From contig SKRI01000176.1 in NCBI GenBank assembly GCA_007118565.1, positions 1-57,297 of the forward strand: a DNA stretch of 57,297 nucleotides. The letters run 5' to 3'. Position 1 is the stretch's first letter; each line of letters begins with the position of its first letter. Origin of the DNA: Gemmatimonadota bacterium (GTDB lineage: Bacteria; Gemmatimonadota; Gemmatimonadetes; Longimicrobiales; Longimicrobiaceae). Of this stretch, positions 1-57,297 are shown in pieces. The notes beneath the pieces are model-generated. The model was not told the origin of the DNA. It was given only the letters and a program-made list of their open reading frames with translations, and ran no database searches. Position numbers and translations under genes: made by a program.

Positions 1-248
1 ACCAGCTTCATGTTGGAGGCGGGCATGACGAGCCGTTCGCTCCCCAGGCGAAAGATGGTATCCGACCGCTCGAGCGAGCGGACCATCACCCCCCAGGTGG
101 CGTGCTCGAAGCCGGGGTCGGCGAAGATTTCCACGAGCTCCGCGTGCAGCGCCTCCGCCGGCGTAGGCGCGGGCGCGGGCGGCGCGATCGGGGCGCACGC
201 CCCCCCGAGGGTGAGGAGGGAAATCCAGACCGCGGTGACCGCTCTCAT
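1..248 (-). CDS. dacB: D-alanyl-D-alanine carboxypeptidase/endopeptidase (PBP4, peptidase S13), N-terminal part only
   Basis: Seen: the minus strand reads from ATG at 248 to the window edge (82 codons). The N-terminus has a hydrophobic signal ending in a lipobox-like LGGAC. A conserved block then ends in PASNMKLV, which holds the SxxK active-site motif (SNMK) of penicillin-binding proteins. Known: S13 enzymes trim or hydrolyse peptidoglycan peptides in the periplasm. Inferred: a lipid-anchored periplasmic PBP4-type enzyme. The rest of the protein lies outside the window. The start overlaps the doxX-like stop as ATGA, so the two are probably co-transcribed. The lipoprotein form is inferred only from the cysteine position. 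Confidence 0.8.
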   Translation of the reverse strand, partial: MRAVTAVWISLLTLGGACAPIAPPAPAPTPAEALHAELVEIFADPGFEHATWGVMVRSLERSDTIFRLGSERLVMPASNMKL

Positions 249-697
249 GCCACCTCCTGCCGGGTCGGCGCGGTGCGCGGGTCCGGCTCCCCGTCCCTTC
301 CTGCGCCGCGCGACCGGCCGACGACCCGGTCGAGGCTCAAGACGCCTGGACCCCGAGCCACCAGGTAGAGGAAAACGAAGCAGTAGAGGGCCGCCAGCGA
401 GCCGCGGTTCAGGATGGGCCAGAACCCCTGCGGCGCATGGGCCATGAAGTAGGCGAAGGCCATGACGCCCGCCGCCAGGAAGGCGGCGGCCCGCGTGAAG
501 AGCCCGAGTGCGATCAGGATCCCGCCGAAGAACTCGATGACCCCCGCGAAGAAGCGCAGCTCGGGAAACTCGACCGCCGTTCCGTCGAACCACCCCCAGA
601 GCTTCTGCGCCCCGTGCTGGAAGAAGAGGAATCCGGCGATGATGCGCAGCGCGTTCAGCGCCACCTCCTCGAACCGTCTCGGATAGAGTTGGATCAC
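245..697 (-). CDS. DoxX family membrane protein
   Basis: A 150-residue protein with about four hydrophobic segments and the DoxX signature near the N-terminus: ALRIIAGFLFFQHGAQKLWG, followed by an E-F-F-G-G block (residues about 54-60). DoxX proteins are small integral membrane proteins of loosely defined function, some linked to thiosulfate or redox metabolism. The GTG start at 697 is preceded by AAGGAG at a 5-nt distance, which supports it. The C-terminal 25 residues are hydrophilic and Arg/Gly rich. It overlaps the downstream dacB start by 4 nt. The family call is firm; the cellular role is unknown. Confidence 0.85.
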   Translation of the reverse strand: MIQLYPRRFEEVALNALRIIAGFLFFQHGAQKLWGWFDGTAVEFPELRFFAGVIEFFGGILIALGLFTRAAAFLAAGVMAFAYFMAHAPQGFWPILNRGSLAALYCFVFLYLVARGPGVLSLDRVVGRSRGAGRDGEPDPRTAPTRQEVA

Positions 698-784
698 GTC
701 GACTCCTTGCGGGGGGGACCTCGTCTGGCGGCGCCGTCAACTTGGCGGCGGGCTAAGGGAGATGGCAACCCGGCCCCCGAGCGG

Positions 785-3646
785 CTACCCCCGGTCCGCC
801 ATGGCCAGCAGCTCGGCAGGATGGATGGCACGCCGACCGTTGCCGAAGTCCTTGATCTGCGTCCGGCAGGAGAAGCCGGGGGCCACGGCGATGTCTCCAT
901 CTCCCAGCTCCCGCACCGCCGGCATCAGCACCCGCTCGGCGCAGGCACGCGACACCTCGTAGTTGTCGCGCATGTAGCCGAAGGAGCCGGCCATGCCGCA
1001 GCACCCCGCGTCGAGCAGCTCCAGGTCCAGCCCCTCCACCCGACCGAGGACGTTTACGGTGGGGATCATGCCGACCAGCGCCTTCTGGTGGCAGTGACCG
1101 TGGACGAGCGCCTTCCGCTCCAACCGCCCGGGCTCGTAGTCCGTCTCCGCCAGGAGCTCCTCCAGCGTCCGGCTCCGCTCCACGAAGAGGGCCGTGCGCG
1201 GGTCGTCGACGAGGTCGGGGAGCTCGTCGCGCATGGTCAGGATGCAGCTGGGCTCGACCCCCACCAGCATCGCGCCCGCCTCCAGCCGCGGCGCCACTGT
1301 CTCCACGAAGCTGCGCAGCTTGTCGCGTGCATCCGCGAGCAGCCCTTTGGAGATGGCGGCCCGTCCGCAGCACACCTGTCGTGAGGGAAGCTCCACGGCG
1401 AAGCCGGCGCGTTCGAGCACGGTGGCGGCGGCCGTGAGCGGGGCGGGCTCGAAGAAGTTGTGGAAGGTGTCGTCGAGCAGAACCACCGGCGGTCGGCCCT
1501 CCTTGCCGACGGGCCGGAAAGACTTCCGGAAGGGGCGTGGGACGATCTCCGGGAGGCTCCGCTCGGGGTGGACCCCGGCGGCACGCTTCATCACCCCCCC
1601 GAAGAGGCGGGAGCCGAGGTTGGCGGTGCCGGGCAGGAGCCCACCCGCCTTCGCGAGCTCATGGATCCGGCCGAAGAAGAGGGCGTCCGGGGGTGTCCCG
1701 GTCTTCTTGTAAGACTGCGCCAGGAACTCGGCCTTGTAGCGGGCCATGTCCACTCCCACGGGACACTCGGTCTTGCACGCCTTGCACTCCAGGCATAGGG
1801 AGAGGGCCTCCTTCACCTCGGGGCTCCGCATCCCGTCCAGCGTTCCACGCATCGCCTCGCGGAGGGTGTTGGCGCGTCCCCGCACGGTGTGCTCCTCCTC
1901 GCGGGTCACCATGTACGAGGGGCACATCGTGCCTATATCCAGCTTCCGGCAGACCGCCATCCCGTTGCACTTTTCCACGGCCCGATCCCACCCGCCGTCC
2001 GCGGAGTAGTCGAAGAAGGTCTCCGGCGACTCCGCATGGTAGTCGGCGCCGAAGCGCTGATTCGCGCTCATGACCGGCGGATCGATGATCTTGCCGGGGT
2101 TCATGAGACCGTTCGGGTCGAAAAGCAGCTTCACCTTCCGGTGCAGCTCCATCAGCTCCGGCCCGAACATGAGGGGGAGGAACTCGGAGCGGGACAGGCC
2201 GTCCCCATGCTCACCGGAGATGGAGCCGCCGAACTCCACCACCAGCTCGGCCACCTCGCGGGCAATGGCCTGCATACGCTCCACGTCCTCCGCCCGCTTC
2301 AGGTCCAGATCCACGCGGATGTGCAGGCACCCCTGCCCCGCATGGCCGAAGTAACCGCTGGTGGTGCCGTGCTTCTCGATGATCTCCCCGAAGCGCCGTG
2401 TGTACGCGCCCAGCTTCTCCGGCGCGATGCCCGTGTCCTCCACGAACTCGACCGGCTTGATGTCCCGCGTCGGCGTGGTGTTGTAGAGGAGCCCGGTGGC
2501 AGCTCGGCGCAGCGCCCACGCGTCGTTCTGCTCGACGGGGTCCACATAGACCCCCGCGTCGGGCGCCCCCGGCAGTCCGACGGCGCGCCGGGCGAAGTCG
2601 CGCGCCAGCTCGGAGACCTCGTCCATGTCGTCTCCCGCGAACTCCACGAAGAGGACGCCGAGCGCGCCGGGGGCGATCCGCGCGGCCGAATCGCGGTACT
2701 GGAGGAGCTCGCGCGCGCCGCTCACCACCCGGTGGTCGACCACCTCGATGGCGGAGAGCCCGTGCTCCGGCAGGATCTCCGGCACCGCGTCGATCGAATC
2801 GAACTGTCCCTGGAAGGAGAGCAGCACCAGCGCGCGCGCCGGCGGGAGCGGGACGAGCCCCAGCTCGGCCTCCACCACGGTGGCGAGGGTCCCTTCCGAG
2901 CCGACGATCAGCTTGGCCAGGTTGAAGTCCCCTTCGCCGATCAGCTCGTCGAAGTTGTAGCCGGAGACGCGGCGGGGGATATCCGGGTATTTTTCCCGGA
3001 TCAGCGCCGCCATCGGATCGACCAGGTCACGGACGGCGCGTCCGAGCTCCCCCTCGCGCCCCGGCTGGCTCTCCAGCTCGGTGCGTGATACAGGGCCGAA
3101 GCGGACCGTCTCCCCGTCGGCCAGGACGCAGGTGAGCGAGCGGACGTGGTCGATGGTCTTGCCGTAGACCAGCGATCGGGCCCCGCAGGCGTTGTTGCCG
3201 ATCATCCCGCCCAACGCGCACTGGTAGATGGTGGCCGGATCCGGGCCGAACTGGAGGGCGTTCGGGAGCAGCGCCCGGTTCAGCCGGTCGAGCCGGATCC
3301 CCGGCTGCACCCGGGCGGTGCGCCCCTCCGCGTCCACCTCGAGCACTGCATCCATGTACCGGCTGAAGTCGATGATCAGCGCCTCGCCGATGGACTGGCC
3401 CGCCAGCGATGTCCCGCCCCCGCGGGGAACGAGCGCGACCCCCTCCTCGGACGCGAGTCGCGCTGTGGTCGCCACGTCCTCCGCGGTGCGCGGCAGCACC
3501 ACCCCCACCGGCGGGATCTGGTAGAGCGAGGCATCGGTGCTGTAGAGGACCCGCGTCTTGGTGTCGAAGCGTACATCACCCTCCACCCGCGCCTCGAGGG
3601 CACGGCGGAGTCTGTCGGAGCTGCTCACGGGGGAGATGGAGTTCAT
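785..3646 (-). CDS. FAD-linked oxidase fused to Fe-S/CCG oxidoreductase (D-lactate/2-hydroxyacid dehydrogenase type)
   Basis: About 953 residues. Order of domains: FAD_binding_4 (residues about 45-185, with RGGGTSLAGQS and a GNNACG motif), FAD-oxidase C-terminal domain (about 210-480), a ferredoxin-like segment with Cys clusters including CLECKACKTECP (about 545-630), then two cysteine-rich CCG repeats (VCCGRAAISKG near 756 and GCCGMAGSFGYM near 882). This is the YdiJ-like single-chain layout that joins a GlcD-type flavoprotein to a GlpC/GlcF-type electron-transfer part. Such enzymes oxidise D-2-hydroxyacids and pass electrons to the respiratory chain. Substrate is not predictable here. The ATG at 3646 is chosen because the homologous region starts just after it; the frame stays open 24 codons further upstream. 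No clear ribosome site is visible. Confidence 0.88.
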   Translation of the reverse strand: MNSISPVSSSDRLRRALEARVEGDVRFDTKTRVLYSTDASLYQIPPVGVVLPRTAEDVATTARLASEEGVALVPRGGGTSLAGQSIGEALIIDFSRYMDAVLEVDAEGRTARVQPGIRLDRLNRALLPNALQFGPDPATIYQCALGGMIGNNACGARSLVYGKTIDHVRSLTCVLADGETVRFGPVSRTELESQPGREGELGRAVRDLVDPMAALIREKYPDIPRRVSGYNFDELIGEGDFNLAKLIVGSEGTLATVVEAELGLVPLPPARALVLLSFQGQFDSIDAVPEILPEHGLSAIEVVDHRVVSGARELLQYRDSAARIAPGALGVLFVEFAGDDMDEVSELARDFARRAVGLPGAPDAGVYVDPVEQNDAWALRRAATGLLYNTTPTRDIKPVEFVEDTGIAPEKLGAYTRRFGEIIEKHGTTSGYFGHAGQGCLHIRVDLDLKRAEDVERMQAIAREVAELVVEFGGSISGEHGDGLSRSEFLPLMFGPELMELHRKVKLLFDPNGLMNPGKIIDPPVMSANQRFGADYHAESPETFFDYSADGGWDRAVEKCNGMAVCRKLDIGTMCPSYMVTREEEHTVRGRANTLREAMRGTLDGMRSPEVKEALSLCLECKACKTECPVGVDMARYKAEFLAQSYKKTGTPPDALFFGRIHELAKAGGLLPGTANLGSRLFGGVMKRAAGVHPERSLPEIVPRPFRKSFRPVGKEGRPPVVLLDDTFHNFFEPAPLTAAATVLERAGFAVELPSRQVCCGRAAISKGLLADARDKLRSFVETVAPRLEAGAMLVGVEPSCILTMRDELPDLVDDPRTALFVERSRTLEELLAETDYEPGRLERKALVHGHCHQKALVGMIPTVNVLGRVEGLDLELLDAGCCGMAGSFGYMRDNYEVSRACAERVLMPAVRELGDGDIAVAPGFSCRTQIKDFGNGRRAIHPAELLAMADRG

Positions 3647-3785
3647 CGGGAACCGGAAGAAGGGGTGCCGGCGGAGGGCCGCTGCGAAATCCGCACCGGG
3701 CGCGGCGCGACTACACAATCAGGGCGAAACCGGTTATCTTTTCAACACATTCGGAGATCCGATCCACGGAATCGAAGAGGAGATC

Positions 3786-4328
3786 ATGCACGTCTTTCTG
3801 CGAGAGGAGCCGGTCCGGCTCGAGATGCGCCGGGTAGAGGCTCAGGGGCTCGTCGAGTCAGGCTCCGGCCTCGTTGCCATGGCCTTCTACGCCGATGGAA
3901 ACGACCGACCGAGCTTCCGTGCAGTTCTTCCCGAGGAGACGGTCGAGGTGCTATCCAAGGCCATCGAGCGCCCGGTCCATCTCGGCCTGCTGGCCGAGGA
4001 GCCCGAGGACGACGGGGAAATTCGCGCCATGGTCGGCATCTCCGTGGTGGTGGAGGGCGAGGTCGAGTTCGAGGAGGAGGAAGAGATGGTGGACGAGCCG
4101 TGGCGCGAGAGCGTCGGTGATCCGGACGCGTGGAAGGGCGAGGAGGTCTCCATGGAAGAGGATCCGGGCCGCACCGCGCTCCTCGCATTCGCTCCCCTCG
4201 TCCGTCTGGAGCGCAGGCATCCCGGCGATTTCGGGGAGGAGCTCGCCGATCTCCTGGAGAGCGCGCTCGCCGGCTCCACCCGGCCCTCGCTGGAGGCCCG
4301 GGTGGAGCAGCTCCTCGAGGAGCTGTAG
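3786..4328 (+). CDS. Conserved-looking acidic protein of unknown function
   Basis: A 180-residue soluble protein. The ATG at 3786 has a good ribosome site (GAGGAG, 3 nt upstream). The first 85 residues look like a compact alpha/beta fold. A strongly acidic linker follows (VEFEEEEEMVDEP, about residues 95-107), then a C-terminal helix-rich part with a final amphipathic helix ending LEQLLEEL-like. I do not recognise the family. It is transcribed divergently from the FAD/Fe-S oxidoreductase across a 139-nt gap and lies 73 nt upstream of gluQRS. The gene is probably real, given the ribosome site and clean high-GC coding pattern. Confidence 0.7.
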   Translation: MHVFLREEPVRLEMRRVEAQGLVESGSGLVAMAFYADGNDRPSFRAVLPEETVEVLSKAIERPVHLGLLAEEPEDDGEIRAMVGISVVVEGEVEFEEEEEMVDEPWRESVGDPDAWKGEEVSMEEDPGRTALLAFAPLVRLERRHPGDFGEELADLLESALAGSTRPSLEARVEQLLEEL

Positions 4329-4401
4329 AACCCGGCGACGCACGGCCCGCGGGGGGCGATGATCGGCACAGCAATGTTGGCATGCAGGTGATTCGGCCGC
4401 A

Positions 4402-5433
4402 GTGGTGATTCCGTCCCAGAGCGGAAGCACCGCTTCGCGAGCAGCGAACCGCGAACCGCGAGCCGCGAGCATCCGCGGCCGCTTCGCCCCCAGCCCTACC
4501 GGCTCCCTTCATCTGGGCAACGCCCGCACGGCTCTTCTCGCCTGGCTCCAGGCACGAGCAGCCGGTGGGCGTTACGTCATGCGGGTCGAGGACCTCGACC
4601 GCAACCGCGTCCGGACGGGGATGATGGAGCGTCAGTTGAGCGAGCTCCGCTGGCTCGGTCTCGACTGGGACGAGGGACCGGACGTCGGAGGGCCGTATGC
4701 CCCCTACTGCCAGTCCGAGCGTCGGGAGCTCTACGAAACCGCTCTCGCACGACTCGACGCATCCGGACGCACCTACCGCTGCACCTGTTCGCGCAGGGAG
4801 ATCGCCGAGGCGGCAAGCGCCCCGCACGCCGAGGAGGACGAGGGGCCCTGCTATCCGGGCTTCTGCCGCCCGGAAGGGGAGGGCGGCACGGACCGCACCG
4901 GCAGGCCCGCCGCGGTGCGCTTTCGCGTCCCGGAGAAGGAGGTATCATTCCGGGACCTCCTGCACGGGGAGCAGCGCTTCCAGCCCGCCTCGGAGACGGG
5001 GGACTTCGTCATCCGCCGCAAGGACGGTGTGGCGGCCTACCAACTGGCCGTGGTTGTGGACGACGCGGCCATGGAGATCACCCACGTGGTCCGGGGAGCC
5101 GATCTACTCTCCTCCACCGCGCGGCAGATCCTCCTCTATGAGGCGCTCCGTCTCCCGATCCCGGCCTTCCTGCACGTCCCGCTCATGCACGGCCGGGACG
5201 GGGGTCGCCTTTCCAAGCGGGAGGGGGCGGTGACGCTGAGCGAGGTGAGGGAGGGAGGAGCCTCCCCGAAGGCGGTGGTGGGGTGGCTCGCCGCTTCCTG
5301 CGGGCTCGCCTCCGCCGGGGAGCGGACCCGACCGGAGGATCTCGTCGGCCGCTTCGAGGTGGCGAAGCTCCCGCGAGGGCCGACGCGGGTGGATGCGACG
5401 CCCTTCGACCTTCCGACCGCCGCCCCTGGATGA
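4402..5433 (+). CDS. gluQ: Glutamyl-Q tRNA(Asp) synthetase
   Basis: A truncated glutamyl-tRNA synthetase paralogue that attaches glutamate to queuosine at position 34 of tRNA(Asp). Seen: class I HIGH-type motif in APSPTGSLHLGNART (about residues 30-44), a zinc-site region with CTCSRREI and YPGFC, and the KMSKS-equivalent GRLSKREGA near residue 270. The length (343) lacks the anticodon-binding domain of true GltX, which supports GluQRS. The open frame begins with tandem GTG codons at 4402/4405 and gives a 25-residue N-terminal extension made partly of a heptanucleotide repeat (4437-4471). No better start exists before the catalytic core. Confidence 0.88.
   Translation: MVIPSQSGSTASRAANREPRAASIRGRFAPSPTGSLHLGNARTALLAWLQARAAGGRYVMRVEDLDRNRVRTGMMERQLSELRWLGLDWDEGPDVGGPYAPYCQSERRELYETALARLDASGRTYRCTCSRREIAEAASAPHAEEDEGPCYPGFCRPEGEGGTDRTGRPAAVRFRVPEKEVSFRDLLHGEQRFQPASETGDFVIRRKDGVAAYQLAVVVDDAAMEITHVVRGADLLSSTARQILLYEALRLPIPAFLHVPLMHGRDGGRLSKREGAVTLSEVREGGASPKAVVGWLAASCGLASAGERTRPEDLVGRFEVAKLPRGPTRVDATPFDLPTAAPG
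4437..4471 (+). repeat. Five imperfect tandem heptamers, GCGARCM
   Basis: Units are gcgagca, gcgaacc, gcgaacc, gcgagcc and gcgagca in direct succession. They lie inside the 5' end of the gluQ reading frame, between the GTG start and the first catalytic motif. The unit length is not a multiple of three. Confidence 0.85.
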
Positions 5434-5500
5434 CGACGACCCGCGGCCCGCGGGCGAAACATTGCACGAACGGGCTTTTCAGCCCCCGATATCGATCTTC

Positions 5501-6277
5501 ATGCGCCGGTTCCTCCTCCTATTGGTCGCCGCCCTGCTCACCGCTCCCGCCGTTGCGGAAGCGCAGATTTCGCCAAAGCATCTGCCAGCCGACCAGGAGC
5601 TGCCACGCTTCGCCGTCACTCCCTTCGCGGGTGTCCAGGCTCCCTACATGGCCGCCGGCAGGTTCGGGTTGGTCTTCCCCGATGGGGGCCGGGAGTTCTG
5701 GGACGTGACCCAGGTCTTCGAGCCCGCGCTCGCCGCCGGACTCCAGCTGCAGACGCACATCGGAGGACCGTGGGGAGCGCTCGCCTCGATCAGCTACAGC
5801 TACGGCGCGGACCAGTCGGTTCGCTACGATGCGTGGGCATTGGACGGCGCGCATACCGGCGATGAGGTCGTCGAGTTCCGGACCGGCGGTCAGGCGCTCT
5901 GGATGGGACGTATGGCCGTATATTACCGGCTGCCGGTGCCGGAGCGTGATCTTCGCCTCTACCCGGTGATCGGGACGGTCTCGGCCGGTCCGGCAGTGGT
6001 GCGGCAGGAGGGTCGCGACTACCTCGGAACAGGGGAGGGGCTCGCCGACCCGGTCTACAATCTCGCGATCAATGTGGGCGCGGATGCGATCCTTCCCATT
6101 GCCGCGCTCCCCGGCGTCTCCCTGTACGCCGGTGCCGAGAACTACCTGACCTTCTGGAATACCGGCGAGTGGGAGCGTCGGGAGGCTGCCTTCTACTGGC
6201 CTGGTACGACGGTGCAGTACGACTACAACCCGACCTTCCTGGTCCTCTTCCGGATCGGCTCGACCGTCCGCTTCTGA
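5501..6277 (+). CDS. Secreted, probable outer-membrane beta-barrel protein
   Basis: A 258-residue protein with a classical signal peptide (MRRFLLLLVAALLTAPAVAEAQ, cleavage expected after AEA). The mature part is rich in alternating hydrophobic and aromatic beta-strand stretches and Gly/Tyr, and ends with the aromatic residue F (STVRF), as outer-membrane beta-barrels usually do. No enzymatic motif is visible. The ATG at 5501 is chosen because it directly precedes the signal peptide; the frame also contains an earlier ATG at 5393 that would bury the signal. Function unknown; it lies 67 nt after gluQ on the same strand. Confidence 0.65.
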   Translation: MRRFLLLLVAALLTAPAVAEAQISPKHLPADQELPRFAVTPFAGVQAPYMAAGRFGLVFPDGGREFWDVTQVFEPALAAGLQLQTHIGGPWGALASISYSYGADQSVRYDAWALDGAHTGDEVVEFRTGGQALWMGRMAVYYRLPVPERDLRLYPVIGTVSAGPAVVRQEGRDYLGTGEGLADPVYNLAINVGADAILPIAALPGVSLYAGAENYLTFWNTGEWERREAAFYWPGTTVQYDYNPTFLVLFRIGSTVRF

Positions 6278-6305
6278 AGCTGGGAGTCGTTGACCGCCTC
6301 CGGGG

Positions 6306-7361
6306 TCAGCTTCCCTCCGCCTTCCGGCCCAGCTCTTCCGGCGTGAGCCAGCGATCCAGGTTCGCCAGGACATCCACCGCGCGGCTCAACGTGCGGTCCG
6401 GATAGCCGAGGGCACGCTTGATCTCCACGTCCCGCTGAATCGGGTTCCTCTCCCGCCACTCCATCTCGAACACCTCCTTCACCCCCAGCTCCCGCGTGAA
6501 GTAGATGGCGTTCGACGGCACCGGGAAATCGCTCCCGTAGAGGGTCCGCTCCCAGATCCGGGAATCCTCGGCGAGCGCCGGGAGATGAGCGTACCTGCCG
6601 GGGTTGCACATCCCGGAGTTGTCCACCCAGAGGTGGGGGTACTCGTCGAACATGCCCCGCAGCGTCGGAAGCTGGTCCGGCTCCAGGGAAAAGAGGATGC
6701 GGGTGCCGGTATGGGCGCAGATCACCGGCACGCCCGCGTCGAGCGGGGCCCGAAGCAGGGTCACGTCGTTCAGGCTCTCGTCGATGGTGGCGAAGGTGCG
6801 CTCCCCTCCCATGTGCACGAGCAGGGGGATGCCTGCCTCCGCGAGGAGACGGTAGAAATCGGTGATCTTCGGATGACGGAGGTCGATCCCCTGCGTCATA
6901 GGGAGCCACTTGATGAGGACGGCGCCGCCATCCACGCACTCCTCCAGCCGCTCCATGGCATCGGCCCGGAAGGGGTTGACGGAAGGGCCGGGGAGGAGGT
7001 GGTCGTTGTCGTGGCAGCTCCGGAAGACCCAGGAGGGCGGAACGATCATCTGCGACCGCTCCTCGTCGAGGGAGCCGTCCGCCCGGTAGACACCGTCGAA
7101 CCCCAGCGCCACCGCGTAATCGATCTCGGACTCGTCCACGATCTCAGATACCAGATGGACCCAGTCGCTGTCCGCGCTCTCCTCCATCTGCTCCGTCGTG
7201 ATGCCGTGGATCCGGCGGAGGATCTGGAAGGTGAGCCGCGATTGGAAGGCGGGGGACACCCAGCAGCCGGAATCATCGGTCCCTACCCCGGTCAGGTGGA
7301 GGTGCGTGTCGATCCGCGGGGAGGTCGCGGCCGTGGAGCGATCAGGTCCGTCTTCGTTCAT
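6306..7361 (-). CDS. Amidohydrolase family protein (PF04909-like TIM-barrel metal hydrolase)
   Basis: A 351-residue protein with the metal-binding HxH at the N-terminus (RIDTHLHLTG), later metal or catalytic blocks LLVHMGGERTFAT and VICAHTGTRILF, and the terminal Asp motif LYGSDFPVPSN. These match the ACMSD/amidohydrolase-2 group, whose members decarboxylate or hydrolyse small organic acids. The specific substrate is unknown. The ATG at 7361 overlaps the stop of the upstream alpha/beta hydrolase as ATGA, so the pair is probably translationally coupled; a TTG 8 codons upstream is an unlikely alternative. It converges with the outer-membrane protein gene across 28 nt. Confidence 0.82.
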   Translation of the reverse strand: MNEDGPDRSTAATSPRIDTHLHLTGVGTDDSGCWVSPAFQSRLTFQILRRIHGITTEQMEESADSDWVHLVSEIVDESEIDYAVALGFDGVYRADGSLDEERSQMIVPPSWVFRSCHDNDHLLPGPSVNPFRADAMERLEECVDGGAVLIKWLPMTQGIDLRHPKITDFYRLLAEAGIPLLVHMGGERTFATIDESLNDVTLLRAPLDAGVPVICAHTGTRILFSLEPDQLPTLRGMFDEYPHLWVDNSGMCNPGRYAHLPALAEDSRIWERTLYGSDFPVPSNAIYFTRELGVKEVFEMEWRERNPIQRDVEIKRALGYPDRTLSRAVDVLANLDRWLTPEELGRKAEGS

Positions 7362-8239
7362 GAGGGGGTATGCCGTTCGATCCAATTCACCAACGCCTCC
7401 TCTGTCTCGGCCGCAATCGAGGTGGTGCAGTGCGTCCCATCCCGGATTCGGAGCAGCTCGCTGTCCTGCAGGAGCTCGTGGAGGCGCGCCGCGTGCCGAG
7501 GCGGGACCACCCGGTCCGACTCTCCGGCGATGAGAAGCGTGGGGCGTGCCACCGCGATTGCGGCACGCGCCAGGTCCAGCTCCCGGAGGAGCTGCCGCAC
7601 CTCCTCGAGATAGCCGAACGAGCCACTCCCCTTCATGCGGATGGGGAAGGTCGAGCGGCGGAACGGCCCAAAGGCCGGAATCGATCCCAGAAGTCCGTAG
7701 TGGCGTCGCGGACGGAGCGCCCGGCGTCCCAGCAACCCCCCCGCTTCGGCGGCAAGGGAGCCGGGACCGAGGTGCAAGCCCAGGGGTGGGCTGATCAGAG
7801 CCGCGGAAGCGACCCCCTCACCGGCATCGTCCGCCAGCCCGCGAAGGAGGAGGGCGCCCCCCAGGCTCTCGCCGATCGCGTGGAGGGGTCCCCTCGCGTC
7901 GCGTCCGGCGCGCCCCAGCATGTGCGGAACCGCGCGCCGGACCCGCGCGCGGTCGAAGGTGCCGGTGCCCGTCCGGCCGTGCCCGTCCAGATCCGCGGCT
8001 CGCAGCTGAAAACCCCGCAGGAGGAGGCGCTTGAAGAGCCCGATCTGCGGAAAGAGCGCCTCGTTTCCGGTCCCGTGGACGAACACCACCCGCCCCCGGG
8101 CGGGGCGGGCGGGCGCCATGCAATACTCTGTGGTCCAGGCTCCGTCGTCCCGCTGATAGCGTGTTCGCTGGAAGCGCATGCCACGCTCGATCATCCAGTT
8201 CCGAAATGCGCGCTGATAGCGCGTGAGGGCTTCGGCCAT
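7358..8239 (-). CDS. Alpha/beta hydrolase (serine hydrolase, monoacylglycerol lipase/esterase type)
   Basis: A 293-residue cytosolic protein. Seen: oxyanion region VVFVHGTGNEALF, nucleophile elbow AIGESLGGALLL (GxSxG), Asp motif LLIAGESDRVVPP and a His near the C-terminus (DGTHCTTSI). This is a complete catalytic triad of the alpha/beta hydrolase fold. The ATG at 8239 has an AGGAGGT ribosome site about 8 nt upstream, which decides the start over an open upstream extension. It is coupled to the downstream amidohydrolase. A terminator-like hairpin separates it from the sigma-factor gene. Confidence 0.83.
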   Translation of the reverse strand: MAEALTRYQRAFRNWMIERGMRFQRTRYQRDDGAWTTEYCMAPARPARGRVVFVHGTGNEALFPQIGLFKRLLLRGFQLRAADLDGHGRTGTGTFDRARVRRAVPHMLGRAGRDARGPLHAIGESLGGALLLRGLADDAGEGVASAALISPPLGLHLGPGSLAAEAGGLLGRRALRPRRHYGLLGSIPAFGPFRRSTFPIRMKGSGSFGYLEEVRQLLRELDLARAAIAVARPTLLIAGESDRVVPPRHAARLHELLQDSELLRIRDGTHCTTSIAAETEEALVNWIERHTPS

Positions 8240-8347
8240 GATACCTAACCTCCTGCGGACGTGCGCCCGCGGATGCCGCCGGGGCGGTACATGGTCGTGG
8301 GTGGCCGCGTCCGGCGTAAGATCGCTGCATCGCGACGTATCTCCGCA

Positions 8348-8389
8348 CAAAAGATGCGACCCCTTCCAGTGGGTGGAAGAGGTCGCATC
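8348..8389 (-). terminator. Rho-independent terminator after the sigma-factor gene
   Basis: On the minus strand the arms GATGCGACC and GGTCGCATC (8353-8389 overall, with extra CTTCC/GGAAG pairing inside) form a strong hairpin followed at once by TTTTG. It lies 31 nt past the sigma stop and before the hydrolase ribosome site, so it should separate these two units. Confidence 0.8.
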
Positions 8390-8420
8390 GTCATGTCGTA
8401 CGGCTTTGGCGTGCGGCGGT

Positions 8421-9107
8421 CTAAACCGGCACCGGGAGGAGCGTGCGGAAGGCGCTTCGCGCCCGGTTCAGCCGGCTCTTCACCGTACCCACCGGAATGC
8501 CCATCGCCTCGGCGATCTCCTCGTAGGAGAGGTCGTCCACCTCCCGCATCACGAACGGAACCCGGTGATGCTCCTCGAGTCGGTCGATGGCGGTCCCGAT
8601 CGCCTCCCGCAACTCGCTGCGGTACGCCTCCCGCTCCGGGCTCGCGTCGGTGGCGGCGAACTCGAGCGGGCGCGAGGGAGAGCCCGACGGGGAGTGCTCG
8701 GGCCGGATGTCGGAGAACGACGTCTCCCGACGCCGGGAGCGGTTCCGGAACTCGTTCTTCAGGAGGTTGTTGGCGATGGTGTAGATCCAGGTCGAGAACT
8801 TCCGCCCCGGATCGTAGCTCGCACGCGCCCGGTGGATTCGCAGGAAGGTGTCCTGCGTGAGGTCGAGAACCCGCTCCTCCGCATCGAGGCGCTTCCGCAG
8901 GAAGCCCTGGATCTGCGGCTCGTACCGTTCTACGAGCAGGCGGAATGCGTCCGCGTTCCCGCTCGTATAGAGCTGGAAAAGCTCCTCGTCGCGAAGATCC
9001 TCGATACGCGGGGACTCGCCGGCGGCGTTCCCCTGCGGGTCGAGCACCGGCCTCTCCTGGCTCTGCCGCCGACGGGCGACGGACGGTCGTCGGATGGTCT
9101 GCTCCAT
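8421..9107 (-). CDS. RNA polymerase sigma factor, ECF (sigma-70 family)
   Basis: A 228-residue protein. Region 2 is clear (DAFRLLVERYEPQIQGFLRK, then LDLTQDTFLRIHRARASYDP and FSTWIYTIANNLLKNEFRNR). Region 4 is equally clear (HRVPFVMREVDDLSYEEIAEAMGIPVGTVKSRLNRAR). The linker between them is longer than usual and charged. The N-terminal 35 residues are basic and unconserved. No anti-sigma gene is adjacent. A promoter-like sequence sits directly before the ATG at 9107, so the mRNA may be leaderless. It ends the minus-strand run that begins with the ceramide-type genes but probably has its own promoter. Confidence 0.92.
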   Translation of the reverse strand: MEQTIRRPSVARRRQSQERPVLDPQGNAAGESPRIEDLRDEELFQLYTSGNADAFRLLVERYEPQIQGFLRKRLDAEERVLDLTQDTFLRIHRARASYDPGRKFSTWIYTIANNLLKNEFRNRSRRRETSFSDIRPEHSPSGSPSRPLEFAATDASPEREAYRSELREAIGTAIDRLEEHHRVPFVMREVDDLSYEEIAEAMGIPVGTVKSRLNRARSAFRTLLPVPV

Positions 9108-9114
9108 GGTGGAA

Positions 9115-9143
9115 AATATAACGAATGGCCCGTCCCCTGTCGA
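9115..9143 (-). promoter_or_regulatory. Sigma-70-like promoter of the sigma-factor gene
   Basis: On the minus strand: -35 TCGACA (9143-9138), 17-nt spacer, -10 TATATT (9120-9115). Each hexamer matches 5 of 6 consensus positions. Only 7 nt separate the -10 from the ATG, so transcription would begin at or next to the start codon. Confidence 0.65.
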
Positions 9144-9190
9144 GGACGGAAAGGGCGAACCCGCAACGGGGCAATGAGTTGCAAATTCCG

Positions 9191-10264
9191 CTACCGGGCG
9201 GCCCGGAACCGCCGGTAGAGGAAGAGGAAGAGCACGGAGCCGACCGTCAGCTGCGCATAGAAGGTGAGGAAGCGCCAGCCGGCCGTGGCGATCCCGATGA
9301 TCTCGCCGGGGAGAAGGGGGCCGAAGACGAAGAAGAAGGACGCTTCCGCCCCACCGGTGGCCCCGGGCGTCGGAATCATGGTCATCAGCGAGAAGACCAC
9401 CCACTGAAGGAGGAAGAAGAGCACGACGTCCACCCGCGCGCCGAGGAAGGCCGCCAGCGCCGCGATCACCGAATAGCGGGAGATCCACTGGATGGCGGCG
9501 AGGCACATGCTCAAGGCGAACCACCCCTTCCCGTTCCGGATGATCCCTTCGTACACGTCCCGCGCATCCCACCAGGCCGCGCGGAGCCGACGCCAGATGC
9601 GGATGTGGAACGGCGCCTCCTCGAAGGGATCCTTTTTCGCGGGACCCCTCAGCCGGAGGATGCGGAGGGTGATCCAGGTGAGGACGACCACCACCGCCAC
9701 GAGGATAAGCGCCGCGGGCAGATTGGCCTGGATCTGCTCCCCGATGCCGCGTAGCAGGGGCATCCGCCAGGCTCCGGTCACCATGATGGCGGCAGGGATG
9801 GCGATGGCGAAGAAGATCGCATCCTCCACCGATGCGAGGGTGGTGACCGAGGCCGCCGCCCCCGGGGAGACGCCCCGTTGCATGAGCAGTCCCCACTTGA
9901 ATACGCCCCCGCCCAACGCCGTAGGGCTGGCCGCCCCTCCGAGCGTGGTTCCCACCACCACGGTGAAGCTTTCCCTCAGGGTGAGGGCATGACCGATGAA
10001 GCGGGTCCAGATGGCGAGCCGCAGGGTATGCGTGACCCAGGGGACGAAGGCGAGGACGAGCGCCAGGAGGAGGTAGTGGCGGGGAAACTCGGTAAGGGCG
10101 GCGAGCACCTCGCGGTCCGTGGCGAGGAGGGTGAAGACCACATTCCCCAGCACGCCGATCGGCACCACGATCAGCATGATGTGAATGGCCCGTTTCCACA
10201 GGAGCTTACGGCGCTCCCCCTCCGGACGGGCCCCGGACGCCGCCTCCGGGGTCGACGTGCTCAT
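9191..10264 (-). CDS. Flippase-like (LPG synthase TM / UPF0104, YbhN type) integral membrane protein
   Basis: A 357-residue polytopic membrane protein with about 7-8 hydrophobic helices. Conserved-looking motifs include GTTLGGAASPTALGGGVFKW (about residues 106-125) and the C-terminal MIPTPGATGGAEASFFFVF, which carries the PTPGGxGxxE-type signature of the lysylphosphatidylglycerol synthase/flippase domain. Family members sit beside glycosyltransferases and are thought to move lipid-linked substrates, though few are proven. The ATG overlaps the upstream glycosyltransferase stop as ATGA. This places it in the putative sphingolipid run, where it may export a glycosylated lipid; that is inference. 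Confidence 0.8.
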   Translation of the reverse strand: MSTSTPEAASGARPEGERRKLLWKRAIHIMLIVVPIGVLGNVVFTLLATDREVLAALTEFPRHYLLLALVLAFVPWVTHTLRLAIWTRFIGHALTLRESFTVVVGTTLGGAASPTALGGGVFKWGLLMQRGVSPGAAASVTTLASVEDAIFFAIAIPAAIMVTGAWRMPLLRGIGEQIQANLPAALILVAVVVVLTWITLRILRLRGPAKKDPFEEAPFHIRIWRRLRAAWWDARDVYEGIIRNGKGWFALSMCLAAIQWISRYSVIAALAAFLGARVDVVLFFLLQWVVFSLMTMIPTPGATGGAEASFFFVFGPLLPGEIIGIATAGWRFLTFYAQLTVGSVLFLFLYRRFRAAR

Positions 10265-11385
10265 GGCTCCGCCGCCGCCTCCACCAGGCGGCGGTACTCC
10301 TCCACCAGCGCCCGGTTGATGGCGGCCCAGCTCCGCTCCGCGGCCGTCTCGCGCGCCGCGCTCCCCATGCGCGCGCGTCGAGCCTCGTCGTGCAGAAGCT
10401 CTCCGACCGCACCGGCAAGATTCTCCGGATGGTTGGCCGGGGTGACGCGGCCCGTCCGACTGTCCTCGACGAGATCCATCACCCCGCCCCGATCGACGAC
10501 CACCGGCGGCGTCCCCGAAGCCATTGCCTCGAGCACCACATTTCCGAAGGTCTCGGTGGTGGAGGGAAAGACGAAGATATCCGCGGAGGCGTACCAGGCC
10601 GCGAGCTCGGTCCCCTCGAGGTGACCGGCGAAGCAGGCGTTCGGGAGCCGGCTCTCCAGCTCCCCGCGCATCGGTCCGTCCCCCACCAGTGCCAGCCGGA
10701 AGGGGTCGCCGCGCCGGCGGAGGATCTCGGACATGACCACCAGGTCATCGAGATCCTTCTCCCGGACGAGCCTGCCGCCGAAGAGAACGATCGGCCCCTC
10801 CCCGGGGATCCCCTTCCGTAGCGCCTCCGAGCGCCGCCCCGGGTTGAAGCGAACCGGGTCGATACCGCGCGACCAGAGGCGCACACCCCGGATGCCGTTC
10901 CGGTCGAGCTCGTGAATCATCGCGCGGGAGGGGGCGAAAACCGCGTCGCACCGCCCGTAGAAGTGTCGCAGGATCCGCCACCCGGCGGCCTCCAGCGGCC
11001 GGACCCGGTAGTAACGGAAGTAGGAGACGAAATGGGTGTGGAAGCTGGCCACGGCCGGAATGCCGCGGCGGTGCGCGGCGGTAACGGCCCGGTAGGCGAG
11101 CGGCGTTGGACTCACCGTGTGCACGAGATCGGCTCGGAAGTCGTCCAGCGCGCGCCCCACTCCGAAGGTGGGCAACGCGACCCGGTAGTCCGGATAGAGG
11201 GGGAAGCGGACGTACGGGACCTTTCGGACCCGGTCGGCCCAAGGCACCTCGGGGCCCGGAACAAAGGGGGAGAATACGCGGAAGTCGATCCCCTCGTCGA
11301 CCAGCGTGTCGAAGAGCCGCGCCAGGGTGAGGGACACGCCGTCGACGTGGGGCAGGAGGCTCTCCGTGAAGTAGGCGATCCTCAC
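10261..11385 (-). CDS. GT4-family glycosyltransferase (GDP-mannose-dependent mannosyltransferase-like)
   Basis: A 374-residue GT-B fold enzyme. Seen: N-terminal MRIAYFTESLLPHVDGVSL acceptor-side motif, FGGRLVREKDLDDLV at the start of the second Rossmann domain, and the EX7E-type donor site ETFGNVVLEAMASGTPPVVV. It resembles MgtA/PimB-type lipid mannosyltransferases, but sugar donor and acceptor cannot be read from sequence. The start is GTG at 11385, without a strong ribosome site. Downstream it is coupled by ATGA to the flippase-like gene; upstream, 54 nt separate it from the GNAT gene. Its position suggests a glycolipid, possibly glycosyl-ceramide, product. Confidence 0.85.
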   Translation of the reverse strand: MRIAYFTESLLPHVDGVSLTLARLFDTLVDEGIDFRVFSPFVPGPEVPWADRVRKVPYVRFPLYPDYRVALPTFGVGRALDDFRADLVHTVSPTPLAYRAVTAAHRRGIPAVASFHTHFVSYFRYYRVRPLEAAGWRILRHFYGRCDAVFAPSRAMIHELDRNGIRGVRLWSRGIDPVRFNPGRRSEALRKGIPGEGPIVLFGGRLVREKDLDDLVVMSEILRRRGDPFRLALVGDGPMRGELESRLPNACFAGHLEGTELAAWYASADIFVFPSTTETFGNVVLEAMASGTPPVVVDRGGVMDLVEDSRTGRVTPANHPENLAGAVGELLHDEARRARMGSAARETAAERSWAAINRALVEEYRRLVEAAAEP

Positions 11386-11439
11386 GGGATTTGGGCAAGG
11401 CGCCGGGCCACGGTCATGGGGCGCGGTCTGGCACGAAGA

Positions 11440-12555
11440 TCATCCCAGCGGGCGCAGGTAGATCCGGTACCGCTTGTTCACGTAAGCGCCCATCTTCTCG
11501 AGGGCCAGGTTCATCTCCCGGTTGTCCTCGAGTATCCACGACGCCTCGCCGTGATACCCCTTCTCCCCCTCGCCGACCAGCCAGGTCCGCAGGTAGAGCA
11601 GGGGCCCGAGCGCGCGGTGGCGATGCTCGGCGCGGATGCCGAGGGTGAGGATGCGAACCCGCCAGACCCTGCGGCGGTGCCAGAGGAAGCGGAGGAAGCC
11701 GAAGGGAAAGAGGCGCCCATTGAGCGGCTTGAAGGCCACGTTCAGATCGGGGAGCGCCAGGGAGAACCCCGCCGGCTCGCCCTCGACCTCGGCGATCAGG
11801 CAGAGGTCCGGGTCGTAGACGGGCTTCATCTCCCGCGCCATGAAATCGAACTCTTCGTCGGTCATCGGCACGAACCCCCAGTTCTCCTCCCACGCCGCAT
11901 TGTAGATGTCCTTGATGATGCCGACATCGCGCTCGAAATGCTTCGGGTCGATCGGGCGCACGGTCGCCTTCTCGCGGCGGGCGAGCCGCTCGACGCCGCG
12001 CACCAGCCGCTCCGGGGCGGGCGCGCGGTCGAGCGCGTAGGCGAGCAGGTCCTTCTCCTTCCGGTAGCCGGCGCCCTCGATCAGCGTGCCGTAGTACGGG
12101 GGGTTGTAGGGCATCATTATGGCCGGCTCCTTTCCGAAGCCATCGACCAGGAGGCCACACTCCTCGTTGGTGGAGAAGTTCATCGGCCCCCGGACCTGCT
12201 CCATTCCCCGCTCACGCAGCCAGCCTTCCGCCGCCTCGAAGAGCGCACGAGCGGTCACTGCAACGTTCTCGCATTCGAAGAATCCGAAGAATCCGGTTCG
12301 CTCGTCGTGGAACTCGTTGTGACGGTGGTTGACGATGGCAGCGATGCGCCCCACCGGGCGCCCCTCCCGCTCGGCCAGGAGGTATGCCACTTCCGCGTGC
12401 CTGTGGAAGGGATGCTTCTCGCGGTCGAGGAGGGTGCGGAGCTGGAGGCGGAGCGGGGGCACCCAGGCGGGATCGCCCGCGTTCATCTCCCACGCCAGGT
12501 CGATGAACGGCTTGAGGGAGCGACCGGGCGGGATCTCGCGGACGGTGACGGTCAA
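11440..12555 (-). CDS. GNAT-fold acyltransferase, candidate bacterial ceramide synthase (bCerS)
   Basis: About 371 residues. The protein has the long two-lobed GNAT layout seen next to serine palmitoyltransferase in several phyla: FIDLAWEMNAGDPAWVPPLR at the N-terminus, FGFFECENV, then GPMNFSTNEECGLLVDGF and MMPYNPPYYGTL, and a C-terminal acetyl-CoA-binding-like half. Known: bacterial ceramide is made by Spt, a GNAT-superfamily bCerS that N-acylates the base, and the reductase CerR. All three types lie side by side here, so N-acylation of 3-ketosphinganine is a reasonable inference. The only in-frame start between the spt stop and the conserved region is TTG at 12555; it lacks a good ribosome site, so the start is uncertain. 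Confidence 0.72.
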   Translation of the reverse strand: MTVTVREIPPGRSLKPFIDLAWEMNAGDPAWVPPLRLQLRTLLDREKHPFHRHAEVAYLLAEREGRPVGRIAAIVNHRHNEFHDERTGFFGFFECENVAVTARALFEAAEGWLRERGMEQVRGPMNFSTNEECGLLVDGFGKEPAIMMPYNPPYYGTLIEGAGYRKEKDLLAYALDRAPAPERLVRGVERLARREKATVRPIDPKHFERDVGIIKDIYNAAWEENWGFVPMTDEEFDFMAREMKPVYDPDLCLIAEVEGEPAGFSLALPDLNVAFKPLNGRLFPFGFLRFLWHRRRVWRVRILTLGIRAEHRHRALGPLLYLRTWLVGEGEKGYHGEASWILEDNREMNLALEKMGAYVNKRYRIYLRPLG

Positions 12556-12622
12556 GGGGCGATGTGGAGAGCGGGGACTCGAGCGGCCCCTGGGAGGCCG
12601 CGGGCACGGCGGAACGGCTTCG

Positions 12623-13840
12623 TCAGATGATGCCGCGCGCCCGCCCCACCTTGCCGAAGGCGTCCAGCACCTCGTCCAGATGGTCACGGGTATGCGTCGC
12701 CATGACCGAGGTCCGCAGCCGGCACGAGTGGTCGGGGACCGCCGGCGGAAGCACCGGATTCGTGAAGACACCCACATCGAAGAGGCCGCGCCAGAAGCCG
12801 AGGGTGGGCATCATCTCCCCGATCACGACCGGGATGATCGGCGTCTCCGAGGTGACCGTGTCGTACCCGAGCGACTGGAGCCCGGAGCGAAGATAGTCGG
12901 CGTTCTCCCAGAGTCGAACGCGGCGCTCCGGCTCCCGCTCCATGACGTCGAGGCAGGCGAGGACGGTGGCCACGGCGGACGGCGGCATGCTCGCGCTGAA
13001 GATGAGCGAGCGAGCGTGGTGCTTGAGGAAGTGAATGACTTCGGTCGGGCCCCCGAGCGCGCCGCCGATCGAAGCGAACGACTTGGAGAAGGTGGCCATG
13101 GAGAGGTCGACGCGCTCCTCGAGGCCGAAGTGCTGCGCGGTTCCGCCCCCCCGCTCGCCGATCACCCCCACGGCATGCGCATCGTCGACCAGCAGCCGGG
13201 CCCCGTACTCCTCGACGATGGGAACGATGCTGGGCAGGTCCACGATGTTCCCCTCCATGGAGAAGACGCCGTCGGTCACGACCAGCACGCCGCCGGGCGC
13301 TTCCGCGTGCCGTTCGAGCGCCCTGCGCATTCCCTCGACGTCGCCGTGCGGGTAGCGAACCATCTGCCCCGCCGACAGCAAACCGCCGTCGACGAGGGAG
13401 GCATGATTGAGGCGGTCCTGGATGACCACGCCGCCGCGCCCCACGAGGGTAGAGATGGCACCGAGGTTCGTCTGGTAGCCGGTGCTGAAGACGAGCGACG
13501 ATTCATGACCCATGAAGGCGGCGAGCCGCGTCTCGAGCTCCTCGTGGAGGTCGAGCGTCCCATTGAGGAAGCGGCTCCCCGTGCACCCGGTCCCGTAGCG
13601 GTCCAGGGCGGCCTTGGCGCGCTCGAGAACGTACGGGTGGTGGGTGAGTCCGAGGTAGTTGTTCGACCCGACCATTACCTTCCGCTCCCCGCGGATGGTG
13701 ACCTCGGTGTCGGCGCTCGCCTCGATGGCCTGGAAGTAGGGGTAGACCCCCGCTTCCATCACGTCGCGAGCCGCACGGAACCTCTTGCACTTGTCGAATA
13801 CGTCCATGGAGGCACGCACCTGCTGGTCAAGCGCTTCCAT
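12623..13840 (-). CDS. spt: Serine palmitoyltransferase-like PLP enzyme (alpha-oxoamine synthase family)
   Basis: A 405-residue fold-type I aminotransferase relative. Seen: GSNNYLGLTHHP, DDAHAVGVIGERGGGTAQHF, the PLP lysine in TFSKSFASIGG and a C-terminal LRTSVMATHT. VFSMEGNIVDLP and the MATHT motif favour serine palmitoyltransferase over biotin (BioF) or KBL enzymes. The reaction is condensation of L-serine with a long acyl thioester to 3-ketosphinganine, the committed step of sphingolipid synthesis. The ATG at 13840 has GGAGAGG upstream. An epimerase/dehydratase gene lies upstream and a GNAT gene 67 nt downstream; no bio genes are near. Substrate identity is inferred, not shown. Confidence 0.8.
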   Translation of the reverse strand: MEALDQQVRASMDVFDKCKRFRAARDVMEAGVYPYFQAIEASADTEVTIRGERKVMVGSNNYLGLTHHPYVLERAKAALDRYGTGCTGSRFLNGTLDLHEELETRLAAFMGHESSLVFSTGYQTNLGAISTLVGRGGVVIQDRLNHASLVDGGLLSAGQMVRYPHGDVEGMRRALERHAEAPGGVLVVTDGVFSMEGNIVDLPSIVPIVEEYGARLLVDDAHAVGVIGERGGGTAQHFGLEERVDLSMATFSKSFASIGGALGGPTEVIHFLKHHARSLIFSASMPPSAVATVLACLDVMEREPERRVRLWENADYLRSGLQSLGYDTVTSETPIIPVVIGEMMPTLGFWRGLFDVGVFTNPVLPPAVPDHSCRLRTSVMATHTRDHLDEVLDAFGKVGRARGII

Positions 13841-13877
13841 ATCTAACCTCTCCAGCTCTCGGCGGGAGCACGGATTG

Positions 13878-13901
13878 GCGACCCGGTCATGACCGGGTCG
13901 C
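13878..13901. promoter_or_regulatory. Perfect 24-nt palindrome upstream of spt
   Basis: The arm GCGACCCGGT and its exact complement flank CATG. It lies 37 nt upstream of the spt start and 57 nt after the epimerase stop. No T-run follows on either strand, so it may be an operator or an RNA hairpin rather than a classical terminator. Confidence 0.6.
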
Positions 13902-13958
13902 TCCACGGACCGATGAGGTGCGGAACGGGAATGACCCCGAACCCTTCGTGTAGAGCCG

Positions 13959-14942
13959 TCACAACCATCCCTGGCATCGGTACCATTCCACGGTCTGCCT
14001 CATCGCGCGTTCGAGTGGGGTGGTGTCGGACGATGGCAGGAGCCATTCGCCTCCGGCGAGTTCGCACACCCACCCTTCGGCCAGCATCTCCTCCGCCTTC
14101 TCACGGCTGAAGGTGGCGGTCATCCCCATTGCCGCGGCCGCCCCTTCGGTCAACCGGGCCGCGACTCGCAACGCGGCCGCCGGCAGCGGAACCGGCAGGT
14201 ACCGCCTCCGTCCCAGCGCGTCGGCCATAACCTCGACCACCTCCGGCCAGCGGTGCACACGAGGGTGGGACACCGCATACGTCCCTTCCGGTCCCTCGGC
14301 CGCCCGGGAGAGCGCCCCGGCAAGGTCGGGTGCGTATGCCAGGTGGAGCCGCTCTCCGCCCCCCTTCGGCATCGGGGCGATCCCGTGCCGGACCATGCGG
14401 AAGTACGGGAGCAGCGCACGATCACCCGGCCCGAAGACCGCCGGCGCTCGCAGCGTGATCACGCCGGTCCCCTCCGGCATTCCCCGTTCCAGCGCCTCCT
14501 CCCCGTCGAGCTTGCTCCGCCCGTACGCCGTAAGGGGCATCGGGGGATCGTCCGACCGCCGGGGTCGACCCTCCGGTGCGGGACCGCACGCTGCGTACGA
14601 GCTGAGGTGGATGATTCGGCGCGGGGGGGTCGCGGCGCCCGCCACCGCCGCGGCCAGCAGCCGGGAGCCGTCGACATTGGCGCGCCGGAAGCCGGCCTCG
14701 CTCCGCGCGAAGGTGACCGCGGCCAGATGGAAGACCACATCCACGCCCCGAACCGCCTCGGCCAGAGAGGCCGGATCGAGCAGCCCGCCCTCCACCCGCT
14801 CGGCACCGATCCGGTCGAGCGTGCCGGTGTCCGAGGTCCTGCGCACGAGGGCGCGGATCTCCCACCCCTCCTCGTGGAGCCGCTCCACCAGGTGGCTGCC
14901 GACGAACCCCGTCGCCCCGGTCACCAACGCTCGTCTCCCCAT
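13959..14942 (-). CDS. NAD-dependent epimerase/dehydratase (SDR), candidate ceramide reductase CerR
   Basis: A 327-residue extended short-chain dehydrogenase. Seen: Rossmann GATGFVGSHL (residues about 9-18), FHLAAVTF, the SS and YxxxK catalytic parts HLSSYAACG and LTAYGRSKLDGEE, and RAPAVFGPGD in the substrate domain. The family oxidises or reduces sugar nucleotides, sterols or ketolipids. With an Spt-like and a GNAT-like gene directly downstream, reduction of the 3-keto group of the ceramide precursor is the likeliest job; a sugar-nucleotide role for the nearby glycosyltransferase is the alternative. The ATG at 14942 is the only start at the Rossmann N-terminus. It is the first gene of the minus-strand run. 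Confidence 0.8.
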   Translation of the reverse strand: MGRRALVTGATGFVGSHLVERLHEEGWEIRALVRRTSDTGTLDRIGAERVEGGLLDPASLAEAVRGVDVVFHLAAVTFARSEAGFRRANVDGSRLLAAAVAGAATPPRRIIHLSSYAACGPAPEGRPRRSDDPPMPLTAYGRSKLDGEEALERGMPEGTGVITLRAPAVFGPGDRALLPYFRMVRHGIAPMPKGGGERLHLAYAPDLAGALSRAAEGPEGTYAVSHPRVHRWPEVVEVMADALGRRRYLPVPLPAAALRVAARLTEGAAAAMGMTATFSREKAEEMLAEGWVCELAGGEWLLPSSDTTPLERAMRQTVEWYRCQGWL

Positions 14943-15148
14943 GAATTAGGCTACGAAGATGCGGAAGCGCGATCGAAATGGCAACGGGCCGCAGAACGGG
15001 CGAAGATTTCCTGCCGCGGCGCTGGCCGCTTCGTCACTGGCCCGGGGGTTGCTCCATCCCTGTCGCCGCCCGGGCAAACCCTTAGATTCCGCCCGGCCGA
15101 ATCCGAGCCCGTCCGCACGGCTGCGCCCCGACCCGACACACCCCCGAG

Positions 15149-22044
<6,896 letters not shown>

Positions 22045-22089
22045 ACGATCCTCCCGATCTCATCGAGAAAATCCACAGGATACCCTGAC

Positions 22090-22668
22090 ATGGCCCAGAC
22101 ACCTTCGACCATGCTGCCGCTCGGCACGCACGCCCCGGACTTCTCCCTGAAGGAGCTGGGCGGGCAACCGGTGACCCTCCGCTCGTTCGCGGACGCCCCC
22201 GCGCTCCTCGTGATGTTCATCTGCAACCACTGCCCGTTCGTGAAGCATGTGCGCGACGAGCTGGCCCGGCTGGGTCGGGATTATCAGGCCCGGGGCGTGG
22301 GCGTTGTGGCCATCAGCGCCAATGACGCGGAGCAGAAGCCGGAGGACAGCCCCGAGCGGATGCGCGAGGAGGCCCGCGCCGCGGGGTATACCTTCCCCTA
22401 CCTCCACGACGAGACGCAGGAGGTGGCAAAGGCGTACCGGGCCGCCTGCACCCCGGACTTCTTTCTCTTCGACGGCGATCGGAAGCTGGTCTACCGGGGA
22501 CAGCTCGACGGATCCCGCCCCGGCAACGACGTTCCGGTGACCGGCGTGGATCTGCGAACGGCGCTGGACGCGGTCCTCGCGGGTGAGGAGGTACCCCGCA
22601 ACCAGACGCCCAGCATCGGCTGCAACATCAAGTGGCGACCGGGAAACGAGCCCGACTACGCCGGGTAG
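22090..22668 (+). CDS. Thioredoxin-fold protein (AhpC/TSA-redoxin family)
   Basis: 192 residues. Seen: N-terminal LGTHAPDFSLKELGGQPVTL, the redox-site region FICNHCPFVKHVRDEL (a CNHC motif in place of CxxC of thioredoxin, same spacing) and CTPDFFLFD with the cis-proline. The C-terminal tail has PSIGCNIKW, conserved in this subfamily. No signal peptide, so cytosolic. The function is likely thiol-disulfide or peroxide reduction; the substrate is unknown. It lies 45 nt downstream of ligA and just before lepB, likely in one transcript. Confidence 0.85.
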   Translation: MAQTPSTMLPLGTHAPDFSLKELGGQPVTLRSFADAPALLVMFICNHCPFVKHVRDELARLGRDYQARGVGVVAISANDAEQKPEDSPERMREEARAAGYTFPYLHDETQEVAKAYRAACTPDFFLFDGDRKLVYRGQLDGSRPGNDVPVTGVDLRTALDAVLAGEEVPRNQTPSIGCNIKWRPGNEPDYAG

Positions 22669-22700
22669 TTACCGGAAACAGCGACCCCGACCTCAGGCAC

Positions 22701-23477
22701 GTGGCACGCACGACACGCACACCTCCCTCCGGAAGGAGGCGGCGCGACCGCAAGGCGGACGCGCCCACCGGCAAGGAGATCAAGAGCGCATCCCTGGAGT
22801 GGATCAAGACCTTCGCCATCGCGGTGGTGGTCGTCCTCTTCCTGCGCACCTTCCTCATTGCGGCCTTCTCGATTCCCTCGGGAAGCATGGAGGACACCCT
22901 CCTCGTGGGCGACTATCTGATGGCCAACAAGGCCGTCTACGGCGCCCGCATTCCCGTGCTGGGTGTGCGCACACCCGCCTTTCGTGAGCCGCGGCGCGGG
23001 GAGATCGTCGTCTTCCGGCCCGAGTACAACGATCCCGTCTTCGATGTGGTGAAGCGAATCGTTGCCGTGGAGGGCGACACCGTCGCCATGCGTGATGCAG
23101 CGCTCTATCTGAACGGAGAGCGGCAGGACGAGCCTTATGTGAGGATCACGGGCCTCCCCGACGCCCCGCTCGCACGCTCCGGTCCCTTCGGCTACCGCTG
23201 GCATCACAACCACCTTCCGAACGATGTGGACTCGGCCGCCTACAGCGCCACCCGCGACAGCTGGGGCCCGCTCGTCGTTCCGGAGGGGCACTATATGATG
23301 CTGGGAGACAACCGCCAGGAGTCGCTCGATTCGCGCATGGCCGGCTTCATTCCCCGGGAGGTGATCACGGGGCGGCCGATGTTCCTCTACTACTCCATCG
23401 ACCGGACCAGACCCCGGCCCTTTCCCCGAATGCTGACCGCCGCACGCTGGAACCGCATCGGGCAGTCCATCGAGTAA
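22701..23477 (+). CDS. lepB: Signal peptidase I
   Basis: 258 residues from GTG 22701. A basic cytosolic N-terminus is followed by one membrane helix (WIKTFAIAVVVVLFLRTFLI). The catalytic Ser is in IPSGSMEDTL and the catalytic Lys in DVVKRIVAVEGD. The downstream box D GDNRQESLDSR is present. The enzyme cleaves signal peptides of exported proteins at the outer face of the cytoplasmic membrane. A longer frame opens at GTG 22632 inside the redoxin gene; 22701 is preferred because it avoids the 37-nt overlap, but neither start has a strong ribosome site. Confidence 0.93.
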   Translation: MARTTRTPPSGRRRRDRKADAPTGKEIKSASLEWIKTFAIAVVVVLFLRTFLIAAFSIPSGSMEDTLLVGDYLMANKAVYGARIPVLGVRTPAFREPRRGEIVVFRPEYNDPVFDVVKRIVAVEGDTVAMRDAALYLNGERQDEPYVRITGLPDAPLARSGPFGYRWHHNHLPNDVDSAAYSATRDSWGPLVVPEGHYMMLGDNRQESLDSRMAGFIPREVITGRPMFLYYSIDRTRPRPFPRMLTAARWNRIGQSIE

Positions 23478-23528
23478 CAGGATCGGCACATCCCGTATCC
23501 GCAGGGAGCCGACCGCCCGGAGACTTCC

Positions 23529-25217
23529 ATGAAATTCGTTACCGCTCAGCTGAGCTACTTCTTCAGGCTTCCAGAGGCCCAACGCAACCTCCGGACGCTG
23601 GCGAAGCTCATCGGCGTGCTCGTGGTCTTGACAGCCGTCTACACCGGCATCTTCCTCCTTCTCTCCGCCTGGGAGGGACAGGAGCACTCCATCGTCTCGG
23701 CTTTCTACTGGGTCGTCGTCACGATGACGACGCTGGGCTTCGGAGACATCACCCTCGAAAGCGATCCGGGGCGCCTGTTCTCGGTCTTGGTGATCACCTC
23801 AGGCGTCCTCTTCCTGCTGGTGATCCTTCCCTTCACCTTCATCCAGTTCTTCTACGCGCCCTGGCTGGAAGCCCAGCGTCATTCCCGTGCGCCCCGGCAG
23901 CTTTCCGAGAGCGCAAGGAATCACGTGATTCTCGCCTACTACGACCCGGTGGCCATCACCCTCATCGACCAGCTGAAATCGTACGGACGGGAGTACGTGG
24001 TCATCGAGCCGGAGCTGCAGCGGGCCGTCGAGTTCAACGACAACGGCATCCGCGCCATGGTGGGGGATCCCCAGGACCTGGATACCTTCCGGCGCGCCCG
24101 TGCCGATCAGGCTGCGCTCGTGGTGGCCAACGGGGACGATTATCAGAACACCAACATCGCCTTCTCGGTGCGGGAGCTTAGCGAATCGGTGAACATCGTC
24201 GCCAAGGTCCGCGACCCGGATTCGATCGATGTGCTCGAGCTGGCGGGCGCCACGCATCTCATCCAGCTCGCCGAGATGCTCGGCCGCTCCCTGGCGCGCC
24301 GGACGCTGGGCGGCGAGGTGCGCGCCAACGTGATCGGCCAGTTCGGGGATCTCCTGATCGCCGAGGCTCCGGCGGCCGGAACCCCGCTCCAGGGCAAGAC
24401 CCTGATCGAGATGCGGATCCGCGAGGTGACCGGCGTGAACGTCGTGGGTCTCTGGGAGCGAGGCCAGTTCCAGATCCCCGGACCGGAGACCGTGATCCAC
24501 CCGACCACCGTCCTCGTGCTCGCCGGCACGGCCGAGGAGTTCGACCGCTTCGACGAGCTCTTCTGCATCTACAACGTCTCGGATGCGCCGGTGCTCATCC
24601 TCGGCGGAGGCCGCGTGGGCCGCGCGGCTGCCAAAACTCTCGAGGAGCGCGAGATCGACTACCGGATCGTGGAGAAGAATCCGGATCGGGTACGGGATCC
24701 CGCCCGCTACATCATCGGGTCCGCCGCCGAGCTCGCCATCCTCGAGGAGGCGGGCATCCAGGAGGCGCCGAGCACCATCGTCACCACCAACGACGATGCC
24801 ACCAATACCTACCTGACCATCTACTGCCGGCGGCTCCGGCCGGACATGCAGATCATCGCGCGCACGACGCTGGAGCGGAACGTGAGCACCCTCCACCGCG
24901 CCGGGGCGGACTTCGTGATGTCGTACGCCTCCATGGGGGCCAACGCGGTCTTCAACGTCCTGGAGCGGGACGACGTGGTGATGCTGGCGGAGGGGCTCGA
25001 CGTCTTCCGCTATCCCGTTCCCCCCAAGCTCGCCGGGACGACCCTCGTCGAGAGCAACATTCGCGAGCGGACCGGGTGTAGCGTGGTGGCGGTGGAGAGC
25101 GACGGGATCATGCAACCGAGCCCGGATCCCGCGGCACCGCTCCCCGAGGAGGGCGTTCTAATCCTGATCGGGACGACCGAAGGGGAGCGGCAGTTCGTGA
25201 AGACCTTCACCTCCTGA
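23529..25217 (+). CDS. Two-TM potassium channel with tandem RCK (TrkA-N/TrkA-C) domains
   Basis: 562 residues. TM1 is near residues 24-46. The pore helix and filter TMTTLGFGDI follow (about 70-80), then TM2 (85-110). Two cytosolic TrkA_N Rossmann domains (about 132-250 and 345-470) each precede a TrkA_C domain (250-340 and 480-560). The second Rossmann repeat has a clean VLILGGGRVGRAAA nucleotide motif, whereas the first is degenerate (VILAYYDPVA). Tandem RCKs in one chain recall GsuK-type ligand-gated K+ channels. The filter GFGD replaces the commoner GYGD. The gene follows lepB by 51 nt, and its stop codon touches that of the convergent HD-GYP gene. Confidence 0.9.
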   Translation: MKFVTAQLSYFFRLPEAQRNLRTLAKLIGVLVVLTAVYTGIFLLLSAWEGQEHSIVSAFYWVVVTMTTLGFGDITLESDPGRLFSVLVITSGVLFLLVILPFTFIQFFYAPWLEAQRHSRAPRQLSESARNHVILAYYDPVAITLIDQLKSYGREYVVIEPELQRAVEFNDNGIRAMVGDPQDLDTFRRARADQAALVVANGDDYQNTNIAFSVRELSESVNIVAKVRDPDSIDVLELAGATHLIQLAEMLGRSLARRTLGGEVRANVIGQFGDLLIAEAPAAGTPLQGKTLIEMRIREVTGVNVVGLWERGQFQIPGPETVIHPTTVLVLAGTAEEFDRFDELFCIYNVSDAPVLILGGGRVGRAAAKTLEEREIDYRIVEKNPDRVRDPARYIIGSAAELAILEEAGIQEAPSTIVTTNDDATNTYLTIYCRRLRPDMQIIARTTLERNVSTLHRAGADFVMSYASMGANAVFNVLERDDVVMLAEGLDVFRYPVPPKLAGTTLVESNIRERTGCSVVAVESDGIMQPSPDPAAPLPEEGVLILIGTTEGERQFVKTFTS

Positions 25218-25955
25218 TCAGCCGGACTCGGCCGCCTGCGCCTCGGCCTCCATCTCCTCCACCCGCCCCTTACGCGCCACCGCGATCCACTTCCGGCGCA
25301 CACCCGGGGACCGGAGGAGATCGACGAGCGTGGGGTCGAACTGTTCGCCTGCGCCCGTACAGATCTCGCGGATGGCCTCCCCGACCGCCCCACCGTCCCG
25401 GTAGACCCGGCGCTGGGTCATGGCGTCGAAGGCATCGGCCAGCGCGATCATGCGCGCAGCTTCCGGGATCTCCTCGCCGTGCAGCCCCTGCGGGTATCCC
25501 CGGCCGTCCCAGCGTTCGTGGTGCGAGGCCACGATCCGTGTGAGCCCGGGATGCGCCCACTCCAGCGGGGCCAGGAGATGGGCGGTCCGGTATGGGTGAT
25601 GCTCGATCCGGGCGCGCTCCTCGCGGTCGAGTGCCGCGCGGCCGTGCACGATGTCATAGAATTCCTCATCCACCTTCCCCATGTCGTGGAGGAGGGAGGC
25701 GATACGGAGGGTCCGCCGCTTCTTCTGGCCGAGGCCCGCCTCCGCGGCCAGGACTCCGGTAAGCTCCGCCACTCGGCGGGAGTGTCTTTCCGTGGCGGCA
25801 TCGCCGGCGCTCAGGACGTGCAGGAGGACCTCGGTGAAGCTCCGGTGCAGGCGCGCGTCCCGCCGCCTTCGGCGGCGGGAGGAGCGAAGCCAGAGGATGC
25901 CGCCGATGGTGGTGGCAGCGGAGACGAGCTTCCTGCGCAGTGTTTCGGTCTTCAT
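25218..25955 (-). CDS. HD-GYP domain phosphodiesterase-like protein
   Basis: 245 residues. An N-terminal hydrophobic segment (KLVSAATTIGGILWLRSS) next to a poly-Arg run suggests membrane association. The HD-GYP core follows: HSRRVAELTG, HDMGKVDEEF (HD), HHPYRTAHLL, HHERWDGRGYPQGLHG (GYP) and ADAFDAMTQRRVYR. Intact HD and GYP motifs fit a cyclic-di-GMP phosphodiesterase, though many family members act on other substrates. The ATG at 25955 is chosen because the conserved segment begins near it; the open frame upstream is low-complexity. No ribosome site is obvious. The gene is monocistronic and convergent with the K+ channel gene. Confidence 0.88.
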   Translation of the reverse strand: MKTETLRRKLVSAATTIGGILWLRSSRRRRRRDARLHRSFTEVLLHVLSAGDAATERHSRRVAELTGVLAAEAGLGQKKRRTLRIASLLHDMGKVDEEFYDIVHGRAALDREERARIEHHPYRTAHLLAPLEWAHPGLTRIVASHHERWDGRGYPQGLHGEEIPEAARMIALADAFDAMTQRRVYRDGGAVGEAIREICTGAGEQFDPTLVDLLRSPGVRRKWIAVARKGRVEEMEAEAQAAESG

Positions 25956-26152
25956 GTCTTCGAGCGCGTCTGGTGCGCAGTCTGCTTCCGGGAGCGCCTC
26001 CGAGGCGCGGACTCGTCCTCCGCTCTGCACGTTTCCCGCCTCGCATCGCGGCGCCGCACGAAGGAGAGCGCGCTTCCGGGCCTGTCCCTTGCACCTCGTG
26101 GCGCACGGCATTTCCCTCACGTTCCCAACGGACCGATCCGCCGACGAGCTCC

Positions 26153-27274
26153 GTGGTACGCATACTCCACATCGCCGACGTCCACCTCAATGCCTCGTTC
26201 TCGAGCTTCGGGGCCTTGGCCGAAGCCCGCCGGGACGAGCAGCTGGCACGGTTCCAGGATCTTCCCCGCGCGGCGCGGCAGGAGAAGATCGATGCCGTCG
26301 TGGTGGCCGGGGATCTCTTCGACGGCCCCGGCACCCCCGCTCATATCGGAGCAGCCGTCCGGGAGGTGTTCCGGAGGATCGACGAGGCGGGTATCCCCGT
26401 CTTCGTGGTGCCGGGCAACCACGACGCCCTCTTCATCCCCGGGAGCCCCTACCGTGACGGCATGGGCGCGGCCCATCTCTTCCGGGACCCCGCCTTCGGC
26501 ACACCGGTTCGGGTGGAGGGAGATGGGGCTCCGCTCTTCGTCTACGGGCTCGCGCACGACCCGGCGCGGGTGCCGGATCCGCTCGGCACCTTCAGACGCG
26601 CGGAGGCCGAAGGCGTGCACCTCGTCCTCCTGCACGGCTCGGTGCCGGACGCGCCGCACTGGAAGGGCTCTCCCAATGCGCTCTCGCTTCCGCAGGAGGC
26701 GCTGGCGGCCATCGATGCCGACTACCTCGCCCTCGGTGATTACCACCGGTTTCGCGGGCCCGATGCCTTCGACGGAGCTCCCGCCTGCTATGCAGGGTCG
26801 TTCGCGGCGCTCGATCTGACCGAGACGGGGGCGCGCGGATACCTGATGGTCGATCTCGCGCCGGGTGAGCCGCCCGCGATCCGCCATCTGGACGCCGGCG
26901 TCACGCCGGTTTTCGACGTGGGAACGGTGGATGTGAGCGGGTGCGCCGACGACCTCGCCGTGGCGGCGCGGGTCGCGGACTCCACCCCCGACGGTGCCAT
27001 TCCGGTGGTGAGGCTGGTGGGGGAGCCGGCCTTCCCGCTCGACATCGGCCTGGTAGAGACCGAGCTGTGCGCCCGCTTCGGGCATGCCGGAGTCCGCGAT
27101 GAGAGCCGTTACTTCTCCTCTGCGCGCATCGAGGAGCTCGCCGAAGGGGATACCGTGGTGGGGCACACCGTTCGCCTCGGGCGGGCGCGGATCGCCGAAA
27201 CCGCCGGGGAGGTGGAGAGACGTGCGGCAGAGCAGGCGCTCCGCATTGCGGTGCGGGCGCTCCAGGTCCGGTGA
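26153..27274 (+). CDS. Metallophosphoesterase of the Mre11/SbcD-YhaO type
   Basis: 373 residues. All metallophosphoesterase motifs are present: ILHIADVHLNA, VVVAGDLFDG, VVPGNHD, LLHGSVPD and LGDYHRF. Known relatives are DNA exo/endonucleases that act with a Rad50/SbcC ATPase on DNA ends. The start GTG at 26153 places the first motif at residue 4, which is normal. The stop overlaps the start of the SbcC-like gene (GTGA), so the two subunits are translationally coupled. The C-terminal capping domain is divergent. Best called a YhaO-like nuclease; nuclease activity is inferred from motifs. Confidence 0.88.
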   Translation: MVRILHIADVHLNASFSSFGALAEARRDEQLARFQDLPRAARQEKIDAVVVAGDLFDGPGTPAHIGAAVREVFRRIDEAGIPVFVVPGNHDALFIPGSPYRDGMGAAHLFRDPAFGTPVRVEGDGAPLFVYGLAHDPARVPDPLGTFRRAEAEGVHLVLLHGSVPDAPHWKGSPNALSLPQEALAAIDADYLALGDYHRFRGPDAFDGAPACYAGSFAALDLTETGARGYLMVDLAPGEPPAIRHLDAGVTPVFDVGTVDVSGCADDLAVAARVADSTPDGAIPVVRLVGEPAFPLDIGLVETELCARFGHAGVRDESRYFSSARIEELAEGDTVVGHTVRLGRARIAETAGEVERRAAEQALRIAVRALQVR

Positions 27275-29541
27275 AGACCGAAATCGCTCCGACTGCCGAG
27301 ATGGCCGGCCCGGTGCACGCCGCGCGCTTCCTGGCGCTCGACCTCTCCTACGGGTGTCACCGTGGTCGGTTCGAGTTTCATGGCGAGCCTCGGCCGATCC
27401 TCGTCTACGGGCCGAACGGGGCGGGGAAGTCGACCCTCCTCGAGGCGCTGGTGCGCGGGCTCTATGGTTTCAACCGGCAGGTCCGGGACGAGCGTGCGCA
27501 CCTCGAGGACCGCACCCCCTGGAACGCCGCGGCGTACCGGGTCGCCGTCACCCTGGGTTGCGACGGCCGGATCTGGACCGTCGAGCGCGATCTGGTGAGC
27601 ATGGAGGTGGTCATCCGGGACGAGGGTGCGGGCGAGCCTCTCTGGTCGGGAGATGGAAACCCGGGAGCGAGCAATGCCGAGGCGCGCGAGTTCCGTGACC
27701 GGATCGGGCGGATCTTCGGGCTGCGCGAGCGGGAGGCGTATGCGGCGACCGCATGCATCCACCAGGGGGAGCTGGTGAGCACCGAGCTCGGGGAGCACCT
27801 CCTGCGAATCGCATCGGGCGGGCACGCCAACGTTGAGATCGCGCGGCAGACCATCCAGCGCGCCCACCGGGAAATCACGACCGGTCCCATTCACCCTGGA
27901 GCCACTGCGGCAAAGAAGGCACGGCGGCTCCAGGAAGCTGAGGCCGGCCTCCTCGAGCTACACGCTCGACTGAGGCGCTCGGCCCTCGCGGAGAAGCGCC
28001 GCTCCCCCCTCGTTCGGGAAGGCGATATGGTGGAGCGCCGGCTCACAGCGCTGAACGCCGAGGTGGAGGCGCTGGAGGAGGCGAGGTCACGTCTGGTGGA
28101 TCGCCGCGCGCACCGATCCGACCGGGAGCGGCTCGAGGATCGCGTCCGCACCACGGAGCGCCTGCTACGGGAGCTCACGGAGTCCCGCGCCGCCCTGCGC
28201 GAAGCCGAGGCGAGGGTGGAGGAAGCCGGCGAGGAAGGCCGCTACCCTGCGGACTTTCCGGAGCGTGTGGTCCGGATGGAGGGCCTCTGGGAGGAACGGG
28301 AGCGTTTGCACCGGGCGCGGGAGGATCGCGAGGATGCCTTGGAGGAGAGCGGCTCCAGCCCGCTCCTGGTCGTGATCGCCGCGGTCCTAGTGGTGGCGGG
28401 GGTCGGGCTGCTCCTGGCGGGGAACCTCGGGCCGGGCGTGGTGCTCACCGCCCTGGGTCTGGCGGGAATGGTCGCGCTGGGCATTTCGCATTGGCGCCGT
28501 CGGGCGCGCGCGGCTGGGCTCAGAACATTTCTCACCTCCCTCCAGACGCAGGTCGTGGAGGTCGAATCCCGGCTCGACGACGTGCTCTCCGGCATCCCGA
28601 ACCGTGACACCCTGACGACCGCCACGCTCGCGGATCGACGCGCCGCATTCGATCGGCAGTGCCGGGCCGACGTTTCGCGCGCACGCGCACGCGATGCCCA
28701 CGCGTCGGTCGTCCACCGGATCGGAGAGGCTCTCGAAGATCGGGGAGAGGGGGTGGAGACCGATGCGGATGACCTCGAACGCGCCCTCCGCCGCTCCCTC
28801 ACCGAGCTCCACGGGAGCCTGGCCCGGCGCCGGGTGGAGTTGGAGGAGGTGGAACGGGAGGCGATTCCCCTCCCCGAGGGGGTAAAGGAAGACGAGGAAG
28901 GGCTCCGCAGCGCCCTGGAGGCGCGACGCAGCGAGAGCCGCGAGCTCGCCGAAAGGAGTAGAGAAGTCCTCGGCCGGCTCGTGGAGGAGGGAAGCCCGCC
29001 CGAGTCGTCCCTGGCCCTTCGCGACCAGATCGAACGGGTCGAGGCCGAGATGGAGGAGCTGAGGACGCGCGCCCTGGCCCACGAGCGGGCCCACGCGCTC
29101 GTCTCCGATGCGTACGAAGCGTTCCGGGACCGGGACCAGGAACGGCTCGTCTCGAGTGTCTCTCGGCGACTGGAGAAGCTCAGCGCGGGGAAGCTCGGTC
29201 CAGTCGAGGCGGATGGGCCGCTGCGCGAGGCTACGGTGCGGATCGGTGAGCGTTCCGTCCTCTTGGACTCACCACCGCTCAGCTACGGCGAATATCACGC
29301 AGCTCTGCTCGCCGTCCGCCTCGGCGCGGTCGATTTCCTGGCCAGCGCCGGGGTCTCACCCCCACTCCTGGTCGACGAGCCCTTCGCCTACCTTGACGAG
29401 AGGCACTGTGCCGAGGTGTGGAATCTCCTCTCCCGCATTGCGCACGATCGCCAGGTCATCGTCACCACGCAGGACCGGCTCGTCCTCGACCATCTGGCCG
29501 TCGAGCCGGATATCGTGCTTCCCGCCTCCGCCGGACCATAG
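27271..29541 (+). CDS. Rad50/SbcC-like ATPase with a central transmembrane hairpin (YhaN-like)
   Basis: 756 residues. The Walker A is GPNGAGKST (about 47-55), the signature is LSYGEYHA (about 669) and the Walker B is LLVDEPFAYLD (about 700-710), as in SMC/Rad50 ATPases. Long charged helical arms (about 200-350 and 420-620) should form a coiled coil. At the tip, where Rad50 has its CxxC zinc hook, there is instead a pair of membrane helices (about 365-408, LLVVIAAVLVVAGVGLLLAG then VVLTALGLAGMVALGIS). No CxxC hook is seen. This recalls YhaN of Firmicutes, the partner of YhaO. A membrane-tethered DNA-end processing complex is inferred. Confidence 0.87.
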   Translation: MKTEIAPTAEMAGPVHAARFLALDLSYGCHRGRFEFHGEPRPILVYGPNGAGKSTLLEALVRGLYGFNRQVRDERAHLEDRTPWNAAAYRVAVTLGCDGRIWTVERDLVSMEVVIRDEGAGEPLWSGDGNPGASNAEAREFRDRIGRIFGLREREAYAATACIHQGELVSTELGEHLLRIASGGHANVEIARQTIQRAHREITTGPIHPGATAAKKARRLQEAEAGLLELHARLRRSALAEKRRSPLVREGDMVERRLTALNAEVEALEEARSRLVDRRAHRSDRERLEDRVRTTERLLRELTESRAALREAEARVEEAGEEGRYPADFPERVVRMEGLWEERERLHRAREDREDALEESGSSPLLVVIAAVLVVAGVGLLLAGNLGPGVVLTALGLAGMVALGISHWRRRARAAGLRTFLTSLQTQVVEVESRLDDVLSGIPNRDTLTTATLADRRAAFDRQCRADVSRARARDAHASVVHRIGEALEDRGEGVETDADDLERALRRSLTELHGSLARRRVELEEVEREAIPLPEGVKEDEEGLRSALEARRSESRELAERSREVLGRLVEEGSPPESSLALRDQIERVEAEMEELRTRALAHERAHALVSDAYEAFRDRDQERLVSSVSRRLEKLSAGKLGPVEADGPLREATVRIGERSVLLDSPPLSYGEYHAALLAVRLGAVDFLASAGVSPPLLVDEPFAYLDERHCAEVWNLLSRIAHDRQVIVTTQDRLVLDHLAVEPDIVLPASAGP

Positions 29542-29619
29542 GGTCTTCTGCCGCGGTCAGAAAAGGGCGGCTCCGCTCGTTTACGCGGTGCGACCAGACT
29601 GCCCGATCGCCCCTCCCCG

Positions 29620-30231
29620 ATGAGATCGCTACAACTCCTCGTACTGATGATCGCCCTCGCGGCGGGGGCGGGAGCGTGCCTCGACGGGTCGCTCACCGCG
29701 CCCTACGGGGATCGCGAAGGGCTTGTCCGCTTCGACTACCACGGGGACTTTGGTGACCGCCGCTTCCAGGCCCGGGGTGAGGCCAAGTTCACACTCCCGG
29801 CAGGATCTCCCCAGCACGGTACCTGGGCAGCCGCCCTCTACTATCCCCAAGACACTACGGTGAGCGTTCTCGGGTTCCGGGGCGGGGACGATCCGGAGGG
29901 CGCGGCCGTCCTCCTCCACCTCGGGATCGCGGAGAGCCTCGGGCCGCTGGAGCTCGGACCGGCCGGATGCACCCCGGGAGGGGCGGAAGGAGATTGCAGG
30001 GTCCTGCTCTTCTCCCCTCATCTGAATATCGACGCGCTCGCGGATTTTCGCATGGATGGAACGAGCGAGGTCGAGGTCTACGAGATCCGGGAGGGGACGG
30101 TGGAGATCACGGCCATCGACAGCGGACGGATCCGGGGAACCTTCTCCGGCACGGGATCGGCAGCCGGCTCCCCCGAGCGCACCTTCCACATCTCCGAAGG
30201 GCTCTTCAACGTGCCGATCTTCCGGTACTGA
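29620..30231 (+). CDS. Predicted lipoprotein of unknown function
   Basis: 203 residues with a lipoprotein signal (LLVLMIALAAGAGAC, Cys at residue 20). The mature part looks all-beta, with an internal Cys pair (GPAGCTPGG and GDCRVLL) that may form a disulfide. I do not recognise the family. The ATG at 29620 directly precedes the signal sequence. It follows the SbcC-like gene by 78 nt and converges with a small secreted-protein gene. Confidence 0.68.
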   Translation: MRSLQLLVLMIALAAGAGACLDGSLTAPYGDREGLVRFDYHGDFGDRRFQARGEAKFTLPAGSPQHGTWAAALYYPQDTTVSVLGFRGGDDPEGAAVLLHLGIAESLGPLELGPAGCTPGGAEGDCRVLLFSPHLNIDALADFRMDGTSEVEVYEIREGTVEITAIDSGRIRGTFSGTGSAAGSPERTFHISEGLFNVPIFRY

Positions 30232-30296
30232 GCCGCTCCTGCTCCCCGGGGCAGCGCCAAACCCCGGAGCCTCCGCCCTCGCAACCCAGACCTTCC

Positions 30297-30653
30297 TCAG
30301 CGGCGCCGATGCAGATCGGCCGGGACCGTCACCACAACAGTGTCGCCGGGAGCGACGGAGACGGTGTGCGAAAGGAAGGCGCCCACCGCGAGCAGCCGGA
30401 TCTCGAAGCGGAGCTGGCCCGCGATCGGCGCCGGCGCGTGTAGCATCCGGGTGTCGAGCCCACCCACCGTGCCGATCCGGACCCGCTGCGCGTTCGGATA
30501 GGCGTAGATGGTTGCGTCGTGCGTGTTTCGATTCTCCACCTGCACTGGGACCCGATCGTCCGGCCGGTCCGTCCCGGGCGCCGCGCCGAGGGCGCAGGCG
30601 GGGAGCCCCAGAATCAGCAGGAGCGGGACAGCGCGCAGCGTAAAGCGTCCCAT
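30297..30653 (-). CDS. Small exported protein of unknown function
   Basis: 118 residues with an N-terminal hydrophobic signal (AVPLLLILGLPACALG; the LPAC could be a lipobox). The mature part predicts a small beta-sandwich: VPVQVENRNTHDATIYAY resembles the start of Ig-like or late-embryogenesis-type domains, and VSVAPGDTVVVTV the end. The ATG at 30653 shares its A with the dnaN stop (TGATG), so translation may be coupled to dnaN, an unusual partner. Function unknown. Confidence 0.65.
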   Translation of the reverse strand: MGRFTLRAVPLLLILGLPACALGAAPGTDRPDDRVPVQVENRNTHDATIYAYPNAQRVRIGTVGGLDTRMLHAPAPIAGQLRFEIRLLAVGAFLSHTVSVAPGDTVVVTVPADLHRRR

Positions 30654-31792
30654 CAATCCATCAGCCGCAGCGGCATCACCAGGCAGAGGAAATCCGGAGC
30701 CCCCGCGGTCGTGGCTCCACCTTCGCCGGCTGCGGATCCGACCGGCTCCAGGATGGCGGCCCGCTCCGGCGCCTTGAAGGAGAGCCGGACCTCGTCCGCC
30801 GGGATGTACCGCAGCACCTCGAGCAGGTAGTTCGCATTGAAGCCGATCTCGAGAGCGTCACCGTCGTAGTCGACCGACATCTCCTCGGAGGCCTCACCCA
30901 GATCCGGGGTCTGCACCGAGAACTTGAGGGTGGAGCCGGACATGGCGAGCCGGACCCGGTGCGTCTGGTCAGAGGCGACGATCGCCATCCTCCGCACCGC
31001 GGCGTTCAGCGCCTCCCGGTCGGCCACCAGGATCTTGTCGTTGTCCCGCGGAATGACCTGCTCGTAGTTCGGATAGGGACCTTCGATCAGGCGGGTGAAG
31101 ATGTTCACGTCCTCCCCGCGGAAGACTAGGTGGTTCTCCGAGCGAGCCACCTCGATTCGATCGCCCTCGTCGAAGAGCTTGGTCACCTGGTTCAGCGCGC
31201 GTGGATGCACGATCAGCTCGGCCTCACCCGCGCCGTTCGCGCTCTCCAGCGGCTGCGACATTTTGGCCAGGCGATGCCCGTTCGTGGCCACCATGCGCAT
31301 TTCCCCGTCGCCAATCTGCCAGAGAACGCCGTTGAGGATCGGTCGCGTCTCCTCGGTGGAGACGGCGAAGGAGACGCGGGAGATGAGGGTGCGCAGCTGT
31401 CCCCCATCGAGGGACCAACGCTGGGAGAAGTCCACCGTGGGGAAGTCGGGGAACTCGTCGCGTGGCAGACCATTTAGCCGGAAACGCGACTTTCCGCAGT
31501 GGAGCGAGACGATCTCCCCTCGGGTCGAGACCTCTACCGGATGAGAAGGAAGCTCCCGGGCGATCTCCTGGAGCTTCTTCGCGGGCGCGGTGATTGCTCC
31601 CTCCTCCTCGACCTCGCCGGGAACCCGCACCGAAACGCCGGTATCGAGATCGGTCCCGCTGATCCGCACCCCGTCCCCGTCCGCTTCCAGAAGAAGGTTC
31701 GACAGCACCGGGAGGGTGGTCCGCGTCGGGACGCTTCCGGCCACGGCGGCGAGTCCCTTGCGGAGGTTGTCGCGGGTGATGGTGAATTTCAT
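30653..31792 (-). CDS. dnaN: DNA polymerase III beta subunit (sliding clamp)
   Basis: 379 residues with the three beta-clamp domains. Typical blocks are PTRTTLPVLSNLLLEADG, VSFAVSTEETRPILNGVLW, MVATNGHRLAKM and FNANYLLEVL, with the C-terminal MPLRLMD (MPMR-type hydrophobic pocket strand). It forms the ring that tethers polymerase III to DNA. The ATG at 31792 is chosen because MKFTITRDNL is the normal N-terminus. It is transcribed in the same direction as dnaA; the candidate oriC lies in the gap between the two. Confidence 0.97.
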   Translation of the reverse strand: MKFTITRDNLRKGLAAVAGSVPTRTTLPVLSNLLLEADGDGVRISGTDLDTGVSVRVPGEVEEEGAITAPAKKLQEIARELPSHPVEVSTRGEIVSLHCGKSRFRLNGLPRDEFPDFPTVDFSQRWSLDGGQLRTLISRVSFAVSTEETRPILNGVLWQIGDGEMRMVATNGHRLAKMSQPLESANGAGEAELIVHPRALNQVTKLFDEGDRIEVARSENHLVFRGEDVNIFTRLIEGPYPNYEQVIPRDNDKILVADREALNAAVRRMAIVASDQTHRVRLAMSGSTLKFSVQTPDLGEASEEMSVDYDGDALEIGFNANYLLEVLRYIPADEVRLSFKAPERAAILEPVGSAAGEGGATTAGAPDFLCLVMPLRLMD

Positions 31793-32083
31793 CGGCAGTC
31801 TCGGGCCTCGGTTGGGACCGCTTTCCACGAAGAAAGGGTCTTTTGTGAGAGTAGATAATTCAATTCGTAGTACTAATAGAGGGTGTGGATCCGTGGAAAA
31901 GCCTGCTCACCGGTCGCGAAGTTCGTTGTCAGGCCTAGGTCGAAGCCCCTTCGGGACCACCGTGGAGAGGACGTGGAGAACGGCCGTCTTTTCCACGCAA
32001 TCCACCTTCGAGCTCCTCCTTCCCCTTTTCCACATCTTTCCCCCGGAACATTCCACACGTCTTTTCCACACCCTTCGTCCGCC
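31793..32083. other. Candidate chromosomal origin (oriC) in the dnaN-dnaA gap
   Basis: A 291-nt non-coding gap between dnaA and dnaN. It holds TTTTCCACA-type DnaA boxes at 32026-32034 and 32062-32070 (exact), 31989-31997 (TTTTCCACG), 32049-32057 (CATTCCACA), and in reverse 31892-31900 and 31884-31892, plus CTTTCCACG at 31821-31829. A low-GC block lies at 31841-31880. Location between dnaA and dnaN is a common oriC site in bacteria. Function is inferred. Confidence 0.78.
31841..31880. other. AT-rich block with DnaA-trio-like run (candidate DNA unwinding element)
   Basis: Only 11 of 40 bases are G or C, in a region that is otherwise well over 60 percent GC. Reading on the minus strand away from the box at 31884-31892, a 4-nt spacer CCCT is followed by CTA-TTA-GTA-CTA (31879-31868), as in the DnaA-trio element of the basal unwinding system. 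Confidence 0.65.
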
Positions 32084-33490
<1,407 letters not shown>

Positions 33491-33523
33491 GGGCAGGACC
33501 GGAGGAGTAGGTCGGACCCTCCG

Positions 33524-33552
33524 ATTGTAGATGTCCGTTGTGGAAAAGTCAA
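33524..33552 (-). promoter_or_regulatory. dnaA promoter with an embedded DnaA box
   Basis: Minus strand: -35 TTGACT (33552-33547), 17-nt spacer, -10 TACAAT (33529-33524). The spacer carries TTTTCCACA (33547-33539, the first base shared with the -35), an exact copy of the box type in the oriC gap. Confidence 0.78.
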
Positions 33553-33577
33553 CGTGGAGGTTCCTCGGCGAAATCGG

Positions 33578-33606
33578 TTGACTTCCTGGGACGATTCCTG
33601 TAACAT
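33578..33606 (+). promoter_or_regulatory. Promoter of the rpmH-rnpA-yidD-yidC-mnmE run
   Basis: -35 TTGACT (33578-33583), 17-nt spacer, -10 TAACAT (33601-33606). It is divergent from the dnaA promoter with the two -35 boxes 25 nt apart, and leaves a leader of about 70 nt before rpmH. Confidence 0.6.
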
Positions 33607-33684
33607 TCCTGGCTTGTTTCGCAGCAAATACCCGGCGACCCGGGTGTATTTCGAAGCCCAGTTCCCGGAACACGAGGCAGACCG

Positions 33685-33834
33685 ATGAAGCCGACGTATC
33701 GGCCGCGCAACCGCAAGCGCGTCAACAAGCACGGATTTCGCGCGCGCATGGCGACCAAGGGAGGACGCAAGGTCATCAATGCCCGCCGCAAGAAGGGGCG
33801 TCGGCGACTTGCCGTCTCCGCACCCAGGAAGTAG
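33685..33834 (+). CDS. rpmH: Ribosomal protein bL34
   Basis: 49 residues: [18 protein letters not shown], then [20 protein letters not shown] and a basic tail, the canonical bL34 sequence with a short C-terminal extension ([11 protein letters not shown]). It is a structural protein of the 50S subunit. The gene order dnaA (divergent), rpmH, rnpA, yidD, yidC, mnmE is the classical bacterial origin cluster. The last 56 nt overlap the predicted start of rnpA. Confidence 0.97.
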
Positions 33835-34222
33835 CGGGCCCACCACCGGCCGCCGGGCAGAGGGGAAGGTACGCGGGGAGCGGCTGGCCCGGCCGGAGCG
33901 CATCACCGCGGGCCCCGAGATCCGCGACCTGTTCAGACGGGGGAAGAGGATGAGATCACGCTACGCTGACGTGATCGTCGCCGCTTCCCCCGTTTCGCAT
34001 CCGAGGTTGGGCGCGGTGGTCCCGAAGTATCGGAATAGCGGAGTGGAGAGGAACCTGATCAAGCGGCGAATTCGCGAGATCGGGCGACGGGATCTGCTTC
34101 CGCGCCTGCGGGAGGACGGAAGCGATCTGGACATCCTGGTGCGGGCGCGCCCGGAGGCGTATGGCGCCCCTTTCTGCGCGTTGCGCGACGACCTCCTCCG
34201 CACGCTGGAGAGGATCCGGTGA
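33779..34222 (+). CDS. rnpA: Ribonuclease P protein component
   Basis: 147 residues in the longest form. The conserved part is residues 36-147: [20 protein letters not shown], the RNR-like signature [19 protein letters not shown] and the final basic helix. It binds the catalytic RNase P RNA that matures tRNA 5' ends. No ATG or GTG lies between the rpmH stop and the conserved region, so the start must be the ATG at 33779 (AAGG 7 nt upstream) or a TTG at 33809, both inside rpmH. The N-terminal extension is Pro/Gly/Arg rich. The stop overlaps the yidD GTG start. Confidence 0.85.
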
Positions 34223-34458
34223 TCGGCCGGGCGATGGCCGCGACGATTCGCTTCTACCAGAAGGCGATATCGCCCCTGACCCCCGCCTCTTGCCGCTTCT
34301 ATCCGACCTGTTCCGCGTACGGGCTCGAGGCGATCCAGGTGCACGGACCGCTGCGCGGCACCGTTCTCCTGATCGGTCGCATTCTCCGCTGCAACCCCTT
34401 TTGCCGGGGCGGCTATGATCCGGTGCCACCGGCGGACCCCGGGAAGCCGCCGGGCTGA
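34219..34458 (+). CDS. yidD: Membrane protein insertion efficiency factor YidD
   Basis: 79 residues with the YidD signature: [32 protein letters not shown], and [17 protein letters not shown] with its conserved Cys residues. It assists YidC in membrane protein insertion from the inner face of the membrane. The GTG start at 34219 overlaps the rnpA stop (GTGA). The downstream yidC start is 30 nt away, consistent with one operon. Confidence 0.96.
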
Positions 34459-34487
34459 ACGAGATTCGAAGGAAACTTCAGGGATAC

Positions 34488-36290
34488 ATGGAACGCAGAC
34501 TGATCCTCGCGGTGTTCCTGATGGCGATCGCCATCATGGTCACGCAGATCCTCTTTCCCCCGCCGGAGCCACCTCCCGGTGACGAGGAGGTGCCCGCCGA
34601 GGCTCGGCCTCCGGAGCCGGACACGCCCGAACCGGTGGCTCCCACGGTGGCCGATCCGGTCGATCCGGATCTTCCCGCGGACACTGTATGGGTCGTCTCC
34701 GACCGCTACCGATACGGCTTTTCGACCCGGGGCGGCGGGCTCGTGCAGGCGGAGATCCTCCGTCACCGGTCCTTCGTGGACGAGGGCCGGCCTGTCCAGC
34801 TGGTCCCGGAGGACGCGGAAGGACTCTTCACCCACCGGCTCGTCGTCGGCCGCGATACCTTCGATCTCCGGCAGATGTCCTTCGAGGCGGATGCACCGGG
34901 CCTCGACCTCCGTGACCCGGAGGCGCCGGAGGCGCTACGTCTCCGCTCGGTCGGGGAGGGCGTCGGGCTCGAGCTTAGCTACGAGTTCGAGCCGGATGGG
35001 TACGGCGTTCAGGTCCAGGGCCGGGTGCGGGGGCTGGGCGAGGTCGGGTCCGTTCTCCTCACGGACCTCGGGCCGGGGCTGGAGGCCCACGACGACCCTA
35101 CCGCGCAGGGTGCCTGGTTTGCCCGGGGCGGGGGCATGGCGCTCGTCACCCGCGGCCTGGGTGGGGGCGTAGTCACCACCGAGTTCGATGACATCGGGCT
35201 GCAGCACGTCGTCAACGGACCGCTCTCCTGGGTGGCGGTCCGCGATCGCTACTTCCTGAGCGCATTCCTCGCCGACCCGGGTCAGCCCATCGGAGGCGTG
35301 ATCGCGCGGGAGCTTCCGGCGGAACCGCTCATCGTCGAGGGGGTGGATCCCGCGGATCCGCCGGTGATGCTCCGCGCCGAAGTTTTCAGCACGATGCCGG
35401 TTGGGCCGGGCGGGGAGTTCTCCTTCCGCGTCTACGTGGGGCCACAGGAGCACAGCCGGCTCGTGGCCATGGGATCGGACCTGCAGCAGGTCAACCGGTT
35501 CGGCTACCGGTGGCTGCAGCCGGTCATCCGGCCGATCGCCTCGGTGATTCTTTCCCTGCTCGGCTTCCTACACGAATCCCTGGGGGTGGCCTACGGCTGG
35601 GTGCTCATCCTTTTTGGCGTGCTGATGCGGGTGGTGCTCTGGCCCCTGAACGCGAAGGCGATGCGGGCCCAGCTCCGGAACATGGCGGTACAGCCGCTCA
35701 TCACCGAGCTGCGGGACAAGTACAAGGACGATCCCCAGCGGCAGCAGCAGGAGATGATGAAGCTGTACAAGGAGCATGGGTTCAATCCGCTTGCCGGCTG
35801 TCTTCCGATGCTGGTTCCGTTCCCGGTGCTCATCACCCTCTTCTTCGTGTTCGAGGGGACCATCGCCTTCCGGGGCGAGCCCTTCCTCTGGCTCCCCGAT
35901 CTATCGCTGCGGGATCCGCTCTTCATCCTGCCGGCCTTCCTGGTCGTCTCCATGTTCACGCTCCAGCTCGTCATGCAGAAGATGAGCAAGATGGAGGTGA
36001 ACCCGCAGCTGAAGTTCATGATGTACGGGATGCCGCTCATGGTGGGAGGCTTCTTCTTCTTCCTGCCGTCCGGCTTGAACCTTTACTACGCCACCACGAA
36101 CGTGGCGACGATCCCGCAGCAGGTGCTGATCGCGAAGGAGCGGCGGAGGGCGCAGGAGGAGCTGGAGCGCAAGAAGGCGGCGGAGAAGAAGGACGAAAAG
36201 AAGAAGGATGGCGACAAGCCCGGGAAGGCGAAGGCAGGGGCGGGTGCGGGGAACCGGGCCGCCCGCCGGCGGGCCCGCCGCAAGGGGTAG
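34488..36290 (+). CDS. yidC: Membrane protein insertase YidC
   Basis: 600 residues. The N-terminal TM (ILAVFLMAIAIMVTQILF) and an acidic, Pro-rich linker lead into a large periplasmic beta domain (about 60-330), as in Gram-negative YidC. The conserved 60KD_IMP core follows (about 355-550: YGWVLILFGVLMRVVLWPLN, MKLYKEHGFNPLAGCLPML, LNLYYATTN). The C-terminal 50 residues are very basic (KKAAEKKDEKKKDGDKPGK), a ribosome-binding type tail. It inserts and folds inner-membrane proteins. The ribosome site GAAGGAAAC precedes the ATG; mnmE begins directly after the stop codon. Confidence 0.97.
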   Translation: MERRLILAVFLMAIAIMVTQILFPPPEPPPGDEEVPAEARPPEPDTPEPVAPTVADPVDPDLPADTVWVVSDRYRYGFSTRGGGLVQAEILRHRSFVDEGRPVQLVPEDAEGLFTHRLVVGRDTFDLRQMSFEADAPGLDLRDPEAPEALRLRSVGEGVGLELSYEFEPDGYGVQVQGRVRGLGEVGSVLLTDLGPGLEAHDDPTAQGAWFARGGGMALVTRGLGGGVVTTEFDDIGLQHVVNGPLSWVAVRDRYFLSAFLADPGQPIGGVIARELPAEPLIVEGVDPADPPVMLRAEVFSTMPVGPGGEFSFRVYVGPQEHSRLVAMGSDLQQVNRFGYRWLQPVIRPIASVILSLLGFLHESLGVAYGWVLILFGVLMRVVLWPLNAKAMRAQLRNMAVQPLITELRDKYKDDPQRQQQEMMKLYKEHGFNPLAGCLPMLVPFPVLITLFFVFEGTIAFRGEPFLWLPDLSLRDPLFILPAFLVVSMFTLQLVMQKMSKMEVNPQLKFMMYGMPLMVGGFFFFLPSGLNLYYATTNVATIPQQVLIAKERRRAQEELERKKAAEKKDEKKKDGDKPGKAKAGAGAGNRAARRRARRKG

Positions 36291-37634
36291 ATGGAGGGAG
36301 ATACGATCGCCGCGATCGCAACCGCGCAGGGAGCGGGGGCGATCGCGGTGGTCCGCATCTCGGGTCCTCGCGCGCTCCCGGTCCTGGGGGAGCTGCTCGC
36401 CCCGGACGCCTCGCTTCCGGCGCCGCGAGAGGCCCGGTTGCGCAGCCTCCACGATCCGGGAAGCGGCGAGCTGATCGACCGGGCGCTCGTGGTGACCTTC
36501 CGCGCGTCTGCCAGCTTCACGGGCGAGGACGCGGCCGAGCTCTCCTGCCATGGGGGCCGCCTCACCCCCGCCCTGGTTCTCGCCGCCACGCTCGCCGCCG
36601 GATGCCGGCATGCGGACCCCGGGGAGTTCACGCGGAGGGCGTATCTGAATGGGAAGCTCGATCTCCTGCAGGCCGAGGCGATCGGGGAGCTGATCGATGC
36701 GGACTCTCCCGCCCTCCGGCGCTCCGCGGTCTTTCGTATGGAGCGCGGCCTCTCCGAGCGGATCGAGGGGCTCCGGGAGGCGCTCATCCGCGTGGATGCC
36801 CTCCTCTCCTATGGGATCGACTTTCCGGAGGAGGATGAGCCGCCCGTATCGAACGAAGCGATCCTCGCGGCGGTTTCCGAGGCCGGAGCACGGATCGAGC
36901 AGCTACTGAGGACTGCCCCGGAGGGGCAGCGTCTGCGCCGGGGCGCGCTCGTGGTGCTGGCCGGGCGGCCGAACTCGGGAAAGTCTTCGCTCTTCAATGC
37001 GCTCCTTGGACGGGAGCGAGCCATCGTCACCGAGGTGCCGGGGACTACCCGGGACGCGCTCGAGGCCGACACCACGATCGAGGGGTACCCCTTCAGGCTC
37101 GTAGATACGGCCGGGCTGCGCACCGCCACGGATCGGGTGGAGGCGATGGGGATCGAGGTGGCCCGCCGGTATCTGGGCGAGGCGGATCTCGTTCTCTTCT
37201 GTGCAGAGGCGGGCAGGGAGTTGGGAGAGGACGAGCGACGTTTTCTGCAGGACAGTCCATCTCCCGTCCTCCTCGTCCGGACGAAGGCTGACGCTGCTCG
37301 GGGCATAGAAACCGGCTCAAAAAGTGTGCGTGTGGCGATTCCCGACGGTGAGGGCCTGGCCCGACTCCGGCGGGAGCTGCGGGAGCGCGCCTTCGCGGGA
37401 AGCGCAGCGGAGGAGGAGGTGCCGCTACTGACTCGTGAAAGGCACGCGCGTGCGCTACGCGGATCGACAGCTGCGCTGGAGGAGTTTCAGCGCGCCCTGG
37501 AGGAAGGTGAGCCGCCAGAGTTCGCCTCGGTTCATCTTCGAGACGCGGTGTCGGGGCTCGAGGAGCTGGTGGGGAGGGTGTCGCCGGACGACGTCCTCGA
37601 CGAGGTGTTCGGCCGCTTCTGCGTGGGGAAGTGA
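36291..37634 (+). CDS. mnmE: tRNA modification GTPase MnmE
   Basis: 447 residues. N-terminal formyl-THF-binding domain (DTIAAIATAQGAGAIAVVRI), helical domain, and embedded G domain with G1 AGRPNSGKSSLF, G2/G3 GTTRDALEADT and LVDTAGLR, and G4 VRTKAD. The terminal FCVGK is the CxGK motif. With MnmG it adds the cmnm5 group to the wobble uridine of certain tRNAs. The ATG touches the yidC TAG without a gap. MnmG is 0.85 kb downstream, separated by two minus-strand genes. Confidence 0.97.
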   Translation: MEGDTIAAIATAQGAGAIAVVRISGPRALPVLGELLAPDASLPAPREARLRSLHDPGSGELIDRALVVTFRASASFTGEDAAELSCHGGRLTPALVLAATLAAGCRHADPGEFTRRAYLNGKLDLLQAEAIGELIDADSPALRRSAVFRMERGLSERIEGLREALIRVDALLSYGIDFPEEDEPPVSNEAILAAVSEAGARIEQLLRTAPEGQRLRRGALVVLAGRPNSGKSSLFNALLGRERAIVTEVPGTTRDALEADTTIEGYPFRLVDTAGLRTATDRVEAMGIEVARRYLGEADLVLFCAEAGRELGEDERRFLQDSPSPVLLVRTKADAARGIETGSKSVRVAIPDGEGLARLRRELRERAFAGSAAEEEVPLLTRERHARALRGSTAALEEFQRALEEGEPPEFASVHLRDAVSGLEELVGRVSPDDVLDEVFGRFCVGK

Positions 37635-37644
37635 AGGGATGACA

Positions 37645-37778
37645 GCTCGCTGAAAAAATCCGTGCACTCACGCTGGGCGCCGAAGCGGAAGGTGGAGGAG
37701 CGGAGCGACCTTGCACTCCCGCAGACGGCCTTTCCGCGCCGAATGATCCGGAAATCGACTTGTTCAGCAACCCGTTAG
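37645..37778. repeat. Dispersed repeat with inverted ends, copy 1
   Basis: The left end contains GCTGAAAAA (37649-37657) and the right end TTGTTCAGC followed by AACCCGTTAG. The core matches copy 2 at 55279-55428, for example CCTTGCACTCCCGC and TTTCCGC. It lies between convergent mnmE and acyP, and its right end supplies the acyP stop codon. Confidence 0.75.
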
Positions 37779-38059
37779 TGGATGATACGGAAGCCTTCCA
37801 TTCCGGGCGGGAGATCGGCTTCGGTGGTCCGCACCTCCTCCACGCGGGCGTGCGGCGGCCCTTCGCGGAGCTTCGCCGAGAAAGTCTCCAGTGCCTCCGC
37901 CCCGCCTTGCGCGAGGACCTCGACGGTCCCGTCGCTGCAGTTGCGCACGGTTCCGGCAATGCCCAGCTCCTTGGCCAATGCTTGCGTCCACCAGCGGAAG
38001 CCGACTCCCTGCACCCGGCCGCCGAGCCGGAAGCCTCGCTCAGTCGAGGGCGGTGTCAT
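37775..38059 (-). CDS. acyP: Acylphosphatase
   Basis: 94 residues, the family length. GRVQGVGFRWW carries the phosphate-binding loop and catalytic Arg, and the catalytic Asn is in GTVRNCSDGTVEV. It hydrolyses acyl phosphates in the cytosol. The ATG at 38059 lies inside the end of the upstream hypothetical gene (20-nt overlap). It is inserted on the opposite strand between mnmE and mnmG. The stop codon is contributed by the dispersed repeat. Confidence 0.95.
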   Translation of the reverse strand: MTPPSTERGFRLGGRVQGVGFRWWTQALAKELGIAGTVRNCSDGTVEVLAQGGAEALETFSAKLREGPPHARVEEVRTTEADLPPGMEGFRIIH

Positions 38060-38384
38060 CGATCTCGTGCGAGTCGGTGCCGGTGAGCACCTGGCGGATC
38101 TCGGCGAGGGCGACCGCGCCGATGCCGGCGACCACGGCGCGGCCCGCGCGGCGGTATGCGCTTCTCAGTACCCAGCTGCGCGGGCGGTGGCCCATCGCGG
38201 CGAGGAAGAAGCCGGCGCCGAAGGCAACGCCCACGGCGACCGCGGGGCGCTCGCGAACGAAGGCGGGGATCACGCTGTGCTCTTCGAGGAATGCCTCGGC
38301 GGACCGCAGCCGTCCGAGGGCAGTTCCGGCGGCAAGCTCGGCACTGCGCTCGAAGTCATCGAGGGGTCGATCGGAACCCGGCAT
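38040..38384 (-). CDS. Small membrane protein, DUF883/YqjD-like in part
   Basis: 114 residues. A helical N-terminus leads into FVRERPAVAVGVAFGAGFFL (about 44-63), which resembles the VRExPxxAVGIxxGxGxL membrane anchor of DUF883/ElaB ribosome-associated proteins. A second hydrophobic stretch follows (AVVAGIGAVALAEI). The similarity is by eye only. It is transcribed with acyP and divergently from mnmG; the parS site lies in the divergent gap. Confidence 0.6.
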   Translation of the reverse strand: MPGSDRPLDDFERSAELAAGTALGRLRSAEAFLEEHSVIPAFVRERPAVAVGVAFGAGFFLAAMGHRPRSWVLRSAYRRAGRAVVAGIGAVALAEIRQVLTGTDSHEIDDTALD

Positions 38385-38452
38385 GGATGTTCTTCATATG
38401 AGGTGGCTGATGAAAGGACACGAATCTCGGGTGCAACCGATATGCCATACTA

Positions 38453-38468
38453 TGTTCCACGTGAAACA
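38453..38468. promoter_or_regulatory. parS: parS centromere site 1
   Basis: TGTTCCACGTGAAACA is a full match to the bacterial parS consensus TGTTNCACGTGAAACA, bound by ParB. It lies 17 nt upstream of mnmG. Confidence 0.95.
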
Positions 38469-38485
38469 GCCCGCGCGATCTCCCC

Positions 38486-40369
38486 ATGATCGGGACTGAG
38501 TTCGACGTAGTTGTCATCGGCGGGGGCCATGCAGGGACGGAGGCGGCCTGCGCGGCCGAGCGGATCGGTGCGCGCGTTCTCCTGGTGACCGGAAATCTCG
38601 GGGCGCTGGGGCAGATGAGCTGCAACCCGGCCATCGGCGGCGTGGCCAAAGGCACCGTGGTGCGGGAGATCGATGCTCTCGGGGGCATCATGGCGCGCGC
38701 CGGGGATCGGGCGCGAATCCAGTTTCGCATGCTGAACCGCTCCAAAGGTCCTGCGGTCTGGGCACCTCGTGTCCAGTGCGACCGGCACCGGTATCCGGAA
38801 GTCGTCCGCGAGCTCGTGGAGCAGCATTCGGGAGTGCGACTTTTCCAGGGAATCGTCACGGGGTTGATCATCCGGAACGGACGGGTCTGCGGCGTTCGCA
38901 CGCGGGAAGGGGTCGAGATCTCCGCGCGGAACGTGGTCTTGACGACCGGAACCTTCCTTCGGGGCCGCATTCACATCGGCACCGGCTCCGGCGTGCCGGG
39001 CGGACGTGCCGGGGATCCGGCGACGGTCGAGCTCGCCCACCAGATGGACGATATTGGGGTGGAGACGGCCCGTTTCAAAACGGGAACGCCTCCCCGCATC
39101 GACGGACGGAGCGTCGATCTCGCGCGCCTCCAGCGACAGGACGGGGATGAGGAGCATCTTCGGCTCTCCGTCTGGACTCGCGAGCCGCTCCTTCCCCAGA
39201 GGCCCTGCTGGATTGCCTGGACGACCGACCGCACCCGCGCCTGCGTGGAGGATGCGCTATCGCAATCCGCCCTCTACGGCGGGGAAATCGCGGGCCGTGG
39301 GCCGCGGTACTGTCCCTCCATCGAGGACAAGGTGGTCCGCTTTCCTGACGCGGAACGGCACCAGCTTTTCCTCGAGCCGGAGGGGCTTTACACGACGGAG
39401 ATCTACCTCAACGGTCTCTCCACCTCGCTCCCGCTGGACGTGCAGGAGGCGGTGGTTCGCTCTGTGCCCGGCCTCGAACAGGCGGTGATCACTCGGCCGG
39501 GATACGCGATCGAGTACGACTACTATCCTCCACACCAGCTAGACGCCACGCTGCGACTGAAGGAGATGGAAGGGCTTTACCTGGCGGGTCAGATCAACGG
39601 CACGACCGGTTACGAGGAAGCTGCGGGGCAGGGGCTCTTGGCCGGGGCGAATGCGGCCCTCGATGCACTGGAAAAGGAACCGGTGGTTCTGGAACGAGAC
39701 GAAGCGTTCATCGGTGTGATGGTCGACGACCTGGTGACTCGCGGTACCGACGAGCCATATCGGCTGTTCACGTCCAGAGCGGAGTTCCGCCTCCTCCTGC
39801 GTCAAGACAATGCACACACCCGGCTCGGGCAAATCGCTGAGAAGGCCGGCCTTCTCACGGAGAGGCAGCTGGAAAGTCTTCGCGTCCGCCGGGAGCAGAG
39901 AGCCGAAACGCTGGGGTGGGCACGCGCTACCAGCCTCACGCCCGAAGAGGCCGGGCCGGCGCTGGAGGCGGCCGATACCGTCCAGATTGCGGAGCCCACG
40001 AGGGTGGATCGGCTGCTCCGCCGACCGAAGGTGCGGATACGAGATCTACTGGCGGCGAGCGCCGCGGCTCCCACGCTTGACCCGGACGCGGCGACCGAGG
40101 TGGAGAACGACCTGCGCTATGAGGGCTACCTTGTCCGGGAGCGGGAACGCGCGGAACAGGTGCGCCGACGCGAGCACCTCCCGTTGCCCGCGTCGCTGGC
40201 GTACGAATCGCTTCAGACCGTCTCGACGGAGGCACGACAGAAGTTGAGCCGCATCCGCCCCCGTACGATTGGCCAAGCCGCCCGGATCCCGGGCGTGCGG
40301 CCAACGGATATCCAGAGCCTGCTCGTAGAATTGCGGAGGCGAGAGCTCGTCGGCGAACGTTCCACGTGA
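38486..40369 (+). CDS. mnmG: tRNA uridine-5-carboxymethylaminomethyl modification enzyme MnmG (GidA)
   Basis: 627 residues. FAD Rossmann motif VVVIGGGHAGTEAA at the N-terminus, then MSCNPAIGGVAKG, KTGTPPRIDGRS, QINGTTGYEEAAGQGLLAG and the C-terminal helical domain (LPLPASLAYESL, ARIPGVRPTDI). It works with MnmE on wobble uridine modification. The gene is bracketed by two parS sites; the second overlaps its TGA stop codon. parA starts 49 nt downstream. Confidence 0.97.
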   Translation: MIGTEFDVVVIGGGHAGTEAACAAERIGARVLLVTGNLGALGQMSCNPAIGGVAKGTVVREIDALGGIMARAGDRARIQFRMLNRSKGPAVWAPRVQCDRHRYPEVVRELVEQHSGVRLFQGIVTGLIIRNGRVCGVRTREGVEISARNVVLTTGTFLRGRIHIGTGSGVPGGRAGDPATVELAHQMDDIGVETARFKTGTPPRIDGRSVDLARLQRQDGDEEHLRLSVWTREPLLPQRPCWIAWTTDRTRACVEDALSQSALYGGEIAGRGPRYCPSIEDKVVRFPDAERHQLFLEPEGLYTTEIYLNGLSTSLPLDVQEAVVRSVPGLEQAVITRPGYAIEYDYYPPHQLDATLRLKEMEGLYLAGQINGTTGYEEAAGQGLLAGANAALDALEKEPVVLERDEAFIGVMVDDLVTRGTDEPYRLFTSRAEFRLLLRQDNAHTRLGQIAEKAGLLTERQLESLRVRREQRAETLGWARATSLTPEEAGPALEAADTVQIAEPTRVDRLLRRPKVRIRDLLAASAAAPTLDPDAATEVENDLRYEGYLVRERERAEQVRRREHLPLPASLAYESLQTVSTEARQKLSRIRPRTIGQAARIPGVRPTDIQSLLVELRRRELVGERST

Positions 40370-40373
40370 AACA
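40358..40373. promoter_or_regulatory. parS: parS centromere site 2
   Basis: CGTTCCACGTGAAACA matches the parS consensus at 15 of 16 positions and spans the mnmG stop codon, 45 nt before parA. Confidence 0.93.
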
Positions 40374-40418
40374 CCCGATGCGTGATCGTAGGGTAGGGGT
40401 TATATTCACCCTCCCTTC

Positions 40419-41258
40419 ATGACTCGAACCCGTCATCCCGTGGCCCGCGTCATCGCGATCGCGAACCAGAAGGGCGGAGTGGGAAAGACCACAACCGCCG
40501 TCAATCTCGGGGCCTGCCTCGCCGTGGCGGAGCGCCGCACCCTGGTCATCGACATGGATCCCCAGGGGAATGCCACGAGCGGCCTGGGTCTCGTGAAGGA
40601 TGATCTGGAGCACTCGATCTACGATGTCCTGGTCGGGAGCACTCCCGCGAACGAGGCCCTCCTGCGGGAGGTCCACTTTCCCTTCCTCGACGTTCTCCCG
40701 GCGAACCGGGACCTGGTCGGATCCGAGGTGGAGCTCGTTGCCCGCGCAAACCGGGAGCAGATCCTCCGACGGGCCATCGAGCCGATCGCGGCGGATTACG
40801 ATTTTATCCTGATCGACTCGCCGCCGTCGCTCGGCCTCCTGACGCTCAACACGCTGTGCGCCGCCGAGGCGGTGCTCATCCCCATCCAGTGCGAGTTCTA
40901 CGCACTCGAAGGACTTTCTCAGCTGCTCAACACGGTGCGGGCCGTTCAGCGAAACCTTAATCCGAAGCTGGAGATCGAGGGGGTGCTCCTGACGATGTAC
41001 GATCAGCGGCTCAATCTGTCGAAACAGGTGGCGGAAGAGGCGGAAGAATACTTCGGCCCGAAGATATACCGAACAAAGATCCCTCGAAACGTCCGTATCG
41101 CCGAGGCCCCAAGCTTCGGGAAGCCGATCGTGCTTTATGACATCCTGTCGGTCGGAGCCAAGAGCTATCTCGCTCTGGCGCGGGAGCTCGTTTCCCGATC
41201 AGCCATGGAACCCGTCGGTTCGCCCGCGCCGGAGCCGTTGGAGGCGGTAGAAGGATGA
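40419..41258 (+). CDS. parA: Chromosome partitioning ATPase ParA (Soj)
   Basis: 279 residues. Deviant Walker A NQKGGVGKTTTAVNL (about 16-30), IDMDPQGNATSGLG, and Walker B IDSPPSLGLLTLN. It is a nucleoid-binding ATPase that drives origin segregation with ParB. The basic N-terminus MTRTRHP precedes the fold; an internal GTG (codon 8) could also serve. The stop overlaps the parB start (ATGA). A TATATT element lies 12 nt upstream of the ATG, suggesting a short leader, but I see no good -35. Confidence 0.97.
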   Translation: MTRTRHPVARVIAIANQKGGVGKTTTAVNLGACLAVAERRTLVIDMDPQGNATSGLGLVKDDLEHSIYDVLVGSTPANEALLREVHFPFLDVLPANRDLVGSEVELVARANREQILRRAIEPIAADYDFILIDSPPSLGLLTLNTLCAAEAVLIPIQCEFYALEGLSQLLNTVRAVQRNLNPKLEIEGVLLTMYDQRLNLSKQVAEEAEEYFGPKIYRTKIPRNVRIAEAPSFGKPIVLYDILSVGAKSYLALARELVSRSAMEPVGSPAPEPLEAVEG

Positions 41259-42178
41259 GCCGCGCGAAGCAGGCACGGTTGGGGAAGGGACTCTCCGCCC
41301 TCATCGGAGAGTACCTTCCGGACGAGGGGCGGGCGCCGTCGCCCGATTCGGTCCGTCAGGCCGCCGTGGCCCGCATCACCGCCAACCCGCTCCAGCCTCG
41401 CCGGACATTTGCTGAGGATCGCCTCGAGGAGCTGGCGACCTCGATCCGCGAGAATGGCCTTCTCCAGCCTCTCGTCGTCCGGCCAGCCTCCGAGCATGCG
41501 CCGGCGGGGGCGGAGTGGGAGCTGGTGGCGGGAGAGCGTCGGTGGCGCGCCGTCCGACGACTTGGGTGGACCGAGGTTCCGGTGGTGGTCCGGGAGATGG
41601 ATGATCAGACGCTCCTCGTTCTCGCCATTGTGGAAAACGTTCAGCGTGAGGGACTCTCCCCTCTGGACGAGGCGGCCGGATATCGGGACCTGATCGACGA
41701 ATTCGGGTTTACCCAGAAGGAGGTGGCGGAAACTGTCGGCAGGGAGCGCTCCACCATCGCAAACTTCCTCCGGCTCCTCCAGCTTCCCGCCCCCGTCCAG
41801 AGGATGGTTAGCGAGGGGGCGCTCCAGATGGGCCACGCGCGCGCGCTCCTCGGCCTCGCCGACGCACGCAGCATCACGCCTCTCGCCGAGAACGCGGCCC
41901 GGGAGGGGTGGTCGGTGCGGGAGGTGGAGCGCCGGGTGAGGCGGAGGGGTTCGGGTGAGAAGGATGCCGAGCCGAAGGGTCGGAAGGGAGAGGCCGGGGA
42001 CGGTACCCGCCTCGACCCGCACCTGAAGCGCATCGAGCGGAGCCTCCAGCGGAGGCTGGGGACGCGCGTCAAGCTCCGGCCGCGAACGGGGGATCGCGGC
42101 ACCATCGAGATTCCCTTCCACGACGCCACGGACTTCGAGCGGATCACCGAACTTCTCCTGAACGACGGAGCCAGGTGA
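41255..42178 (+). CDS. parB: ParB/Spo0J centromere-binding CTPase
   Basis: 307 residues. N-terminal GLGKGLSALIGE (ParA-contact motif), the CTP-binding box VAGERRWRAVR, IVENVQREGLSPLDEAAGY, a helix-turn-helix (TQKEVAETVGRERSTIANF) for parS recognition, and a C-terminal dimer domain after a Lys/Gly-rich linker. It loads at parS and spreads along DNA. Its sites are present 0.9 and 2.8 kb upstream. Confidence 0.97.
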   Translation: MSRAKQARLGKGLSALIGEYLPDEGRAPSPDSVRQAAVARITANPLQPRRTFAEDRLEELATSIRENGLLQPLVVRPASEHAPAGAEWELVAGERRWRAVRRLGWTEVPVVVREMDDQTLLVLAIVENVQREGLSPLDEAAGYRDLIDEFGFTQKEVAETVGRERSTIANFLRLLQLPAPVQRMVSEGALQMGHARALLGLADARSITPLAENAAREGWSVREVERRVRRRGSGEKDAEPKGRKGEAGDGTRLDPHLKRIERSLQRRLGTRVKLRPRTGDRGTIEIPFHDATDFERITELLLNDGAR

Positions 42179-42196
42179 GGCGGATGGGAGGCGAAC

Positions 42197-43000
42197 ATGC
42201 AGAACACCAGAAGGATGGCTGAACAGAAGGATGGGGTGATGGTGATGATCGTTCCCCGCGGAGGTGCGAACCAGGCGACGCGATCGTTCAACCTGTCCCG
42301 CCGTCGCTGGCGCGCGATCCTCTGGAGCGCGGGAGCAGCCGCGGTCCTCTGGCTGGCCATGGCCGTCACCTGGTGGTATTTCGCCTCTCAGGCGGCCCGC
42401 ATCCCGGCGTTGAAGGGCGAGATCGCCGCCCTCGAGGCAGAGCAGCAGCAGATAGACCAGCTCGCGGAGCGCTTGGTGCGCATGGAGGAGCGTTACAACC
42501 AGGTGCGGGTGATGCTCGGCGCGGATCGGAATAGCGAATCCGAGACGAGCTGGCTGCCCTCCGCAACCGGGACCGGCGCGGCTGCCACCCTCGCGGTCGA
42601 TGCCGAGGCAACCGAACCGGATGCATGGCCACTCACGCAACGCGGATTCATCACCCGCGGGCACCTCACCGATCCGGCCCCCGGCCATCCGGGGCTCGAC
42701 ATCGCCATAGCAGAGGGAGCGTACATCCGGGCGGCCGGAGCAGGTCGCATTCTCGAGGCGGCCGATGATTCGGTGTATGGGAGGTTCGTGCGCATCCAGC
42801 ACTCGGACGGCTACGAGACCATGTACGGACACGCCTCGGAGGTATTCGTCCAGCCGGGTGATCTGGTCGAGCGCCACGAGGTGATCGCACTTACCGGAAG
42901 CACCGGCCGATCGACTGCGCCGCATCTCCACTTCGAGGTTCGTAAGGACGGAGAACCGATCGACCCCCGGCTGGTGGTCGACGCACCCCACGGAAGCTGA
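42197..43000 (+). CDS. Membrane-anchored M23 family metallopeptidase
   Basis: 267 residues. One N-terminal membrane helix (about 37-58: AILWSAGAAAVLWLAMAVTW), a short coiled coil (LKGEIAALEAEQQQIDQLAE), then the LytM domain with HPGLDIA and HLHFEV metal motifs. The first metal ligand pair HxxxD and the HxH are both present, so it may be an active peptidoglycan endopeptidase. It lies directly downstream of parB and 51 nt upstream of bactofilin, a pairing often linked to cell-shape control. The ribosome site GGGAGG supports ATG 42197. Confidence 0.9.
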   Translation: MQNTRRMAEQKDGVMVMIVPRGGANQATRSFNLSRRRWRAILWSAGAAAVLWLAMAVTWWYFASQAARIPALKGEIAALEAEQQQIDQLAERLVRMEERYNQVRVMLGADRNSESETSWLPSATGTGAAATLAVDAEATEPDAWPLTQRGFITRGHLTDPAPGHPGLDIAIAEGAYIRAAGAGRILEAADDSVYGRFVRIQHSDGYETMYGHASEVFVQPGDLVERHEVIALTGSTGRSTAPHLHFEVRKDGEPIDPRLVVDAPHGS

Positions 43001-43051
43001 GCCGCTAGTACGTACGGAGAAGCAGAACAAGTCCGCCAACCAGACCCGACA

Positions 43052-43546
43052 ATGGGAATGTTCCAGAAATCCAAGCCCGCACCCGCGAAAGCCCCCATGG
43101 CCCGAGAGAAGAGAGGACCGACCCCCCGCACCCCGTCCAACGACGGGGCGATCTCGATCATCGGCGAAGGAATGCAGGTGGTCGGCGACCTGATCACAGA
43201 GGGCACTGTACGTATCGAGGGAAGGGTCGAGGGTAAGATCCGCGCGGGCAAGGCGGTGGTCCTTGGCAAGGGAGGGGAAGTTCGCGGGGAGATCGAGACA
43301 GCCGATGCCGTGATCGGAGGCCGGCTCGAGGGGACCATAACCGCCCAGGGGCGGCTCGAGATCGAGTCAACGAGTTCGATCGAGGGAGAAGTCCGGGCTC
43401 GCGCAGCTCATCTGAAGCTCGACGAGGGCGCCAACTTCAACGGGCAGATCTCGATGCTGGACGAGTCCCGCGGATCCGCACAGCGGAAGCCGCCGGTAGA
43501 GTCGCAGAAGGCGGAGAAGGAGACCAACCCGGCACCGACCGGATGA
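43052..43546 (+). CDS. Bactofilin
   Basis: 164 residues with the bactofilin (DUF583) beta-helix core (about 32-140): ISIIGEGMQVVGDLITEGTV, IEGRVEGKIRAGKAVVLGKG, IGGRLEGTITAQGRLEIEST. Flexible Lys/Pro-rich tails lie on both sides. Bactofilins polymerise into membrane-bound cytoskeletal filaments and recruit M23 hydrolases or, in Myxococcus, ParAB-PadC at subpolar sites. The present parA-parB-M23-bactofilin order fits both roles. The stop codon is also the left edge of a DnaA-box cluster. Confidence 0.95.
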   Translation: MGMFQKSKPAPAKAPMAREKRGPTPRTPSNDGAISIIGEGMQVVGDLITEGTVRIEGRVEGKIRAGKAVVLGKGGEVRGEIETADAVIGGRLEGTITAQGRLEIESTSSIEGEVRARAAHLKLDEGANFNGQISMLDESRGSAQRKPPVESQKAEKETNPAPTG

Positions 43547-43608
43547 TTTCCACACCATCCGGAAGTTCTCCACGGTTGTCCACACAAGTTTTCCACAGTC
43601 GTGGATAA
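43546..43608. promoter_or_regulatory. Dense cluster of five DnaA-box-like motifs
   Basis: Seen: ATTTCCACA (43546-43554), TTCTCCACG (43566-43574), TTGTCCACA (43576-43584), TTTTCCACA (43589-43597) and CGTGGATAA (43600-43608, reverse TTATCCACG). Start positions step by about 20, 10, 13 and 11 nt, near helical phasing. No AT-rich block adjoins. Confidence 0.7.
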
Positions 43609-44374
43609 ATCCGCGACGGCGGTTCCTCTCGCCGAGCTGGTGGCCCATCTCGACGGGCGCTTGAGGACCTCCGAGATCCCGGACTATGGCCCGGCACACA
43701 ACGGGCTTCAGGTGGAGAGCAGGGGGGAGATCCGATCCATCGCGGCCGCCGTGGATGCCGTACAGGCCACCATTGACGGGGCGGTGGCCGCGGGTGCGGA
43801 CCTCCTATTGGTCCACCATGGACTCTTCTGGGATGGCGGCCTTCCGGTGACCGGCCGCCGCTACCAGCGCCTCCGCGCGCTCATCGAGGCGAACGTGGCG
43901 CTCTACAGCGCTCATCTCCCACTCGACGTCCATCAGGATGTGGGCAACAACATCCTGCTGGCCCGGAAGCTCGGCATCGACGTCCAGGGACGGTTCGGCG
44001 ATTATCAGGGACATCCGGTCGGGTTCTGGGGAACCGTGGATACGACCCGGAAGGAGCTCGCCGAACGGCTTTCGGAGGCGGTGGGCCACTCCGTGCGGAC
44101 CATTCCGGGAGGTCCCGAGCGGGTGCGGCGTGTGGGAGTGGTGACGGGCGGGGCGTCGAGCATGATGGCGCCGGCAGCCGCCGAGGGGATCGATACCTTC
44201 ATCACCGGGGAAGCCCCGCACCATGCTTTTTTCGATGCGGAGGAGGGGGGAATGAACATGCTTCTCGGCGGCCATTACGCCACGGAGACTTTCGGGGTCC
44301 GCGCGCTGGCGGCCGAGCTGGAGGAGCGTTTCGGCCTTCCCTGGACCTTTCTCGATCATCCCACGGGACTGTAG
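43601..44374 (+). CDS. Nif3-like dinuclear metal-centre hexameric protein
   Basis: 257 residues. Family motifs: PAHNGLQVES, LLLVHHGLFWDGG, YSAHLPLDVHQDVGNN, and ITGEAPHHAFFDAEEGGMNM with LLGGHYATETFGV. Bacterial members (YbgI-type) were annotated as GTP cyclohydrolase type 2 homologues, but the reaction is unsettled. The start GTG at 43601 lies inside the last DnaA-box-like motif of the cluster, so binding there could also affect its transcription. It converges with the zinc-ribbon gene. Confidence 0.93.
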   Translation: MDKSATAVPLAELVAHLDGRLRTSEIPDYGPAHNGLQVESRGEIRSIAAAVDAVQATIDGAVAAGADLLLVHHGLFWDGGLPVTGRRYQRLRALIEANVALYSAHLPLDVHQDVGNNILLARKLGIDVQGRFGDYQGHPVGFWGTVDTTRKELAERLSEAVGHSVRTIPGGPERVRRVGVVTGGASSMMAPAAAEGIDTFITGEAPHHAFFDAEEGGMNMLLGGHYATETFGVRALAAELEERFGLPWTFLDHPTGL

Positions 44375-44434
44375 CCGAAGCGGCGGGATGAGCGGGCTCC
44401 GCCATTCCCCGGGCTCGCCCCCGACCGATTTCGT

Positions 44435-45163
44435 TTACTCCCGGCTCGACAGATAATTCTCGGCGTCCCTCCGCATGTAGGGCAAAGCGGGGGCATGCGC
44501 CTGGTACTCCGGACGGCCACTCGCGAACTCCTCCTCGTAGCTTTCCAGCAACCTCTGGTAGAACCCCGCCGCCTCCCGCTCCTCCCCCATGACCTGGTGA
44601 GCGCGACCCGCCGCGTGCAGACCGAAGAGGTGGCTCGGCTCGGCCGAGAGGATCGTGTCGGCGTGGGCCCTCGTCCTCTCCGGCTCCCCGGCGAGCAGCC
44701 GGAGCATGGCGACGTGGTAGTGCAGGTCCGCATCCATCTCGTCGACGAGGGCGTGCGCATCGAGCGCCATCGGTACGAAGGCGAGGGCCTGCGCTGTATC
44801 TCCCGCCGAAAGCTCGCGCATCACGCGGTCGAAGAGCCGATCGGCGCGCTCCCGCGGCGTCATGCTGGCGATGTCCACGCCCGTTCCTCCGGCTGCCTGC
44901 GAGGCGCCGGGGGCGGTGGCGAAGGGGGGGCTCGCCGCGGAAGGAGCGGAGTTCTGGTCAGGCCAGAGGAGGACGACGGCGAGGAGGATCAGCGCAACGC
45001 CGGCGACTCCCCATCCGAGGTAGGGAAACGCGCTGCGGGGCTGCGCTTTCTGCACAGGAGATGCAGTTTCGGAGAGTGAGGCACCGCAACTGGTGCAGAA
45101 ACGCCCCTCCGCACTTTGCGGGGCGCCGCACTGGTGACAAAACCGATCGGGACCGCTCGCCAT
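44435..45163 (-). CDS. Zinc-ribbon membrane protein with TPR-like C-terminus
   Basis: 242 residues. A double zinc ribbon at the N-terminus (FCHQCGAPQ and FCTSCGASL, four Cys), one TM helix (about 51-68: GVAGVALILLAVVLLWP), then a helical region with tetratricopeptide-like character (LHYHVAMLRLLAGEPERTRA, GLHAAGRAHQVMGEEREAAG). It looks like a cytosolic metal ribbon anchored in the membrane with a protein-binding domain outside. No function known. The start codon region is shared with the divergent hydrolase gene. Confidence 0.75.
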   Translation of the reverse strand: MASGPDRFCHQCGAPQSAEGRFCTSCGASLSETASPVQKAQPRSAFPYLGWGVAGVALILLAVVLLWPDQNSAPSAASPPFATAPGASQAAGGTGVDIASMTPRERADRLFDRVMRELSAGDTAQALAFVPMALDAHALVDEMDADLHYHVAMLRLLAGEPERTRAHADTILSAEPSHLFGLHAAGRAHQVMGEEREAAGFYQRLLESYEEEFASGRPEYQAHAPALPYMRRDAENYLSSRE

Positions 45164-45182
45164 GGTGGATCAGAAAAGGGGC

Positions 45183-46124
45183 ATGCCGGTGACGGCCCAC
45201 AACTTACCCCGATTCAGGGCCTTTCTCAAGCTCGCGTTTCCGGTGGCGCTCGCGGCGACGTTGACCGCCTGTGCACCCGGGATTCCCGCGGAGATCGATC
45301 TCAGCGTCATCGATCGGGAGGAGGTGCGGACCGTTCCGGGGGAGAGCCTCGAGGCGCTCCGCTTCGAGACGGAACACGGTGACACGATCGAGGCGTATCT
45401 CCGGCGCCCTTCGCCGGAAGCGTGGGGGGGCGCGGCGCTTCCCGCGGTGGTGCTGATCGCAGGCCGTGAGACGGGCCGTGAGGCCGCCGCGACGATTCCC
45501 GGGCCGCTCGAGGGAGTCGTGCTCGCCGTCGAGTACCCGGACGCCCTCCCGGAGACGCTGGCACCAGGGGAAACGCTCCGCGAGCTCCCGGCCATGCGGC
45601 GCAGCGCCTACCGGATGCCAGGGATTCTGCGGGGAGCCATCAGCGCACTGGAGGCCGATCCGGATATCGATGGATCCCGCATCATCCTGATCGGCGTGAG
45701 CTTCGGAGTCCCTTTCGCAGCGCCAGCAGCCCGAGACGAGAGGCTGGCCGGCGTCGGCCTCCATTACGGCGGAGCCGACCTCGCCGCGATCCTGCGCAGG
45801 AATCTCGACGTGGAGCCTGCATGGTGGCGCGGGCTGCTATCCTGGTTCGGCGCCACCGTCTTCCGCCGGCTGGAGCCGGGGCACCATGTGGGCCACATCT
45901 CCCCCACCCCCCTCCTCATCATCAACGGGATATATGACTATCGGATCCCGGAGGAGTCGGTGGAGCTGCTGGTGGGGCGCGCCGGGGAGCCGGTTCGCTT
46001 CATCAATCTCCCCACCGACCATCTCATGCCCTGGGATGATGAGCTGATGCGCGAGCTCGCCGACAGCACCGTATCCCACTTCTCCGATGTGTTTGAGCTA
46101 CGGGAAGAGGCGGAGCCGCGCTGA
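45183..46124 (+). CDS. Alpha/beta hydrolase lipoprotein (dienelactone hydrolase/acyl-transferase-like)
   Basis: About 313 residues with a lipoprotein-like signal (LAFPVALAATLTAC). Hydrolase features: AVVLIAGRETGREAA, nucleophile elbow IGVSFGVPFAA (GxSxG), Asp in NGIYDYRIPEES and His in LPTDHLMPWDD. All triad parts are present. Substrate unknown; the location is periplasmic if the signal is real. An in-frame ATG at 45162 also exists and overlaps the divergent start; 45183 is preferred because it gives a standard signal-peptide length. Confidence 0.72.
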   Translation: MPVTAHNLPRFRAFLKLAFPVALAATLTACAPGIPAEIDLSVIDREEVRTVPGESLEALRFETEHGDTIEAYLRRPSPEAWGGAALPAVVLIAGRETGREAAATIPGPLEGVVLAVEYPDALPETLAPGETLRELPAMRRSAYRMPGILRGAISALEADPDIDGSRIILIGVSFGVPFAAPAARDERLAGVGLHYGGADLAAILRRNLDVEPAWWRGLLSWFGATVFRRLEPGHHVGHISPTPLLIINGIYDYRIPEESVELLVGRAGEPVRFINLPTDHLMPWDDELMRELADSTVSHFSDVFELREEAEPR

Positions 46125-46145
46125 GCGGCCCGCGCCAGAGCGGCC

Positions 46146-46544
46146 CTACGCTCCGGGCTCGTCCTCGCGGACGTCGACTGCGCTTTCCGGCTCGTCCTGT
46201 CCCGTTTCCCGACGCCGACGCTCCAGCACACCCGCGTACTCGTCCGGCCGAGTGTTGGGAGATGCCGGGACACCGGTCCGGTAGGCAGCGCGAGCCAGGA
46301 TGTGGGCGCCCACCGGCGCCGTCGCCGCGATGAAGAGCACCGCCAGGATGGCCTTGGTGAGAACAACCGCCTCCGCCAGGTAGACGGTGACGGCAAGGAG
46401 GAGGAAGATGAGGCCGAGGGTGGCAGCCTTGGTGGGAGCGTGCACCCGCGAGTAGAAGTCCTCGAGGCGCAGCACCCCGAGGGCGGCCACGAACATGAAG
46501 AAGACGCCGACCACCACCGCCCCGCCCACGATCCAGTCAGTCAA
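46146..46544 (-). CDS. mrpG: Na+/H+ antiporter subunit MrpG
   Basis: About 132 residues with three hydrophobic helices. Family motifs: LRLEDFYSRVHAPTKAATLG and TAPVGAHILARAAYRTGV. The C-terminal 40 residues are acidic and hydrophilic, longer than usual. The start is one of two adjacent TTG codons (46547 or 46544) preceded by GGAGGGG, and overlaps the mrpF stop. It is the last gene of the seven-gene Mrp operon. Confidence 0.85.
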   Translation of the reverse strand: MTDWIVGGAVVVGVFFMFVAALGVLRLEDFYSRVHAPTKAATLGLIFLLLAVTVYLAEAVVLTKAILAVLFIAATAPVGAHILARAAYRTGVPASPNTRPDEYAGVLERRRRETGQDEPESAVDVREDEPGA

Positions 46545-46800
46545 CAAGGGTCCCCTCCAGGTAGGCGGCGAGCGAGACGGCCCCGAGGAACCCCAGCAGG
46601 GCCACGACCAGCACCACATCCATGAAGACGTCGGTGCTGAGGAGGATCGACATGATCAGGATCGCCCCGACCATGCAGAGGGCGATGCAGTCGAACGCCA
46701 TCACCCGGTCGAACAGCGAGGGCCCGCGGACGACCCGGATCAGGCAGAGGGCGATGGAGAGGCCGATCACCCCGAGCGCCGAGAGGAGGAGGATCGTCAT
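46537..46800 (-). CDS. mrpF: Na+/H+ antiporter subunit MrpF
   Basis: 87 residues, three TM helices, with the family motif RGPSLFDRVMAFDCIALCMVG. The ATG at 46800 overlaps the mrpE stop as ATGA. Small integral subunit of the Mrp complex. Confidence 0.92.
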   Translation of the reverse strand: MTILLLSALGVIGLSIALCLIRVVRGPSLFDRVMAFDCIALCMVGAILIMSILLSTDVFMDVVLVVALLGFLGAVSLAAYLEGTLVD

Positions 46801-47312
46801 CGCGGCCGCACCTCCTCGTCCGCATCCCCGCGGGGTTCGGGCCCGCCCGTGGCACCCACGATGAGCCGTGCGAACTTGCGGGCGCCATCGATGGTCTGCT
46901 CCGGGCGCTGCCCGAAAATCGTGTGGATGTAGAGGGTTCGCGTCAGGTGGTCGTTGTCCACGGTGAGCGTTCCCGGCGTGAGCGAGATCATGTTCCCCAG
47001 GAGGACGGACTGGCCGGCGGTCAGCTCGGGGACGTGCACCGCGAATACGGCGGGCTGCAGGTCCGGCTTGGGGCGGAGGATCTCCCGCGCCAGCTGGATG
47101 TTGGCCACCACCAGCTCGTAGAGAAAGTACGCAACGAGCCGCACGGAGCCGGCAGAGCCGCGGATATACCGCTCGCTGCCGATGAATGGCTGCCCCAGGA
47201 AGAGGACCAGGTAGCCGGCGAGCATCCCGAAGAGGAAGCCTCCGATGGAGAAAGCCCCCGTCAGGAACATCCAGATGATCGCCAGGATCAGGTTGAGCGC
47301 GAGGAACTTCAT
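46797..47312 (-). CDS. mrpE: Na+/H+ antiporter subunit MrpE
   Basis: 171 residues. Two to three N-terminal helices (LALNLILAIIWMFLTGAFS), then the conserved YFLYELVVANIQLAREILRP and NMISLTPGTLTVD, followed by a hydrophilic C-terminus. It overlaps both neighbours by 4 nt. MrpE is needed for complex stability or activity in known systems. Confidence 0.94.
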   Translation of the reverse strand: MKFLALNLILAIIWMFLTGAFSIGGFLFGMLAGYLVLFLGQPFIGSERYIRGSAGSVRLVAYFLYELVVANIQLAREILRPKPDLQPAVFAVHVPELTAGQSVLLGNMISLTPGTLTVDNDHLTRTLYIHTIFGQRPEQTIDGARKFARLIVGATGGPEPRGDADEEVRPR

Positions 47313-48844
47313 CGCTCGACTCCTTCCCGAAGTGCCGCCAGGTCATCGGCCGAGATCCCGCCCGCCTGCATCACCCCGTCCACATAGGGGGTGACGGCCA
47401 GCAGGTTCTCCGCCACGACCATCGAGTAGTGCATGATGGGGCCGCCCCCGAATCCCATCACCACCGCGATTCCGGCGAGGACGAGGGTCGGGACGAGCAT
47501 CCCCTTGCTGTTCCCGAAGGCGGGCTCCTTGTTCCCGGACGGCTCCCCCCAGAAGACGGAGAGCCAGATCTTGAGCATCGAGGAGAGGGTGAGGAGCCCC
47601 ACCACGATGGCGATGGTCGTGGCCGCGTACATTCCTGCCTGGTACCCGGCGACCGCCAGGAAGAACTTGCCCCAGAACCCGCTGAAGGGGGGCAGTCCCG
47701 CCAGCGCCACCGCGCAGATGAAGAATGCCGCCGCCACCCACGGATGCGTGCGGGCGACGCCCTTGATGACGCCCAGCTTCTGGGAGCCGCCCATCCTCTC
47801 GGCGATGCCGCCCGCCATGATCAGCCCGGTCTTCACGATGATGTTGTGCACCGTGTAGAAAAGCCCGGCGGCCACCGCGAGCGGGGTGAAGACCGCGAGT
47901 CCGAAGACCATATAGCCGACCTGGCTCACGATGTGGAAGGAGAGGATGTCTCGGATCCCGCTCCGTCCGAGGGCGCCCAGCACGCCGATCAGCATGGTTG
48001 CCGCGCCCACCACCACCAGAACCGCCTGGATCACGCCCACCTCCCCCCCGGTGATGAGCGGCACCGAGCGGAAGAGGGTGTAGACGCCCACCTTGGAGAG
48101 GAGGCTCGCGAAGAGCGCGTTGACCGCGATCGGCGCGATGGGATACGCATCCGGCAGCCAGAAGAAGAGCGGCAGGAGCGCCGCCTTGGTGGCGAAGACG
48201 AGCAGGATGAGCCCCACCCCCGCCCAGAATGCCGCCGGCAGCTCCTGCGTCTGAATGGCGAGGGAGACCTCGGCCATGTTCACCGTTCCCACCGTGCCGT
48301 ACACCGCCCCGATCCCGCCGAGGAGGAGAGTGCTCCCCACGAGGTTCACCAGGACATAGGGGAAGGTGAGGTTCAGCTGGCGCGGCCGCGCTCCGAGCGA
48401 GATCATCGCGAATGACGCGAGGAGCATGATCTCGAAGAAGACGAAGAGATTGAAGAAATCCCCCGTCAGGAACGAGCCGCATACCCCGGCCAGCAGGAGG
48501 TGATGGAGCGGGTGGAAATAGTTCCGAACCCCATCTCCCTCGTCGAAGGTCCCCTCGCTGTAGATGAGAACCAGCAGCGAGGTGATCAGGGCAAAGAAGA
48601 CCATCACCGCGGAGAGGCCATCCGCCACCCAGGTGATACCGACGCTCGGCGCCCAGTTGCCGAGGGTGAGGACGAGCACCTCGCCAGCCAGCGTCGGCAC
48701 GAGCAGCCCCACGGCCGAGGCCACGAGGAGCAGGTGGCTCACGATGGAGACGATCCTCTGCGTGCCGGGCCGGTGGTTGAGGGCGAGCAGCACCACCGCT
48801 GTCATCAGCGAGATGAGGACTGGAGCGGCGACCAGGTTCATCAT
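47309..48844 (-). CDS. mrpD: Na+/H+ antiporter subunit MrpD
   Basis: 511 residues, about 14 TM helices, NuoM/NuoN-like proton-translocating subunit. Seen: MLLASFAMISLGARPRQLNL, ATKAALLPLFFWLPDAYPIA with the channel Lys residues, and HIVSQVGYMVFGLAVF. Antiporter-type membrane channel shared with complex I. Coupled by 4-nt overlaps to mrpC and mrpE. Confidence 0.95.
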   Translation of the reverse strand: MMNLVAAPVLISLMTAVVLLALNHRPGTQRIVSIVSHLLLVASAVGLLVPTLAGEVLVLTLGNWAPSVGITWVADGLSAVMVFFALITSLLVLIYSEGTFDEGDGVRNYFHPLHHLLLAGVCGSFLTGDFFNLFVFFEIMLLASFAMISLGARPRQLNLTFPYVLVNLVGSTLLLGGIGAVYGTVGTVNMAEVSLAIQTQELPAAFWAGVGLILLVFATKAALLPLFFWLPDAYPIAPIAVNALFASLLSKVGVYTLFRSVPLITGGEVGVIQAVLVVVGAATMLIGVLGALGRSGIRDILSFHIVSQVGYMVFGLAVFTPLAVAAGLFYTVHNIIVKTGLIMAGGIAERMGGSQKLGVIKGVARTHPWVAAAFFICAVALAGLPPFSGFWGKFFLAVAGYQAGMYAATTIAIVVGLLTLSSMLKIWLSVFWGEPSGNKEPAFGNSKGMLVPTLVLAGIAVVMGFGGGPIMHYSMVVAENLLAVTPYVDGVMQAGGISADDLAALREGVER

Positions 48845-49179
48845 GTCCAGTCGCGCTCCTGAAGATCGTCCGTCCCCATCTCCTCGTTGGCACGGCTGGC
48901 CATGGCCAGCAGGAAGGCGGCGACGCCAAGCCCGATCACGATCGCCGTCAGGATGAAGGCCTGCGGCAGCGGGTCGGCGACCGGCATCTCCTCGATGCCG
49001 TCCACGATGAGCGGGGGAACCGCGTTCTCGGGTACTCCGGACGACGTGAGGAACATCAGGTTCACCGCGTTGGAAAGGACGATGAACCCGATGGCGATGC
49101 GCTGCGTGTTGCGCGAGAGCATCAGGTAGACGGCCGCCGCGAAGAGGATGGCCGTCAGCATGGCGGCGAGTCCGATCAC
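48841..49179 (-). CDS. mrpC: Na+/H+ antiporter subunit MrpC
   Basis: 112 residues, NuoK-like with three TM helices: MLSRNTQRIAIGFIVLSNAVNL and DPLPQAFILTAIVIGLG. GTG start at 49179 overlapping the mrpB stop (GTGA). Confidence 0.93.
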   Translation of the reverse strand: MIGLAAMLTAILFAAAVYLMLSRNTQRIAIGFIVLSNAVNLMFLTSSGVPENAVPPLIVDGIEEMPVADPLPQAFILTAIVIGLGVAAFLLAMASRANEEMGTDDLQERDWT

Positions 49180-49604
49180 GGCGTCTCCTCCTCCCCTCCG
49201 GCGAAGACCCCGATGGCCACCGTGGTGGAGGCGATCACAGCCAGGTAGACGCCGATGTCGAAGATCAGCGTGGTCGAGAGGTGGACGTACCCGTCACCCG
49301 GCAGCGGCATGTGCCAGTGGTAGTTGGTCAGGAACGGGTCCCCGGCGGCGACCGCGATCAGTCCGGCCAGCACGGCGAGCCCGAGCCCGATAACCAGGAA
49401 TGCGGTGAGGATCCGGCCCAGCCGCCGCACCGTGTGCGCGACGCCGAAGGCGAGCCCCTCGATGATGATGGCCGCGGTGGTCACCAGCCCGGCGATGAAT
49501 CCGCCGCCCGGCTCGTTGTGACCGCGCAGCAGCATGTAGATGGCGAAGAGCACGGTGACCGGGAGGAGAGCCCTCGCAGCGGCCAACAGAATGTAGGATC
49601 TCAT
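49176..49604 (-). CDS. mrpB: Na+/H+ antiporter subunit MrpB
   Basis: 142 residues with four TM helices and the typical RGHNEPGGGFIAGLV motif. The ATG at 49604 overlaps the mrpA stop. A separate MrpB after a full-length MrpA is the group-1 arrangement, as in Bacillus. Confidence 0.94.
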   Translation of the reverse strand: MRSYILLAAARALLPVTVLFAIYMLLRGHNEPGGGFIAGLVTTAAIIIEGLAFGVAHTVRRLGRILTAFLVIGLGLAVLAGLIAVAAGDPFLTNYHWHMPLPGDGYVHLSTTLIFDIGVYLAVIASTTVAIGVFAGGEEETP

Positions 49605-51922
49605 CGCTTCACCTCCTCGGCCTCGGGCCCGGCCGGCCGATGACGACGCCCGCGGAAGAGGGCGTACGCGCCGAACGCGGCAATCCCGAGCACGAAAATC
49701 TCCCCGAGGGTGTCCATCCCCCGGAAGTCGACCAGGATCACGTTCACCACGTTACGGCCCTCCGCGATCGGGAGCGCCAGGCGGATCTGCTCGTACCCGG
49801 CCCGCTCCGCCACATGGTAGGAGCCCGCCGCCCAGGCGAGGGCCCCCATGGTCAGGCCGACCACCACGGCGACGACGCCGTGGACCACCCGCCGGCGGAC
49901 GCTGCGGATATCGTCGCCGAGCTCGGGCATCCGCCGGAAGATGAGGAGCAGGAGGATCACCGAGACCGTCTCCACCAGGAGCTGGGTGAGCGCAAGGTCG
50001 GGGGCACGGAAGAAGACGTAGAAGACGGCCATGCCGTAGCCGACCACCGCCATCATCACCGCCTTCGGGATCCGCTTCCGGAGCGTCACCGTGAAGACCG
50101 CCGCGATGGCGACGACCAGCGCGGGGAACCAGGCGAACTCGGGGTTCGGCCCCCACACCAGTCCGTGGTCGAAGAGCGTCCTGCCGGAGAAGGCGACGCC
50201 TCCGATGACCACGGCGATGGCGACGAGGAGGATGATGCTCCCGTAGCGCGGGTGCCCCCCGAGCTGCAGCATGCGGGAGAGCGAGGACGCATGCGCCAGC
50301 GTTCCCGACACGAGCCCCTCCCCGCCGCGTTGCACGCTCGGGAGCTTGGAAAGGAACGGGGTGGCGGCGATTGCCCGCCAGTGGCGGTAGCCGAAGTAGC
50401 CTGCAACCAGCATGGCCAGGGTGATGACGAGCTTCACGTCCAGATACTGCCAGAACGCCACACCCTGCCAGGTGGTGCCTGGCTCGACCACCTGCCCGAG
50501 GTACCAGGCGGGGATCACGCCGCCCACGACCTGGGGAAGGAGGAGGAGGGCGGGCACCACGAGGAGCCAGATCGAAATCTTGTTACGCGGGTAGCCGCGG
50601 CCCGTGGGGGGCTCCTCGCTGCCGAAGAAGACGCCGGCCCAGAGCTTCAGCGCGTAGATCACGGCCAGCGTGCTGGCCAGCACCGTGATCACCAGCGCCA
50701 GCGTCAGCCCCTCGATGGGCCCCTCGGCCACAGCGTAGAAGAAGGTGTCCTTCGCCATGAAGCCGAGCAGGAAGGGCATGCCGATCATGGCGAAGGCGCC
50801 GATCCCGATCAGGGTGGCGCCCAACTTCTCGCGGCCGATCCATCGCTCCTTCTCGAGGATGGCGAGGTCCCGCGAGCCCATCGCCTTCTCCATCCACCCG
50901 ATCAGGAGGAAGAGGGATGACTTGTAGAGAGCATGGTTGAGGATGTTGACCAGCTCCCCCTCCAGGCCGACGCGCGCGTAGAAGCCGTACAGCGCGGTGA
51001 GGACCCCGAGGTAGGCGACCGTGCTGTGCGCGAGGAGCTGCTTGAGATCGCTGGACTTGACCGCGTTCCATCCCGCCACAAGGAAGGTGATCAGCCCGAT
51101 GGTGGCGAGCGTGGGGAGCCAGATGGCCGCCTCCGAGAAGATCGGGAACATCCTGCCCAGCAGGAAGACGCCCGCCTTGACCATGGTGGCCGAGTGCAGG
51201 TAGGCGCTGATCGGCGCCGGCGCGGCCATTGCCCCCGGCAGCCAGAAGTGGAAGGGGAACTGCGCGCTCTTGGTGAACGCGCCGAGGAAGATCAGGATGA
51301 GCGGGATCGTGTGCCGCGGGTCGGCCACGATCTCCCCGGACATCGCGTACAGCTCCGTCAGGTTGTACGTCCCGGCCAGCTGCCCCAGGAGGACGATGCC
51401 GACGAGCAGCGCAAGCCCGCCCACCCCCGTTACCAGGAACGCCTGCAATGCGCCCTTCCGCCCCTCCTCCTTGCCGAAGTCGATCCCGATCAGGAGGAAC
51501 GAGGTGATGGTCGTCAGCTCCCAGAAGACGAAGAGCAGGAGCAGGCTGTCGGCGAGGACGATGCCGAGCATCGACCCCATGAAGGAGAGGAGGAGGAACC
51601 AGAACCACCCGGTGGCGTCCTCCTTAAGGTAGTAGCGGGAGTACTGGACGATTCCGAGGCCGATGATGCCGATCAGCATCACGAAGAAGGCCCCGAGCCG
51701 GTTGACGAAGAGGTCGGCCGTGAGGCCGAGATCCGGGAACCAGGAGAGCGGGACGAGGATCTCTCCGCCGCCGCCGACCTCCATCCAGAGCGGGAGCCCG
51801 AGGGCGATCACCGTGGCCGGCGCGAGCAGCGCGAGCCAGCCGTTCCAGGGCCGCGGAATGACGAGCGCCAGCCCTCCGATCAGGAAGGGGATCCCGATGA
51901 TGACGGCCAGAGTCAGCAGCAT
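49601..51922 (-). CDS. mrpA: Na+/H+ antiporter subunit MrpA (with MrpB-like C-terminal domain)
   Basis: 773 residues. NuoL-like N-terminal part with VFWELTTITSFLLIG, TKSAQFPFHFWLPGAMAAPA, SAYLHSATMVKAG and LLAHSTVAYLG. The C-terminal part (about 610-770) has YVFFRAPDLALTQLLVETVS and NVILVDFRGMDTLGE, typical of full-length MrpA. Largest subunit; exchanges Na+ for H+ and helps alkali and salt tolerance. It is the first gene of the operon. No promoter hexamers could be picked with confidence in the 168-nt gap upstream, which holds a hairpin. Confidence 0.96.
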   Translation of the reverse strand: MLLTLAVIIGIPFLIGGLALVIPRPWNGWLALLAPATVIALGLPLWMEVGGGGEILVPLSWFPDLGLTADLFVNRLGAFFVMLIGIIGLGIVQYSRYYLKEDATGWFWFLLLSFMGSMLGIVLADSLLLLFVFWELTTITSFLLIGIDFGKEEGRKGALQAFLVTGVGGLALLVGIVLLGQLAGTYNLTELYAMSGEIVADPRHTIPLILIFLGAFTKSAQFPFHFWLPGAMAAPAPISAYLHSATMVKAGVFLLGRMFPIFSEAAIWLPTLATIGLITFLVAGWNAVKSSDLKQLLAHSTVAYLGVLTALYGFYARVGLEGELVNILNHALYKSSLFLLIGWMEKAMGSRDLAILEKERWIGREKLGATLIGIGAFAMIGMPFLLGFMAKDTFFYAVAEGPIEGLTLALVITVLASTLAVIYALKLWAGVFFGSEEPPTGRGYPRNKISIWLLVVPALLLLPQVVGGVIPAWYLGQVVEPGTTWQGVAFWQYLDVKLVITLAMLVAGYFGYRHWRAIAATPFLSKLPSVQRGGEGLVSGTLAHASSLSRMLQLGGHPRYGSIILLVAIAVVIGGVAFSGRTLFDHGLVWGPNPEFAWFPALVVAIAAVFTVTLRKRIPKAVMMAVVGYGMAVFYVFFRAPDLALTQLLVETVSVILLLLIFRRMPELGDDIRSVRRRVVHGVVAVVVGLTMGALAWAAGSYHVAERAGYEQIRLALPIAEGRNVVNVILVDFRGMDTLGEIFVLGIAAFGAYALFRGRRHRPAGPEAEEVKR

Positions 51923-51970
51923 CTACTTCGGATCAGTCCAGCGGGGCGCGACGCGCCCATCGATCATGAC

Positions 51971-52002
51971 GTGGGGGAGCCACCCAGAGGCGGCTCCCCC
52001 AC
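51971..52002. terminator. Perfect 11-bp hairpin between the cupin gene and mrpA
   Basis: Arms GTGGGGGAGCC and GGCTCCCCCAC with a 10-nt loop. It lies 88 nt past the cupin stop on the minus strand. No T-run follows, so efficiency as a terminator is uncertain. Confidence 0.6.
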
Positions 52003-52090
52003 GATCGAACGGAGGCAAGATTCTACGGTGCGGTGGCGCGCCATGCAAGAAACGCGGCCGGCCGGCTGCCCGACAGAGGGGACGATGGGG

Positions 52091-52471
52091 TCAGCCGCGG
52101 TCCGGCGAACCCTTATCCGCGGAGAGCGTGAGCAGGACGGCGCTGTCCTCGGTGGCGGTGATGTCGTGCGCATCCCCGGGCCCGAAGAGGAGCACCTCGC
52201 CACCATTGAGCTCTTGGTCCTCACCGTCGGCCCGGTAGGTAAGGTGGCCGTTGAGGAGATGGATCGTCATCGGGCTGTGCGCCTGGTGGACACCGATGAC
52301 GTTGTCGGTGGCCATGGCCGTGAGGACCACGCGCAGGCCGCCCGATTTGGCGAGGGTGCGGCCAGCCCTCCCACTTCGCTTGTACGCCTCTTCGCTCCGG
52401 AGCTCCGCGATCTGGGAGTCCAGGTCGAAGGTGAGCATCGGACCGGTCAGGGATCGGCTGAGGGATGACAT
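52091..52471 (-). CDS. Small cupin-domain protein
   Basis: 126 residues with a single cupin barrel (about 40-120). The first motif is GVHQAHSPMTIHLLNGHLTY and the second is GEVLLFGPGDAHDIT. His residues for metal binding are present (HQAH, DAH). No fused domain. It might be a metal-binding dioxygenase-like or sensor protein; the substrate is unknown. It sits alone between the Mrp operon and an outer-membrane protein gene. Confidence 0.8.
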   Translation of the reverse strand: MSSLSRSLTGPMLTFDLDSQIAELRSEEAYKRSGRAGRTLAKSGGLRVVLTAMATDNVIGVHQAHSPMTIHLLNGHLTYRADGEDQELNGGEVLLFGPGDAHDITATEDSAVLLTLSADKGSPDRG

Positions 52472-52575
52472 CGCAAACGCTCCGGGTGCGGGTTAGGGTC
52501 GCTCGAAACCTGCAAGTGTGAGACCGATCATGCCATCCGACAGGCTCGATCGCAGATGCGATCCGGCAGGAACCG

Positions 52576-54714
52576 TCAGAACCACTCGACGAACCCGAAT
52601 CGGAGACGAGCCGAGCGTGCCTCATCCGTCGGCCAGAGGTACTCGAGCGTCAGCACGTCGTCGAAGATGCTCACCCCCACCCCGTACGAGCCACGGATGT
52701 CGGGACCGTCGGGATCGGTGGTGGCCACCGCGCCGATCCGGTCGAGCGTGGGGCGGACCCCGTCCCGGACATCGGACCACCCCCCCTCGCCGATCAACAC
52801 CAGGTGCGGACGGAGGGGCGGGATGATCCAGATGTCCCGGTGGAAGAGCGGGCGCTGGGTCCGGGGCGGCAGGGGCACGAGGAATCGCGCGCGCCCGAGG
52901 ATGGCCGTGGTTCCGCCGAAGGCGTTGGGCGGATATCCGGCGAGCCCCTCGGCCTCCCCGAAGCGCGCGAGCGCCTGAGGCGGAGGATCTCCCCACTGAT
53001 GAACGGCGTCGAGCCGTCCCGCGAGCGTGAAGGGCCCCAGCGGTTGCCGCGCGGAGAGGAGTCCGGAGAGCTCCTGGTACCCGAAATCTCCCAGCCCCAC
53101 CGTCCCGGCGAGCGAGGCGATGGTGGTGCGGCCCAGGCCGAACGAACCGGCGCCCCGCGCATAGCGGAGCTCACCCTCGAGCGCGGTGTGGCGGCCCGGA
53201 TCGGCCGGCGCGACCGGCTCGAAATCCTCGGTGGTGCCGAAGAGGAAGCGCTGCGTATTTCGCTCGACGGGCTCGTGCTGCTCGCTCCGGAGGGCGAGCG
53301 ACGCCGAGGTCGGTCCGAGCCTGCGTCCCACGCGGAGCTCGGCCCCGGCGGCGTCGTAATAGTCGCGCGGATCGAACCCCCCCACCCCGGCGGAGAGCGA
53401 ATGGATCAGATCCCACTGGAGGGTGGGAAGAAAGGTGCGCGTGTCCGGTAGCCGGCGGTAGGCGGCGGCGCGGGCGAACCAGACGGGACGGTCCGGCTCC
53501 ACGCGGATCGCGGGAACGGAGCGCCACCCGGCCTGCACCTCCCCGCGCGGCGTCCCCTCGGCGAAGGCCCAACCCCCCGTGCCGTAGACGTCCCAGCTCC
53601 GTTCCGCCGGGTCAGCCGGCTCCAGACGTGCGCCCAGCCCCAGGAAGAAACCTTCCACGCGGTTGTAGCGGAAGACGTGATCGGTACGATCAACCGCCAG
53701 GCCGAGGCGGAGTCCGCCCGGCGTCGCCTCGGGATCGAACTCGGCGGCCCGGCGCAGGTCGTCCCAGTCCCCGATGTCGAACTCGGCGGCGTCATCTCCC
53801 GCGCGCGGCGACCAGTCGGCAAAGGCTTCCTCGCTCTCGATCTGATCCCAGATCAGGCGGACGGGACGCTCCGTGAAGTCCGGCTCCCATCCGGTATTGG
53901 GATCGAGCATGGCGAAGTCGTTGACGATCCGCGCCGCAATGGTGCCTCCCAGGAGGCGCGAGCCGATGTGGAGCTCGATCCGCTGCCGGAAGGGGAGCCA
54001 GAAGCGCCCGTCCCAGAGCGAGTTCTCCACCTCGAAGAAGGAGGAGAGATCCACGGCCTGACCGCGGCGGCGTGGCTCGCGCGCCATGAAGCGCGCCCGG
54101 GCGACCGCCGCCCGGTCCACATCGAGGTAGAAGGTTCCCACCGCGGTGGTGCGGTCGGTCTCCGTGCGGGGCCGCACCCGCACGGGAACGACGGTGATCT
54201 GGGTTCCCATCGCGCGAATGCGCACCGTATCTCCCGCCTCATACCGGTAGACATCGGGCCCCTCCCGGCCGAAAGGATGGACGATCGCCGGCGTGCCGGC
54301 GATCTGCCCGGCTAGGAGGTCGAAGACATCGATGGTGCCCCCATAGAGGTGGGGAAGCACCCAGGGACGGGTGAGCAGCGAGCCGATGGTGTAGGGCACC
54401 GCCGCACGCACGCTCACCCGGTGCCCCAGCACGGTCTGCTCGAGGAAATCGGGTCGGTGCCAGCGGACGGTCGAGACCATCTCGTCGATCACCAGCGCCG
54501 CCTCCCCGCCGCGGGCCGTGTCCGCGGCCATGCTCCCGTGGATCCTGCTCCGCACGCGGGCCTCGTAGTCGGAGAGACCGGTCGGGATCTCCCCGCTCTC
54601 GAGGATTGCCCGCTCGACCAGCGCGCGGGTCGCGGGGGAGTCGTAGACGGGCGCGATCGTGTCGGGGGTCGCGGGAGCCGCGGCCTGAATCAGGATGAGA
54701 GCCAGATGTAGCAT
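52576..54714 (-). CDS. Outer-membrane beta-barrel protein of unknown function
   Basis: 712 residues with a signal peptide (MLHLALILIQAAAPA). The N-terminal half (about 30-330) is a soluble mixed domain with EARVRSRIHGSMAADTARGG and a TFYLDVDRAAVARARF block. The C-terminal half (340-712) is a run of amphipathic beta strands rich in Arg, Gly and aromatics, ending in F (RFGFVEWF). It resembles the surface-antigen/Omp85-like barrel class by eye, with no POTRA repeat recognised. The ATG at 54714 is chosen because it begins the signal peptide. Confidence 0.68.
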   Translation of the reverse strand: MLHLALILIQAAAPATPDTIAPVYDSPATRALVERAILESGEIPTGLSDYEARVRSRIHGSMAADTARGGEAALVIDEMVSTVRWHRPDFLEQTVLGHRVSVRAAVPYTIGSLLTRPWVLPHLYGGTIDVFDLLAGQIAGTPAIVHPFGREGPDVYRYEAGDTVRIRAMGTQITVVPVRVRPRTETDRTTAVGTFYLDVDRAAVARARFMAREPRRRGQAVDLSSFFEVENSLWDGRFWLPFRQRIELHIGSRLLGGTIAARIVNDFAMLDPNTGWEPDFTERPVRLIWDQIESEEAFADWSPRAGDDAAEFDIGDWDDLRRAAEFDPEATPGGLRLGLAVDRTDHVFRYNRVEGFFLGLGARLEPADPAERSWDVYGTGGWAFAEGTPRGEVQAGWRSVPAIRVEPDRPVWFARAAAYRRLPDTRTFLPTLQWDLIHSLSAGVGGFDPRDYYDAAGAELRVGRRLGPTSASLALRSEQHEPVERNTQRFLFGTTEDFEPVAPADPGRHTALEGELRYARGAGSFGLGRTTIASLAGTVGLGDFGYQELSGLLSARQPLGPFTLAGRLDAVHQWGDPPPQALARFGEAEGLAGYPPNAFGGTTAILGRARFLVPLPPRTQRPLFHRDIWIIPPLRPHLVLIGEGGWSDVRDGVRPTLDRIGAVATTDPDGPDIRGSYGVGVSIFDDVLTLEYLWPTDEARSARLRFGFVEWF

Positions 54715-54834
54715 GCTTAGCGTGAACCGTGGATGGCGTGCCGCCGGGAGCCAGGGTAGGGGCACGAGTGTTGCCGCCCCGTATGCAGATCCCGCGCCCC
54801 GTTCGGCCATAGTCCTCACACGTTACGAGCGAAG

Positions 54835-55071
54835 ATGCGAAGATCTCTGCCAGCCGCCATCGCCCTGACCGCCTTTCTGACGGGAGCCGCGGTCGGCTGC
54901 GAGAGCGAGAGCGACGGCCCGAGTGCTCAGCCCGCCGAGGGGATTCCGGACGTCCCGGTAACCGGGGGCGGACAGACTCCCCACGTGGAAGACCCGCACA
55001 TCGCGGACGTTCCGAATGATATGCCTGCAGACACCGCCCCGGCCGCGGACGACGAAACCCCCTACCCGTGA
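54835..55071 (+). CDS. Small predicted lipoprotein 1
   Basis: 78 residues: signal AIALTAFLTGAAVGC with the lipobox Cys at residue 22, then a short acidic, Pro-rich disordered tail (ESESDGPSAQPAEG, PNDMPADTAPAADD). No fold or motif recognised. It is transcribed away from the beta-barrel gene and overlaps the next small lipoprotein as GTGA. Confidence 0.6.
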   Translation: MRRSLPAAIALTAFLTGAAVGCESESDGPSAQPAEGIPDVPVTGGGQTPHVEDPHIADVPNDMPADTAPAADDETPYP

Positions 55072-55274
55072 CGCGGCCGTGGTGGAGGATGCTCGGCATG
55101 CTCGCAGCGCTTCCGGCCACCATGGCTCTGGCGGGCTGCAACGAGTCTCCGGCTGGAGACGGGGAGGAGGCAGCCGCCGCTGCCGAGGCGGCGCCCGAGG
55201 AGGAGCCGGACATCGAGCCCTTCGAGGGTACGTTCACCGTGGACACGGCGCGTATTCCTCCACGCGGTCAGTAG
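55068..55274 (+). CDS. Small predicted lipoprotein 2
   Basis: 68 residues: signal MLGMLAALPATMALAGC with Cys near residue 24, then a tail rich in Ala and Glu (EEAAAAAEAAPEEEPDIEPF). GTG start overlapping the previous stop. Both small lipoproteins have the same plan, but I see no sequence identity beyond that. Function unknown. Confidence 0.6.
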   Translation: MTRPWWRMLGMLAALPATMALAGCNESPAGDGEEAAAAAEAAPEEEPDIEPFEGTFTVDTARIPPRGQ

Positions 55275-55278
55275 CGAG

Positions 55279-55428
55279 TTGCTGAAAAAGGAGATCGCTC
55301 GCCCTTGTCAGCCGAAGGAGGCGGGGACGTCGCAGCGGGAGATGGCGGAGCGAAGCGGCCTTGCACTCCCGCGGATGGCTTTCCGCCTCCCGAGGGTTCG
55401 GGTATAGGCTTTTTCAGCGACCCGGTAG
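55279..55428. repeat. Dispersed repeat with inverted ends, copy 2
   Basis: Left end GCTGAAAAAG (55281-55290), right end GCTTTTTCAGC then GACCCGGTAG. The core shares CCTTGCACTCCCGC and CTTTCCGC with copy 1 at 37645-37778. It lies between convergent genes. Confidence 0.78.
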
Positions 55429-55438
55429 CCGGCCCGGC

Positions 55439-56365
55439 TCACCTCAGAACCATCCAGATGAACCCGATGTACCCCAGGAAGAGGAGGGCCCCCTCCCACC
55501 GCTGAAGGGTGAGCCGCGTGTACATGAGTGGCAGCAGGAGGACGGCGGCACCCACCATGACCGGCAGCTCGAGGCCATACAGCGCAGCCTCCACCGGGAG
55601 CGGCCGCACCAGCGCCGCCACCCCGAGGATGAGGGTGGCGTTGAAGACGTTGGAGCCGATCACGTTGCCGAGGATCATGTCGGCGCGGCCCCGTACCGCG
55701 GCCACCGCCGAGGCGGCGAGCTCCGGCACCGAGGTGCCGAAGGCCACCAGGGTGATTCCGATCACCGTCTCGGAAATCCCCACCGAGCGGGCGATCACCG
55801 TGGCCGACTCCACCATGAGGTGCGCGCCGAGGGCCAGCCCCACCGTTCCCAGCAGGATACGGATCAGCGTGGTCCCCCGCCGGGCCTTCTCCGTCCGGAC
55901 CTCGTCGCCCGCCTCCGGCGGGCCGCCGATCCGGGAGAGGTGGAGCATGTACCAGGCGAAGACGGCGAGGAGGATCCCTGCCTCCCATCTCCCGATGAGG
56001 CCGTTCCACCCGAGGATCGCGACCAGGATCGAAACCGCGATCGTCACCGGGACGTCCCGCGCCATCACGTCGCGCCCGACCGGCATCGGCCGGATCAGGG
56101 CGGCGATCCCCAGGATGAGCGCCACATTTGCGATGTTCGAGCCCACCACGTTCCCCAGCGCGAGGCCCCCCTGATCGCGTGCGGCCGCGACCACGCTCAC
56201 CACCATCTCCGGGGCGGAGGTTCCGAAGGCCACCACCGTCAGCCCCACCACCAGGGGGCTGACCCCCCAGATGGCGGCCAGACGCGTGGCGCCCGTCACC
56301 AGCCACTCCGCTCCGAGCAGGAGGAGGCCGAGACCGATCAGAAAGAGGAGGAGGTCGAGGGTCAC
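55439..56365 (-). CDS. Calcium/sodium antiporter (CaCA family, YrbG-like)
   Basis: 308 residues with about ten TM helices in two homologous halves. Alpha repeats: VVAFGTSAPEMVVSV with GNVVGSNIANVALILG in the first half, and VAFGTSVPELAASA with GNVIGSNVFNATLILG in the second. This internal duplication is diagnostic of the Na+/Ca2+ exchanger superfamily. GTG start at 56365. It follows the marC-like gene by 4 nt, so likely one operon. Confidence 0.95.
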   Translation of the reverse strand: MTLDLLLFLIGLGLLLLGAEWLVTGATRLAAIWGVSPLVVGLTVVAFGTSAPEMVVSVVAAARDQGGLALGNVVGSNIANVALILGIAALIRPMPVGRDVMARDVPVTIAVSILVAILGWNGLIGRWEAGILLAVFAWYMLHLSRIGGPPEAGDEVRTEKARRGTTLIRILLGTVGLALGAHLMVESATVIARSVGISETVIGITLVAFGTSVPELAASAVAAVRGRADMILGNVIGSNVFNATLILGVAALVRPLPVEAALYGLELPVMVGAAVLLLPLMYTRLTLQRWEGALLFLGYIGFIWMVLR

Positions 56366-56369
56366 ATGG

Positions 56370-57038
56370 CTACGTCCCGACTCCGGCGGCGCGGAGCACG
56401 TCGATGAAGATGGGGCGGGCGCCGTCCACGATGAACTGAACGGCGATGACCGTGACCAGAAGCCCCATGATGCGCGTCATCACGTTCAGCCCGGTCTGAC
56501 CGAAGAAGACGTTGATCCTGGGTGCCCCGAGCAGTACGAGGTAGACGACCGCGAGAACGAGCACGATCGAGAGGTAGACGATGCCGATCGCGGCCACGTC
56601 GTCCGCCTGCGTCATCAGGACCATGACGGTGGTGATGGCGCCGGGACCCACGATCATGGGGATCCCGAGCGGTGTGATCCCGACATCCTCCTTGGTCATC
56701 CCCTCCTCTTCCTCCTCCTCGGTGGTCTTCACCCGAGAGCGCTTGGCCTGGAGCATGTCCATGCCGATGCCGAAGAAGATGATACCGCCGGCAATGCGGA
56801 AGGCGTCGATGGTGATCCCGAAGAAGGTGAAGATGGTCTGCCCGAGAAGGGCGAAGACGAGGAGGATCCCCAGTCCGGTGAACATCGCGTTGCGGAGCGT
56901 CCGTCGCCGGTGCGATACGGTGTAGCCGTCCGTCAGCGCGAGGTAGATGGGGGTCGCGCTCAGCGGGTTGATGATGGCCAGCAGCGAGGTGATGCAGAGG
57001 AGCGCGAAGCCGAGAAGGCCCTCGCCGGGCGAGATCAT
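56370..57038 (-). CDS. MarC family integral membrane protein (NAAT-like)
   Basis: 222 residues with six TM helices. Family motifs: LLAIINPLSATPIYLALT near the N-terminus and ITPLGIPMIVGPGAITTVMV in the second half. A central acidic cytosolic loop TTEEEEEEGMTKED is notable. Once called multiple-antibiotic-resistance proteins, these are of uncertain transport function. The ATG at 57038 begins the conserved part. Confidence 0.93.
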   Translation of the reverse strand: MISPGEGLLGFALLCITSLLAIINPLSATPIYLALTDGYTVSHRRRTLRNAMFTGLGILLVFALLGQTIFTFFGITIDAFRIAGGIIFFGIGMDMLQAKRSRVKTTEEEEEEGMTKEDVGITPLGIPMIVGPGAITTVMVLMTQADDVAAIGIVYLSIVLVLAVVYLVLLGAPRINVFFGQTGLNVMTRIMGLLVTVIAVQFIVDGARPIFIDVLRAAGVGT

Positions 57039-57132
57039 GAGCGGAGCGGGGTGGGAGATGGAGCGCGTCGAGCCGTGCGGGAAGGCTGCACGGACGCCGA
57101 GGGGAAGTCAAGCGGATGGGGGGGAAGACAGA

Positions 57133-57154
57133 GGGGGCGCCGATCGGCGCCCCC
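57133..57154 (-). terminator. GC-rich palindromic hairpin after the SusD-like gene
   Basis: The arms GGGGGCGCC and GGCGCCCCC flank GATC, giving a perfect 22-nt palindrome 32 nt after the SusD-like stop codon. No clear T-run. Confidence 0.6.
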
Positions 57155-57186
57155 ACTTCCCTCACCTCCGTGTGCCGCGCCTGCGA

Positions 57187-57297
57187 TCAGCAGGCGACGT
57201 TCGGATTGATCAGGCACTCCGACTGCGGCAGCGGAAGAAACTCGATCCGCGGCTCGACGTCGGCAAACTCGCCTAGGCGTCGGATGTCCTCCCAGCG
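57187..57297 (-). CDS. RagB/SusD family nutrient-uptake lipoprotein, C-terminal end
   Basis: Only the last 36 codons and the TGA are in the window. They read RWEDIRRLGEFADVEPR then FLPLPQSECLINPNVAC. RWxDxRR and the LPxPQxExxxNPN terminus are hallmarks of SusD proteins from Bacteroidota and Gemmatimonadota, which bind glycans or other polymers at the cell surface with a SusC TonB receptor. The SusC partner, if present, lies beyond the right edge. Confidence 0.85.
   Translation of the reverse strand, partial: RWEDIRRLGEFADVEPRIEFLPLPQSECLINPNVAC

Follow-up and report, generated by a model that had tools for sequence, protein, structure and literature searches.

A predicted ceramide-backbone operon and an adjoining glycosyltransferase/flippase-like gene pair in a Longimicrobiaceae bacterium

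Ceramide is a lipid more familiar from animals than from bacteria. The locus described here is best explained as a complete ceramide-backbone operon of a widespread bacterial kind, made up of a CerR-like SDR, a serine palmitoyltransferase (SPT) and a tandem GNAT, and we consider it very probable that this trio makes a ceramide-type lipid. The three enzymes are assigned from their homology and phylogeny, from residues of the active site and from gene linkage; the product itself we infer. The window, by which we mean the whole stretch of 57,297 nucleotides that was analysed, comes from a soil-type member of the Longimicrobiaceae (phylum Gemmatimonadota), whose genome (2.9 Mb, 306 contigs) is 94% complete. 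On its minus strand, from 14942 to 8421, lie six co-directional ORFs encoding in turn the SDR, the PLP-dependent SPT, the GNAT, a GT4 glycosyltransferase, a flippase-like LPG_synthase_TM membrane protein and an ECF sigma factor (Table 1). An earlier note had claimed six such genes, and every ORF was confirmed. The start codon of the GNAT is probably TTG, inferred since homology begins there, and that of the GT4 is GTG; gaps of 67 nt and 54 nt separate SPT from GNAT and GNAT from GT4. The GT4 and flippase-like ORFs are joined by an ATGA overlap, which is consistent with the translational coupling proposed earlier.

Table 1. Features of the locus, in the order of transcription (positions are those of the window).
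Feature	Position	Strand	Basis
SDR, extended NAD-dependent epimerase/dehydratase type, CerR-like ceramide reductase	13959..14942	-	Pfam PF01370; tree grouping with CerR
Serine palmitoyltransferase, Bacteroidota (acyl-CoA) type	12623..13840	-	NF047600, best PDB match, tree, active site
Tandem GNAT, bCerS/CerS/Aca, E. coli YghO family	11440..12555	-	YghO homology, AF2 and Foldseek, SPT linkage across phyla
GT4 glycosyltransferase, nearest curated family GpgS	10261..11385	-	PF00534/PF13439; NF053787
LPG_synthase_TM membrane protein, flippase-like, nearest curated family GpgF	9191..10264	-	PF03706, 88 bits; NF053789
Promoter-like TCGACA-17-TATATT of the sigma gene	9115..9143	-	10/12 match; kept in loci of the family
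ECF-type RNA polymerase sigma factor	8421..9107	-	PF04542 and PF08281; own promoter, terminator after gene
Intrinsic-terminator-like hairpin, 16 pairs, closing the run	8353..8389	-	Sequence reading

The best NCBIfam model for the PLP enzyme is NF047600 (Bacteroidota serine palmitoyltransferase) at 494 bits, a margin of 106 bits over BioF (387 bits; KBL, 368 bits), although it misses the 640-bit equivalog cut-off of what is a narrow Bacteroidota model; we accordingly name it, from its matches, an SPT of the Bacteroidota type and not an equivalog member of NF047600. When compared with PDB sequences it matches the SPT of S. multivorum best (408 bits, against 313 bits for the T. thermophilus AOS, a BioF/KBL enzyme). 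Twelve active-site positions have been described for the S. multivorum enzyme (PMC10196870), and 11 of them are identical in the window's protein; the sole departure is at position 271, where I replaces an M that makes its contact via the main chain. The MATHT motif that had been read in this protein is indeed present (RTSVMATHTRDHL) and is common to both enzymes. In a tree that combines proven SPTs with the BioF and KBL of E. coli and with paralogues from the same phylum, the PLP enzyme falls among the 18 rows of the SPT side, which also takes in the SPTs of S. multivorum, Sphingomonas and E. coli BL21 (support 95/95). No other alpha-oxoamine synthase was found in the genome.

Two other identities for this enzyme have to be weighed. 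Similarity at the family level and the strong matches to the BioF and KBL models would both suit a BioF or a KBL in a grouping unrelated to sphingolipids, and the earlier note had itself asked whether the protein clusters with these enzymes. It does not, and AU tests reject trees in which it is forced together with KBL (p-AU 4e-8) or BioF (4e-5); its linkage to the GNAT and the SDR across many phyla also speaks against a BioF or KBL, which we regard as highly improbable. A sphingolipid-like product with a non-serine backbone, either a 1-deoxy base from alanine or glycine or a sulfonolipid from cysteate, is the other candidate, as alpha-oxoamine synthases vary in the amino acid they use and the S. 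multivorum SPT weakly accepts Ala and Gly (PMC10196870). Residues N52, G80, S81, H138, S243 and K244 nevertheless agree with that SPT, and against the cysteate-C-fatty acyltransferase of known structure the score is 232 bits, compared to 408 bits for SPT, by which a sulfonolipid synthase was rejected. We thus consider a non-serine backbone unlikely, and serine palmitoyltransferase remains our assignment.

The type of SPT bears on the acyl donor. Bacteroidota SPTs use acyl-CoA, whereas a dedicated acyl-AcpR is the preferred donor in alpha-, beta- and gamma-Proteobacteria (PMC11324152, PMC9386255); judged by its closest relatives, the window's SPT is of the Bacteroidota acyl-CoA type and not of the acyl-AcpR type of Caulobacter. 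Because of this, no dedicated ACP or ligase is expected near the trio, and a search of its surroundings with E. coli AcpR and AasR gave no matches, in agreement with the earlier remark that an ACP and an acyl-ACP ligase are missing nearby. Separately, in five genomes of another Gemmatimonadota family AasR-like genes adjoin a second, rhodobacterial-like SPT.

The GNAT, which carries the MMPYNPPYY motif pointed out earlier, is by alignment a full-length bCerS/CerS homologue, 35.8% identical to E. coli YghO (coverage 96%) and 37.9% identical to Sphingomonas CerS, with coverage of 96-98% overall. In the ceramide cluster of E. coli BL21, YghO, which is annotated as CerS, goes by the name "aca" and is given as the orthologue of CC_1154 (PMC9386255). 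No PDB chain was matched by the sequence of the GNAT; its AF2 model (pLDDT 90) has a predicted tandem-GNAT fold, and the best PDB matches of this model in Foldseek are tandem GNATs. The tree of this family is star-like: a clade of SPT-linked and rhodobacterial proteins that includes Diaphorobacter and locus L087 was not rejected (p 0.08), and the same clade without these two rows was rejected. The possibility raised earlier that the GNAT lies outside the bCerS clade was examined on this star-like tree, which did not refute membership. As for the SDR, a tree separates 17 rows, in which E. coli CerR stands with the SDRs of trios from many phyla, from 8 decoys (own-genome SDR paralogues), with moderate support (87/83). 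For the first three genes, the roles of Spt, bCerS and CerR are supported by the SPT tree and AU tests, by YghO homology and fold, and by the grouping with CerR. The SPT would convert serine and a fatty acyl-CoA into 3-ketosphinganine, which the tandem GNAT would N-acylate and whose keto group the SDR would reduce. It is debated whether the GNAT or the SDR acts first, and the CerR of Caulobacter has been reported to be periplasmic (PMC11087976).

SDR, SPT and GNAT are contiguous in that order in 17/20 relatives of the window's family and 8/10 of the sister family, together 25/30, a recurrence which exceeds chance. Among 80 GNAT loci from many phyla an SPT lies within ~9 kb in 57 and an SDR in 49, and records of Streptomyces, Rubrobacter and Aureispira likewise have the PLP enzyme, GNAT and SDR grouped. 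It has been reported that the three ceramide genes are often clustered and that Spt-like proteins occur in 38 phyla (PMC11334938). As the layout of the trio recurs in many phyla and its clustering is already published, it is not new, and in this respect the earlier suggestion of a new layout is not supported. The GNAT is found at E<=1e-70 in 98 of 200 sampled Gemmatimonadota genomes, and from this distribution the ceramide pathway seems to be widespread in the phylum. In the literature searched we found nothing on sphingolipids of Longimicrobium or the Gemmatimonadota, nor lipid data for the source organism or its family, and SPT-like genes have been misleading in the past (PMC8895605).

Compared with the known Spt-bCerS-CerR systems (CC_1162, CC_1154 and CC_1164 of Caulobacter; Spt, YghO and ECD_02852 of E. 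coli BL21), the window holds full-length homologues of the whole BL21 set, and its SPT and SDR group with their BL21 counterparts by phylogeny. Unlike in the Caulobacter/BL21 pathway, its three genes adjoin one another in a single operon, there is no AcpR/AasR and the SPT is of the Bacteroidota acyl-CoA type. In Myxococcus, Rubrobacter, Streptomyces, Aureispira, Ignavibacteria, Binatia and other lineages these three genes are likewise neighbours and the SPT is ~47-62% identical, yet their order and orientation vary and, unlike in the window, no orthologous GT4-flippase pair adjoins them.

The earlier note had placed all six genes in one run. They are indeed co-directional and adjoining, but the sigma gene has a conserved promoter of its own and so the unit was overstated; a check of the six-gene order across relatives revealed instead three blocks, namely the trio, the GT4-flippase pair and the sigma gene. 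A site of the form TCGACA-17-TA[TG]NTT lies 6-8 nt before the sigma ATG in 16/16 loci checked in the family, whether trio-adjacent or not, and the window's TCGACA-17-TATATT, the only exact copy in the genome, would yield a near-leaderless transcript. This conserved promoter-like site before the ATG and the terminator-like hairpin after the gene make it most likely that the ECF sigma gene forms a transcription unit by itself, a neighbour that is transcribed separately. A single six-gene operon was rejected for the sigma gene and is doubtful as a conserved unit for the GT4-flippase pair.

Orthologues of the GT4 occur in 18/20 relatives of the family, in one genome of the sister family and rarely elsewhere (7/200 across the phylum), and the flippase-like gene comes after the GT4 in relatives. 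One member of the family that has no trio (G011) is also without the pair, and at least seven genomes of the sister family carry a trio but no such pair. In nine genera the pair follows the GNAT on its downstream side, at distances of 6 nt (G002), 49 nt (G003), 54 nt (the window) and about 600-1770 nt, and in one genus of the family it is on a different contig from the trio in all 9 genomes having both. A -10-like TTA[CG]ATT upstream of the GT4 forms a promoter-like element of its own in 12-13 of 17 aligned loci, trio-adjacent or separate; in the window and in G003 the corresponding position is GNAT coding sequence instead, and no promoter-like site was seen in the 54-nt GNAT-GT4 junction of the window. 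Our reading of these loci is that the pair may be a unit of its own which, in a few genera, became part of the ceramide operon by fusion. Such a fusion suggests a functional tie, though it does not name the acceptor.

The most likely predicted role of the pair is to glycosylate a membrane lipid at the cytoplasmic side of the membrane and then to flip that lipid. We infer the sugar and the acceptor, for which the ceramide made next door would be the leading candidate, and GT4 enzymes of Caulobacter are known to glycosylate ceramide (PMC6445935). The likeness of these enzymes, Sgt1 and Sgt2, to the window's GT4 is at the level of the GT4 family, and, unlike in the window, they are encoded away from spt (ccna_00792/00793 versus ccna_01220) with no flippase pair described. 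A PAP2_3 gene, mostly trio-adjacent, is present in 9/10 genomes of the sister family versus 0/21 of the window's family, and it is also linked to the trio in many other Gemmatimonadota. It looks as if head-group genes had been swapped between the two families, a contrast that represents one phylogenetic split only. Different GT4s adjoin the SPT in four genera (G055, G106, G168 and G182) of the family in which AasR-like genes were seen, with LPG_synthase_TM genes beside two of them (G055 and G168). With HMMs built from members of the window's family alone, GT4 enrichment near trios outside the family was suggestive only (5 near versus 2 far, p=0.07), and for LPG_synthase_TM genes there was nothing; a roughly ninefold GT4/LPG enrichment was discounted, the HMMs having been trained on near cases. 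Glycosyl-ceramide is a plausible product of the pair, which we predict at slightly under an even chance.

The main competing explanation keeps ceramide as the product of the trio but takes the pair as a GpgS-GpgF-like module in its own right, which would add a sugar to phosphatidylglycerol or some other glycerolipid and only happens to adjoin the trio. The best curated matches of the GT4 (NF053787, GpgS, a GlcNAc-PG synthase; 182 bits, next best 95) and of the flippase-like protein (NF053789, GpgF, a GlcN-PG flippase; 90 bits) belong to the same system, and orthologues in relatives agree. The gpgSDF genes of P. aeruginosa have been shown to make GlcN-PG (PMC12713373). Like gpgSDF and the hexSDF genes of Clostridioides difficile, the window has a glycosyltransferase and a flippase-like gene, with the GT4 and UPF0104/LPG_synthase_TM families matching those of gpgSDF. 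The separate locus of the pair in one genus and its own promoter-like element in most relatives would also fit an independent module. Both scores are, however, far under the equivalog cut-offs (182/480 and 90/320 bits), and, in contrast to gpgSDF and hexSDF, no deacetylase lies between the two genes and ceramide genes adjoin them. PF10096, which we take to cover GpgD (COG3233), has no match in the genome or beside the pair in relatives. The tight position of the pair behind the GNAT in three genera and its absence from the trio-less genome also argue against a glycerolipid acceptor, which we think possible but on the less likely side.

A further view, to which we give somewhat less than an even chance, is that Longimicrobiaceae recruited a GpgS/GpgF-like pair for making and flipping a glycosyl-ceramide, possibly one with an amino sugar, in place of the trio-linked PAP2_3 of sister families, and that the pair was fused into the operon in the window's genus and two others. 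We know of no earlier unit for ceramide glycosylation and flipping that is encoded with the backbone genes; if this view is true, the GT4-flippase pair with the trio would be the first. The neighbours of the trio differ by family, with PAP2_3 in some and a glycosyltransferase and flippase in others, and the locus yields a short list of testable genes for head-group attachment to ceramide and its crossing of the inner membrane. More broadly, with a putative ceramide synthase gene in about half of the genomes sampled, these results would extend the acyl-CoA type of ceramide operon to the Gemmatimonadota on a large scale.

The promoter-like site preceding the ECF sigma gene (see table) is conserved in each of the 16 Longimicrobiaceae loci that were checked, a few as a TAGATT or TATCTT variant, and the window's own TCGACA-17-TATATT occurs only once within this genome. 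The short distance between site and start codon implies that the sigma mRNA would be near-leaderless. In a relative, G004, the glycosyltransferase-flippase pair and sigma gene are retained despite the absence of the serine palmitoyltransferase (SPT); the SDR directly adjoins the GNAT where SPT normally lies between them, and no SPT orthologue was found anywhere in this 95% complete genome.

Coordinates of features discussed in the text
Feature	Location	Strand	Remark
Promoter-like TCGACA-17-TATATT	window 9115-9143	-	6-8 nt 5' of ECF sigma start codon
1622-residue ORF	window 15149-20017	+	divergent from SDR, ~200 bp between
SDR-GNAT adjacency in G004	L065:2701-3060
Nonomuraea trio	L106:6337-10134
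HpnL-like LPG_synthase_TM near trio	L231:12172-13203; also L253, L261, L249, L271, L193, L196, L218
HpnB-like GT2	L067:9350-10501 and equivalents

The window's large ORF looks like a putative large NAD-dependent glutamate dehydrogenase.

Whereas the window's family has its own layout, the sister family f2 (L079-L086) conserves the order class-III aminotransferase, SDR, SPT, GNAT, PAP2_3 and CAAX-protease-like protein. Many further Gemmatimonadota (L238-L251, L262-L268) likewise have PAP2_3 after SPT-GNAT-SDR, and a PAP2_3 relative adjoins the SPT of Nonomuraea, which lies on the strand opposite to GNAT-SDR and reads as two tblastn pieces, possibly reflecting a frameshift in that record.

A second, rhodobacterial-like cluster is present in family f5 (L252, L254, L256, L257, L259), with an SPT (35-37%) and bCerS-type GNAT adjoined by an AasR-like ligase; in some members of that family its place is taken by the Bacteroidota type. 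In several f4 and f5 genomes an HpnL-like protein is convergent with the trio, within ~2 kb. Upstream of SDR in several genomes of the window's family lies an HpnB-like GT2, a candidate alternative ceramide glycosyltransferase.
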